From positions 36,106,867 through 36,170,866 of the forward strand of contig CAIIXF020000008.1 of NCBI GenBank assembly GCA_903813345.2: a DNA stretch of 64,000 nt. The letters run 5' to 3'. The first letter of the stretch is position 1; each line of letters begins with the position of its first letter. Both the position numbers and the translations under genes were made by a program. Origin of the DNA: Owenia fusiformis. Taxonomy: Eukaryota > Annelida > Polychaeta > Sabellida > Oweniidae. Below, one piece after another: positions 1-64,000 of this stretch. The notes under the pieces are model-generated. The model searched no databases. It saw only the letters and a program-made list of their open reading frames with translations, and was not told the DNA's origin.

Positions 1-120
1 TAATTTTTATACGAAGCTTATTGTGACCGGGATTGTGACCCTTTAAAACCTGACTTATTTTTTATATTTTGGGTAACTTTTTTAAAATGTTTACTTTTAC
101 ATACATATTTGGTTTAAGGA

Positions 121-386
121 ATGTAGACCGAAGAGCAGGGGTAATATATTATTGAATACATCCCGCAGGGCTAGGCACAAACATCTTCAAACGGTTCGAA
201 AGCTTTTGTGCCTAGCCCTAAGGGGGTGTATTAGACGATATTACTCCTGCTCTTGGGTCTATATTACGATTCGAACATAAAAACCTGATAAAAACTCCCC
301 AAAATGTTTCGAATTAAGATATATAGACCAAAGAGCAGGGGCAATATCGTCGTCGAATACATTCCGCAGGGCTAGGGACAAACGTT
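121..386. repeat. Hairpin repeat plus a half copy
   Basis: The segment 123-186 is followed by its near reverse complement at 205-267 (AGAGCAGGGGTAATAT ... ATATTACTCCTGCTCT, and GGGCTAGGCACAAA ... TTTGTGCCTAGCCC). A single arm recurs in the first orientation at 321-386. This looks like a small foldback MITE and a truncated relative. Family not recognised. Confidence 0.7.
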
Positions 387-855
387 TTCTGAATCCCGAA
401 CGACCGTACTGGTCGTCTTTAAAGTATTCGGAACTCCGGCCCTCTGTAGCAGCCCTATGCAACTCAATATTTTTTTGTCCAAATGTTCGTGCGCTATGTA
501 GTGGGCAACATATCCTTCATATAGTCGTACAATGGACAAACACTCAAATAGGCTACTGCCCTGGTTTGGTCAGTTGATTTCTTAAATTTTAAATTGAATC
601 TACATGTACGTCATGTATCTTCTAAATTCCAAAGATCATTGCTCTCGGGCTAAAAAACAAATACAAAAATACCCCATTTGTATACTATGATACGTCATAT
701 AATGAGGTGCGGCCAACGGATGGTTATTCTGTTCGCGACAATATTACCCGGGCAAGTAATTGCAAATTAAAACGTCTACAGCGAATATAGAATCAACATG
801 TATGTATGCAATTGACTGTAGACGCATTTTTTATACTAAAGTCATGCCTAATTGG

Positions 856-1389
856 AGGGTTTGTAGAAAAAACCGGGTACCGGGTAGTAAATCCTCCATG
901 CTGGATTCAAACTTGGTACCCGGTACCCGATCGAAAAAACCGGGTACCCAAAAAACGAAAAATACGAATATTTAACATAATAAGATCATTAGAAAACGTG
1001 TAAAATTTGTTTTGAATTTACAGAAATGTATGTTACTTCCTTCAAAATTGAGCTAGAAGCTTCAAATAAATTGCATTTTAAGGCTCTTTTCTTCCTCTAT
1101 CATCATGGTCATATTTTCATTGGTTATGGGGGGGGGGGTGCGATCGCACCATCGCACACCCTCCTGGCTACGCCTATGACATTGTAAGACGATTTGAAAA
1201 ACATGACAAGTTACATACATTTTTGTAAATTCAAAACAAATTTTACACGTTTTCTAATGATCTTATTATGTTAGATATTCGTATTTTTCGTTTTTTGGGT
1301 ACCCGGTTTTTTCGATCGGGTACCGGGTACCAAGTTTGAACCCAGCATGGAGGATTTACTACCCGGTACCCGGTTTTTTCTACAAACCC
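856..1389. mobile_element. hAT-like non-autonomous element with 180-bp TIRs
   Basis: A 534-bp element is flanked by the 8-bp direct repeat CTAATTGG (848-855 and 1390-1397), as expected for hAT target-site duplication. The arms, about 856-1037 and 1205-1389, are nearly perfect reverse complements ending in GGGTTTGTAG/CTACAAACCC. They are rich in GGGTACC/GGTACCC words. The core (1038-1204) has a G9 run and no coding frame. There is no transposase, so it would be mobilised in trans. The hAT assignment rests on the duplication length and is an inference. Confidence 0.75.
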
Positions 1390-2097
1390 CTAATTGGACT
1401 TAATTTCAGATACAGTCTTGGCTTGGACAATTGATTTCCCTAAATCTTAAATTGAAACTACATGTACATGTATCTTATACCATAGACCATTGTCAAAAAG
1501 AAAAATACCAACGGTATATGGATGGCCATATAGACTAATATATCGTCATACTTTTAACGCCGTAAAATCTACTTTAAACGTTGTTACGATTTTATGGCCA
1601 AAGAATTACTTTGAACGCCGCCAAAACTACTTTAAACAGTGTCAAAAACGATTTTGTAGGATTTCGAACGGCTTCAAGAATTATAAGTGACACGTAAATT
1701 ACGTCGAATCTGTGTTTGTCGCGCCATTTCGAATTGCCAGTAGTTCTGTAGTTTGAACCGATTGCTTTGATTGGTTGTGCAAAATCATTTTCCTTTCAAA
1801 AGAGTTTTAACGCCATAAAAATTAATTTTAATGAGGTACAAAAATCGTTTTTGACGCCGTCATAATCATTTTTAACGGCGCACTACGTTTTTTGACGTTA
1901 AAAGTATGACGATGCATTGGTTCAGATGGCAAGCCATAAATGTAAACCATGATACGTCATAATATGACATGAGGTGGGACCAACGGAGAGTAGTTTTTGT
2001 TCGCGTCATTGATATGCTATTACCCGAGCAGATGAGATCAAAATAAATAGTCATCTGGCACTGAATCATCTCGAGCAATTGACACCTTTATGCGAAT

Positions 2098-2135
2098 ACT
2101 ACTATAAAAGACCAAGTTATGATATTCTCGAACCA
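2098..2135 (+). promoter_or_regulatory. Possible TATA box of the Ras-like gene
   Basis: The sequence CTATAAAAG at 2102-2110 lies about 100 bp upstream of the ATG at 2211, at a sensible distance for a core promoter with a short 5' UTR starting near 2135. Seen only as a motif match in AT-rich DNA, so it could be chance. Confidence 0.35.
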
Positions 2136-2210
2136 CAATCAGCTGAAACCTGGACTGACAACCAAAAGAAGAAACATTAGAAACGATCAAAAGAGATCTC
2201 AGAAACGAAG

Positions 2211-3646
2211 ATGATGAGTCGCAAATATAACATCGTGATGCTTGGCGCTGGAGGTGTGGGCAAATCGGCACTAGTGCGCCAATTTCTCTACGGCAAATGG
2301 CATCAACAGTACAAACCTACCGTGGAACAATACTACAGGCACCTTATGCGCTTTACACGTAAGTAAAATAAATCATGACAAACTATGACATTGTGTAGTA
2401 TTTTTGAATTCAATAGAGAAAACATGATCTGAATACTTTGGCAAATGAGTACTCGTGGTCGTTTTTTGAAATTGATATTGCTTAATCTTAAAAATAAGAA
2501 CGCATCTGCATATCATGTACATGTATGATTTGATTTTATGTTGCAGCGAAAATTTGCCATCCCATCGAGATTTTGGACACAGCTGGCAACTACCAATTTC
2601 CAGCTATGCGAGAACTTGCTATTCGTTCAGGACTTGCATTTATGGTCGTATTTGCTGTCGACGATGAAGACTCCCTCAAAACAGCAATCAGACTTCGCAA
2701 TGAGATCGTCGATATAAAAGGTAAAGCAAGTTTAAATTTTGTAACAATTAGATGACCTCTTATTCTACATATTCTCAATTTCTCCATATCTCACATGCTG
2801 CAAGTTTTTTGTACTAATGCTTTGCATCAATTTATTTTAGGCGATCAAGAGGTTCCGGTTGTACTCGTTGGAAATAAAGCTGATGTTCCAGAGAGAAAGG
2901 TTAGCGCTGTATCTGCCAAGAGATGCGCTCGATTACATTTCAATCATAATTACATCGAGACGAGTGCCAAATACAATATCAATATAGAGGAGCTTTTCAC
3001 TGACATTTCTAAAGAACAATTGAACATTGAAATCCCTGCAAAGGCCATGAAGGGGGTTGGGAAGGAACGCAACGTCAAGACAATATTTCAAAGGATCTTA
3101 AAACGAAACGCTATCCACAAGAACAATGAAGATAAACAATTGAAGACTTTAAGTCGCCGTTGTAGCTCGGAATCTAGCAATACATTTCCCTCGCAGCCGA
3201 CAAAATCAGACGGGCTATTCATGAGACTCTCGAGAACAATGCTCTCGTCTTTCGGCATTCTAAAGCGGCGAAAACCACGTCAAATCGAACAGGAGACTGG
3301 CAACGATAGCTTAAGTGCCCATGGATCATCTGAAATGCACATGGGCAGAAGTGAAGATACATTAGCGAGTGTCGATGACACTCGAATAAAATACGAACTG
3401 GTCGTACCAAAAGCAAATGTTACAAGATCGCAGTCCATCCCTAAAAGCACAAGGTACTTCGAAGACTCTCCGTTTTTGGTCCAGCAATCATTCAATGACA
3501 TTAATCAGCCTTCCGTTCGGTCAATGCTCACTGACGCTGATCAAAAGCGAGTTAGATGTTACAACTTACCTAGGACGCAACCCACATTTAGTGAAATGTG
3601 GGAGTGTGCAGAAGTACAGTTTGCCGATACAGAAAGGAAATTGTGA
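2211..3646 (+). CDS. Ras-family small GTPase, RASD/Rhes-like, 375 aa, 3 exons
   Basis: Exons are 2211-2358, 2547-2720 and 2841-3646, joined at GTAAGT/GCAG, GTAAAG/TTAG sites with matching phase 1. The G domain shows the P-loop GAGGVGKS (residues 12-19), switch I threonine in YKPTVEQYY (T37), DTAGN (60-64), NKAD (119-122) and a SAK motif. Asparagine replaces the Ras Gln61 and is followed by FPAMR, as in RASD1/Rhes proteins. It should bind and hydrolyse GTP and act in signalling at membranes or in the cytosol. Residues ~170-375 form a basic, Ser-rich tail with no recognisable domain. The C-terminus (DTERKL) has no CAAX box, so normal prenylation is not expected. The upstream ATG of the MM pair was chosen; either may be used. 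The gene converges on the sulfotransferase. Subfamily (RASD or Ras-dva) is not settled. Confidence 0.9.
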
Positions 3647-3860
3647 TTTTGAAAATGTGCAGTTTCTTTGAAAATGTGCAGTTTCTCAGTAATATCAAAT
3701 AACGCACAAGGTAGACCAACAGTCTATTTTAAGTATGATCTTCCATTTTCGATTGTTGATGCAAAAGACATGAAAAGTACCATCAAATATAAGATGTATC
3801 ATTATTAACAAAATGTGTATACGTCTAGTATATAGTACATGTATTTTTGTGCTTTATTTC

Positions 3861-3866
3861 AATAAA
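3861..3866 (+). terminator. Poly(A) signal of the Ras-like gene
   Basis: AATAAA lies 215 bp downstream of the stop codon at 3644-3646, the first canonical signal after it. Confidence 0.6.
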
Positions 3867-3929
3867 ATACTCAGAATTATCGTATGATCTGTAAAATGAA
3901 GCCCTTTGATTGGTCAGTTCTTGTGCTGT

Positions 3930-4190
3930 ACCTATCTGTATTGCTACTGAGATTGCCCCCGTTGATCATCTCCGTCGCAATACAGAAAATATTGGTACGG
4001 AGGGGAAATTCTCAGTAGCAATACAGAGGATCACACGATAAAAACGTTGTTGAATGATTTGAAGTGCAATACAGGACATATTCTGTCTCGATATTCTGTA
4101 TTTGGACTCGACTTCGTCTCGTTCCAATACGTAATTTCTCGAGCAGAATATGTCCTGTATTGCACTTCAAATCATTCAATAACTTAAAGT
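3930..4190. repeat. Two adjacent palindromes
   Basis: The words TGTATTGCTACTGAGA and TCTCAGTAGCAATACA face each other across 3938-4024. Just downstream, 4050-4098 and 4137-4188 form a second stem (GTGCAATACAGGACATATTC / GAATATGTCCTGTATTGCAC). This looks like small hairpin elements in the region between the convergent genes. Confidence 0.65.
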
Positions 4191-4943
4191 ATAATACACC
4201 ATTGTGGTATTCAGTTATCGTTTGACTTTTTTCGTTTTCATTCCTTTAAAATTGTTAATACATTTATACATAAACATGTTTTAAAATTTGGTTCAGTTTT
4301 TTGTTTGACAGTTCATACCGGTCCTTTTATCAATTCAGGAAATAACCATGCATTTCAGTCTCTTGTTAGTCTCTCTGATTATTTCAAATCGGATCGATTT
4401 TCGTTAGATAAGAAATGCTGACCATTCTTTTTTTTAATTCATCGGTCATTTTTAGTTTCCTTCTTGAGAGGAGCCCCCTATGTCATAAGGCATTAGATCA
4501 TAGGGTTTGATCCAAGCCTGACTGGAAGTATCCGAATTCTCTCACGGACATTCTGACTGCCGGACAAACGACATTACTTTATCAATATGATACATAGTAC
4601 AGCCAATTCACTAACAATTGCCATAGTAGCGTCTGGTGCAGGCTGTTATAGTATATGCAATCAAATTATGAACATTAGTATGCTGTCAATTTAGCAATTA
4701 TAAACACTATGCTTGCCGGTAGCCAGCTTTTACCAGGAGGGGGAGCTTTTTTCCAGGTGGGGGGGGGGCTTTTTCATAATTTTGGCTAAAAATCATGCGA
4801 AAAATTCTCAGAATGGTGAAAAACTGCATGATTTTGAAAGAATTTCTGACCAGCTCCCACTCTGGCTACGGGCCTGCTATGTTCCAGAGGGGATAAGACG
4901 TTTTACCCTCAAGCACACAATCCCTGCGTATAGTCCATAAGCT
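4191..4943. other. Intergenic region between convergent genes
   Basis: No exon seen. One small inverted-repeat element occurs at 4715-4876 (listed separately). The remainder is AT-rich unassigned DNA. Confidence 0.5.
4715..4876. mobile_element. Small hAT-like MITE (GTAGCCAG termini)
   Basis: The ends GCCGGTAGCCAG and CTGGCTACGGGCCTG are inverted copies, and the flanks CTATGCTT/CTATGTTC resemble a decayed 8-bp target duplication. A related copy sits at 60558-60720. The inside is G-rich with no coding capacity. Confidence 0.5.
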
Positions 4944-4949
4944 TTTATT
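4944..4949 (-). terminator. Poly(A) signal of the sulfotransferase gene
   Basis: On the minus strand AATAAA begins 22 nt after the sulfotransferase stop codon (TAG at 4973-4971), giving a very short 3' UTR. Confidence 0.6.
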
Positions 4950-4970
4950 TCACCTTTTTAAACGGAACGC

Positions 4971-7900
4971 CTAATGGTTTATTTCAAATGGTATATGTAT
5001 ACCAATGTCTCCGATCTTGTTGCTGTGGTGCTTGTCGAATTTTTCATTTTGCGAGACGGTGAAGTAGTTTTTCCAATCGCCAACCTTTCCTTAAAATAGA
5101 TGTGGAACATACAAGGTGATTAAAAATCAATGGCATAGATTTTCATCATTGCTTTTTTAGTTTAGTCAATTTATATAGAGGGCTTCGCTGTGTTTTCCAT
5201 TCAGGATTCAAGGATTCAAAAAATTCATTTCTTTTTCATGTTTCTCTCAAGCAATAAGGATGAGCCCTTCTTCCTAAAATAAATGTGGTACAAAAGGCCA
5301 AAAACGTAAATATATGGATTGTTTAACTTTCCATTTTATAAGGTATTCATTTTGAGGATTCTCCGGGTGCTATTCTATCACATTGCTTACTGTAAATAGA
5401 AACAGCCTCGTGAGAACTACATCGTTTGCTATCAGTTTGATGGCAAAATTCTCATTCGTGAGTTTAAGCAAATCCACTTTCTAACATATTAATGGGGTTC
5501 ATTACACATAAAGCACAATGCTTATCGCAAAAATGACGAGCTCAATCATCTCCAGGTAAAGTTCTGAGCACAAAACAAAGTAAATTTTCTATACTAACCC
5601 TTTCTCATAAACTTTGGTATTGATTGGTCAAATATGCAGACACCCTGGTTGTTCTTGGCCGTACGGCGCATCTTGTCGAAGTTCGTGGCCTTTGCAATAC
5701 CCTTTGTGATTTCCTCCGAAACAGGTTTGTCAAGGAATGCAGCGAGACGCTCTATTTCCTTTTGTGGATGCTAAAAAAACACTCAATGTCAGTTGACGGC
5801 AGTAATTTATAAGTACATACAGGGTGGGCGAAAAACGTTCACATTTTTTATTTCGATAGAACTTTTTTGAAAATCCATGAAGGTCAATAAAATTTTGGCA
5901 GGATATGCAGAAATCAATTTTACAATTGACCCTTAAGTGGTATTTATATATCTTTGGGGTTTTTGAGTAATAAAATGTAAACAGAGACTATGGGTTTATT
6001 TGAAAAATTACAGCATCCAGAATGTTATTCGAAGCAACACTTTTACACTAATTTTAGCCATGCCTCTTTAAGTCCCAGATTGACAAATTAATGGGTCTGT
6101 CAGAGAAACACATGGGGTAGGGGGTTCAGTATATTCTGAATTAATTTCCAGAAAAGATTGAATTACATTAAAGAACCTGTTTCTTCATTGTTCTATAAAA
6201 CTCAGATTGATACTAAATATCAATGTCAAGCCAATAAGAGAACATCATTTTTAATCTCTTTCGCCTTTCAGTTCCATTTTTTTCTTGATGTTGAACCACT
6301 TATCTTCCCTATCGGTCTCAATACACTCCCAATGCTTTCATTTCTATAGGAAATATAGATTATAATAGTGTATACATAAAACATAACATGTTTCTCTAGC
6401 ATATCTGGCTGGATGTATACAAAGTCAATCTGAAAATGTTATTTGAGGCATGATTGTTTTCATTATTGTAAAATTGTTGCTTTGAACTTGATCCTGAAAT
6501 CTGGAAATTTTCATTTGGACCCCAAGTGTCTGTCAACGCAATGACTGTATGTTTACATAGTAGCCCGGACAGAATTGTTCAATGGTCACTTTTTATTTAA
6601 TAACTTTTTTTACTTTCAGTATTGTCAACATTTAATTACATATTTGAAAACTAGAGTAAAATTCTGACATACGAAAAAATATTTAGGGAACATCTCATTA
6701 GATATTGATATTATAGGCGTTCATAGTATGAGTGACGCAAATACATAGTTCACCATTTTGTCTCATAATTTGTTCAAAAGTGGCGGCATGTTTTGTGGTT
6801 TGAATGTTCAGTTGAAAGTTAATATTTAAGAAATGTCATAGGCCTACGAAATCATGTAGACTGCTGCCTTGGTATGAGGTAATGACTGCATTTATAACCT
6901 TTTGTTTTAAATTGACTTGTATGTATACCAGTACTTAAAAAGGTTTTACATTGTATGTACAGTATATTAGTAAGGTTGCAGGACTTAAAGTTTTTTTAGT
7001 CGTAGTGGATTAGCAACCCTAGTTCGTTTAACCTGTGCAACTTTATGGTCATACTGCCACAGTTTGTAATGTCTTTCCCAGTCACATGCCTCTTAACCCA
7101 TCCTTGGCATGCATATGAATTATTCTTCAGCTTTTGAATGGCCTCTGAGATGGCTGTTTGGAGCTCTTGAAAAGATTGAGGACCTGATCTCATCACACCC
7201 AGTACATTTGGGCGCCACCTATTCAGATCCTCTTGAACACAACCCCGAACATTTCAATAGAGTTGATTTCATATCCCCTTGGAGGTGTTGACTTCTTGTA
7301 TTTGATGATTGGTCAGTTGCTGCATTACATCAGGATTGTAATGGTGGCAGCATGGCCCTGTAGTCCTATGACAATCTTTAATATTAACTTTCAATTGAAC
7401 ATTCAAATTCACAAAACATGTCGCAAATTTGAACAAATACGAGGCAAAATAATGAATTATGTATTTGCGTCAGTAATACTATGAACCCCTATAGTATCAA
7501 TACATTAAGAGATGTTCCTTAAATATTTTTTTGTATGTCAGAATTTTACTCTAGTTTTCAAATATGTGATCAGACTTTGACAATACTGAAAATTAAAAAG
7601 TTATTAAAGAAAAAGTGGCCATTGAACAATTCTGTCCGGGCTACTATATTGTTCAAAAACCTCTTAGGATTTATTAATCTCACTTTTGGTTTTGGTACAT
7701 TTGTAAAATAGATTTCAAAAGATGTTAGTTGCCTATTCTGCTAAAATTTTATGTAAATCTATACATTTTCAAAATAGTTGAATCCAAATAAAAAATGTGG
7801 ACGTTTTTTGACCCACGTTGTAATGTATTTATAACGAAAATTATGTAATCAAGTCCATACCTGATTTTAGATCCTATGTATTCAAGTTATTTAGCGTGTA

Positions 7901-10900
7901 ACTATTTATACAAAATATGACGTCAAATGTAATCTCAAATAAAAAATGCAAAATATGACGTCGAATTTGATTTCAAATAAAAATACAAGATATGAAGTCA
8001 AATATAGTCTCAAATACTAGTATGATATGAACAAAAGAATAGACCTTTAAGACTCAATTAGGCGGTTCTTACACTTTATACAAGATTCAAATGCCAAAGA
8101 TAGACAACGCTACACTGAATTGTAATAAACCCTCAGATAAGTTAGCTACGTTTTAAACAACGTTGCAATGTCTGAGTGCTATAATCTAAATCTACCCTCT
8201 AAGTCAGTTACGTTTTAAAGAACGCTACAATAAATTGTGTTGTACGTATCATTGAAGTTAGCTACGTTTAAACAAAGCTACAACGACGTTATAGTTAAAA
8301 TCTAAGTTAAGGTTGTTTTGTAGATATTTGAAAATGTACTGCATCCTCGTTGAAAGAGCTCCTTCTGGCGTCATCACATGTCCGAGCAGCTGTCTTCGGT
8401 TAAGCCATAGGCTTTCAAGCTTGAAAGCCCCTGGTTATGCTGCTCCACAAATGGTATAGAAACATGTTAATAAGTGGCCTCTTAACTATTATTAGTACCA
8501 GTTCTAATATGTATTTGGTGTTTTCTGGAGTAATACAAGTCGGTAGAAGTTGATATGCATTTACAATGAGCAAACACTTGTTCTTGTTTCTAAATCTCTT
8601 TCGATCTGTAAAACCCCAAATGCATAAAGAACTGATACTGATGTGTTCAAATACAATGATTGTTAAGATGTTAAACATTTAATGCAAAATAAAAACCTTC
8701 TTCATGTCTTCAAAACAACAGAAGTGTATGTTGGAGTCCTTGGCGTGGAGCCACCAGCTTAAGACGTGTTCATACCAATCTCCGAGGACAACTGAAAGCA
8801 GTTGCAAAACAATGGCATCACGTACATGCAAGGGTCCAACAAGTGGACGTCAGACAGACAGTCAGACAGACACTCGTCGCAACATTACTAAAGCGAGTAA
8901 TGTAATTTTTATGAGTCGAGAATAAATCTGCTAATATAAAATATTGGATATATTTAGTAAATAAATCTGCTTATATAAAATATTGGATATATTTAGTAAA
9001 TAAATCTGCTAATATAAAATATTGGATATATTTAGTAAATAAATCTGCTTATATAAAATATTGGATATATTTAGTAAATAAATCTGCTAATATAAAATAT
9101 TGGATATATTTAGTAAGTGAATATGCTAATATAAAATATTGATTATATTTAGTAAATATAGCGATAAATATTTAAATATGGATTGGATTGAGTGGATTGG
9201 TTTCATGTAAAAGGTGGGTTGAATTTGATTAGACCAGGAATTGATAAGAAATGGAATTTCTAAAATGCATTGAAATCTTACTATTGATCTATTACTGGAG
9301 TACAGAGCTGTGATACGAGTTGAAAATTGTCTTCCATATAGTAAAATTGTTTTATTAACAGGGTGAGTCAAAAGTGTAACCATCTGGTTTGGTATAAGGT
9401 TTTCAATCATGATAGAATATTAAATTGTCCTTTCTGACAAACGAAACCACCACCGAAGAGCATCCGCTGAAGATGCATACTTCGTTTTTTTTGTTTTGTT
9501 TTGGGTTTATCTTGCTATCAATCGATTTTAATGCAGGACATTAATATTTAAAGAAAGAATGTATATATGATATTTATTTTTTCATATAAGTATGGTTCAA
9601 TTTACTTATGTAGTCACATACTTGTAAATAAATGTAATTATGCATTATATTTTGATCATACTACTTTAACTCGAGCTTTTAGATTAAACTGTGGAAATCC
9701 ATAATATGCATATTCTCGATCCAATTCACATTTTACACGAAACCAACCTATTCCAATCTACTCGATCGAATCCATATTTTAATACTTACTGCTAATATAC
9801 AATATTGAATAATATTAAGTAAATAAATCTGCTAATATAAAATAGTGAATATATTAAGTAAATAAATCTGCTAATAAAAATATTGGATATATTTCGTAAG
9901 TAAATCTGCTAATATACACTGATATAAAATATTGGATATATTTAGTAAGTAAATCTGCTAATATAAAATATTGGATATATTTAGTAAGTAAATATGCTAA
10001 TATAAAATATTGGATATATTTAGTAAGTAAATATGCTTATATAAAATAGTGGATACGTTTAGTAAATAAATCTGCTAATATAAATTTATATTAGATATAT
10101 TTAGTAAGTAAATCTGCTAATATAAAATATTGGATACATTTAGTAAATAAATCAGCTAATATCTGAATATAAGATATTGGATAAAAGTAAATAGGCCCAA
10201 CCCTGCATAAAATATTGGATATGCTTATGATCTGCTACAAAATTAACATGGTATATTTCACAGACCAAATCATTAAATTTAGGGTTATCCAAAATTAACA
10301 GGTCATCGGTATACCTACTTGTATGATTTTATTAAATCTATCACATTTCATTGTTTCATTTCAAATACTTCCTCTTTCCATTTGTCATCAGGAATTGATG
10401 TGTAAATTGTAGAAAAATTCCATGTCGAAATACATTTTTTAAATGAATTAGGTTACTAAATTTCGATAAACGGTCTTCATTTTTTAAGGATTCAAGTGTG
10501 ATTACCCCGGAATTTCAAAAAAGCATTGGACTACACTAGGACGACCTAGCTTGATATGGATCTTAATGTAATATAGGTATTCACTAAATGTTACTATAGG
10601 CAAATGTTCTTGTTAAACGAAACTCAATAAGTCTAGCTTTATATGGATTACAACGTAATTTAGGTATCCAATAAATTTTAGGCAAATGTTCTTGTTTCTC
10701 TGTTGGTTTAATGTTATGTTTATTCAAAAAGTCTAGATGGTTCTTCCCAAAATAACCCAAACAATAATAACGAATATCTTGGACTCGAGGCTGCTCATGA
10801 ATCAAGGCACTTACACTTTGTAAAACCATAGATGTGTTTCTATTGATTTATATGGTGACCTAATTACAATTATTTTCCTTATTATTTATACACAGTCAGG

Positions 10901-13900
10901 ACCAGTTAGGGCCGTAAGGAAAGGGGACCATAATCCCCAGGGGACCATAGTTTCTTTTACACCGGGACTTGGACCCGTTTGAGGGCGACACTGACCAATG
11001 AACGAGAATTCCAGAAGAGGGCTAGATTCTCATTTTGTCATGATAGAAAACAAGAGGATCCACAGACCATAATATTAAGCAAGTATAATATAAGTAGCAC
11101 TGAAGAAACTGCGATTTCATTGGTCCTAATTGGAATATACTGCTCGGTGTTAGTTGTTGTGTGTTACAAGTGTAACTTGGGCATATAAAACTATTGCAAA
11201 GAAGTGTAAGTGCCTTTTAAAAACAATTGCAAAATAGTGTTGGAGCCCATTCGAGCCATGCTGTTGAAAGATTGGATATAGTAAATGAATATGCAAATAT
11301 AAAATATCGGGTATAATTAGAAAACAAGTCTGCATAAGTAAAATATTGGATACATTTAGTAAATAAATCTGCTAATATAAAAGATTGGATATATTTAGTA
11401 AATCTGCTCATGTGGTATATTTACCAAATCTGCCAATATAAAAGATGGTGTATGTAATTATGATAAACAACAATAGCATACATTCTGAGAAATTAGCATA
11501 CCTTCTCCTTTGTGGAAAACTTCTAAGAATTGCTCCCAAGACCCATCGTAAAGTCCAAGTGCGTTTGTATTCTTGTGGTAGTGGAAATAACTGACAGCGA
11601 CATCTTTTGGATTCCTCACAATGCATATGGTCTAAAAACATATATACAATTATACATCTGTTTGGAGAGGGAGTTGAATCGTTAGAAGTGGTTGTCTCCT
11701 TCCATGCGTTATACAATGTGTATATTGAATTACTAATGGTAAGTTTTAAGAAGTAACATTTATTTGAAATCATGTGAGTTCGTATAATTCTTTAACATCA
11801 TTTGTACTACATTTTGACAAGAACCTGATCCATATTGATGTTAATAATTTATGATTTTACTTTATATCTGATGTCCATTAAAATCTGATGAATTAAGATA
11901 AATGAGAATGGACGCGTGCTAGTATGCGACTTACTTTACATTTACCGGCCTTGACCCCAGGGGGCATGTACTCATATGGTAAGTGGGTAGCTAATACTCT
12001 GGGTGATGGTAGGTTACTTATCATAGGCAGTAGGTCGTCGTTTTCTAAAATCAAAAATATATAAGGACTTACAGTGTGGGAAAATCTAGTTTCGGGAAAT
12101 AACCGGAGTATGACATTTTACTATGACATACCGAGAAAGCACTATATTTATTTTTGAACCTAAAAGTTGCTTATTCTCGGACAAAATAAACCACCAGTGC
12201 AATGGCCAAATCAATCAATTTGCAGAATCTTTTTTGGAACGGCCAGTTCTGATGATGTAATATGGAGTAATTGGAAAAGTCGAAGCAGACGTCCTACACT
12301 TCCAAAGATCGTTTTTCCAAACTTCGCCCACAATAATTAACACAAATGCTTAATTTTTGGGATACTTAATCCTGGATTTACGGATTGAATTGACGAATAA
12401 ATGTTTTGTTCATACTTTTTGCATTGATTACCGCTGAGGTGATAGCTAAAACAAAATGAGATCATCCTCACCCTTTGTTGTTAGACTCGGAACGAAGTCT
12501 ATGCTATGCATTCGGAGTTTCTTGCCATTTTGTTGACCAAATAACAGCGACAGGATCTCCTCTAGCCAATGGGTACCTACAATATACAGAAACCATCATC
12601 GTGAAGGTATGAATGTGACTTGATTCGCAATTTTTGACGATTTTTGGAAAGTCCGCATACTTTAAAATGCAGTGTTGTAAAAACCCTTGACATTTATTGC
12701 GACAGAAACCTGTGATATTCTTTTGTTTGAAGCAGAAGAAGTGAGTAGCTCCCATAATTCTTTCATATTCTATCGTATTCGGGGATTCCCCATTACGTCA
12801 TCTCCCGCATCACCTCCAGTCAAATTGCAGGATGCGATCACGTGAACAATCGTGGAAATGGCGTAAACATCTGATCAATATCATCATTTTAAACCTACAG
12901 AAATACTATTGAAGTTACTCGATCCAAACGTGTAAAGAATACTCATGAAACTACAGCGAACATTGGGAGATTCAGTTCAATGGCAAATGAGGCCTGTTTA
13001 TAAAATTTGTTTTCTAACGTGTCAATATGAAAGGTCACCTTTGGGAAATCGCCCCTCGTGTGTTTGAAGCGCGTTTACAAACTTTTTAACCGCCATTTTG
13101 TCGCATTCAGATGCAAAGGATTGGTATCGATATGGTGAACTAAATTCAACAATGTTTTTATCTTAAACCAATTATTGAAATCATTCTGTAAAAACACGGT
13201 CCTTTATGTAATGTTGACTGATTGACAACTATTTAATGCGAACATAATTTATAAATATTTTATTCAACTGTTTTTGTTAGCATTATTGTTTTTAGTGCAA
13301 TTGTTTTTTGTTCCTTTTTACCAATTCTTGAGAATGAAATTAAATATCTTTCCGAAGCTTGTTGGAACAAAATAGCATATACAACATTTTCTTAGACCTC
13401 TCAATATTATTATAGTTATACAAAGAAAATTTTGGTTGGTTTAAGAAAAAGAATTCAAAAAATCAAAACAAAAACCCCTAAAATAGATAAAAATTAAGAT
13501 AAACCTTTTATTTCATTAACAAGATACTTTTCTAAAATGAACCAAACTTTCTTTTGTATAATTACAATATTGAGAGACCTAAACACGTTGTGTTTATGTC
13601 ATTTTGTTCCGACGAGGTTCGGATAGATGTTTCATTTCATTTCGAACATATGATACTAAGAACGAAAGAAGTGTCAGATGTGTTTTCTAAAACAATATAG
13701 AGAAAAGTATATATATTTATTTCAAATTATATTGTTACCATTCAAAGCATGACCATAAATTGATAATGTGTAAATGTCTTTCCTAACCTTGTTGGAACAA
13801 AATAGCATATTCAACATTTTCTTAGACCTCTCAATAGTATACTAGTTATACAATGGGAATTTTGGTTGATTTAACAAAAAGTATGCAAAAACTTAAAACA

Positions 13901-16497
13901 AAACCCCCCAAAATAGATAAAAATTAAGATAAACCTTTTATTTCATTAACAAGATATCTTTTTTAAATCAACCATACTTTCCTTTGTACAATTCCAATAT
14001 TGAGAAAAAGAATTCAAAAAATTAAAACAAAAACCCCTAAAATAGATTAAAAAATAAGATAAACCTTTTATTTCATTAACAAGATACTTTTTTAAAATCA
14101 ACCAAATTTGTTTTGTATAATTACAATATTGAGAGACCTAAACACGTTGTGTTTATGTCATTTTGTTCCGACGAGGTTCGGATAGATGTTTCATTTCATT
14201 TCGAACAAAGAACGAAAGAAGTGTCAGATGTGTAACAATATAGAGAAATGTAAATAATATTTTCAAACTCTGAGATTTTCACAGCTAATTTCCCGATATT
14301 CACTTTCGAAACTTTAACTCAATTTGAAAAGCGATAATGCTTTATGTTATTTGAACGTAGTAATACATAGAGTAGCTATTTAACATAATAATCGTCGTCT
14401 AACATTTCCACTTGAAAAAACAACCTGTAGAGCCCTTCATGATCAATACAGGCGGCTAGCAACTTTCGCCAAGGGGGTCAGATTTTTTATTTTTTTAAAT
14501 TCCAGGGAGGGGGTCAAATTTGACATTTCCAAAATAGCATATGATTTTGAAAGGCTTTTTGGTCAGGTGGAGGGGTTCATTCAAACCCCCTCCCCCCGAA
14601 ACAGGATGACAAATAACCGTAATAAGGAACTTAAACACAGTTGATAGACAAAATAGCAATAGCTATATGATTTTGAAAGAATTTTTGGTCAGGTGGAGGG
14701 GTTCAATCATTCTAGCCCCCTCCCCCCGAAACAGCATGACAAATAACCGTAATAAGGAACTTCTAAACACAGTTGATAAACCAATAAGTATTTTGTTTTT
14801 TTAACTTTAACTTACTAGATGAACGGATCGCAACATAATTAATCAACAATTGTCCTCCAGTTAACATCGTAAGTGCTAATAAGTCAATATCACGCGCGGG
14901 GATCACATCGTTCTCAAGTACACTGGCAATGAACCTTTGTGGCACGCACTCAAACTATGATTATTTAATCACTGACAACCCCTTATTTGGTTTTCCCCTT
15001 CCATATTAGGGATGCACAGAGATGTTGTTTGACGACTGGTCGAACAATGCACGTCCAAAGGTTGATAGTTTAATCGATCGCACGTCATCATCTATGCATA
15101 TAATCTAAAAATATTTTTGATCTCAACACTAGAACTAAAACTTTACTTCAAAACCAAACATAATTTTTATGCAGTAAATCGATTCAAATCGATTGGCCGA
15201 TTGATACAATGTCTCCTTTACTAGCTACTTATTATAACAATATTCTGCATTATAAATTCAAGTAGAGGTGATATATGTATCATGTATACAAAGTAGAAGT
15301 AGCTGATTTGTAGATAATTCAAGTAGAATATTATCACAACGAGTGATTCTCTCCTTCAGTTTTGTGTAACTTGGGAATATTGAGTAGAATTTTAATGTTT
15401 GTTGAATAACTTGATCGATCGTCTTCTTATCTTTGATTTGAGTTGCGATAATCAAAATGTTAAAAAACTGCCAGTCATACTTGGTGACTTAGCACATTAT
15501 ACATGGGCATCAGAACGGGAGGGGGGGTGCAGCGTTGGGTGATCCCGTTTTGATCCAATCCCCAGAGATTTCGCTCTTGGTGCTGAGGAAGAGACTCGGA
15601 AGAAAGAAAAAATAGTTGGAGAGGTCAGGCATCCCGTGCAACTTATGATGATGGAGATTTTTCTAAATGTAGATCCACCCCCACGAAAAAATCCTGAGGG
15701 AATATAATATGCACTATGAATTTCTAGGAAATCCACGACAGTGAAATTCTTAATTTGTAACTGAAAATGCAGACAGCGTAAAATTTAATTCTAAGATGGT
15801 TTATAATGCAAGACTAGCAGGGTAGCTGCTAGGGTAAGAAGGGTAGCTCCGTGTTTCGGTTCGAATAATTAATAAAAAAATGTGATATGTAATATACTAG
15901 TGCCACTATTCTAAAAAATAAAAATTTGTAAATTTTACTAAATACCCCTGGAAACGAGAAAATTTTCATTTGAGAACTGATTGGATTTTCCAACTCTGGA
16001 ATAAATATTATTCGGAAACATTTTTTAAGAATAATCTTCATCGCTTGATTTTATCTTGAATGAAAGTGTCTTATAAAATATCTTTTGTCTTTTGATAAAT
16101 GTCTTATAAAAATAAGCGCTCTTTATTAAAACCTGACATCGCCGCTTTTTCAACTATTCGCACAAAGCATATTATCATTTTAATTGAACCTATGCCATTA
16201 GATCTATATTTTCGTACCTGATTTAGGATAACCTGCTACTAAGACATCGTCATCTCGTATTTCCATATCCTGAAGATTTCTGATGTTATCCTCTTTCACG
16301 ACAGGGATGAGTGGCAGTGATTTGACGTGATGTAGACCTGGGACGGACTCTTTGTAATGTTCAAGAGCATCCCGGGAACCTTCGATATTACTGTTTTCTT
16401 CCGATACCTTTTCGACAGACATCACAGGGAATGATTTGATGTGACGAAGTCCTGGAACAGACAAGTCATTGTAATTTCCTTGCGTAGCTGAAGGCAT
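4971..16497 (-). CDS. Cytosolic sulfotransferase (SULT family), 336 aa, 7 exons
   Basis: Exons in gene order: 16497-16218, 12576-12472, 12044-11935, 11631-11502, 8791-8697, 5770-5599 and 5089-4971. All have GT-AG borders and matching phases; the fifth is 95 bp, the length conserved in SULT genes. The enzyme transfers sulfonate from PAPS to hydroxyl or amine acceptors in the cytosol. Visible motifs are the PAPS loop YPKSGTHW (90-97), catalytic His149 in THLP, RNPKDVAVSYFH with the 3'-phosphate-binding Arg171 and Ser179, GDWYEHVLSWW, FEDMKK, and the terminal PAPS motif RKGKVGDWKN (296-305). All key residues are present, so it looks functional. The N-terminus carries an internal duplication (VPGL..VKS..P at 14-28 and 52-66). 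The start was taken at 16497; an in-frame ATG at 16575 would add 26 aa. Acceptor specificity cannot be read. Confidence 0.93.
5820..7820. mobile_element. Mariner/IS630-like element in sulfotransferase intron 5
   Basis: The element starts TA-CAGGGTGGGCGAAAAACG and ends with the inverse, CGTTTTTTGACCCACGTTG-TA, with similarity running about 100 bp inward. TA flanks and this terminus type fit the Tc1/mariner superfamily. Inside lies a second inverted pair (6558-6827 with 7378-7646, about 270 bp each). Between them, minus-strand 7285-6996 reads like a decayed protein tail (SFQELQTAISEAI), compatible with the end of a transposase but too short to prove. The element ends only 50 bp from the exon 6 splice acceptor of the sulfotransferase. 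Confidence 0.7.
7912..8300. repeat. Imperfect short tandem repeats
   Basis: A unit with ATATGACGTCAAAT...TCTCAAATAAAAA is repeated about three times at 7912-8025. It is followed by loosely repeated GTTAGCTACGTTTTAAACAACG segments to 8300. Lies in sulfotransferase intron 5. Confidence 0.55.
8923..9165. repeat. 39-bp AT-rich satellite, block 1
   Basis: About six tandem copies of a 39-bp unit (AAATCTGCTAATATAAAATA followed by TTGGATATATTTAGTAAAT), with CTAATAT and CTTATAT variants alternating. Lies in sulfotransferase intron 4. Two further blocks follow at 9785-10190 and 11275-11440. Confidence 0.9.
9166..9784. other. Unique intron DNA between satellite blocks
   Basis: No exon. The segment near 9175-9245 (ATGGATTGGATTGAGTGGATTGG...) is loosely inverted relative to 9700-9782. 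A single TA-CAGGGTGAGTCAAAAG mariner-type end sits at 9358 without a partner I could find. Confidence 0.45.
9785..10190. repeat. 39-bp AT-rich satellite, block 2
   Basis: About ten degenerate copies of the same 39-bp unit as block 1, in the same orientation, with more indels. Confidence 0.88.
10236..10829 (-). pseudogene. Penelope-like reverse transcriptase remnant
   Basis: On the minus strand three RT motifs appear in order but in broken frames: EHLPKIYWIPKL..NPYKARLI (about 10690-10620), TWNFSTIYTSIPDDKW (about 10425-10375) and RYTDDLLILDNPKFNDLVC (10316-10260). The LPxxYWxPKLxxNPYKxRxI and FSTxYTSIP wording is typical of Penelope-like retroelements. The first catalytic Asp (expected FDFSTLYT) is Asn here and frames are shifted, so the enzyme is dead. 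It sits in sulfotransferase intron 4 between satellite blocks. Confidence 0.82.
10836..10968. repeat. Dispersed repeat (CCGGTGT family), truncated copy
   Basis: ATTGATTTATATGGTGACCT through GGGGACCATAGTTTCTTTTACACCGG matches the copies at 38281-38453 and 50334-50507 (reverse orientation) and 55271-55335. Probably a SINE or MITE family. Confidence 0.7.
11275..11440. repeat. 39-bp AT-rich satellite, block 3
   Basis: About four degenerate copies of the 39-bp unit, ending 60 bp from the sulfotransferase exon 4 donor. Confidence 0.8.
13128..13320. repeat. Dispersed repeat shared with 38675-38840
   Basis: GATATGGTGAACTAAATTCA through CTTAAACCAATTATTGAAA and TTTAGTGCAATTGTTT recur at 38675-38840 in the same orientation with moderate divergence. 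Family unknown. In sulfotransferase intron 1. Confidence 0.7.
13355..14235. repeat. Local duplication of ~430 bp with a third partial copy
   Basis: The segment 13360-13700 (TTGTTGGAACAAAATAGCAT ... TTCCGACGAGGTTCGGATAG ... GAAAGAAGTGTCAGATGTGT) is repeated at 13788-14235, with an extra internal partial repeat at 14000-14110. Each unit has inverted AGACCTCTCAATATT / AATATTGAGAGACCT words, so it may itself be a foldback element that was duplicated. Confidence 0.75.
14525..14780. repeat. Two-copy ~125-bp tandem duplication
   Basis: The unit with ATGATTTTGAAAGG...TTTTTGGTCAGGTGGAGGGG, CCCCCTCCCCCCGAAACAG and AACACAGTTGATA occurs twice, the second starting near 14650. Located in sulfotransferase intron 1. 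Confidence 0.8.
14781..16217. other. Remaining part of sulfotransferase intron 1
   Basis: No supported exon. One exon-like open stretch on the minus strand (14955-14815) ends in a good GTAAGT donor but is not part of the sulfotransferase model. The segment 15500-15740 contains a G-rich possible MITE. Confidence 0.4.
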
Positions 16498-16639
16498 CCT
16501 GCTTTCGTGGGAGAAGCGGCAGATAGATGATCGTTCCAGAGTTGTACGTGAAAGAGTACATATCCAAGCGACCAACTTCTTATAAACTTGATATCATCAC
16601 GTGCATCTATTGACATTGCATTATAGATTAGAACGTTCA

Positions 16640-17560
16640 TTCAACTTTGCATAACTTGAAATAAGCGAGATGATAATATTAAAGGGACCAGTCCTCAAGT
16701 TCGACGTCGGAGCGTTTCTGCGGCACATTTTCTCATATAAAATGGACTGCGTGTTGTTATTACATCTCATTAAATTGTTCAAAAACATGTATTAAAAACA
16801 TATAAGATGATAAATCATTTAATGGAGCTTTCTGACATAATTCTGCAAAATTACCCACAATAGCAGTTTTTGATGATTTCTTTTCAGAGCTGATTTTTAT
16901 TTGAAAAAATTTACCAATATTTTTACCAAAAGATTTTTTCCATTGGTATTTTTCTCAAAATATGCCATTTTTGGATTGATAAGACGTATTTAAGAATCGA
17001 CAAAATGCTTGCATTCGCATAAAATGATTATTTTTAAGTTAAATTTGTTCATTTGATTTTATCTCGATATTATGCATATTTTTCTAGAATTGGCACATTT
17101 CTTCAAATAATTTCCTGCAAAATCTGCAAAAATCTGCTAATCTGTTACTATGGAAGTTGTAGATGTCAGGAAACAAAACCAATCTAGGCAATTTTTTCAA
17201 ATTCGCATTCGTCATTTTACTCTTGAAACCTCCCCTGAAACAAAAGTGGAGTATTTCTAATTTAATCTAAAATATGTCTGTCGAATAAGTCAGTTTACAT
17301 TATTGAATTATTAGGGAATTTTCCCCATGTTTTGAAGGTTTTAAGGCAGTGTATAAATTAATATCTAACTAAGTGTAGATTTAGTGTTTGATCTACATCA
17401 ATTAATAACAGCATCATCTTTAGAGATAACAATTATGAAGTCCTCTGAAAGTTTAAGGGACCCGTAGTTTAATTGCTTGTTTATTTTTTAAGAATTACTT
17501 ACTGGTGACTAGGGCAGGGGTTTAACCATAATTTACAAATCTATCTAGTTTTGTTTTCCT
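16640..17560. other. Gene-free AT-rich stretch upstream of the sulfotransferase
   Basis: Nothing coding seen. This would hold the sulfotransferase promoter (minus strand), but I see no convincing core element. Confidence 0.45.
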
Positions 17561-17566
17561 CACGTT

Positions 17567-18426
17567 TGCCTTTCAAAAAGCGCTGTGTGTATCCAGAACA
17601 GCCTATCAAAGAGCGCTGCGTGTACCAAGAACAGCCTTTCAAAGAGCGCTGCGTGTACCAAGAACAGCCTTTTAAAGAGCGTTGCGTGTACCCAGAACAG
17701 CCTTTCAAAGAGCGCTGCGTGTACCCAGAACAGCCTTTAAAAGAGCGCTGCGTGTACCCAGAACAGCCTTTCAAAGAGCGCTGCGTGTACCCCAGAACAG
17801 CCTTTCAAAGAACGCTGCGTGTACCCAGAAAAGCCTTTGAAAGAGCGCTGCATGTACCCAGAACAGCCTTTAAAAGAGCGCTGAGTGTACCCAGAACAGC
17901 CTTTCAAAGAACGCTGCGTGTACCCAGAACAGCCTTTCAAAGAGCGCTGCGTGTACCCAGAACAGCCTTTCAAAGAGCGCTGCGTGTACCCAGAACAGCC
18001 TTTCAAAGAGCGCTGCGTGTATCCAGAACAGCTTTTCAAAGAGCGCTGCGTGTACCCAGAACAGCCTTTCAAAGAGCGCTGCGTGTACCAAGAACAGCCT
18101 TTCAAACATCGCTGCGTGTACCCAGAACAGCCTTTCAAAGAGCGCTGCGTGTACCCAGAACAGCCTTTCAAAGAGCGCTGCGTGTACCCAGAACAGCCTT
18201 TCAAAGAGCGATGCGTGTACCCAGAACAGCCTTTAAAAGAGCGCTGCGTGTACCCGGAACAGCCTTTCAAAGAGCGCTGCGTGTACCCGGAACAGCCTTT
18301 CAAAGAGCGCTGTGTGTACCCAGAACAGCCTTTCAGAGAGCGCTGCGTGTACCCAGAACAGCCTTTCAAAGAGCGCTGCGTGTACCCAGAACAGCCTTTC
18401 AAAGAGCGCTGCGTGTACCCAGAACA
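17567..18426. repeat. 33-bp minisatellite, ~26 copies
   Basis: A unit reading CCTTTCAAAGAGCGCTGCGT followed by GTACCCAGAACAG is repeated head to tail with only scattered substitutions and one extra C near 17790. Because 33 is a multiple of three, the array is open in several frames on both strands (11-residue repeats such as PFKERCVYPEQ). There is no ATG start with a plausible leader and no splice context, so I read it as a minisatellite and not a protein gene. High copy identity suggests recent expansion. Confidence 0.95.
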
Positions 18427-18559
18427 CTATCGACAGCTTTGCATTCAAATTCGAACCTTTGTATTCAAAATTATTGTTTTGTACTAATTATTCTCAAAAA
18501 GGGGTTGATCATGATGAGAAATGTAATGTTTCAGAAAAAATTATCCTTAATGAAAAAAG

Positions 18560-20105
18560 ACAAAGATGATCCATAGTGAAAAAGACGAGATATGTTAATG
18601 AATGATGTGATCATTTATGATAAAAAAGACAAGATACGTATGATCATGGGCTTTCAAGAGAGAGTTGATACAAGAGAGATCATATGATCAATGATGATGT
18701 TATTCTTTATGATACAAAATGCTGTGGTCCTTTATAATAAAAAGGTAAGAGATGATCCGTAAAGACAAGATACGATCCCTAATGAAAAAGACAAGATACA
18801 GGGTGTTCCAAAAGTAACAGGACTGGTGCTGGTATTTTGTTAAATATGCACCAATCGTCTTCAAAATTTTACATGATGTACTTTCATGTATTGTAACTAG
18901 GATTCCAAAGTTTCCACAAAAATTATGAAACTCAGGTAGAGTTATGGTTGCTATGGTAACATGACATCACAATACCCGGGGCAACATTCCACTCAGAAAG
19001 TTACGGAGACTCTTACAGAGACTTTTAATGTTTTGTACATCCCATATCAAAGTTGAAATGCAACAACTGGTGGGAATTACATTTGCTTTATATAATTTGA
19101 TATTCTTATGTATTCTCTACTTTGAAAAGTAGGCTCCTCTTTGGTCTGTAGCACTCTGTATCCATGTCTCAAATACATGAGTGAACCCATTTGAAGACAT
19201 GTCACTCAGGGTCGATTAGACAACTTGGAGAAGGTCATTCTTATCTTTAAAGGTCTTACCACGCTCCTCTATAGCTGCAGTGGTCTTTAAAGCTGACTTG
19301 CTGGGAGACATGTCATCAAAGTGGATGACTTTTCAAGAACTCAACCGTGAATTGTGCAGACCGTTATACAGACTGATATCCCAGGAAATTGAATGAATAT
19401 TATATCATTATATAATCATACTTGAATCTTAGTTGTATAGCAATACCATTACAACAAAGCAAATAATAAAACAAACAAGAAATGTTGTATTATAATAGGT
19501 GAATTAGATACTTTCTTCAGTAACACAAAAATGTTAGATATCACATTTTCATGAAAAAGTTGCCCCGGGTATTGTGATGTCATGTTACTATAGTAACCAT
19601 AACTCTACCCACATATTATCATTTTTTCTGAAACTTTACAATTTTACTAACAATACTTCAAAGTACAATTTGTGAAAATTTGAAGACACTTGGTGCAGAA
19701 TTGACAAAATGCCAGCACCAGTCCTGTTATTTTTGGAACACCCTGTATGCTCATTAATGATATGATCCTTTATGATAGAAAGGCAAGGCATGAAAAAGAC
19801 AAGATATGATGATTTATAATATGATCATTTATGACAAAAAACATGAGATGATCCTTTATGAAAAAGACAAGATATGATCCTAAATTAAAAAGACAAGATC
19901 GTTGATGATGTGATCCTTTATGATAAATGAAAAAGACAAGATATGATCCTTAATAAAAAGGACAAGATATGATTATGAATGAAAAGGACATGATACGATC
20001 ATTAATGATATTAGATCTTTAATGCAAAAGAAACGATATGATCATTGATGATGTGTTCCTTTATGATGAATCTAAAATGCAGGAGATGATCCGTAATGAC
20101 AAAGA
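18560..20105. repeat. Degenerate GATCCTTTATGATAAAAAAGACAAG repeats
   Basis: Words like TGATCCTTTATGATAAAAAA and GACAAGATATGATC recur irregularly at 18560-18797 and 19748-20105. The TA-flanked element 18799-19745 has inserted into this array and split it. Confidence 0.8.
18799..19745. mobile_element. Mariner/IS630-like element, 947 bp, 187-bp TIRs
   Basis: Flanked by TA (18797-18798, 19746-19747). Ends are CAGGGTGTTCCAAAAGTAAC and its inverse. Arms 18799-18986 and 19558-19745 are about 80% matching and share CATGACATCACAATACCCGG at their inner ends. The interior has no open transposase frame, so this is a deletion derivative or MITE. Confidence 0.85.
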
Positions 20106-20271
20106 CAATAATTACTGTCTTTTAAATATTTCTCCTTTTGGAGATATCCAGTGCCACATTGTTGTTTTAAGTGCAAAATGAGGAAAACTTTAGGTTCACC
20201 TTGTCATATCTGTTTGGGTAGGCAGCAGAGCCAATCAGATACCTAATTTTTATCATGTGACTAACATCGGT

Positions 20272-20735
20272 ACCCCAGTCACATTTCCCACGGACGCCGT
20301 GCGGTCTATCATTTCTGCGACCAGTAGCTTTTCTACGCTCGCCGTAGAATTTCTGCGCTCTCATACTTTTGCAGTCACATTTCCCACGGTAGCCGCACGG
20401 TGAATTTTAAATTTCTGTTGATAAATAATACTTTTTTTCATTTTATTTACATCAGGACAATTTATAAATGTTATTCATAGTGCTAGGATGTAATATCAAA
20501 TGAAAAGTGATCGTGAAATATTGACAAATAATGATTCAATCTTGTTGAGCCAGTTGATTTCTACGGGGACCTCAGAAAGGAACAAATATTATAACTCCGA
20601 GTTATAATTTCTACGGCGACCCTGCGGCCTGTAAAAAACTGGATACGCCGTTCGGAGGCCTACGCTCGCCGCAGAAATACACTGATTTGATCTGCGGTCG
20701 ACTTACGGCCGCCGTACGATAAATGTGACTGGGGT
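20272..20735. mobile_element. TIR element (ACCCCAGTCACATTT ends), copy 1
   Basis: Starts ACCCCAGTCACATTTCCCAC and ends ATAAATGTGACTGGGGT. Inside are many short GC-rich palindromes of the form TTTCTACGGCGA/TCGCCGTAGAAAT and GCGGCC/CCGTGCGG. A second copy lies in inverted orientation at 26088-26966. No coding frame. Superfamily unassigned. Confidence 0.8.
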
Positions 20736-21990
20736 GTTATAGTTATAACAATGTGGAAATAATGGGACGATCTCTTACTAGTATACTTTGCAGGTAATTA
20801 ACAAAGGAGATCATAAATCATGACACCATACATGTAGTACAAACAAAAGAAAGCAGATTTGACATTATTTGTTACAAAAACGTTTCATTCAGTGAACTTA
20901 ATCAATTACTGACCCTGTTATAACCTTTTTACCTTTTGTCATGTACCCTTTAAAGATCTGTTGGATTTATCCGAAATATTTACAATTTTTCGCACTTATG
21001 TCGTGTTGTTATGGCAACCACTTGATCAATCATGATCAAACTTGTCATAGCAACTAATTATATATAGATACATAATCCCTAGAGATATGAATGTGATTGA
21101 AGGTAACAGAAACTATGGATGATTATCATAGTACCCCCTCATAAAAGTAGCCAGGGGGGGGGGGGTTAATAAATGGCAATTATTCGCAGGTGCTAAAAAA
21201 CTAGACCCTATTATTTTCAAAATCAATGAGAAATGATATAATTCATAATTTAACATAATTAGAAAAATGCAATACTGTAAGCAAAAACATGGACCAAGCT
21301 CATCCAGTACCTTATCAGTCAAAATGGAACACAAGCCATATTCTTTATAATTAGATGTGCAGAATAATGGTATACGAGACAAAAACAAAATTGAAATGAA
21401 TAAAAATTCAGTTTTCAGGGTTATTTTGATATTTCAAAATCAAGAAACCATAAAAAAATATATGTTTTATTTATTTTTAATCAGTGATTTTTGCGCTGTA
21501 AGGCCTACACATACACACGATTACCTATATGAAAAAATAAGTTTTTAAAAATAACTACTCAAAAGACTTAGTTATGAAGACCTAAACTTCAACCTCAGAT
21601 TTCTCAATATCAGCGAAAATGCAATTGTAACAATGTGGAAATAATGGGACGATTATAGCTCCACCTTTAAAGATACTGGTGAAAGGAAACATTTTTGAAA
21701 AAATGCTATACCTGCACATACCTGCATCATTTCATTGTCTTCTTTTAGTAAACCTGGTAAGTGGTCAATGGTAACTCAAGGAAATGCTTATACCCCAAAC
21801 ATGGGTGCCTTTCCCATTTTCGAAATTTCTTCTCAAAATTTCTTAACAACACTAGATTGCCAGCTCTTACCAGATATACTAAAGAAGACAATGTAATGAT
21901 ACTTTCCTAAAAAAGTCAGGAAAAACACCTGCCTTCATACTTTGTTTTGTGGCAGATAATAACATGTGCAGGTAGCTACTTCCTAAAATT
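20736..21990. other. Gene-free stretch
   Basis: No exon or clear repeat family. Contains a G10 run at 21155 and AT-rich filler. AACAATGTGGAAATAATGGG occurs at 20748-20767 and again at 21630-21649, a short direct repeat. Confidence 0.4.
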
Positions 21991-21994
21991 AGAG

Positions 21995-23400
21995 AAAAGA
22001 AACTTTGTTAATAAAACTATGACAAAGCTAACGACAGAAGAGGACAAAACAATAACAAGCCAAAAGGATATAGCTACGGAGCAAGTGGAATAAAAAACTG
22101 TATAATTCACAAAAGCCTAACATCACTGAGGACGCCAGTTCTTTCCAAAGGAAAAATCAATAAAATCTCTAGATATAGACATGAAAAACAAATATGAAGG
22201 GAAAATAACAGAAATAGAGATAAAGGGCCAAATCAAAAACCTAAAAACGAATAAGTCTCCTGGGTCAGATGGCCTCACAAATGAATTCTACAAAGCCCTG
22301 ATAGATGAAGTAATAACCTTACTTACAGCTTTAATACAGCATATCATAAGAACAAAGAAGAGGTATCATAACCCTCCTTCCAAAGAAGGACAGAGATCAT
22401 AAACAGCTAAAAAAATATTGAAGGCCACTCTCCTTACTAAACTCCGACTACAAAATAGCTACAAAATGTATAGCTGAAAGCATAGATCCCGGCCAGATTC
22501 TTTTGTAGTAGATTTAGAATCAGTAGCTCAATAATATTTCCTCAAGATGAGACACCTCAGAAAATTTCAAATTTTAAAATGACGATTCTGGAGCCATTTC
22601 TGAAAAATATGAGACAAATCATACCTCATTCGAAGGGTCTTGTTATTCTTTACCTTTTTATCACCAATGGCCGTTATTCAAGCAATACTGCGTTGATAAG
22701 AGGCCAAAACAGTGATATTTTATCGCCGGACTCTTGTCTGTCCAAATCTGAATGTTGCTCCCGTGGTTCCAGAAATGTGACGTCATCATTACAATGATAT
22801 TTGGACACACAAGAGTCCGGATTTCGTGAAAAATATTCGCCGTATTGAAAGTCAAATAACTGCATCCATAGGTTATTTACTCGAACCAAACAAGTAGAAA
22901 TAGAAAGATGAAGATCTCAGCTATAAAATAAGTGCAAAATCTGTCACGGGGAAACAGGTACCATTTTGTATAAGGAACGTTTTGAAAGGTGGTCACTTTT
23001 TTTTCGAAATTTTCCAATTTAGTGTCGTATCTTCTGTATTATTCTTTGAGCCTATGATCCTACTACAAAACGATCTGGCCAATATCTGTGGCTGAAAGGA
23101 TCAAGTAAACTTTAAAACACATCATACACGAAGACCAAACTGAGTTTATAAAAGGACGATACATAGGAGAAAACACCCGCTTAATCATAGACAATGAAGC
23201 ATCTAAAGAAGACAAACCAACCGGGACTACTAGCTTTCATTGACTTTGAAAAAGCCTTCGATACTCTAGAATGGTCCTTCATAGAAAAATTACTTTTATA
23301 CTTCGGATTTGGCCCCTTAATCATAAAATGGATTCAAACTTTTTACAAATCAATAGAAAGTTGCATCATGAACAATGGCTACTCATCAAACTACATTTAG
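21995..23400 (+). pseudogene. L1/Tx1-type LINE reverse transcriptase fragment, interrupted
   Basis: Reading frames fit a LINE RT in order: ITEIEIKGQIKNLKTNKSPG with SDGLTNEFYKAL (22205-22300), SDYKIATKCIAE (22446-22480), then after a 610-bp insertion HEDQTEFIKGRYIGENTRLI (about 23125-23190), and AFIDFEKAFDTLEWSF with FGFGPLIIKWIQTFY (23230-23350). The FIDFEKAFD segment is RT motif A. Stops and frameshifts break it, and both ends are truncated (no YADD box, no endonuclease). An inert retrotransposon relic. Confidence 0.88.
22481..23090. mobile_element. hAT-like non-autonomous element inserted in the LINE
   Basis: Flanked by the 8-bp duplication GCTGAAAG (22473-22480 and 23091-23098). Ends CATAGATCCCGGCCAGATTC and the inverse of CACAGATATTGGCCAGATCG are imperfect TIRs of about 30 bp, followed by shared TTTTGTAGTA. 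No transposase frame inside. Removing it and one duplication rejoins the LINE at IAER. Confidence 0.85.
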
Positions 23401-23677
23401 AGTATCAAGAAAGTATCATTTAGAGCAATTTATTGGGCACATTTTCTAAAAAATTCAAAAGATTCTGTTTAGTGACCTTTCCTAAGCTCCTACTTTGAGC
23501 TATTTTTCAGTAACATTTTCAGAGGGCTGAAAAAGTTATTTCATCATGTTTAAGGTCATTCTGACCATGTACATTGTGATCCTGGTCATGCAAATGATAT
23601 GTGCAACTACATGTAGTTAAACATGGTTTTGTCACTTCCTGTTTTGTCATTTCCTGTTAAGTACCACGGCACCTTAA

Positions 23678-24683
23678 GGTAACATTAAAGTTAATTAAAT
23701 GTACAAAAAATGGCAGCCATATTTTTTCGATAAAGAAACATGGTTATAAAATCTGTTAACCTATATGAGTGTATATTTTGACTGAAGAGACATGTCAAAG
23801 TGAACAAAATTTTAACGTGTTTTAAATAACTATGAATTGTAGGTGAATGGGTCCCTAAAGCTAACATGAAAACTGTGAAGTTAGGTTAATTTTTGAAAAC
23901 TTCAAGGAGTAGGCCTAGAGGTGCTTCACTGTCACATTTGTAACATTCCCAAATTTCCACAAATCATCTTACCTTACCATGGAACATCAAAGGAGCATGA
24001 AAACGTGAACTTCTTGCATTGCTAGAGCATAATGAAGCTCAAACATTGTGAATTCTAAATTTGAGCCATGTCCACCATTTTGTTTGCTGAGACTTTTTTT
24101 TAGTCCAGAGTAATTCTCATTCATGTATCCATTGTTCATTTATAGAGCCTCGATCATGTATCTATCATGATAATTATACTGTAATAGATAAAATATACTA
24201 GTGATAATCCATGCCACTTGGTAAAGTCACAAAACCTGTATGAGGATAAATCAGGAAGTCTACAAATACTGTAGTTCCGGCAAACAAAATGGTGGATGAT
24301 GAAATATTTATAAGAAACTATTGTTTGAGCTTTATACTCTAACAATACAAGAAGTGTATGTTTTCATGCTCCTTCGCAGTTCCTTGGTAAGGTAAGATGA
24401 TTTGTGAAAATTTGGGATTCTTGCAAATGTGTGACTTTTGCAAGGCTACTCCTTGAAACTTTCAAAAATTAGCCTCACTTCACGGTCTTCATGCTATCTT
24501 TGAGGACCCATGCACCTCCAATTCATAGTTATGAAAAATGCGTTTTAATGTGACATTTCCTTTTACATATCTCTTTAGTCAGGAAATGCATTCACATATA
24601 AAACAACTGATACAAAATCTTGTGACTTTATCAAGAAATATGGCTGCCATTCTTTTATACTTTTGATTAACTTTTACTTTACC
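23678..24683. mobile_element. TTAA-flanked foldback element, copy 1
   Basis: Flanked by TTAA (23674-23677, 24684-24687) with terminal GGTAA...TTACC. The two arms of about 480 bp are reverse complements around a centre near 24170 (TCTATCATGATA). Shared inner words include AAAATGGCAGCCAT, CATGAAAAC and CAAACAAAATGGTGG. TTAA duplication suggests piggyBac or Kolobok mobilisation. A related copy is at 45310-46355. No coding capacity. Confidence 0.83.
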
Positions 24684-25038
24684 TTAAGCCTAAATACCCA
24701 ATCAGGTTTCCATACAAAATATTTCATTAGTTCAAGAAAAAATGTAGATGGATGACTGTCAATTTATAATAAATCAAATCCCCTCTCCGATGGACTGTAC
24801 GTTCACAGACTACCCCAAAAAATAATCTATTTTTTGAACGAGAATATTCTGCGCGTTTTCACCCCCTGATACTAGTACACAAATCTAAGTGATTACAACA
24901 AACATGACATAGCATAATATATGACTATAGATATGTTGTTTAGAAATCTGACCTACCTATCTAAAATACTCCGCCACGATAATGTTTCCACATTCCAAAG
25001 TTGAGTAAAATAGTCTCACACATACATATACGAGTATA

Positions 25039-25960
25039 CAGGGTGTTACAGAAGTAACGTCAAAGATATTGCCATTTCAATACTACTGGACCAATCTTGA
25101 AACTTGGTACAGATCTTCCCCCAAACATTATTGAGTGTGTTCTCTAAAAATAAAGATTCTCCCGTTTGATTGATTGATTTTATGGTAACTTTGGTAAGTT
25201 TTAAAAACTTTATTTCATCAAAATTATGAACATTCAATAACGCAGATGCGAGTAGGTAGTTACCAGTTTCGCCACCAGGTGGCTCGTTCGGGTCAGATAA
25301 CATGGCGGGTATAGTAGAAAGGTACCTTTAACTTAAATTACATCTGTTTTAGTGGTTCAATTTTTATATAACCCTTATGTATATAATAGTTATGCAAATT
25401 AAAATATGTCCAGTAAAGGAAAATATTATCTGTCCAATACAAGAAAAGATATTTCACTTTTTGTGACTTTGTAACATGGGGTCTATGAGGAATCAACCCG
25501 AGCTAGAAGTCAACTCATCCAGTGTACTGGTTGTCTGGATGGCCTTGTGAACTTTGGCGCGTTATCCCAGTTAAATCTATTCACACGTCCCGGTCATATA
25601 TTTGCTATTATGATGCTTGGTGACTCAGGAAATAATACAATCAACTAAAATAGTGTGCTTGACATCATATATGATACTACATTGATGTTCAAATTAAAAA
25701 TATTTTGAAAAAGTATTGATATTTATTTAAGTTTTCAAGTTGAGAAGAGTTATATTTCTTTCGCAAAATTTAATTTGCCCTGGGTGGCGTCACATCGGGT
25801 TGCCATAGTAACCATAAAATGGACCAATCAAATAGTAGAAGCTTTATCTTTTAGACATCAACTCAGTAATGTTTGGAAAATACCTGTACCAAGTTTCAAG
25901 ATGATTAGCCAAATAGTATTGAAATGGCAACACATTTGACGTTACTTCTGGATCACCCTG
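25039..25960. mobile_element. Mariner/IS630-like element, 922 bp
   Basis: TA flanks (25037-25038, 25961-25962). Ends CAGGGTGTTACAGAAGTAAC and GTTACTTCTGGATCACCCTG are inverted, with arm similarity of about 160 bp (TTTCAATACTACTGGACCAA / ATAGTATTGAAATGGCAA region). No transposase frame. Related in terminus and in the GTTGCCATAGTAACCATAA inner motif to the element at 18799-19745. Confidence 0.8.
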
Positions 25961-26087
25961 TACATATCACAAATCCATGCAATTATTCATGCAATCAAGT
26001 TCCAGTGAGAAATTAGTTATATGGTATGTAATTAACTAATTACCTTATAATTCAGCCAATTTGACAATAACAGCGCATAATAGTAAC

Positions 26088-26966
26088 ACCCCAGTCACAT
26101 TTGTCGCACGGAGGCCGTGCGTTGACCGCAGATCAATTAATTCAGTGTATTTCTGCGGCGAGCGTAGGAAAACTACGCTCGCAATGCGGCCTCCGTACGG
26201 CGTATCCAGTTTTTTACAGGCCGCAGGGTCGCCGTAGAAATTATAACTCGGAGTTATAATATTTGTTCATTTCTGAGGTCTCCGTAGAAATCAACTGGCT
26301 CAACAAGATTGAATCATTATTTGTCAATGTTTCACGATCACTTTTCATTTGATATTACATCCTAGCACTATGAATAACATTTATAAATTGTCCCGATGTA
26401 AATAAAATGAAAAAAGTATTATTTATCAACAGAAATTTAAAATTCACCGTGCGGCTGCCGTGGGAAATGTGACTGCAAAAGTATGAGAGCGTACCCTTTG
26501 CATTCGTTTGACTTCACTTCTTAAAAGAGAGCTCCGTCTTCACTCTTTCAAACTAAAATAAACCTGTGAACTCACCGCGCCAATCAGTGTTCATCGGCCA
26601 AATTTGACCGACCTTCTATATATGGTCATTCCTTCTGACGTCAGCGTTGAGCCCGGAATTGACCAATGACATGCACATATTTAATAAGCACGCATTTGGC
26701 GTATGTTTCTTCAAGCTCGCTGATTGATGGAAGAAAGGTCAGCGCGTAGGTCAGAAGTGATTTATTTAATACCCAAACTGTCACCGGTACCCGTCGTGGG
26801 GGCGGGGCTACTAAACTGTAATATGGTCTCTACTAGGCAGAGTGTAGTTTAACTAGACTCTGCGCGCAGGGTAATGAGAGCGCAGAAATTCCACGGCGAG
26901 CGTAGAAATGTTACTGGCCGCAGAAATGATAGACCGCAAGGTCGCCGTTTGAAATGTGACCCCAGG
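26088..26966. mobile_element. TIR element (ACCCCAGTCACATTT ends), copy 2, interrupted
   Basis: Begins ACCCCAGTCACATTTGTCGC and runs in reverse orientation to copy 1 at 20272-20735, with shared GC-rich palindromes and the TCAACTGGCTCAACAAGATT core. Its far arm (26883-26966) is separated by the 382-bp insertion at 26492-26873. Confidence 0.8.
26492..26873. mobile_element. Mutator-like MITE, 382 bp, 9-bp target duplication
   Basis: Flanked by ATGAGAGCG at 26483-26491 and 26874-26882. Ends TACCCTTTGCATTCGTTTGA and the inverse of TACCCTGCGCGCAGAGTCTA share TACCCT. A 70-bp relative with both end types occurs at 53135-53204. A nine-base duplication fits Mutator-like elements; this is an inference from length only. 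Confidence 0.75.
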
Positions 26967-27114
26967 TTGTTTTCTATTAAAATAATACCAACCGCAAGCA
27001 GATTCGACTATTTTTTCCAGATATATGAATGATAACAATGATTAAAGTTATCCACTCCCTTTCTGCAATTAGATGTTTTCCTGGGATATTGACTAAAATT
27101 GGAACCTATCAGCC

Positions 27115-28112
27115 TATGGCTAGATGTGTTGGGAGGTGTCTAGTTTGAGCTGGGGAAGTATTACATTGCTAAATGAGCTATATCTGGAAAGCAAATTTTT
27201 CCCAGAATCAATTTTTGTAATTTAGAAAAATAATCAATTAATATCTCTAATTTATGTGCATATTTAAATAACACGGGGTAGATTTTTGCGAAAAAATGCT
27301 TATTCGACATTTTTGGGAAATAGTACAGTCCATCGTGACATTAAACTTTGTCAAAGGATAGAACAATTCACGTGTTATCAATTACATGAACTAATTGTAA
27401 TCATTATTATTGCTTCTGAATGTTAACAGAGAAATATTTAGTATGGAGGATACAGAAAAATTTGTAATTTTCTCCAATTTTTGTTCTACCCTGGGGAATA
27501 TTCATCAAAGAAAACCAAAACAATACATATTTCCAATTATAGGTCTCCCAATTGATAAATGATCTCTCTGTACACTGCATTTGATTACTTAGGGTTAAGG
27601 CAAGGTTAGGGTTAGGGGTTAGGGTTAGGGTTAGGCTTGGGCTCAGGGTTAGGCTATATAGTTAGGGTTAGAGGTAGTGTTGGGGTTAAGGTTAGGCTCT
27701 GGCTTAGGGTTAGGCTATAGTTAGGGTTAGGGTAGTGTTGGGGTTAGGGTTAGGTCATAGCCAATGATTTAGCCTTCCAGAGCAAACTTTGTGAAAATTC
27801 CAATAAAAATCATGGAAACAGTGGAGAAATATGACCAAACTAACAAAAAGTTGACTCCTGGTTGGAGCCTATGACGGATGTGTTGGGAGATGTCTAGTTT
27901 GAGCTGGGGAGGTATTACAGAGCTGAATGATCTATATCTGGAAATCACATTTTGCCTAGAATCAATTTTTTGTGATTTAGAAAAATAATCAATAAATTTC
28001 TCTAATTTATGCACATATTTAATAATACGGGGGTAAATTTTGGCGAAAAATGCTTATTCGGCACTTTTTGGGAATAGCATGGACCATTGAGACATGAAAC
28101 TTTGTCAAACAC
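27115..28112. repeat. Direct duplication flanking telomere-like repeats
   Basis: The segment 27115-27352 (GATGTGTTGGGAGGTGTCTA ... AACTTTGTCAAA) is repeated in the same orientation at 27868-28112 at roughly 80-85% identity. Between them lies the degenerate GGGTTA array. Confidence 0.85.
27588..27758. repeat. Interstitial telomere-like (TTAGGG)n array
   Basis: About 170 bp of degenerate GGGTTAGGGTTAGGG units mixed with GGTAGTGTTGGGGTTA and GGCTATAGTTAG variants, with a roughly 80-bp higher-order repetition. TTAGGG is the usual metazoan telomere unit, so this is an internal telomeric remnant or a simple repeat expansion. Confidence 0.85.
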
Positions 28113-28960
28113 AGAGCTAAATTAATGAAAGTTCCAATAATGGAAATAGTTGAGAAATATGACCAAATTAAAAAAAGTGGTACTCCAAAATGGGTGGTAA
28201 TAGGGTTAACCCAACTAATTGTTATAACATACGTATTCCCATACAAACGATCTGTCTTCCAGAGAAAACTAAGATTTGTGGACATGTTTTGCTATCATTC
28301 CGTCATACCCCAGTTTGTCCTCTGTCAGTCAAAAACGTTTGAAAACTCCCCACGAAAATCAAAAGATCTCACCTGTTGAAGACGCCATCTATAGAAAATG
28401 TCCAAAAATGTCATTCTGATTTTGACAGATGGAGGCAGGTCAAAAAGGTCACATTTTTAAAAGAAAATGCACCTTAATCACATCAAATCATGTCTTAGAG
28501 TTGGTTCATGCATACACTTTTTCATTTATGTACTTATCAAAATCAAACCACTGATGATGCTAATGTAATTACAATAATTGTTTTTGTAATGCCATATATG
28601 CGTCTTCCCACTCGCCGGAAGGATCGATAGTTTGTGTGTCTCCTAGTAAAGAGTATCCCACTGATCTTTTTTATACAAGTTCCCGGGCCTATGGACGGAA
28701 GAACGTAGGGTTTTACCACATCTCTACTAGACTCATACATGTAGCTAGACTCACAATAAGTCCACGAGACAATGAGAACTGTTTTTAGTGCGTTTTATGT
28801 AAATTTACAATGTTTAAGTGACTACATTGACTATCTCAAACGTATCAGTGTTATTTAGAAAGACTACCTCTCGTCTCCATCAGTTTTGTAACCAGAAGTT
28901 CAAAATGAAATAACTTATTAAGCCTAAATTTTGGCAATTTTAAAAAGTTGTTTATTTGTT
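28113..28960. other. Gene-free stretch
   Basis: No exon or recognised element. Short open frames here are shadows of AT-rich DNA. Confidence 0.4.
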
Positions 28961-28963
28961 GTA

Positions 28964-29262
28964 AAGGACAAGTCTCGGTTTGGAGAACAGTCTTCTGGGC
29001 AAATCATTTTTTATGAAAAATATAGAAATAGTTTACAAGATGTAAAAAAGTGTCCGAAGCAGGCGTAACGTGCAGTAGACCGATTCAATAAAAGACAAAT
29101 CTCGATTTGGAGAAAGCAGTGAACTGAGCTAATAATTTTTTTATGAAAAATATAGAAATACCACCCAAATTAAATCATGGCTATTCAAAAGAGGACATTT
29201 AAATCTACAACATGTAAAAATATCAAAATTGTCCAAAGCAGGCGTAACGTCAGTAGACTGAT
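28964..29262. repeat. Two-copy diverged tandem repeat
   Basis: The unit AAAGGACAAGTCTCGGTTTG...TTTTTATGAAAAATATAGAA...GTCCGAAGCAGGCGTAACGT...CAGTAGACCGAT is repeated from about 29091 with a small insertion. Confidence 0.7.
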
Positions 29263-29273
29263 GAACTTCGTTT

Positions 29274-29808
29274 TCAGAACCGAGGCTTAATTCACGGACG
29301 TCAAGTAAGTTTCTGGCGAAAGCCGGAGCATACATGTAGATTATTTAAGAGGACTGGAAACAAGAGTGACCTACCTTTTTATTTCCCGAATCTCGCCTGA
29401 AATTAGCTCATCTTGGTGACTGTAACCATATATCTGTATTAATAGAGCCTCTTTATATCGCATCTGCCTCAATTTTAAAGTTTTATTGGTATTTTTAATA
29501 TGATTTCACTGTTTTTGTGGACGATTCAGCCAAGCAAATGGCAGCTGACCTGTTCAAAGAACTTTTAGTACTAATTATCGCAAATGTCAATAATTTTGGA
29601 AACAATATTATACTTTAAATAGATTACTAAGCATCTAAGGTAAGAAAAACTAGATGAACAACTGAGTCAATAGTGATAAATAGGCCAACACGAGTTGGCA
29701 GATTTGAAATAGACTGCCATCTTGTTTCCAGTCCTCTTTATAATCTATGCTCCAGCTTTCGCCATAAACTTACTCGACGTCCGTGGCTTGATTAGTCTTT
29801 TCCGAACT
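29274..29808. mobile_element. Inverted-repeat MITE, ~535 bp
   Basis: The left arm 29274-29375 (TCACGGACGTCAAGTAAGTT, GGCGAAAGCCGGAGCATA, GAGGACTGGAAACAAGA) is mirrored at 29705-29808. The centre is AT-rich with no coding frame. Target duplication not clear. Confidence 0.75.
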
Positions 29809-30307
29809 TTTGTAATTGAGGAAAAAATTAAGATTTGGATATAAATGACGGGCTTTGATATGCTTTTTTGATCACTGTAATATTTTTAATGGATTGATAA
29901 GTACCCGATCTTTCTTTGAACATTTTGAACAAGCCACATCGTAGTTTATTCCCGCGAGGTGAGGTAATTCATATCACTATCAATCATGAGAAATAGGTCG
30001 ACCGTATACCGCCATCTATTTATTCAAAAGTGGTTAAAATGACTTTGTGAAAGCGTACTAGTAGGTTAATAGAGTTTCTGAACATATTTACATTTTTGTC
30101 TCTTCGATACAAAAGAAGCTCTGAATAGTATTCAATTGATTGTGTGGGGATGAGTTGTGGGAAGTGACATGTTATTTTTCGTTCCTTTTAAAAAAAATAT
30201 GAATGGTGCCTTTTTAATCATTATGATACATTACGATGATTTTAAAAAAACATCAATTAATCACATTCATAGCAGTTCTAGACATCAGAGGTCATCAAAA
30301 TGTATTG

Positions 30308-30561
30308 CAGTGGCGGATCCAGGGGGGTGGCAGAAGAAAACATTGGGCCCGAAAAAAATTGGGCCTTTTTTGGCCTTATGGCCCCAAAAAGTGGGGCTTT
30401 TGGTCATTACTGGGCCCCTTATTTCAGGCCAAATTTTGAAGAAAACGGGCCTCAAATTTCAAAATTTGGGCACACTTTTCGGTTTTAGGGGCCAAAAGTT
30501 TTTTTCTCTGACCTGAAATTTGCCCCCCCCCCCCCCTTGTTGGTTCCCAGATTCGCCCCTG
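30308..30561. mobile_element. hAT-like MITE (CAGTGGCGGATCC ends)
   Basis: Begins CAGTGGCGGATCCAGGGGGG and ends AGATTCGCCCCTG, with TGTATTG on both sides. The inside is filled with GGGCC/GGCCC words and a C13 run. CAGTGGCGGAT-type termini are common in hAT MITEs; no transposase. Confidence 0.65.
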
Positions 30562-31607
30562 TATTGGTACATTGTCAAATTCCTTTGAGAAAGGCCAGGC
30601 GTCTCGCGAACTATTTGATCGTAAACGCTAAAATCTTCTGATGTGACGTTGAGAGACGATTATGCCAAAAAGGTCGTGAAGATTTTGAAATGCCTTCAAC
30701 TCGTGAAATCACACCAGATGCTCCATTTTGAAACCGTTAATGAATCCGTTTTCGTATAAACAGTGAGTTCCACCACAGTGTAATTGCTTGGTTTGTAAAT
30801 TTATATTGTTTTGACAAGGTACCATGTTGATGTAACATGTTGATGACGTTTTTGACCAATTTGAAGAGTTCCACCACAGTGACTCAACAAAATTTTGCTA
30901 AATGTCATGAATCTAGTTTATTGATACTTCAATATTCGAAATATAAAACAATGCATCAAACTTCAATTGATATAACACGAATACAAAGCATCGATAAGAT
31001 AACTAACATGGCAAGTTTTACATTTGTAAGTTTGAATTATCTTTCAGGTCAAGTTCCATTCAATAGTCATGTTACTCAAGCAATTTCAGATAAAATTTCT
31101 AAAATTATCATGAACAATAACTGATTGTTTTCCATTCAACCTATGAACAGTGGATATAAAGACTCACTATTTATTCGCAAGCAAATGGACCCTAAATTAA
31201 CATTTAAAAACCTGGATTTAATTGGCAGCAGTGGAGACTGGGAGCGCACCGACGAATGTCCCTCCATTTTGGCGCTGGACTCGCAGTCTGAACACCGTGG
31301 TAATAATGCTAAATTTAGGCCCCAACTTTTAATCTTGAATCACTGTCAAATTGTTCGTAGTGTAGCAGTTTATATAAATATTTTGGGCAAATTTTTCCTT
31401 CAAATGTTTGTGTATAGTGCCAGGACTAAAGTTTTGCGATGCAGTGTGTATACTTTATTTTTATGAGAAAAGAGTATGGTATACTACTTTGTGTTACTGA
31501 AATATATAATACTTCAACTTGACCAATGCCTTACTTCCCTTTTTGATTCGATAAATAAATGTTTCTTGAAGAAAAGTCAATTTAGAATATAATTAATGCA
31601 TCGAATA
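30562..31607. other. Gene-free stretch
   Basis: No supported gene. GAGTTCCACCACAGTG occurs twice (30765-30780, 30866-30881). Open frames at 30837-31124 and 31125-31466 have no splice context and biased AT-rich composition. Confidence 0.4.
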
Positions 31608-31863
31608 CAGGGTGGGCCGAAAAAATGATTCATTATATGATACATTGTAAAGGTAGTCAAATCTCTCTCTGTTGCATCGCAGATGTCTCTCCAGAATGAT
31701 AGAGATGGAGAGGACGTGACTTACCACGATGCATTAAAACTAGATTTCATGGAGAAACAAGAAGTTTCAGGTGACAAGCTCAACTAAATGCACATTTATA
31801 CACAAAAGTTCATACTCTTGAAATTAAGGGGGGAGGGGCTTATTATATATATTTGACATCCTG
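31608..31863. mobile_element. Mariner-like MITE, 256 bp
   Basis: TA flanks (31606-31607, 31864-31865), start CAGGGTGGGCCGAAAAAATG and end GACATCCTG. Shares the terminus of the 2-kb element at 5820-7820 but the right end has one change (CATCCTG for CACCCTG). Confidence 0.6.
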
Positions 31864-31865
31864 TA

Positions 31866-33052
31866 TATGTTAAATCATTACGTGTATTATATATCATTTT
31901 AAAGATGACCCTTTATACATAGGTTTTAGAGTGGATATCTGTCTAAATGGCGCTTAAAACATAATCAGGAATTTAAAGGATTGGGAAACTTTATGAGGTT
32001 CTCATGTATTTTGTGGTGAATAAGTGATAGCTCGTAAATTCAAAAAAATCCTCACTTAGAATTTTTAACTAGACGCAATGGCGTATTGCCGTACATTACA
32101 GCTACGGCTACGCCACTGTAAAATGGTGACTTAATAATACATAGACAACATAAACAACATGTTTCATTTAATATTCTACGTTCCATTATAACCATGCCAA
32201 CCCATGTCGAGAAAACCCAGAACGAGATCTTTAAGTTTTTTAGAGTGGATCTCTGTCAAGATGGCGGTTAAAACGGAATTTAACGAAGTCCTCCGGAATT
32301 TTACGACGTGTTGTCTCATCCGGGTAATTTTATTCAACTACCAGGATGATTTAGAAATTTTGGATCATGAATCATATCCATTAGATGATTTGAAATGTGA
32401 GACGCCTGCGCTGTTTTCGACAATCATGTATTGGATCGATTAAAACTTAAGCTTCCAACAAAATTTCTGTTGAAGAATGATTTGTTTAGCCATTCCAGAA
32501 GTGATTTGTTTGTCTGAGATTAAGCAGCTACATTGGTAATGTATTTCCTGGTAAAATGGCACACTCCGACGCTTCAATTTACCAAATTAAATGTTTCCAC
32601 CTCGTGACATGAGTGAAATTCGAACAATTGGAAATCACTACTTAGATCAAACGCTTCTTTTTTGAAAATGTCTCAAAATAATGATTAAGCCAAGACAATA
32701 ATATTTGATTTGTTTGATCATTGAACAATTTTCAAGCTCTATTTGGGATCTTTATCAATCAGTTCTATATATAGGTTTTTATAATGACCATATTTTATAG
32801 TTAAAATTCACTATATAGTCATAAGATGATCGAATTAGTTTTGTATAACATCATTTACACGAAATTTTGATTGTAATTGATATATACCGTATATGGGATC
32901 ATGAACTCAGCATTTACAATAAACATGTTTTACAGTCAAATACTCAAAACTCACTTGATATTTTATAGTCATAAGATAGATTAGTTAGTAGTTACTTGTA
33001 ATTGTCATACATTTGATAAATCTTCATCAACACTAGATATAGTACGAGGGTT
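31866..33052. other. Gene-free stretch with a short direct repeat
   Basis: TTTAGAGTGGATATCTGTCT (about 31924) recurs as TTTAGAGTGGATCTCTGTCA (about 32239), each followed by ATGGCG-TTAAAAC, indicating an old duplication. No supported coding exon. Confidence 0.45.
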
Positions 33053-33054
33053 GT

Positions 33055-33664
33055 CCCATAAGTCCTGTACTAATTGTTATAAGACCAAGAGTTTTTAGGC
33101 TGAAATTTCATCAGTATTATCTTTGGGAATTTTCTGATCAATGTAGATAATTTAAAAATACAATGTGTAACATAAAAGTTATGCATGTCCGAACTTGCAT
33201 GGTGCAGGGTACCCGGGGCACATTCTTTTCTCCTAAAAACGTCACAATTAATATTAAGACACTATTTTCAAAGCTGTGACCCACCTTCAAATTTGTTGTA
33301 TTGTTACAAGTGATACTGTGAAAATGAGTATTGTGACATCACACAATAATCATAAATTGATAGAAGAGATATATTGAGGTTTGTATCAGTTGAAAGCAAG
33401 TTTTTATCTCCTCAATGGCAGCGCAATTGCAAACAAACTAGAAATATTGTCTTAATTTTTGAGACGAAAAGAATATGTCCCAGGTACCCTGTATCATGCA
33501 ATTTCGGACACTCATAACTTTTTTGTTACATTATATTTTAATTTGAAATTATATACACTGATCAGATAAAAATTCCTAAAGATAATGCTGAAAGATCAGC
33601 CTTTAATAATTAAAACCCTTAGTTTTATAAACTAATTTAAAGGACTTATGGGACATGGGACTCG
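33055..33664. mobile_element. TA-flanked TIR element, 610 bp, ~200-bp arms
   Basis: Ends CGAGGGTTGTCCCATAAGTC and the inverse of CGAGTCCCATGTCCCATAAG, with TA on each side. Arms share GTTATG..TGTCCGAA.TTGCATG and CAGGGTACC. Mariner-like by TA duplication and terminus. No coding frame. Confidence 0.8.
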
Positions 33665-33718
33665 TATATGGGATCACGTCTTATATTTAGTTCATATTTA
33701 GGCTACATTTTTTTAGAC

Positions 33719-33787
33719 GTGGATCCACGGCTCTAGTGACTTATTTGACTATCGGAGTTTTGATAGGGTCACTAGAGCCGTGGATGC
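33719..33787. repeat. Strong hairpin
   Basis: GTGGATCCACGGCTCTAGTG is mirrored by CACTAGAGCCGTGGATGCAC with a loop of about 25 bases. The stem is long enough to be a small MITE. Confidence 0.75.
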
Positions 33788-33789
33788 AC

Positions 33790-35288
33790 CTGTATTAAAA
33801 TCCTCAAACTTCAGAAAAATAAATTTTTTTGAACCCAGCGCTACTTTGGAGTTGATTTCTTTTGATTCCCATTTGGTTTTTTTAATATATTTGTCCCAAT
33901 GTAATGTTATATGATAAATTGTTAAACTTACCATACATAAGTTGTTATGCACGATGTAATTGCGCTGATACTATAGGAAAATCATCACTTTTTAAGTTAT
34001 TTCAAAATTTTCTATGGCGGCACGAGACTTCGCGAGAAGAGATAGGTAATTCCCTAATGTATACGATGCCATCTATTTTACTACATAAAGTTCATATCAA
34101 TCAGACTGCATAGTAAGCAGTGAATCCCCGGGAGTGAATCACACATGTTGAAGTTTAATTAAGGAATTCTCATTATAGACAGTGACTTTTATTATAGTTT
34201 CTAGTTTTAATAAGGAATACCAAACAGAGATAGTGACTCTTAATTGTTTAGACCATATGCAGATTCATTTAGTCACGTGACTTGTGACATCACGCATGCG
34301 CATAAATTATGTAGGTCAACTCAATTTTGAGAATTCGTTCGAATTTCTCTAACCTGAAAAATACAAAGACACTTCTTGATACAATTTCCACGAGAAACAT
34401 GATTACAACTAGGGTCAATTTGAAGACAAACAACGTCGCTACATAGTGGTCCAAAAAATTTAAAGATTAAGGTAAGGAGCTCCGAGAAAAAGCAAAAACA
34501 ACCGATCCGTTGTTTTTCAGGATCTCAACTTGCCTAGGGTTTTTAATGCTTGGTGATGCGCCTCTGGGGCCATGACAAATCTCAGATATATATATAAAGG
34601 CCCAGAGGCGCATGAATGCACCTACATTTTTTATGCTCGGACGCAGGAATTTCGAATCGGTATTTAAGCGTGAGAATGTTGCTGGTACTGACGACGAGCC
34701 AGCTACGTGCACATAGACAAGTCTGCAAAAATACAATAATACTCCTCCCTTTGGTTTAGTAGTCTTTAACCTCTTGACTACCTGGAGTGACGGGATTTCT
34801 CGTCACCTCAGAAATGACCTTGAAACCCAGAGTGACGAGAAAATCCGTCACAAAATTTTTCACTAAAATTGCTCTTATTTGAACAATTTTCATCCAATTT
34901 ACACAAAAAATGTTTCAAACTGTGTAGAAATGATCTCTGCCGTCGAATTTACTAAATTGAGCATCTGAAATTGTATAGGTATGTAGTATAATATCAAAAG
35001 GTGGCAAAATTGAAAAAAAATCTCTGGTTTCAACCGATTTTAGAGCCTGGGATTCAAGAGGTAAACAGGAACACTCTTAACCGAATGGATGGGGTAACCT
35101 TAAATACAACCTGTAGTTTCTTCCACGCCTAAAATGAATAAGACTATTGTGTGACATGGGTGCATTTTTGTTTATCACGAGACTGTAATTACTACTTCCC
35201 AAACATTTACGAAGGAAGACTATACACGTCAATTGAATATGTTACCAACTATTTTATAAAACTGTATTGATTCTACGCTGATAAGACT
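33790..35288. other. Gene-free stretch
   Basis: No supported exon. A GATGCGCCTCTGGGGCC / GGCCCAGAGGCGCAT inverted pair sits at 34555-34613. A GTGACGGGATTTCTCGTCAC palindrome lies near 34787-34806. Confidence 0.45.
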
Positions 35289-35293
35289 GAATG

Positions 35294-36584
35294 CACGGTG
35301 TATAACCCAAACGCTCCTACATGCACGACGGAGCGTTTCATTTACGCGGAAACGCTCCGGAGCGAAATAAAATGGCGGCTAATGAAGATTCCACTATGAC
35401 CGTAAGTATTGTTCCTCTCGTTTCTCTTACATATCATATGTTATGGTGAAATATTATATACCCTTCGATGAACAATACCGTGAGCAAAGATCTGATTTAT
35501 TCAACTTCTGGTGGTAAACTGTTATTTGCTTGATCAAAGCTCCGTAGTGTAGATCGAACGAATCTGAAGATGACGATTTGACCACAAATTACGAATTAAA
35601 CTAGTATTTCTATGAAAACGTTAATCTTTCTGTTAAATTAGTAGATCGCAAACTAGTATATTCTCATTTCCTAAAATCCCAGTCCAAATCCATTACTTGT
35701 TCTCGAGAAATCGCTTGTTTTCCTCGAAACGCTCCGTCGATTTAGAACACAATTTTAGAAACGCTCTTACCATTTTGTTTTGATATAATTTTCAGATTAT
35801 TAGAGAAGCGTTTCGAATCGAATCTATCTCTCAAAAACGTGTTGTACTTGTTAGGCAAATTGAAACATCTGAACCTGGTGGTGCTAAACGTGCAACTAGC
35901 TGATTTAAGCCTACATTAGATGATGTCATGCCTACATATGTGCTAAATCATAAAACTATAGAAAAAACGAAAATTTGTATATGAATTAATCTTTCTTCTA
36001 TTGATGCCAAGGGGTATAATAGATCTTTTCTTTCTCTTCCTGAAAAGAAAAGGCAAGCTATATATTTCCTAAACTGATCTAGACTACCGGAGCGTTTCCA
36101 GTTCACTGTGTTAACCAGATCGGAGCGTTTCTTGAATATGAGAATGTCATCATTTTTAAGACTGGATTTTCGGTCATCAAATCACTATTACGATAATGTA
36201 TGGTGCGTTGAAGCATTGGAATTTGACTAAAATATACGTTGGTGCTCTAATCTTAGCTCAACTAATCGCATGAATCGACAAAAGGGGTTTTGACCGGTAG
36301 AATGACAAATATGTTTTTGAATTTTGGTAACTATACTGCTTCGAACAGCTCTTCCTAATTGCTTTAAACGTCAACAGCCAGCCAAGTACAACATGAATAT
36401 CACACCCATCGAATGGTATACTCGAAATATGTAACTCATACCTCTTATTCCCATTATTGGGGAAATCGTCAGACGGCTCATCATTCCCGCCAGTCAGTTT
36501 TCCTACTCCGGAGCGTTTCTTTGTTTAATTTCAGTAATGAAACGCTCCGTCGTGCATGTAGGAGCGTTTGGGTTATACACCGTG
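35294..36584. mobile_element. 1.29-kb TIR element with GGAGCGTTT motifs
   Basis: TIRs of about 50 bp start CACGGTGTATAACCCAAACG and mirror at 36536-36584; the flanks carry the 5-bp repeat GAATG (35289-35293, 36585-36589). The word GGAGCGTTT or AAACGCTCC recurs at least nine times inside (for example near 35360, 35730, 36092, 36122, 36511), as subterminal transposase sites often do. A short two-exon reading frame is present (listed separately). Superfamily not recognised. Confidence 0.82.
35372..35903 (+). CDS. Possible 45-aa two-exon reading frame inside a TIR element
   Basis: Exon 1 35372-35401 (MAANEDSTMT) ends in a perfect GTAAGT donor. Exon 2 35796-35903 follows TTTTCAG and reads IIREAFRIESISQKRVV then VLVRQIET.. 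to a TGA. An ATGGCGGC context resembles a true start. Downstream, 35904-35990 stays open in another frame (TLDDVMPTYVL), so the gene may be a decayed longer one. I do not recognise the product. It lies wholly within the inverted-repeat element, so it is either element-encoded or a captured gene fragment. Confidence 0.35.
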
Positions 36585-36659
36585 GAATGGTGAATGGATA
36601 AGTCTGAAAGACGAATGTAAAATCACGCAAATCTCACCCACTCTGCACGCCTGATGACA

Positions 36660-37025
36660 AAGAAGTACAAATTAAATATAGATAACAGCAACGCCAAGGC
36701 GTAGAAAATCCCATCGAACACCCATGGCTGCCATTTTTTAAAATGGCTCCCTATAAGCCAGATTGTCATTAGAGTGTAATATTCTATTAAGTACTCACAT
36801 ATAAAATTTTAACGAAATCGTTTCACTATTTTTAGTTACAGCAAAAAACGTAAACGTAAAACAAACATACATATGGCTACCATTTATCAGAATGGCCGCT
36901 AACCCCCCTATCAAACCAATATATACGATATAAGGGGCCACTTGTATTTGAGTCATAGCCCGGATGGACGGACGAACGTAAAGACGTTCTCTATATCCCC
37001 CTACGAAGTTCGTTCGATGGGATAA
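36660..37025. repeat. Dispersed repeat with inverted ends
   Basis: AACAGCAACGCCAAGGCGTA...AAATCCCATCGAACACC near 36685 recurs at 49272-49360. The near end TCCCATCGAAC is mirrored by GTTCGATGGGA at 37012-37022. Likely a degraded MITE. Confidence 0.55.
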
Positions 37026-37810
37026 TAAGTTGACAGTCGAAAGGGATACAAAAGTGGAAAATTAAACTAAAAACGAATTATTAAACCAAATATTGGTAAT
37101 TTGAATAAACAGGCTGAAAACACATAGGCAATGACACATTATTATTGATATAATTAAGTTAATTCCATACGTTTCACAAGTAAACGTGGTATACAGGGGA
37201 TTTCCTATGATTTATGAGTGATATGGTTGTTATGCATGAACGGTCACACAGTTATCCATGAGTGGATAGAAATCATATCGTAATATACGTGAACATAGGA
37301 TTTTTTAATCCGTAGTTAAGTGTGCTTAAGCTTGTCAAACATTTTCAAACATGTGATCGGTCATTGTTACAGTCAGACTCGTTTTGAGGCAAGTAGCAAA
37401 AAGCCGTTAAACATCGGATAAGATATAGTGCCGTTGCATATCTCATTTAAAAACTGTATTCGAATTTTTGGATATTTTTCCTATGGTTACAAATATAGCG
37501 TTAATTTCTTGACACGATATCATATGAATATAAAATTATTGAATAGAGAAAAAGTTATGTTTTTGAAAAAATGGAAAAATAACTTTTGAGAAAACACTTT
37601 TTAAAGGGCCTTTTTAAAACTGAAAATCTTTGAAAATGATAAACTCGAAAATGGGTAAAAGCCAGAGTAAAATACGAAAATGGCCAGGTGAATACGATAA
37701 CAATAAGGGAACGACCAGGAGAATATGATCTTTGAGGAAGGACCTTTCCAATATCAATTGTACACCCTGGTTTTATTCAACTGGAAGTATGGTGTCATTA
37801 TACATAGGCA
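37026..37810. other. Gene-free stretch
   Basis: AT-rich DNA with no exon or repeat that I can support. Confidence 0.4.
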
Positions 37811-37819
37811 TTCTAGACG

Positions 37820-38090
37820 TTTCACTCCCTGTACGTTTCACCCCTAGACTGTTCACCCCTTAGACATTTCACCCCCTGGATAGTTCACCCCTGGGACATT
37901 TCACCCCCTGGACATTTCATCCCCTGGACACTTCACCCCTAGACATTTCACCCCTTAGACATTTCATTCCCTAGACATTTCACCCCTTAGACATTTCACC
38001 CCCAAGACGTTTCACCCCCTAGACATTTTCACCCCTTAGACGTTTCACCCCCTAGACATTTCACCCCTTAGATGTTTCATTCCCTTGACA
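37820..38090. repeat. ~17-bp minisatellite (TTCACCCCCTAGACA)
   Basis: About 15 imperfect copies of a unit such as CCTAGACATTTCACCCC, with TAGACATT, GGACATT and TAGACGTT variants. Confidence 0.9.
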
Positions 38091-38189
38091 TTATAGTCTC
38101 AATATTGTACTACTATATAGGCTTACATGTATTTCATTGAAGTATTTATCTTCATTAGAACTGAAAACTCTAAGTACCCCAAAATGCAA

Positions 38190-38515
38190 TCTGATTTTCG
38201 ACGCCGTTTCGGTGCCGTTTCGGCACCAAATGGACTGACTAGTCCGGTGGCAATTTTGGTGTCGAAAGGTTTCGGTGCCGGTGTGAAAGAAATGATGGTC
38301 CCCCAGGGATTATGGCCCCCTTTCTTAACGGCCCTTGCTGGCCCTGATTGTGTATAAGATAATGAGAGAGAGAGTTGTATTTAGGTCACCATATAAATCA
38401 ATGGAGAGTATGACCATAATTTGATAGGACCTCCTACCCTTTTACACCGGAACGATGTCGAAACGGTGCCGGAACAGCGCCGATTTTTTCGATGCCGAAA
38501 CGGCGCCGAATTATA
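38190..38515. repeat. Inverted GGTGCCG/CGGCACC element with inserted repeat
   Basis: Left arm CGACGCCGTTTCGGTGCCGT (38200) and right arm GATGCCGAAACGGCGCCGAA (38490) are inverted. Between them sits a CCGGTGT-family copy (38281-38453: GGTGTGAAAGAAATGATGGT ... CTTTTACACCGG), which matches 50334-50507 closely. Confidence 0.75.
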
Positions 38516-38959
38516 TTGGCTGTGTATACATGAAGTATAAATGGCAAATATTATGCTACACTTTTTTTATTGACACATTTTGCTCAGTTGCCAAAGTGGA
38601 TTTTATTAAAAATCATTTAGATGTTTTCTTGGTAAGGGTTTAGCATTGGTTTGATTAATTTAAGTTGAAAGGTAGCGATATGGTGAACTGAATTCAACAT
38701 TCTTTTTCTCTTAAACCAATTATTGAAAACATTCTGTAAAAAACACGATCCTTTGATCACTGATTGACAACTTAATGTGAAAATTTTATTTGATTTTTTG
38801 TGAACAATTTTTGTTTTTTCTAGTGCAATTGTTTGCTTATGCACAGTGCATATTTTTTTTTTTTTATTTATTTATTTGGAATTACACTTTTACAACAGTG
38901 GCACACTAAAATTAGGTGCATCCAGGTAAAATATCCATTAAAATGGTTACATCTTTACT

Positions 38960-39481
38960 TTAAAAGTTATGACTATAAATCTGTTTTAAAAAATTCTTTG
39001 ACACTTTATCAAATTTACAATAAAAGTCATGTCCTCCAATCATTGCTCCATCTCCCAAAATCCAAACAATTTTCTGTTCAATTGGTAAGGCAAAAAACAG
39101 AGTACATATATTTGGATCGATATTAGTGATTGAGTTATAAAATAGTATACGGTAATCATTAAAATGGGGACATATTAAGAGTCTGTGTGTCATATCTTCT
39201 ACGCTATTCAAGTTACAATATGTGCATTTATCGCCCAGTGGCTCATTACTAAGATTTCTCCATTTACAGGTTTCAGATCTTAATTTGAATCTACCACTCC
39301 TTGCAAGGAATTTATATTTGCATCCTAGGAAGTCATTCGAGAATGTTCGAAGGTATTCCTCCTTGCCATATCTGTTCTTTAAATGTACATAGGTTTTAAG
39401 ACTAGTCATATTATTAACACTATCACTAAAATCGCTTTTCAGCTTATCAGACATATCACTCAAGCCACGTATTCCTTTCAT
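38960..39481 (-). pseudogene. LINE reverse transcriptase C-terminal fragment
   Basis: An open minus-strand frame of 173 codons contains GRFKLRSETCKWRN and a Cys/His knuckle CTYCNLNSVEDMTHRLLIC, the usual layout after the RT domain of non-LTR elements. It probably belongs to the same element as 42270-43055, from which it is separated by 2.8 kb of other sequence. No start of its own. Confidence 0.8.
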
Positions 39482-42269
39482 TATAACGAATTTTATGTTA
39501 CACGACTATATGTTTTTATTCCGCTATTTAATATACGCTCTACCATGAGTATTTGGTATCAAATTAAACGTCTCTTAATCCTGCAAAATATCATTTAGTT
39601 TTTATCTCAGGGTTATAAAAGCTGAATGCATTATCAATCGTCGAACATTCAAAACTATCATTTTTTGCCTTGTAACCGATCACACTTATGTTGATTGACA
39701 ATAAATTTTTTATATTCTGAAACGTATTTTGTTATGATAATTGACAACTTCATCATGAAGACTGCATCGTGTCGATTGTACGTTAGCTGGAATTAATTTA
39801 TTTGCCAATTTACTATTGGAAAATCGACATTAAGAATGTGTAGCCCTCGAAGGCACCATCATCGACACCATGCTTGAAATCAACGGTGTCGAGAAGCCTC
39901 TGCACTATTCATGATAATCCTCCATTCACTTCTTTGAAATATAAATTGCCATATTAACGGATGTAAAACATTTTCAAAATACATTTGAATATAACATATT
40001 TAGCTTGTTACGTATTTTTCGACGTAAAGTACTATTTTTCAAAATCATCATCGACTCCACAAGTACGTTGTCTTTGCACTCTGCTTTCAATCAAAATCAT
40101 GTTTCAATGTTAAGTAATGGTGTTGACGGTTTGTCTCAATATATATTGATGATATAAAAATACGCTTTATTGATGTTATTCTTTGACCACGTAAAGATTG
40201 AGATATTTACGACCATCAACGACTCCACAACATACGACTCCAAAATACTATCCACATATTAAGTAGGTCATATGTATAATCGAACGCTATATATTTGTTG
40301 AATGAACCAACATTCATTAAATGACTATTTTGTTGTATGTGTAGCATTTTACAGTGATACCGAGCTAAGGATTTAGAGCATATTGTTCATTGTGATTACA
40401 ACGTATGGTGATAAGTAAAATTGAATCTATTAAGCAGATCATGTTATTTACTTATGATGCATATTCTGTTTGTCTTGAAATGCTATGGTAATGTGACACA
40501 AGAATTGGGATGATTGAGCAGTTCATAGTTTTATAAAATCACTGACAAATATAGATGCACATTCCCCGATATTTCTTAATTTATAAACGTTTCGTTCAGT
40601 GTACTACTAGACGAAATGTATTTCTTGCCATTATTGTAAAACAATAAATATTTCATTGGGATAATCAGTTTTGTGACATTTTATTAATGTGCATAACTTC
40701 CCACACTCTTATTAATATATCTGTCTTACTTATCAGACCTTTCTGATGATATAAGAATATGGCACTCACCAACGCCGAGGAGTGTCGTCGTTCCCTACAG
40801 ACTACAGTACAGGGAGAGAAAGAAAAATAAAGATACCAAAGGCTACTTAGAGCAAGAACGATTGCGACAGCGAGCATCGTATACGCCGAGAAATAATCTG
40901 TCTGCTGAAGCTCTTCAACGGATCAGAAAAAAAGAACAACAAGGCATCCCGGGAATACAGGGCACGCATACGCCAAGTGTAGAGAGAAACAATCAAAACA
41001 CGCCAGACTGAAGGGAACCCTCAGAGTCTCAGGACACTGCCAGGACACAAATGAAAATCCAAGAAATCCCAGAACGCATTATTAAAACATTGAAGATAGG
41101 GCGACTGGACTTAAACCAGTACCAGGTACCTTTCGAATCAATGCTGTGAGAGGGGTTTCCGATAATATTGTTGAAACGCGAGAATTATCGTGCTATTGTG
41201 ACGCATGCAGAACAGATACGCCATCCTCACCCTGTGGTTGGCAAAGGAACAACCTTATAACCGTTAGGAAGACCCAGCAGGCTGCTAAGGTGGTCACCGA
41301 GCAACCATCTTTAAAACCAAAACGGACCACACGACGAACACACCCGACACCCAGTACGTCAAGTAAAGCATCGACGCCCTCCGACGTTTCCACTCTTTCA
41401 ACCACATTGAAGCGTCGGCCTTTAGTAACCCCATCTACAAGTTCAAACTCTTCAGACACAATTGTTTCCGCGAAGAAAAGGAAAGGCCCGATAAAAAGAA
41501 CAGACACTGTAAATATTTGCAAGGCATGCGGTGTCAACTATTATTCGTATTTACAATCACAGTTCGAATGGATCAAGTGCTCTAAATGCCCCGACTGGTT
41601 TCATGGTTCCGGGAAATGTTCTCGTGTAAATGGGATACTCATTGGAGAAATATTTACATGCTTTAATTGCAATAAAAGACGATCTTAAATGTGTAAATTA
41701 TGTAAACGTTATTGTTTAAAAACCTAAGCGACCATCAGCGACACTGTTAAATAACACTTAATATCACAAGGAGGAGTGATTGACCTATTCGTAACAATGT
41801 TGTATTTTGATGTAAGAAGACACGTGTGTCTAATTTGTACATTCATTTTGTCGATCGAGGAATTGACTTGGCATGTAATTTAGCTTAGAAAACAAAATCT
41901 TGAAATTAATTATCTTTAGGGAAACTCAAAACAATGTATTTCAATGATTATCTTAATAAAATTCTCTTGTTAAGATAAACAACAACTATTGCAATTTATC
42001 TTTGTTCATGTGATTTAATTATTCAAACTTAATACATTAGTTTATCTTTAAACTCAAAATTAATTTTAAAACATGAATCAATGTAAGCCTATGTATGCAC
42101 CATCATCGACACCAGCAATTTAAGAGTATATTTACGTTTTGATGCACAATCAAGTAATTGTTTAAAGGGTAATAAAAATATTTTGAGAAACGCTTCTTAA
42201 ACCCCATGGCTAATGGTATATGCATTTATATCTCAATCTAAAATTTCATTTTTTCAACTTTTACATTGA
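39482..42269. other. 2.8-kb segment separating two LINE pieces
   Basis: This stretch lies between the two minus-strand LINE fragments. It carries a plus-strand PHD-finger pseudogene and repeated CCATCATCGACACC / CCATCAACGACTCC words (39857, 40043, 40211, 41730, 42099). It may be a DNA element that inserted into the LINE, but I could not find clean terminal repeats. Confidence 0.4.
40759..41688 (+). pseudogene. PHD-finger protein, frameshifted
   Basis: The 3' part is an open frame ending at 41688 with a C4HC3 PHD-type pattern: CKAC, then CSKC..WFH, GKC and CFNC, preceded by a Ser/Thr-rich basic linker and an upstream CYCDACR cysteine cluster. The 5' part begins MALTNAEECRR at 40759 and continues in a shifted frame as a Lys/Arg/Glu-rich helix (KGYLEQERLRQRASYTPRNN). 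The frame breaks near 40825 and again near 41010, so the gene is probably dead. PHD fingers read histone H3 tails; such proteins are also found with transposons. Product family not recognised. Confidence 0.55.
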
Positions 42270-43070
42270 TCAAATGTGAAAGAGATTCGTGGCTTGACTG
42301 ATATTACATTCAAACATCTGTTTTAGATCACTAAAATCAGTATTAAAATCTAGATCATATTTGTTAAGGATTTTATAGACACTACCAATGAAATCCCAAC
42401 CCATTTGCTTACCCTTCTGGGCTCTTATTTCCATGTCGTTAAGTAACCTTGCATGTACGTTGTCTTTGTTAAGGGACTTCAGGTAAATATAGTAATTTAT
42501 CATGCTCTTTTCCAACAATGTTTCTATGGGCTTCCAGCCTAGGTCACCAAACAGGGCAACTTTGGCAGGTTTGCAATGGACATCCATTATGGCGCATCCC
42601 ACATTATATTGTATGGATGACATTTTATTAATGTGCGACTTTTTGTCTAGTAAAAGTATTCCAGACCCGTGTAAGAGTGATGGGACTACTACCGTTTTAT
42701 AAAGTCTATCACCGAAAGTGATTCTATTAACATTCAAGTGCTTATTCAGAATTGATGTCACATAGCCTTTTAACTTCTTTCCCTTAGGGACTATCAAATT
42801 CATAAGATGGATATGATCTTTTAATGATCTGTCAAATAGGACACCTAAGTATTTGTAAGTTTTTACCTCTGAAATTCTTAAGTCACCAAATGGCCACTTC
42901 TTCTCAAAATCAGTTTTTTGGCCTACAATGAGAATTTTAGACTTTTTCTCACTGAACCTGAATCCCCATTTGGTAGCAAAATCATTAGTTATTGTTAACA
43001 GACTTTTTAGTTGTTCTTCAGACTGAGCCATCAGGACTATGTCATCAGCAAACATGAGAAGTGGAATTAT
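42270..43070 (-). pseudogene. LINE reverse transcriptase fragment (FADD motif)
   Basis: A 261-codon open minus-strand frame begins within RT motif C, LLMFADDIVLMAQSEEQL, and continues through the thumb region (WGFRFSEKKSKILIVG, YKYLGVLFD) to a stop at 42270. The 5' part is missing beyond about 43075, as is common for 5'-truncated non-LTR copies. The open frame suggests a fairly young insertion. Clade not resolved. Confidence 0.88.
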
Positions 43071-43164
43071 ACGTTTTCATATATATATTTCATATACGTT
43101 TTCAATTTAAATCATTCTTATTCTTTTTTCAATCTGTTTTTTAAAAGTTGGATCATTGGTTTGG

Positions 43165-43400
43165 ACGGAGGGGGGGGGGGGAGGGGACGGAGGGGGGGGA
43201 GTAATAATTCTATAAAGTGAAACAACTTCACACGAATTCTTGTATTTGAAAAATGAACTCATTAACTTAGTAAGAAACTGGATGATATACCCCTGGAGAC
43301 TGAAAAATGGGGACATTTGGAGTAAAAGGACTTAAAGTCGCGAAATCATGTCTTATATACATATTGCTCCCCCCTCCGTCCCCTCCCCCCCTCCGTCCCA
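43165..43400. repeat. Inverted G-tract/C-tract pair
   Basis: GGACGGA followed by G12, GAGGGGACGGA and G8 at 43165-43199 is mirrored at 43368-43400 by CTCCCCCCTCCGTCCCCTCC; a third C-rich piece is at 43750-43767. The G-rich arm could form a quadruplex. Confidence 0.75.
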
Positions 43401-44260
43401 AATTTATTATTTTCGATTATTTTTTATTTCACATATGGAAACTTATTTTATAAATTCAGCAATGACATTAATTTAGTTATGATAACATCACTTACAAGTA
43501 TTTATTACAGGTCGTGTAGTCCATTGTTGCTTGATTTATAGCAAAAACGTTGATTTGTGCCTGTTGATGGCCTTGCGCCTTTTTTAATAGATCTCATACC
43601 TTAGATGCGTATCGTTTCAGAAAAAATCCCAGAAAACCTAACATATTCTACCATACCGTGCGCCTATCCATTTAGCAATTCAATAGTAAACTTTTTTCTT
43701 GAAAAAATAAATCTTCCAGATTTGTTGAATTTCCTAGCAGAAATTGCCTGCTCCCCCCTCCGTCCCATAAGTTTTATTTTGTTTGTGGTGATACAAACCC
43801 GGATTGCAGCACATGCAGAGCATCGATTTCGTTGATATTTTTCATATTATTACATAAAAAATATGTTTGACACCAGCTTTTAAAAGAGCGATGCGAGATG
43901 TGTGTTACCCATGCAATGAAATTCTTTTTCTATGCATATACCATCTGTCTAATATTTGGTATCCTCCAACACACTGGTTAAATTAACATTGCCGATGCAT
44001 CATTAGTTTAAGATCTCGCCAGAAAGTGCCCTTAAGGGTTACCTCTTGAATGAGAGACAATGAAAACATTAAACAAAATAATGTTATTTTTGTGGTTGAT
44101 TATCTAAGTTTTGCTGTTCAATATTTTGTATCCTCCAAACATTATGATTTCATCAATGTACGATCAAACAATTATTTTCAGAAATCCAATGTAGTATTTA
44201 AACGATTGTTATATAATTCTCAATTATATCTAATTTGTTAGTAAATTTTGTTGAAAAGTT
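43401..44260. other. Gene-free stretch
   Basis: No exon or recognised element besides the C-rich word at 43750. Confidence 0.4.
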
Positions 44261-44264
44261 AGGA

Positions 44265-44845
44265 TTTTAAGACAAAAATCCAATGTGGCCGCCTTAACAT
44301 TTACCCGGAGTCCTGGGCTGCCAAAAACTAAGTAGAGATTTTTATATAAAGAATCATTCCTGAAAATAAATTTGAAATCGATCTGTCAACTGGTTCTCCA
44401 GGAAATATGTAGAGAAGACTTTACAGAGAAGATTTTAGGATGGAAAATCCAAAATGGTCACCTTAAAATTTACCCAGAATGCCGAAAAACTAAACTGTTC
44501 AAGATTTTCATACTTAGAATCATTCCTGAAAATTTGAAATTGATCCCTCAAATCGTTAACCTGAAAACGCGTAGACAAGACTTTGCAGACAAGATTTTAA
44601 GACGGAAAATCCAAGATGGCTGCTTTAACATTTACCCATAATGCCGAAAAATTATCAATTCTAGATTTTCATACAAAGAATCATCCCTGAAATTTTGAAA
44701 TTGATCCCTCAAATGGTTATCCTGAAAATGAGTAGACAAGACTTTACACACGATTTTAAGACGGAAAATTCAAAATGGCCATCTTAAAAATTTTGCAGAA
44801 TGCCGAAAAAGTATTAAATTCTAAATTTCTATATTAAGAAAGTAG
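44265..44845. repeat. ~165-bp tandem repeat, about 3.5 copies
   Basis: The unit contains AAGACGGAAAATCCAAAATGG, TTACCCAGAATGCCGAAAAA, AGAATCATTCCTGAAAATTT and TAGACAAGACTTTACAGA. Copies start near 44265, 44425, 44590 and 44750. Open frames here arise from the repeat. Confidence 0.88.
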
Positions 44846-45309
44846 TATTCTCACCATGATCCTTTGATCTTTCCATTGTCAATGATTAGTTGAACAAACA
44901 AAACTGTCCCGTTGGAGGTGGGGGGGGGGGGTGGTACCTTTTCTTAATTGTAAGAAATCAAACTTGCTTTGGACATGTTGGACTGGCAATTTAGTTATAC
45001 TTAAAGTTGATATGTAGGAAGTAAAATATGTTTTATTTTCTAACCAGTTACATCGTCGGGGATAATCATTTCAAGATGTAATTTCTTGATGATGTTATAC
45101 AGAATCACCTATTATTTTAGCATTTCTTCGAAGAGCTTACGTAATTTGTGGATCAATTCACTTTTACATAAAGTAACAGTAAAATAAGCTCATGAATAAA
45201 ATCCAATATTCTAACACGAGTTCCTTCCAGTAAATATTCAATTTAACACTAGTTGTTTTTATTCCTTTTTGACATTATCATATTCTATATTATTTTGATA
45301 TCATAAAAC

Positions 45310-46355
45310 ATTTCAAATTTAATCAAAAGTACAAAAAATGGCAGCCATATTTTTTGGTAAAGTCACAAGATTTTGTATTTGTTTTCCTCATATGTGAATG
45401 CATTTTCTGACTAAAGAGACACGTCAACGAAAACATTACATTTAAACGCATTTTTCATAACTATGAATTGGAGGTGCATGGATCCCCAAAGCTAGCATGA
45501 AGAGTGTGAAGTGAGACTAATTTTTGAAAGTTTCAGTAAACTTGCAACAGTCACTCATTTGCAAGAATCCAAAATTTCCACAAATCATCTAACCTTACCA
45601 AGGAACAACAAATGAGCACTTATTGCATTGTTAGAGTATAATAAAGCTCAAACCATATATAGTTTCTTATAAATATTTCATGTCCACCATTTTGTTTGCC
45701 GGAACTATACTTCTAAACTTCCTTATTAATCTTCAATCTTCAATCTTTAAGTTTTGTGATTACGCCAAGTGGCATGGATTATCACTTGTATATTTTATCT
45801 ATTACAGTATAATTATCATGATAGATACATGATAGAGGTTTTATGAATGATAAACAATTGATACATGAATGAGGATTACTCTGGACTAAAAAAATGTCCC
45901 AGCAAACAAAATGGTGGACATGAAATATTTAGAATTCACAATGGTTTGAGCTTAATTATACTCTAACAATGCAAGAAGTATACATTTTCATGCTCCTTCG
46001 ATGTTCCTTGGTAAGGTAAGATGATTTGTAGAAATGTTGGAGTAATACAAATAATACATAATGTAATAGTACAACGAAGCACCCCTACTCCTTGAAGTTT
46101 TCAAAAATTAACCCCACTTCACAGTTTTCATGTTAGCTTTAGTGACCCATAGACCTACAATTCATAGTTGTGAAAATAGGTTTATGTGTGATGACAACGC
46201 TGACCTGTTTCTTTAGTCATGTTTCTTTAGTCAATTCATATTCAAGGTTAACAGATTTGAAAACCATGCGTCTTTATCGAAAAAAATGTGGCTGCCATTT
46301 TTTGTAATTTTGTTTTATATGTCTCTCTTTTGATTTACTTAGCCTTCGCCTTAAA
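45310..46355. mobile_element. TTAA-type foldback element, copy 2 (degraded ends)
   Basis: Homologous to 23678-24683 over both arms (AAAAAATGGCAGCCATATTT ... AAATGGTGGACATG ... AAAATGTGGCTGCCATTTTT). The outer GGTAA and TTAA are not clear, so it is older or truncated. Confidence 0.78.
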
Positions 46356-47000
46356 ATGGTAAAAAGTTTGACTGATTGTTTTATGTTAGTCTCGGATTGT
46401 AGGTCAAGGCTCTGACGTATGAAATACGATTCATATAAATCACTAAAAATTTGCCACACATGAGCAGCTCTTAAGATCCCATAAGACCTTATGTTTGATT
46501 GGTAAGTTACCGGGAATTTCTGTAAACATCTCATAATTGATCTCATTATAAAGTTGTTTACTTAATTAGTTGTATACTTTGCGATTGTTAACACAATGGT
46601 TTAATTATAAAGGTAATTATTTAATTGTAACTTGCAAACAGAATGTAACTAATTTCTCACTGGAACTTATTGTATCATTGCCACACCTGGGCATCTCTTC
46701 GATACTTAAAGGCCCCATGCAAAGTATATGAAAATATGTTTTTATGATTCATTTAAAAAAAAATTGAAAAGTTGTCAGCTTTTTATTTTTCAATTATCCA
46801 TCTTGATGTCATTTTTGGGTGCAATTAATATGTTTAACTTTCAAAATAAACCAATGTTGATTGTCTATAGGTTGAAAAGTGCATATTATGTTTTAAATAT
46901 TACCACACCATTGGTTTCTATAACTTATTCTTTTCTCTGAATCAGTTTCATGCATTGATGAGTTCATTTCTCAAATATATGCCATATAATATTCACCCGT
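46356..47000. other. Gene-free stretch upstream of SLC26
   Basis: AT-rich DNA without supported exons. Confidence 0.4.
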
Positions 47001-47385
47001 ATCACAAATACCGCGCAACCATGAATGTATGCCATAGTGCGTCGAGTACTAATATATGAATCCTGGTTTGATTGAGAAAGTTTATTACGCGAGATTGGTG
47101 ACTGATACTTCTGCTAAGTTAATATATGCGATACACAGTACTGTTGATTCAGTAATCATTATGATAATTTATAACGTTTTACTTGTTCGTTCAATTGATG
47201 TAATTGACAATTGCGTACTTCCGTATCGCGTTCTCATTGGTTAGTGTGTATGCCATATACCGCAGGTGAATCTGTCATACACCGCAAGTGAATATGCCAT
47301 ATTCGTTGCGGAATATGACATCTTTTTGTATCGTGTTTACCGCATAACACACGTCATATATGCATTGGTGTAAATTATCGTTTAT
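47000..47385. repeat. CCGCAGGTGAATATG palindromic repeat, partial copy
   Basis: Shares AATTGACAATTGCGTACTTC, GTGTATGCCATATACCGCAG and AATATGCCATATTCGTTGCG with the larger foldback structure at 49385-50205. Lies 350 bp upstream of the SLC26 start. Confidence 0.75.
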
Positions 47386-47738
47386 AAAAGATACGAGTGG
47401 CCTCTAAAATTAAGTTTTAAATCTATTCACAATTTTTCGAACAAAAAGTCCTTCAAAAATAATTTGTTGAAATTAGAAAAAAGTTTCAAATATTACATTT
47501 TGATAGCATTGGATAAGACTACGATATACGCCAAATTGGTTTAAACTTTATATGGTGCCTTTAAATAAGCAGTGCATCAACTGTACGACTAAATACAAAG
47601 CCAATAAAAGGTGCGTTACAACACTAAACTTAAGTATTTGACCATGTCAGGATATGTGACAAACTTTATTGAATTATATTTAATGTATAAACAATGTTGA
47701 TTCAGAATTACTTTTTCTGATTTAGCTCGTACACTGAA

Positions 47739-50700
47739 ATGGCGTCGTTAAATGATGGATTTTCGGAAGATGACTTTCGTAAGGCCGATACTGGGCGATG
47801 CGGTTGTGTAACGAAGGAAGACTTCAAGAAAACAGTTGGAAAACACATCACATTTAATAGAAAGTGTTTACAATTGTCAATTCTGAAGAGATTGCCCTTT
47901 CTAAGTATCATGCGAGACTACTCTTTGAAAAGAGACCTACTGAAAGACATATTGGCAGGGCTTACGAATGGAATAATGCATGTTCCCCAAGGTGAGTAAA
48001 TATTGCTTTATCATAAAGAGATTACTACACTATGCTCCGTAAAATTATGTGACGTGTAGCCAGGATCTAAAATGAGTTGAGGTAAAGTTGAATAGGTGAG
48101 GCAAAATTGAGTTGAGGCAATGTAAGACTATTAATTCACGGGTTCTATTGAAAAATGTCTGCATTTTTGGCTAGTCTATATCCAATAGACTGAATATCCT
48201 GAAAATTCAGTCTATTGATCATTATGTCCCTTCAGTGGAAAAAAACATGAGATTTTCAGCACAAAATTATCAATTTTAGGAAGCTTCACTTCCCAAGAAT
48301 AAACATAATTACAATTCTTGAGTAGTAAGGTTCAATTTAATGCTATAAAAAGTAACACAGCAAATTGTCAATTGCTTATCCTGCCTCACGTCTGGCTAAG
48401 CTAATGACATTTTCCAGTTTTTACCTCAGAACTAACAGTTGATCGAGACTGAAAAATACGTCACACTTGATTTTTTGTTTTATTCTTTCAAAATCTTCTT
48501 CTAAATTATGCTCTCAAATACAATGTTCATCGTTAGAAATTACCTCTTGAAATGAATGTGATACACCAATGGTCTTACCTTAGCTCCAATGCGGGTTTAC
48601 TGAATAAATAAACTGAAACAAGTGCTAACGTTTCCTCTGTGGTATTTTGTTTTTAAATATTGCCCAACCCATTAACATGCACTCCCCCCAGTTTTCTGCA
48701 AGTTAAAATGCTCAATTCTGCAAGTGAAATTAGTGAATTCTGCAAGAAGAAAGGGCTAATTCTGCAGAAATTCCGCGGATATTCACGGCATTTTTTTATA
48801 TAATATAAATAACTGTTATTAATTTATGTCTTTGTTTAACTTTCTGACGAGAACCGAAAGAAAAACTAATGGTTTTCGAACCAGTAAACGGGAAAATATC
48901 GTGATAGTCAGGTAGTCAGTCACTACATACATGCTGCCATCTAACGGCAGAAATCAAACGATGGCGTTTAGAATTTTCACTTCGCATAATTTGGGTTATT
49001 TCTGCAAGGGATTTGACTGAAAACGTGTCAAATTGTTACAGGTAAGACTGACTTTTTAAACTTTTGGAAAATATATGGATTCTGCGGAAAATTCCGCGGA
49101 AATTGACCAAAATAGTTGATTCTGCAATTCCGCGGGCAGAGGCAAATTCCGTCCGCGCTCTGCAAACACAGAATCCTGGGGGCAGTGAACATGTGTGATG
49201 TAAGGAGGAAAATAGTAAGTTCGATTTATATAGTCAATTTTAATAGGGTTGTGACGTCAATAAAACCTAACTAGATAACAGCAACGCCAAGGCGTCGCAA
49301 ATCCCATGGAACAGCCAAGACCACCATTTTTCAATATGGTCGCTTACTAGCCAAAGTGCCGCGCCAAAGTGTCATTGGAAAGTGTGAACATTCATGGTTG
49401 CGCGGTACTTGTGATACGGGTGAATATGCCATACTCACCTGCTGTATATGGCATATTCCGCAGGTGAGTATGCGATATTCCGCCGTGAATATGCGATACA
49501 TTGATTTCAGTGAATACCCGATACTCACCTGCTGAATATGTCATACTCACTTGCGGAATATGACATATACCGCAGGTGAATATGGCATATGCCGCACGTG
49601 AAAACGTGATACAGAATTCTTGATTTGATTGGTTGCGAGAATCGACTCTAAATGTAAAACTACGCTGGATTACCAGGATTACCAGGATTATATGAATCCT
49701 TGATTGATTGATAGGGTTTTACTTGTTCGTTCAATCGATGCAATTGACAATTGCGTACTTCCGTATCGCATTCTCTCATTGGTTAGTGTGTATGCCATAT
49801 ACCACAGGTGAATCTGTCATACACCGCAAGTGAATATGCCATATTCGTTGCGGAATATGACATATATCTGTATCGTGTTTACCGCGTAACACTAGCCATT
49901 TTGGTAATCCAGCGTAGTTTAACATTTAGAGTCGATTCTCGCAACCAATCAAATCAAGGCTTTCTGTATCACGTTTTCACCTGCGGTATATGTCATTTTC
50001 ACCTGCGGTATATGGCATATTCCGCAAGTGAGTATGACATATTCCGCAGGTGAGTATCGGGTATTCACTGAAACCAATGTATCGCATATTCACTGCGGAA
50101 TATCGCATTCTCACCTGCGGAATATGCCATATACCGCAGGTGAGTATGGCATATTCACCCGTATTACAAATACCGCGCAACCATGAATGTATGTCATATA
50201 CCGCGTAACAATCGGTTTCTATACATAACAGTTTAGTTAATAAGTGAGAAAAGAAACTATAAAGATCATACTGATGAAGGGATTTGGCTGATTCCACCCG
50301 GGAATCTAATTCAGCTGAATGCCGTCCATTGCCAGTGTGAAAGAAATGATGGTCCCCCAGGGATAATGGTCCCCTTTCTTAACGGCCCTTACTGGCCCTG
50401 ATTGCGTATAAGATAATGAGGGAAAGAGTTGTATTTAGGTCACCATATAAATCAATGGATAGTAGGACCATAATTTGATAGGACCTCCTACCCTTTTACA
50501 CCGGTAAGAAGATTTTGATGCCGACATTAGGTCAAATTAGTGCCGTTGTCGGTAATGCGGTATAACCTCCGACCAGAAGACCTCCGACCACTAGAAGTTA
50601 CGTGGATAAGACCCAGCAAACCACGCAATGCACGTGTCAAATCTCGAAGATTCTCGTATCATTGAAAAACATGTTTTGATTTTTTGCAGGAATGGCGTTT

Positions 50701-53700
50701 GCGACATTAGCTGCGCTGCCTCCTGTGACTGGCCTCTACGTGTCCTTCTTCGTTCCACTTGTTTATTTCTTTTTTGGAACGTCACGGCACATATCTATAG
50801 GTAAGTATTTATATTTAGTTCCGTTTTTTATATTCTAGACATGAATGAGAAACATGCGATAAAGCTGAGTTTTATAATAACTGCATTCTTGGCGGAATTC
50901 TTGGGTGGCAGATACAACATAATACAAATTGATACAATAAATTCAGTGCAATACAATACGCACAATGCGATAAAATATAGATTAATACAAGACTTTGCAA
51001 TACAATGCAAATTAATACAATTCTATGCAATACAATACAATACAAATTAATACAATACAATATAATGCAATACAATACAATTCAAATTAATACAACACAA
51101 TGCAATACAATACAATGCAATACAATACAATGCAATAATTATCATTCTCGCCAGGAACCTCGGCGGTTGTATCATTACTGGTCGGAAACGTTGTCAGCCG
51201 ATATGGGTCCCCTGTGCCTCCAGCCAACCAAACTGTTGTTAACATTACAACCCCTCCCACGGGGGGATTTACTGATGTGGAAACATTTCAAATCTCAGTA
51301 GCAGTCGGATTAGCCCTCCTAACGGGGTTAATTCAGGTATGTGTGTACGCTATAGTTGACGTTATTGCACTCCGATTGGTAACAGTAACCAAATAAAAAA
51401 ACGCAATATGATAGATCAGTTTCACATTTTTCAACTTCTTAAAAAGTAGGCCGAGATCACACCGGAATAGCCTGACTACGGTAAAGTCAGATACCGTTGT
51501 CACAAATGGCGGACATAACCGTCGCTTCAACTGTTTAATTACTTGGTCCTCATGTCATGGGATTTTATCGTCGTTAATGCTCTTGTGATAATGTATCATA
51601 TGAAATCCCATTTTCGATCAAATTGGGTCGTGAATCGCTACAATATAGCCTCTTCGATATCGTCAATGACAACGGAATCTGAATTTGAGTAATTTAGAAA
51701 GACAACGTCATAAGGTAATTACAGTGTCCGTTGTCCCGTATATCATTTTGATCTGTTAAATTAAAGACTTTATTTCGATGGTAGAACATTATCAACTGTA
51801 CAATGAGTATTAAGACACTTTGATTGATTGTTGTTCCAAAGGAATTTAGTCTAGGTGCTCTATTAAACATACAGTTCATGAAAATCTAATTGAAGCGACG
51901 GTTATGTCTGCCATTTGTGACAACGGTATCTGACTTTACCGTAGTCAGGCTAATCCGGGGTGGAGATAAGGATTTCCGCCTCAGATTTAAAAAAGTCTAC
52001 TTTTTAGGCCACCTTACATTCTCTTTTTAGGTGGGCATGTGGTTATTTCACCTTGGCTTTATCACTGCGTACTTATCCGACGCCGTTCTCAGTGGATTCA
52101 CCACCGCTGCGGGGTTCCATGTTCTAACGAGTCAAGTTAGTACTGTCTTCGGCCTAACTATTGGGAGATACTCAGGCGCATGGAAACTCATCTATGTAAG
52201 CTCACGAACCATATTTTGTGCACTAAAGAGCCACTGTTAATGATCCAAAATATTTTTAATTTATATTGTTTAATTTAAACATGGGCATCAAATATCTTCT
52301 ACTTCAGTATGATATACCCATACTTTTAGAAGAGAACTCCTATTACTGCAAATTCCAACGTGCGGTGGCCATTTTGGATTTTTAAATTGTATTGAACCTG
52401 CTGTTATATTGTAATGTTTGCAGACCTACAGAGACATTGTATTGAACATTGTCAAGACTAATGTTGCTACTCTCATCACTAGTATCATTTGCATCGTTGT
52501 ACTCCTCATCGTGAAAGACTTTATCAATGGCAATCCACGCATAAAGGCTAAGATGAAAATACCTATTCCTATAGAATTATTTGTAGTAAGTAAGATTTTA
52601 ATTTATCAAAATCTTCACTTTTTGAGGAATATTACACTTCTACATAAAAGTATTGCATTCATTTGGGTGTCATTTCTTTTTTGAGGATGTAACTTGCATA
52701 TCTGATTTTTTCATAAAATATCAAGATTATAATTTTAAATCCTTTCCAGATCACAATAAGATCACACGCTGATTATACTGTACCTGCTAGTAGAACTAGA
52801 TACATTTCTGTTTGGTTTTCTATTGCAGGTCATCATTGGTACCATCGTTTCCTTCTTTACCAAACTAAATTTTCACTATGGCGTGGCAATAGTCGGAGTC
52901 ATTCCTCAAGGGTATGATTCTCTTTAACTCATTCAATACTGGGGCAAAAAGCACTATAATACTGACGATATTTTGAAAATTGCCATATATGGTACCTCTG
53001 AAATAATATATATTGTATATACATGGGCATACATACATAGTGTTATATATCATTTTAAAGCATATGATATACTCTTTCAGAATGAATAGTTTTTTAAGTC
53101 CCATTTTATAAGAAGCTAGTTTAATGGTATATACTACCCTGCGCACAGAGTCTACTTATAAGACGAAGCTCGCTTTTTAAGAAGTCGAACGAATGCAAAG
53201 GGTAGGTACATGTAGGTACATACACGTATGTACTTTGTCGTAATATAATATTTACAATGGTACTTCACCAAACTATTTAAACTAAAACCAAGAGAAATTA
53301 AGAAATTACTGGAAAATAGATACATACAATTTTGGGAAACAAAAATAAAATAAAATAATGGTAAATTGAGGTTTTAGAAAATAATAAAAGCAAAATGGAA
53401 CAAGGAACCCTACTTGGATTTAATCAAAAATGAAATAGACAGAAATAACTTGACAAAGCTAAGAATTAGCGCACATAAATTAGAAATCGAAACAGTAGCC
53501 TTATTCATAAAGCCAACGTAGGACTTACGTCAACGTATCGTATTACGGAAACTTATTTTGGTATTCATAAAGCAAACGTAACTTTACGATGAACGTAAAG
53601 TCCTGCGGATCTTACAAAATATTTACGTCAAGTATCTTCACCGTGTAACTTTACGTCCAGCCTTAAAAACACTATTTATTCGTACGTTTAGTATTCAATT

Positions 53701-56700
53701 ACCATGAGATTTTGTGAAACACTTGTTTTAGATATAATACGTAATGTTAAAATGATTTGTCATTTGCTTGACATCTTCAAGTTTCTAGCTGGTTCCAAAG
53801 ACAGGTACGAAAATGTCATCAATTTCTAGGTGTCCAAGCGTTAACAGCACCGTATCTTTCATATACGTTCAACGTAAATTATTTTCAAATGCCAATGGTC
53901 ATCATTACGTAATAGAAAGAAAGAACAAACGCATGTAAGCAAAGATGGCTTTTGTGGTAGATGTGCGCATCTTTGCAGTAAGACGGTCTCTTAGACGAGA
54001 GCGATTGCTTAGGGATCGTAGCAATCCCCTCGAAATTTTTGATGATAGGGAGGTCCTTACGAGGTTTAGATTACCGAGGCATTTAATTTTGGAGTAGCCA
54101 GCAATTGGTGACCAGGGGTTCGATTTTTTATGTATCCACAAATCTCCCCCTTCATCGGTGTACCTCACATAAAAGCATTTTTTTGTATTTGTCATACATA
54201 CAATTTACACCCCTCCAAAAGTTTGGCAACAATTTGATTTTCTATACTGAAATAGTTTTTGGTGAATTTTTTACTGAAAGATATTGAAATCTGGTAGCAA
54301 AATCATACATTTTATATAACAATCGTTTAATTGTTCAATGAAATCCAAATCAAGGGTTAGCATACATTGAGACAATTTTGTTAAGGGCAAATTACAACAT
54401 ATCTCTAAGGAACATATTTTTAACGAGCTACCATTGAAAAAGTCGTCATTCCCAATTCATCATTCAAAGATATATTATGTCAAATTCTGGCATGCTATTC
54501 CCACACTTTTAGATGATTTTTGAGAAGAATCCAAATCAAAATAATTTTATCTGCCATTTCATTTTGTAATAGAGGAGTTCATAATGACCTCATGAACTTA
54601 CAGTTAGTTTCTGAATACTAGTATATTCAAAAGCAAATGTTTTTGAAGATATGATACTTATTTAATCATGGCGCACAATAAAAGTCGTAATGGCTGCACG
54701 AATACTCTCAATTGGTACTGACGATAGAAGTGACAGATGACAAATAGTATATCAGGAAGCAATGCATATTGGTACATTACGTGATTTTTCTAATATTTTT
54801 TATGATGAACTTTTCCCCTAAGTGACACATTTACGATTCTAGGCCGAATTTCGACAATTTAAGCGATATGAGTCAAGAAAATAGTGTTACCTTTCTATTA
54901 GGATGGGTCCAGGTGCCAAAAATAACTGATCCATGGATATCATTTTGAAATTTGGATGCAAGAAATATTTTTTCGGAGCCATGTTTTTTTACGACTCATA
55001 ACAGGAAATAGATTATCTAAATGAAAACTGAATTTACATCATCAATCCTGGTTTTGACTTTAAAATTTACCGAAATAGATATTTAAATATTATTAAAATG
55101 ATTATTGACTATTTTTTTATTAATCTTATGCAGTGATTCGACTGTCTTCTAAAATTTATAACATAGCTTTAGAATTACAGTGTTATTTCATTATGCCAGT
55201 GTGGCCTAATGGAGTATGGCGCTGGACTAAGGTTTTGATAGTTTGAATCCAGCTGTCTGTGGTTCGATTCCCGGTGTAAAAGGGCAGGAGGTCCTTTCAA
55301 ATTATGGTCCTACTCTCCATTGATTTATATGGTGACTTTTTTTTATTAATCTTATGCAGTATCAGTCGGTAGAGCATCAGTCTTTGGATCCAAGGGTCGT
55401 AGGTTCGATTCCCACACGGGGCATTGCACAATGCTCTTACACTATGCTCGTTAGTTAGTTATTCCCCTGCGGGCATTCGGGTCATTACAATTGCAATTGT
55501 GCACTATTAAGGAACGATGTGAATTCTTGGGTTATGAACCGTCGTTTATCTATCGAGAGATGGAGAAGTAGAGGCTTCTGTATGTGTCCTGAAACGTTTG
55601 AGTTCATCACCTCAACCCGTTTGCTTTTTCTTTTCATTTTTCAAGTCTACCGACCCCATCTGTGCCAAACTTGGGACAGGCTGGAGAGTATGTTCCTGAT
55701 GCACTCGTTATTGCCATAGTTGGGTATGCTGTGCACATTGCCATGGCAAAATTATTTGCAAAGAAACATGGCTATGAAGTAGATCCAAATCAGGTTAGTT
55801 TTATCTTTGAGAAGGCTCGAATTCTGCACTAATTTTGAAGAAGCGCAACGATGCGTGATGTTGTTACTTCTGATGGGGGGGGGGGGGGTCAATTAAGGGT
55901 CACATGTCTTAATCGCAAACCTATTTTTCATCGATGTCCTAGTCATGCGCCAACTTGTTTAATTTATTTGAGGATATTTCATGACTTTCAAGATTGTTTC
56001 ACATTTTAGGAGCTGCTAGCAAATGGATTGGCAAATACGTCATGTAGTTTCTTTCTTTGTTTTCCCTGCACAACTTCGATGTCCAGATCTATTGTTTTGG
56101 AGTCAGCCGGTGGAGCGACGCAGGTATCGTATACTTTCTTTGTTAAATAGTTTGGAGGAGCCATTCTACATTTAGCTTATGATGTCTTGAAACATGCTTT
56201 TAGATGTTGAGTCTATGATACATTGATATGGTAGTGTGATTATGCAATATATACAGAATATCACATCATTTTGAGTGATATCATTTTTATCGCCGAGTTG
56301 ATATCAAATATCAACACGAGTGAGCGAAGAAATTATGTGATATTGGGTTTATCCCATGATTACGATCACCTTGTGATATAGTTCGTCATAAATACAATTT
56401 TTTAATCGTTATTTAGCAGCTTTCTAATCAAATTATATACACAATCGTAATTTAATACACCAATGAAACTTAAAGAGAATAGATTAACGGACCTATTTTC
56501 TCAAAAGAGAATAAATTATCTGACCTAATTTCCAACAATATTGTGGCGCGAAATGCAAATGTGATATCATACGGATATGCGTGAGATAAACGATATCACA
56601 CGCATATGAGTTTGATAAACGATTTTCTGGAAAATATCACACGGATTTCAATGATATCAGAAATATCAATTGCTGTTATTGTACAGATAACACATTAATC

Positions 56701-59700
56701 GTGGGATAAATTAGAATACTTACATCCAAGGTGTAGTCTAGTGTGCCAAAACGTCCATATAATCTATTTGGTGATAATCTTTTTAATAATGCATTTATTT
56801 TGACATTTGTGTCAGTTGGGTAATCATATTATAATTGATATAAGAAGGTTGGTTCTGGTTGTGGATTTAATAATCACAGACACTCAATTTAAGTATTTTT
56901 TGAATATTCACAATACAGGGTGGGCCAAAAAACCACCCCCTAGCCAATATTCCTGATAAATATTTATTTTTTTACAAACACACCAACAATGATATATCAT
57001 TTTAAAGATAATTTAATTTGCAACAAAATGATATAAAGGAGAACAATTTTCAACAACCCTATCTAAAGATATAACCAACTATGTAGCATGGGGGTAAAAA
57101 ACACCAATTTTCATCGATTTTACGAACAATAGCATATTTCACCAAATTTTACTGTTCAGTTAGGAATTGCATCATTGTCATGAGACTTTCACAACTAGAT
57201 ATTATATTTACAATATATACAATTTATTTTCAATACATACAATTTATTTACAATATATACAATTTATTTCTCGTTCAAAAAATCTCGTTCAATTATTTAG
57301 TATTAATGATGTAGGGTGTATAAATATGACCATCTTTTGCTCCCTGGATATGTAATGTATGTTTACGAAATTGATTTTGTTGATTTCTAAATCTACTAGT
57401 CCCCGTGCTCTTCACTCTTGTCTGATATCAATTGTGTGTTTGTCACGGGCTGGGATGTCAGTTGCGCTATGTCAGACGGACACTAGTGACATAAATCGGG
57501 ACTGTGGGAACGTCATTGCTGTTTTTGCTATGTGGGACAGTTTATAAATAGTTGAAATATATGATCACGATGAAGGCACTTTAGCAATCATTTTAGCGTC
57601 AGTACTTTTATGATCCAGTTCACAATCATTATCGCCATCTGGGCCATCGTTGCACAGTGTGAGAAGATCAGCGGTATTTAAGGTACTTTCAACCATCTCT
57701 AGCAGCCTTGTAAGTTCTTTTCTCAGCTCACCTGAAATCAAACACATCGTCTTACCAGCGATGACTAATATCATTTTTATTTGACGTCATACCAATAAGA
57801 CTAAATACGTAGCAACAGTATCCATAAACAAAATACTTGAATTCTGATCTGCTTTCAGTTTAAGAATTATATTCATTGAAAAGTATTATTATATTATCTA
57901 TACAATTTTATAAATTTGATAAATCATGGGTAGTATAGTATACCATGTCCCAAAGTGCGCTTGTACATTGTAATATACAAAACAAACCGGTGTAAGGCCC
58001 CTCACTGCCCCATAATACTATGTGCTAGTCACGATATGACGTAGACATACATTTTGGAAATGATAGTGAAATGATTTACCTATTTCGTTTTGCGCTCGGT
58101 TCACTGCCTCTCGTTCCATCTCCAACTCCCTTTCCTTTTGATCTTTCTCTTTTCTCAGGGCATCTGGAAGCGTGAATTGTTTAATGCAATGGCTATTTAC
58201 TTGAATTATCTAATATGGGCCTACAGCTAGCCTAGTGCATATCGTTAACCGATACATGATTTAAATGGTTTAGGTATATTTTGTGTTATTTGTAAGACAA
58301 ATTATAATTTTGAATTCCGTAGAGATGACTCGTTGTATCTATTTGAATGGCCTACCTCTTTCAGCGACTGCCTCTGCTAACCTATTCGCCACTACGAAAG
58401 TGAATACATTCTCAGCTGAAAAATAAATAATCTCATTAATTTATTTTATCTTTATAAATTATCTGATGGAAACTGAACTGGCGAAGTTGGTGAATAAAAA
58501 AAAGTTCGAGAAGAGAACATCAGATCCATAAAAAGAGTATTGTAAATAGCTTACTTTGGCAATGCTCTGGAATTGACAAATTGGTTCCAACTCCCTTGCT
58601 ACTTGTCTGTTTCTTTGAGAATAACATTTTCAGTTGTCTCCATGCTTTCTGTACCCTCTTGATTGCCATTTTTATTTGATCTTGTTAAATCTTTGATAAG
58701 AATTAAAAATTGCTTTGGCCTCTTTGAATCCTAATTTTTCATCTTATATTTATGTTATTTTAATATCCTTGACGATATCATCGTCTCTGATTGGTAGAAA
58801 CTATAATGCATACTATGACGCTATTGATAAAACTCTAATTTCCTATGACGTCACATTATGTTTGAATTTTTGGAAAATGACGTCATACAAAATTCACTCT
58901 AGCAACCATTACAAGTTGTGTAAACACTACTTTGTATTCAACCACAGTCAAATCCAATGGATATGTTATCAGATACAGACGAGAGGCCCGAATTGTACGG
59001 TTCTAAAAATGTCATTGCGCCAAATTCCTGAAGTCCAGGCAATATCCAATTTACTGTTTATTACGTCATAGGCCTAGCCTGATGATCTTAACGGGGCTAA
59101 AATGTCTGAATATTAGTCAGTCATACGAGAAAATATAAGCTAATAGGGGACTGTCATATTTTGCTAGTCTTACTCAAAAATAGTAACATCAAATATCAAC
59201 TTGAAACCGAAGGTGCATTCAAACTCCGTTGAGTTTTCAAAAACCTCCCAAGAAATAATCGTGCCGATTTGGGATCGATTGCATATTTGATTGCTGCCTC
59301 CGCTGCAAAAAATAGCATTGAAATCCACGCATTATTCAAAATTGTTTACCAAAATATATCGACGTTTTGGCTCACCCTGTATGTCTTATCAGCCCCTTAT
59401 GAGGAAATTACCAATTTTGATTTCACCTTGCATGTTTTTTAATACAATGTATAATGAGTGAAGGTATGGTATGTAGATACAGGAAGGTATGTAGATATTT
59501 CTAGATGTATATGTATTGCAAAATTCTTAATCTCTTTCTCTAGTTTTGCTATTCCACATTCCTCTAAAATAACACTCAACGCTCTCAAATACGCTCTCTG
59601 ATATTGACTTATATGTATATCAGTGTAATATTGATAGTTTTAATTTGTTTTTTTAGTTGTGTGCTGTTGTGTCATCCGGATTGCTCCTGATTGTATTATA

Positions 59701-62700
59701 TGTTCTAGGGGAATACTTGTATCATCTACCAAAGGTATTTAATGAATTAGAACGGATATCTAAGCTTGTGTTCGCGAATGCAACTAACGCCTGTCGGCTA
59801 GCGGATTGACCTACTGTTTTATGGGTATCTCATTTAAATATGAATTGAATAGTGGCAGGTACTATTCATATGTAAATGAGTTACCAATAAAATAGTATGT
59901 TAATCCGGTAGCCGACGGGCGTTAGTTGCATCCGCGAATACAACCTTTGAGAATGAAATGTTAGAATTAACAATTTTCAAATATCGTACTATATATTGAC
60001 TTCCTTTAAATCATTATTTTTCAGTATGAAAGCATTATTAGTAACATATCTTATTACATAGGAATAATTAAAAATTTAAGATTCCGAAATTGAAAATGTA
60101 AGATTCCGAAATGTCCTTATTCAATAGGATTGAAGGTTGAATTGAATTGAAAAAGCATAAACAAACGTGAATACAACGAAGGAGAACTACGCAATCGCTT
60201 ATTCTACACGTAACGGTCACATTCAAACTTTCTAAATCAAGCAATTATTGCAAACGTATATGTCTATTGTAAGTAAATACGATGTAATAGAGGACATTGA
60301 CATCATGATATACCATGACATCTCATTTCTTCTCAGCCTTGAGTGAAACAGAAAGATGCTATGAGTATCAGAATGGGACATTGATATAATTTCTGATTTT
60401 GTTGTCATTGTTTGCAGTGCATTTTAGCTTCCATAGTGATCGTAGCGATCAAGAATATGTTCAAACAATTTACTGAGCTGAAACGACTGTGGTATTTCTC
60501 AAAAATTGACGCCGTAAGTGATTTTAATATAAAATACTGTAACAGACCCGTCTGTGACAAGCCCGTAGCTCTAGATTTTGCCCAGGGGGAGTCACTTTTC
60601 AAAAGTTTCCTATGACCTAGGAGCCCAAATCACTCAGAATGGTGAAAACTCCATGATTTTGAAAAAGGGTGATTTCCCTCGAACCTCTCGACCCCCCTCC
60701 CCCTTCTGGCTACGGGCCTGGATGATATTATAATTTATCAAGTAATTCGTATGTCAATATGATTAGACTTGATTAGATATGATTAGATTTTTGATTTGAT
60801 GTGACTCTAAAAACTATAAAAGATGTTCATAATGTCAGTTATTACTGCACCTGTTAAGAAAAGGCTGTCTAGCTATCTACTTTTTCATTTATTCTAATTT
60901 AGATGTTTTACTTAGTGATAAATAATGTTTTCTGTTACGTGTCATGACTCATCATAAAATGCTTATCATATGCTTCTCTCACGTTTAGGTTGTTTGGTTC
61001 GTGTCATGGCTAGCTACCATGCTACTTGATACAGATCTTGGACTTCTTGTGGGTGCAATTTTTTGCCTCGTCACGTTTTTGTTTAGAGTACAATGGTAAA
61101 TAGCAATTTTGGAGGCACTTTTCAGAAACCCCCTTAAATTTATCTGACCCCGTAACATTTAGCTAATCCGTGGTTGATTCACTGGTCTATAAATCATTCT
61201 TGAAAAGTATTTTTTCTTTTCATACTAGGCTACATGTCAAAATTCAGAAACAATTCGTTTTTATGAATATTAATGGATAATAATACATTTCAACAAATGT
61301 TCCCACGGTGCAGGGATTGGGTTTAATCGTCATATAAACAAAGGAAGCGTTGGCCAAATATTTTATAAAAAAATTATAAATACGAGAAAATATCTTCCTT
61401 TTGAAATCCTTGTAGTTTAATGTCATTGTATATTCGTTAGTTAATCATTCCATCATTTGTATAATCATGTTTTCATATCATGTGATTCAGGCCAAACACC
61501 TATTTGATGGGAAAAATAGATGGCACTAATATTTACAGAGATATAAAAGATTGTGAAAAGGTAAACATGGATTTTGTTTGTTGTTTTCAATCATGGAATA
61601 AATTTACCATTTTTCAAGACTGAAACAAATAATCCTTACGTATAATGCTTTGGATCGATTCATCTTTTGTAGGCATCTGGCAGAACCGACATACACATAT
61701 TTAGACTGAATGGATCGCTAAGTTTCATAAACCGAGAGCAATTCCAGCGACACCTATACTCTGACACAGGATTCAACCCTGCCCTGGTGAAAATACAACA
61801 GAAATTGAAAGCAAAAAACAAGGATTTACAATTAAAAAAGTATGGAACACCTGATGTTGTTGAAAATGGCCATGCAAATGAAGGCTTCCATGCAAATGAG
61901 ATCAATGCAGAAGAAACAAAAACTAATCCGATTGAAGTAATAAGGCATGAACAATACACAAGTCATGATGATGATTATAAGCATTCTTTGACCCACATTG
62001 TACTGGATTGTTCTACAATGGCGTTTATAGACTCCGCTGGTATCACTGTTCTTAATTTGGTAAATATCTTTTAGTTCCCTACAACTACGGAATATGTCAA
62101 AAATTCAGGGTTTTACAATAAAAGAATAGATGTATAATATATAAATTATATGTGCCAGGATAAGATTTAAAATAATCAGATCTGATAGTGCATATGTTGT
62201 ACCTTTTCCTATTCTCATATTAAATTTCGAAAGGATTGTCCCACAATTGTTATACTATGTATTGTAGGTAATAGAGGAGTACAAAGAAACGGGAGTAGGT
62301 GTTATATTGGCTGGATGTACAGGTAGGTTTGTCATCATATCTAGATATAGACAAGTCAAAACAATTCAAAAATATTCCATCTATTATAAATTAAGGAAGT
62401 TATTTAAACATTTACAGGGATGCATTTTTGGGTCATCCTGTGAGATGCTATTGGAATGGAAAGTAAATCCACCATCTCTCTGTTTACGAATCTAGACTAT
62501 TATTTTGATGTTTTGCAAGTTGACCCCATAATATTTCAGGCTCTGTAAGGAAAATGTTAGTCCAACAAGGATTCTTCGAGAAACACGGCACAACTATCCT
62601 GTATGCAACTGCTGAGCATGCCGTGAAAGACATTGTAGAATCACGAAATGACATTGGAATAATATCAGACATCTTAGAGACAAACAATACTCAGGTAACA

Positions 62701-63114
62701 GCGCCATCTTTCACATCATTTGCATGTTCAGTAGGGGTAACTGTGAAACAATCACTAATTCATCATTACAGGAGTACTTAGAATTTCACTCAGTGAGGTA
62801 CTGCTTATAATATTTTGGCTGAAAAGTTGTTTTTGCCTCGCGTAGGGAACTAATAGATCGCCGACTCTTCCACTCTGTCTGTTTACCGTCCGTCTGTCCA
62901 TCAACAATATTTGGACAAACTACCATTCCTTTGAATTAATGCTTTGTCAATTTTATGGGATCAGTTATTCTACAGTACTGCAGTAGTAATATCCATCATT
63001 GGTCTCAAATCGTCTAGTCGTTTGACCGGCTCAAATTTTGGGTCATTTTATGTTTTTCCAGTCTTTCCCTCCTTGATTATAATAAAACTGTTTTTCATTC
63101 TATTTCAGTTATGA
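47739..63114 (+). CDS. SLC26-family anion transporter (SulP), 723 aa, 16 exons
   Basis: Exons: 47739-47991, 50690-50800, 51155-51336, 52031-52195, 52424-52585, 52829-52911, 55646-55793, 56010-56123, 59657-59734, 60418-60513, 60989-61095, 61491-61560, 61673-62059, 62268-62322, 62540-62694, 63109-63114. All have GT-AG borders, phases close and the total is 2172 nt. SLC26 proteins exchange sulfate, chloride, bicarbonate or other anions across membranes. Seen: cytosolic N-terminus with [20 protein letters not shown] then the [20 protein letters not shown] helix, [12 protein letters not shown], glycosylation sites N146 and N151, [49 protein letters not shown], and a C-terminal STAS domain (~501-722) with [18 protein letters not shown] and [14 protein letters not shown]. 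No break seen. The two-codon last exon (Leu, stop) is the weakest part; without that splice the frame runs to 62781. Paralogue (A5/A6-like) not settled. Confidence 0.93.
48680..49187. mobile_element. TIR element (CACTCCCCCCAG ends) in SLC26 intron 1
   Basis: Ends CACTCCCCCCAGTTTTCTGC and CAGAATCCTGGGGGCAGTG are inverted; AACATG is duplicated at 48674-48679 and 49188-49193. The inside repeats ATTCTGCAAG and TTCCGCGGA(A) words. No coding frame. Superfamily uncertain. Confidence 0.75.
49385..50205. mobile_element. Foldback element of CCGCAGGTGA palindromes in SLC26 intron 1
   Basis: Left arm 49385-49690 (CATTCATGGTTGCGCGGTA ... GGATTACCAGG) is mirrored by 49900-50190. Each arm is itself made of about ten short palindromic units such as ATATGCCATATACCGCAGGT GAGT. 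The centre 49720-49895 matches 47170-47370. No coding capacity. Confidence 0.82.
50334..50507. repeat. Dispersed repeat (CCGGTGT family), full copy
   Basis: From AGTGTGAAAGAAATGATGGT to CTTTTACACCGG, nearly identical to 38281-38453. The ends are inverted (GTGTGAAAG / CTTTTACAC). Ends about 180 bp upstream of SLC26 exon 2. Confidence 0.8.
50915..51140. repeat. CAATA-rich microsatellite
   Basis: Irregular ATACAATACAATGCAATACA repeats fill most of SLC26 intron 2, ending just upstream of the exon 3 acceptor. Confidence 0.92.
51441..51990. mobile_element. Inverted-repeat MITE in SLC26 intron 3
   Basis: AAAAAGTAGGCC, CCTGACTACGGTAAAGTCAG and ACAAATGGCGGACATAACCG at 51441-51530 are mirrored at 51893-51997. 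No coding frame. Family unknown. Confidence 0.8.
53135..53204. mobile_element. 70-bp minimal copy of the TACCCT MITE
   Basis: TACCCTGCGCACAGAGTCTA at one end and CGAACGAATGCAAAGGGTA at the other match the two ends of the 382-bp insertion at 26492-26873. Only the termini remain. Confidence 0.7.
53384..53512 (+). pseudogene. LINE RT C-terminal scrap
   Basis: Reads [20 protein letters not shown] and [15 protein letters not shown] before a stop, matching the post-RT LRxSxHxLxIE motif of L1/Tx1-type LINEs. Truncated on both sides. In SLC26 intron 6. Confidence 0.7.
53513..55110. other. Rest of SLC26 intron 6
   Basis: No exon seen. An inverted CAACGTA/TACGTT-rich stretch lies at 53515-53700 (AACGTAGGACTTACGTCAAC ... 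CAACGTAAATT near 53868), possibly a degraded foldback element. Confidence 0.4.
55112..55360. repeat. tRNA-derived SINE between 22-bp direct repeats
   Basis: TTTTTTATTAATCTTATGCA at 55112-55134 recurs at 55338-55360. The insert contains a tRNA-like head: box A TGGCCTAATGG (55202-55212), GCGCTGGACT...AATCCAGC stem, box B GGTTCGATTCC (55261-55271), then the CCGGTGT-family body to 55335. The anticodon region carries extra bases and the acceptor stem is not paired, so it is a SINE and not a tRNA gene. Confidence 0.7.
55361..55520. repeat. Second tRNA-like head, SINE fragment
   Basis: CAGTCGGTAGAGCATCAGTC and GTAGGTTCGATTCCCACACG resemble boxes A and B of a tRNA, but the anticodon stem (TCAGT/TCCAA) does not pair and the 5' acceptor strand is missing. 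Probably the start of another SINE. Confidence 0.6.
56126..56925. other. First part of SLC26 intron 8
   Basis: No exon. ATATCA-rich inverted words (GATATCAAATATCAACACGA, ATGATATCAGAAATATCA, TTTATCCCATGATTA / TAATCGTGGGATAAA) between 56270 and 56712 suggest a foldback element. Confidence 0.5.
56926..59379. mobile_element. Pair of mariner-type ends bracketing the nested gene
   Basis: TA-CAGGGTGGGCCAAAA at 56924 and its inverse TTTTGGCTCACCCTG-TA ending at 59381 fit the terminus family seen at 5820, 18799, 25039 and 31608. Similarity stops after about 15 bp. The 2.45 kb between holds a complete spliced gene and no transposase. Either one element that captured the gene, or two unrelated ends. 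Confidence 0.4.
57565..58669 (-). CDS. Unrecognised 141-aa coiled-coil protein, 4 exons, nested in SLC26 intron
   Basis: Exons in gene order: 58669-58555, 58415-58356, 58163-58080, 57731-57565. All have GT-AG borders (GTAAGC/CAG, GTAGGC/CAG, GTAAAT/CAG), every intron is phase 1, and the sum is 426 nt ending in TGA. The N-terminus is basic ([20 protein letters not shown]). Residues ~39-100 form a predicted long charged helix ([53 protein letters not shown]) with heptad-like spacing. The C-terminus is acidic ([12 protein letters not shown]). No signal peptide or membrane segment. It lies antisense within SLC26 intron 8. I do not recognise the family. Phase closure over four exons makes it very likely real; role unknown. 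Confidence 0.75.
58670..59656. other. Upstream of the nested gene, rest of SLC26 intron 8
   Basis: Should hold the nested gene's promoter. The 118-codon plus-strand frame at 58715-59071 lacks splice context and protein-like features, and I do not accept it. Confidence 0.45.
59772..59945. repeat. 174-bp near-perfect palindrome in SLC26 intron 9
   Basis: TTCGCGAATGCAACTAACGC and CTGTCGGCTAGCGGATT at the left are mirrored by AATCCGGTAGCCGACGG and GCGTTAGTTGCATCCGCGAA at the right; arms of about 75 bp meet near 59860. A compact hairpin MITE. Confidence 0.88.
60558..60720. mobile_element. Small hAT-like MITE in SLC26 intron 10
   Basis: Ends CAAGCCCGTAGCTCTAGA and CTTCTGGCTACGGGCCTG are inverted and related to 4715-4876. 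G/C-rich interior (CCCAGGGGGAG, CCCCCCTCCCCC). No coding frame. Confidence 0.55.
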
Positions 63115-63617
63115 ACCATTGTAATCACCAGATGGAAGAACGTATACAATACTTTAGGATTGATCTGCTGGAAATTACGATTGCCTAAACAACAATGCAA
63201 TATCGTCTGGTCGAACTGATTGCAAAAAGAAGGACTTTTAAATATTTGTTCGTGTAGAAAATATTTGAAAGCACTTGAACGCATGTTTGGTCGAAATGCG
63301 AAAGTGAAGGACTTTAAATATGATTTATTTCTTAATGTGTTTTAATAGTACATTTGCTATAGTTTTATACTCATATTTTAGACATGCATTAAAAATCTGA
63401 ATCAGCATGACTACACCATTCATTTCATTCGGTTTTGGCTAATATGATATGATGGCCAGATATTCAGAAATACTTCATACAGAAAAAAACTGAGACTTTT
63501 AGTATTTAATAAGAAAACACGTTTTATATTTTATGTCAAATACATGTATTAAAGCATTGAAAATGTTAATAAATGTAGATTTTATAAATTACTCACTAAG
63601 AGATTTTAATAAATAAA
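63115..63617 (+). other. SLC26 3' UTR and poly(A) signals
   Basis: After the stop at 63112-63114 the transcript probably runs to overlapping AATAAA signals at 63608-63613 and 63612-63617. No later exon was seen. Confidence 0.5.
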
Positions 63618-64000
63618 GGTAAACTACTGCAAAACAATAGACTCGTTTGAATAAGAGTTTGATAAAACAGAATTTCTGAAACATCGTCAAAGCTTTGATA
63701 AAATTCACAATTTTGCTAAAATTCCGGATGAAGTAGTTTTAAACTGTATATTTCACTGGAGAAAGGATGACTGGGAATTGACTTGAAACTGTCCACGAAC
63801 ATGTTGAAACATGACTTCTGTGGCGTTAGTGCATTTTGAGAGAGAATTTGAAGATGAAAATATTTTTAAACAAGGATTATACATTAGTCTGTGTTTGTTC
63901 TAGATGTCTTAGCTTTTTGCTAAATGTCTTTAAAGGTAGTTTCATCGCCGGGTTTCATCTACCTTTAAATACATGTGATGAATGGGGTTCATGTTTTCAG
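63618..64000. other. Window end, nothing recognised
   Basis: AT-rich DNA downstream of SLC26 with no supported feature. Confidence 0.4.

Follow-up and report, generated by a model that had tools for sequence, protein, structure and literature searches.

Composite promoters that combine RFX, CREB and NF-Y sites are represented by the S-X-Y module of MHC class II genes. Heptad-rich helices, such as that predicted for residues about 45-107 of the protein described here, are likewise found in CALCOCO1, APG6_N, Seryl_tRNA_N, transducin gamma and the NavAb C-terminal bundle; these generic coiled-coil models differ from it in that their matches lie far below the family cut-offs and none spans exon 1. 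That one protein-coding gene may be nested within another is well established for animals (PMC8467205). The locus analysed here resembles known nested genes in being a complete spliced gene that lies within one intron of its host, on the opposite strand.

The nested gene and its SLC26 host

The window (the whole 64,000-nucleotide stretch of Owenia fusiformis DNA that was analysed) contains an SLC26 gene recognised by plus-strand matches to PF00916 at 50686-50805, 52025-52201, 55644-55793 and 56010-56135. Two host exons bracket the nested gene:

56010..56123, plus strand: host SLC26 exon before the nested gene; PF00916 positions 279-320, the C-terminal part of Sulfate_transp; donor CAG/GTATCG
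59657..59734, plus strand: host SLC26 exon after the nested gene; 78 nt, bounded by TTTTTAG/ and /GTATTT; assigned by eye

The latter exon gave no match of its own in the PF00916 search. Since the former ends at 56123 and the next begins at 59657, the host intron spans positions 56124-59656, and it contains the nested gene plus conserved parts upstream and downstream of it. The antisense nesting in an SLC26 intron that had been proposed was thus borne out by the flanking exons. Unlike the nested copy, its relatives (see below) lie outside SLC26 introns, as far as the PF00916 search shows; nesting is therefore a trait of the window copy and not of the family.

The nested gene was modelled on the minus strand as four exons of 115, 60, 84 and 167 nt (426 nt, 141 aa, no internal stops), separated by three GT..AG introns, of phase 1 after exons 1, 2 and 3. 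This reproduces exactly the four-exon, 141-aa model of the original prediction, in which every intron was of phase 1. The parts of the gene are:

58555..58669, minus strand: exon 1, 115 nt, phase 1 at its end; holds the start codon and encodes the basic amphipathic helix
58356..58415, minus strand: exon 2, 60 nt, phase 1-1; the coiled coil begins
58080..58163, minus strand: exon 3, 84 nt, phase 1-1; coiled coil
57565..57731, minus strand: coding part of exon 4, 167 nt including the stop; the coiled coil ends and a variable acidic tail follows
57243..57268, minus strand: a pair of polyadenylation-like AATAAA hexamers, just past which the copies cease to be homologous

A chain finder seeking four exons, all of phase 1, returned a best chain of 426 nt in the real 1,250 nt. 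No comparable four-exon phase-1 chain was obtained in 60 dinucleotide shuffles or in 49 stretches of 1,250 nt taken elsewhere in the window, a result to be taken as supportive, the splice filters having been chosen post hoc, when the real sites were known. Independently of this assay, the chain is not a chance one because paralogues align with it exon for exon (at four further loci); the view that chance closure was unlikely has therefore held. That both the nested gene and a gene family are real is, in our judgement, virtually certain, and by all signs in the sequence the gene is a functional protein-coding member of an old family, nested antisense in the SLC26 intron.

Other features of the window and of SLC26 genes were recorded as well. 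Intron-rich SLC26 loci occur on C8, C9, C5 and C12 of the same genome, together with four SLC26-type single open frames of 751-770 aa (C5:15971005, C2:9593629, C5:10130397 and C5:10148692), which look like old retrocopies. In the window, minus-strand open frames at 42270-43076 and 38960-39505 resemble (by eye) pieces of non-LTR retrotransposons; a 33-nt unit is repeated 26 times in tandem at positions 17568-18426, where both strands have open frames of up to 355 aa, and positions 27589-27754 hold a degenerate internal TTAGGG array (the vertebrate-type telomere unit). A 1,025-codon open reverse-transcriptase-like frame occupies positions 1-3075 (gene orientation) of locus L009.

Close copies and distant relatives

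When the window's own genome (498,259,871 bases, 525 contigs) was searched with the 141-aa protein, ordered exon matches were found at C3:6.67M, C8:32.63M, C12:26.55M and C11:15.99M. In all five aligned loci, exons 1-3 are of equal length and free of indels: exon 1 has the same length, start and donor in 5/5, exon 2 is 60 nt long in 5/5 and also in a divergent gene on C6, and exon 3 is 84 nt long in 5/5 and also in the C6 gene and a gene on C10. The full plan of 115/60/84/about 150-173 nt with phase-1 GT..AG introns is found in four of the five, the exception being the C11 copy, which is broken: its exon 1 contains a stop, and both exon 4 and the conserved upstream region are missing. The splice sites are kept in all four open copies (window, C3, C8 and C12), which encode proteins of 141, 140, 142 and 119 aa, respectively. 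In exon 4, the indels of the C3 and C8 copies come in multiples of three and leave the frame intact, and the C12 frame is shorter; the protein tail after residue 108 varies among the copies. The acidic C-terminus that had been described is present in the window copy, but it is the least conserved part of the protein.

The dN/dS ratios of the six pairs of open copies ranged from 0.104 to 0.441 (NG86 and YN00; codons 1-108 and 1-86), and those of the broken C11 copy versus C12 were 0.315 and 0.660; judged by these ratios, the frame of the close copies is under purifying selection. Aligned-base identity among the window, C3 and C8 loci was 54-73% in introns, 73-93% in exons and 72-79% in the promoter, dropping to 42-48% beyond about 58955 and about 57205. 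Since identity fades at both ends, the copied unit has the promoter at one end and the poly(A) region at the other. DNA matches to the promoter plus exon 1 numbered only five in 498 Mb.

With the C12 protein as the query, weak exon-1 matches were found on C10, C6 and C2 (E 0.114, 1.23 and 1.46, respectively), which a profile built from the four close copies matched at 2.7e-6 to 3.3e-6 (24 translated frames). Such small-database E-values are no proof by themselves because an unrelated-looking coiled-coil frame on C4 also reached 1.1e-4. This frame (C4:17.327M, L013; same 24 frames) matched through its coiled coil alone, and was taken as a chance coiled-coil match.

The C6 gene, found via exon 1 alone, has exons of 118, 60, 84 and 230 nt, all of phase 1 and with good splice sites, and its exons 2 and 3 are in register with those of the close copies (shuffle p 5e-5 and 6e-4). 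In reverse searches, the C6 protein had five non-self matches at E<=10, one to exon 1 of each close locus, and both non-self matches of the C10 protein were first exons of close copies. The C10 gene has phase-1 exons of 115, 48 and 84 nt; its exon 3 shows no significant match to that of the close copies (p 0.17), and its last exon was not found. Five C2 loci share a phase-1 first exon of 130-136 nt followed by a phase-1 exon of 147 nt, past which a long serine-rich open stretch is seen in frame translations alone; the C2 genes are proposed as kin of the close copies on the basis of the first exon, the phase and the promoter. On the downstream side of the 147-nt exon, positions 5541-6503 of L017 (C2:6208000-6216000) hold ~46 copies of a 21-nt tandem repeat, and four copies of this repeat unit were found in L019.

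There are 11 genes when a locus is counted only if its first exon is open and one or more other exons were modelled. Left out of this count were the broken C11 copy (no exact CRE, TGACGTCA) and three other loci: C2:15.3626M (L021), where the start of exon 1 is missing, C4:29.288M (L022), with a stop in exon 1, and C4:28.564M (L023), which has an open exon-1-like start and one exact CRE but no modelled second exon; in L021 and L022, no CRE was present in the 450 bp before the match. In 11/11 loci the first exon is open, 115-136 nt long and of phase 1, and it carries the family signature, a basic amphipathic helix with an invariant W followed by a T-D/N motif. M1, W10 (window numbering) and T29 are invariant in these 11 first exons, and F17, K19, K20 and D30 nearly so. 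On the strength of these sequence comparisons, the family is old, uncharacterised and real, and not a product of chance. The nested gene is a real spliced gene, as had been predicted, but a family of at least 11 loci, plus relics, in the same genome had not been anticipated.

Upstream region and candidate promoter sites

The region upstream of the nested gene is conserved: aligned bases at positions 58932-58670 are 72% identical to those of the C3 copy, 76% to C8 and 64% to C12, and identity is 35-42% farther upstream. The following elements were noted:

58670..58955, minus strand: conserved upstream region (putative promoter), from the alignment with the C3, C8 and C12 copies
58920..58926, minus strand: TGTTTAC, forkhead-like; motif match
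58899..58906, minus strand: GTTGCTAG, RFX half-site-like; GTTGC[CT]A in 9/11 upstream regions
58878..58885, no strand assigned: CRE TGACGTCA; motif match
58846..58853, no strand assigned: CRE TGACGTCA; motif match
58816..58823, minus strand: TAGCGTCA, a degenerate CRE-like site, the third in the region; C3, C8 and C12 have a CRE or a site resembling one at the aligned position
58790..58794, minus strand: CCAAT box (CCAATCAG); motif match and alignment

The 28-bp block at 58926-58899 (TGTTTACACAACTT..GTTGCTAG) had four matches in the genome with <=3 mismatches, all of them at the four open close copies; the reversed control had none. Within 320 bp upstream of the start codons there are 20 copies of TGACGTCA, spread over 10/11 genes (C10 has a one-mismatch site alone), although the 11 upstream regions are not independent, since four of the genes form one clade and five another. 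As background, these loci and the window, without window positions 57501-59000 and the upstream regions, had nine occurrences in 122,829 bases. Among 24 palindromes of the same composition TGACGTCA ranked first in the upstream regions, the others listed giving no matches, and an unbiased count of 8-mers in these regions also placed CRE words on top. The sequence GTTGC[CT]A or its complement was present in 9/11 upstream regions, against a background of 0.06 per 320 bp and permuted controls found in 3, 0 and 1 of 11. The forkhead-like sequence (TGTTTAC/GTAAACA) is missing from 5/11. Paired CREs numbered 937 in the genome, and the reversed control gave 98; among the pairs listed, many repeat one sequence and lie in what look like repeat families. 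A reading of the CRE signal as specific was for this reason partly rejected. TGACGTCA is also over-represented in the window as a whole (7 versus 0.57 expected; sites include 7918, 22778, 26636 and 49252).

As in RFX/CREB/NF-Y composite promoters, an RFX half-site, a CRE and CCAAT lie within <=150 bp in the window, C3 and C12 copies, but the family promoters differ from the MHC class II S-X-Y module in order and orientation. CCAAT, in the forward sense, is missing from the upstream regions of all five C2 genes. The origin of the X-box is mentioned in PMC4498915.

Protein features, proposed function and alternatives

The N-terminal helix of the 11 copies has a hydrophobic moment of 0.52-0.64 (p 0.003-0.050 against shuffles) and a net charge of +6 to +8, in agreement with the basic N-terminus originally described. 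The coiled coil was likewise recovered, as a heptad pattern at residues about 47-103 (exons 2-4) in which enrichment at positions a/d gave p 0.011-0.063, above 0.05 in two of five sequences; this is suggestive of a coiled coil, partly driven by composition. As the original prediction had it, the protein could not be placed in any family. In Pfam-A, the window protein had no credible match (CALCOCO1, PF07888, 18.1 bits versus a cut-off of 36), and four other family proteins or parts gave coiled-coil or chance lines only (APG6_N, PF17675, 23.7 versus 45 bits). The same kind of lines, and no others, came from NCBIfam with the four close copies and from sequence searches of the PDB, for which one protein and two profiles served as queries (best E 0.027). 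In viral contigs, 77 stretches fitted a search pattern and none was confirmed, and Rfam gave no match on window positions 56100-60500. The family is thus without a model in the Pfam-A, NCBIfam, PDB and Rfam searches.

These features suggest a tentative mechanism in which exons 2-4 would form a parallel coiled-coil dimer, and the basic amphipathic helix of exon 1, with its invariant tryptophan, might bind an acidic membrane surface or calmodulin. The tethered dimer would act as a small adaptor, its fast-changing acidic tail perhaps providing each copy with a separate partner, and CREB/ATF- and RFX-type factors would drive transcription. A coiled-coil adaptor tethered to membrane or calmodulin is a possibility that we hold with some reserve; the statement as a whole, which joins a functional nested family gene, a tethered adaptor and CREB/ATF-RFX control, has in our view somewhat less than an even chance of being right.

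A basic segment followed by a coiled coil could also denote a nuclear regulator, bZIP-like or a dominant-negative partner, whose N-terminus binds DNA or acts as a nuclear signal and whose coil pairs with other proteins. The C6 protein does show a weak bZIP_1 line (E 0.1) among many coiled-coil lines, but it reaches 13.2 bits against a cut-off of 27.6 (PF00170), and the window protein has no bZIP match at E<=10; moreover, about 20 residues separate the basic segment from the coil, and that segment is amphipathic with an invariant W. We consider such a regulator unlikely, and to a like degree an axonemal or flagellar coiled-coil protein of cilia or sperm under RFX/FOXJ1/CREM-type control. The latter would agree with upstream regions that bear an RFX half-site in 9/11 cases, a CRE in 10/11 and a forkhead-like site in some, and with the role of RFX factors in regulating ciliogenesis (PMC4745085). 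However, the dominant upstream signal is the CRE, which is no ciliary signature, and 5/11 upstream regions lack the forkhead-like site. In addition, since RFX2 and CREM control largely separate gene sets in mouse testis (PMC4498915), the combination of CRE and RFX sites is no simple pointer to spermatids.

The presence of copies on different chromosomes, and homology between window, C3 and C8 that reaches from the promoter as far as the poly(A) region and tails off on either side, might be expected of a low-copy, intron-bearing transposable element or a relic of one. The evidence speaks against a transposon, however, since promoter plus exon 1 has only five DNA matches in 498 Mb and no inverted repeats of >=14 nt flanked the shared block on both sides in any of the three loci examined; terminal inverted repeats and many copies, as in transposable elements, were thus not found. 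The introns are retained, the divergence is old and selection is purifying, all of which makes this origin very improbable. Least credible of all is a chance four-exon chain in the SLC26 intron, or a piece of antisense non-coding RNA: the nested position would allow it, but paralogues have the same exons and frame with dN/dS below 0.45, 0/60 shuffles gave a comparable chain, and positions 56100-60500 have no Rfam match.

Returning to the adaptor interpretation, a more speculative extension is that an undescribed animal family is involved, defined by the exon-1 helix with its invariant W and TD(L)SIP-type motif, by coiled-coil exons of phase 1 that are open to exchange or lengthening (the 147-nt exon of the C2 clade), and by a CRE plus RFX promoter of ancient origin; its members might be cAMP-responsive small adaptors peculiar to an animal group. 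If the CRE/RFX promoter is real, expression would be predictable and directly testable; even if it is not, an orphan coiled-coil family is spread over at least six chromosomes. Small genes that are rich in introns and have no Pfam family, like the present one in its antisense position within a host, easily escape annotation. Here three lines of evidence, selection, exon plan and promoter, are in accord, and a lone gene call made by eye has become a testable gene family.
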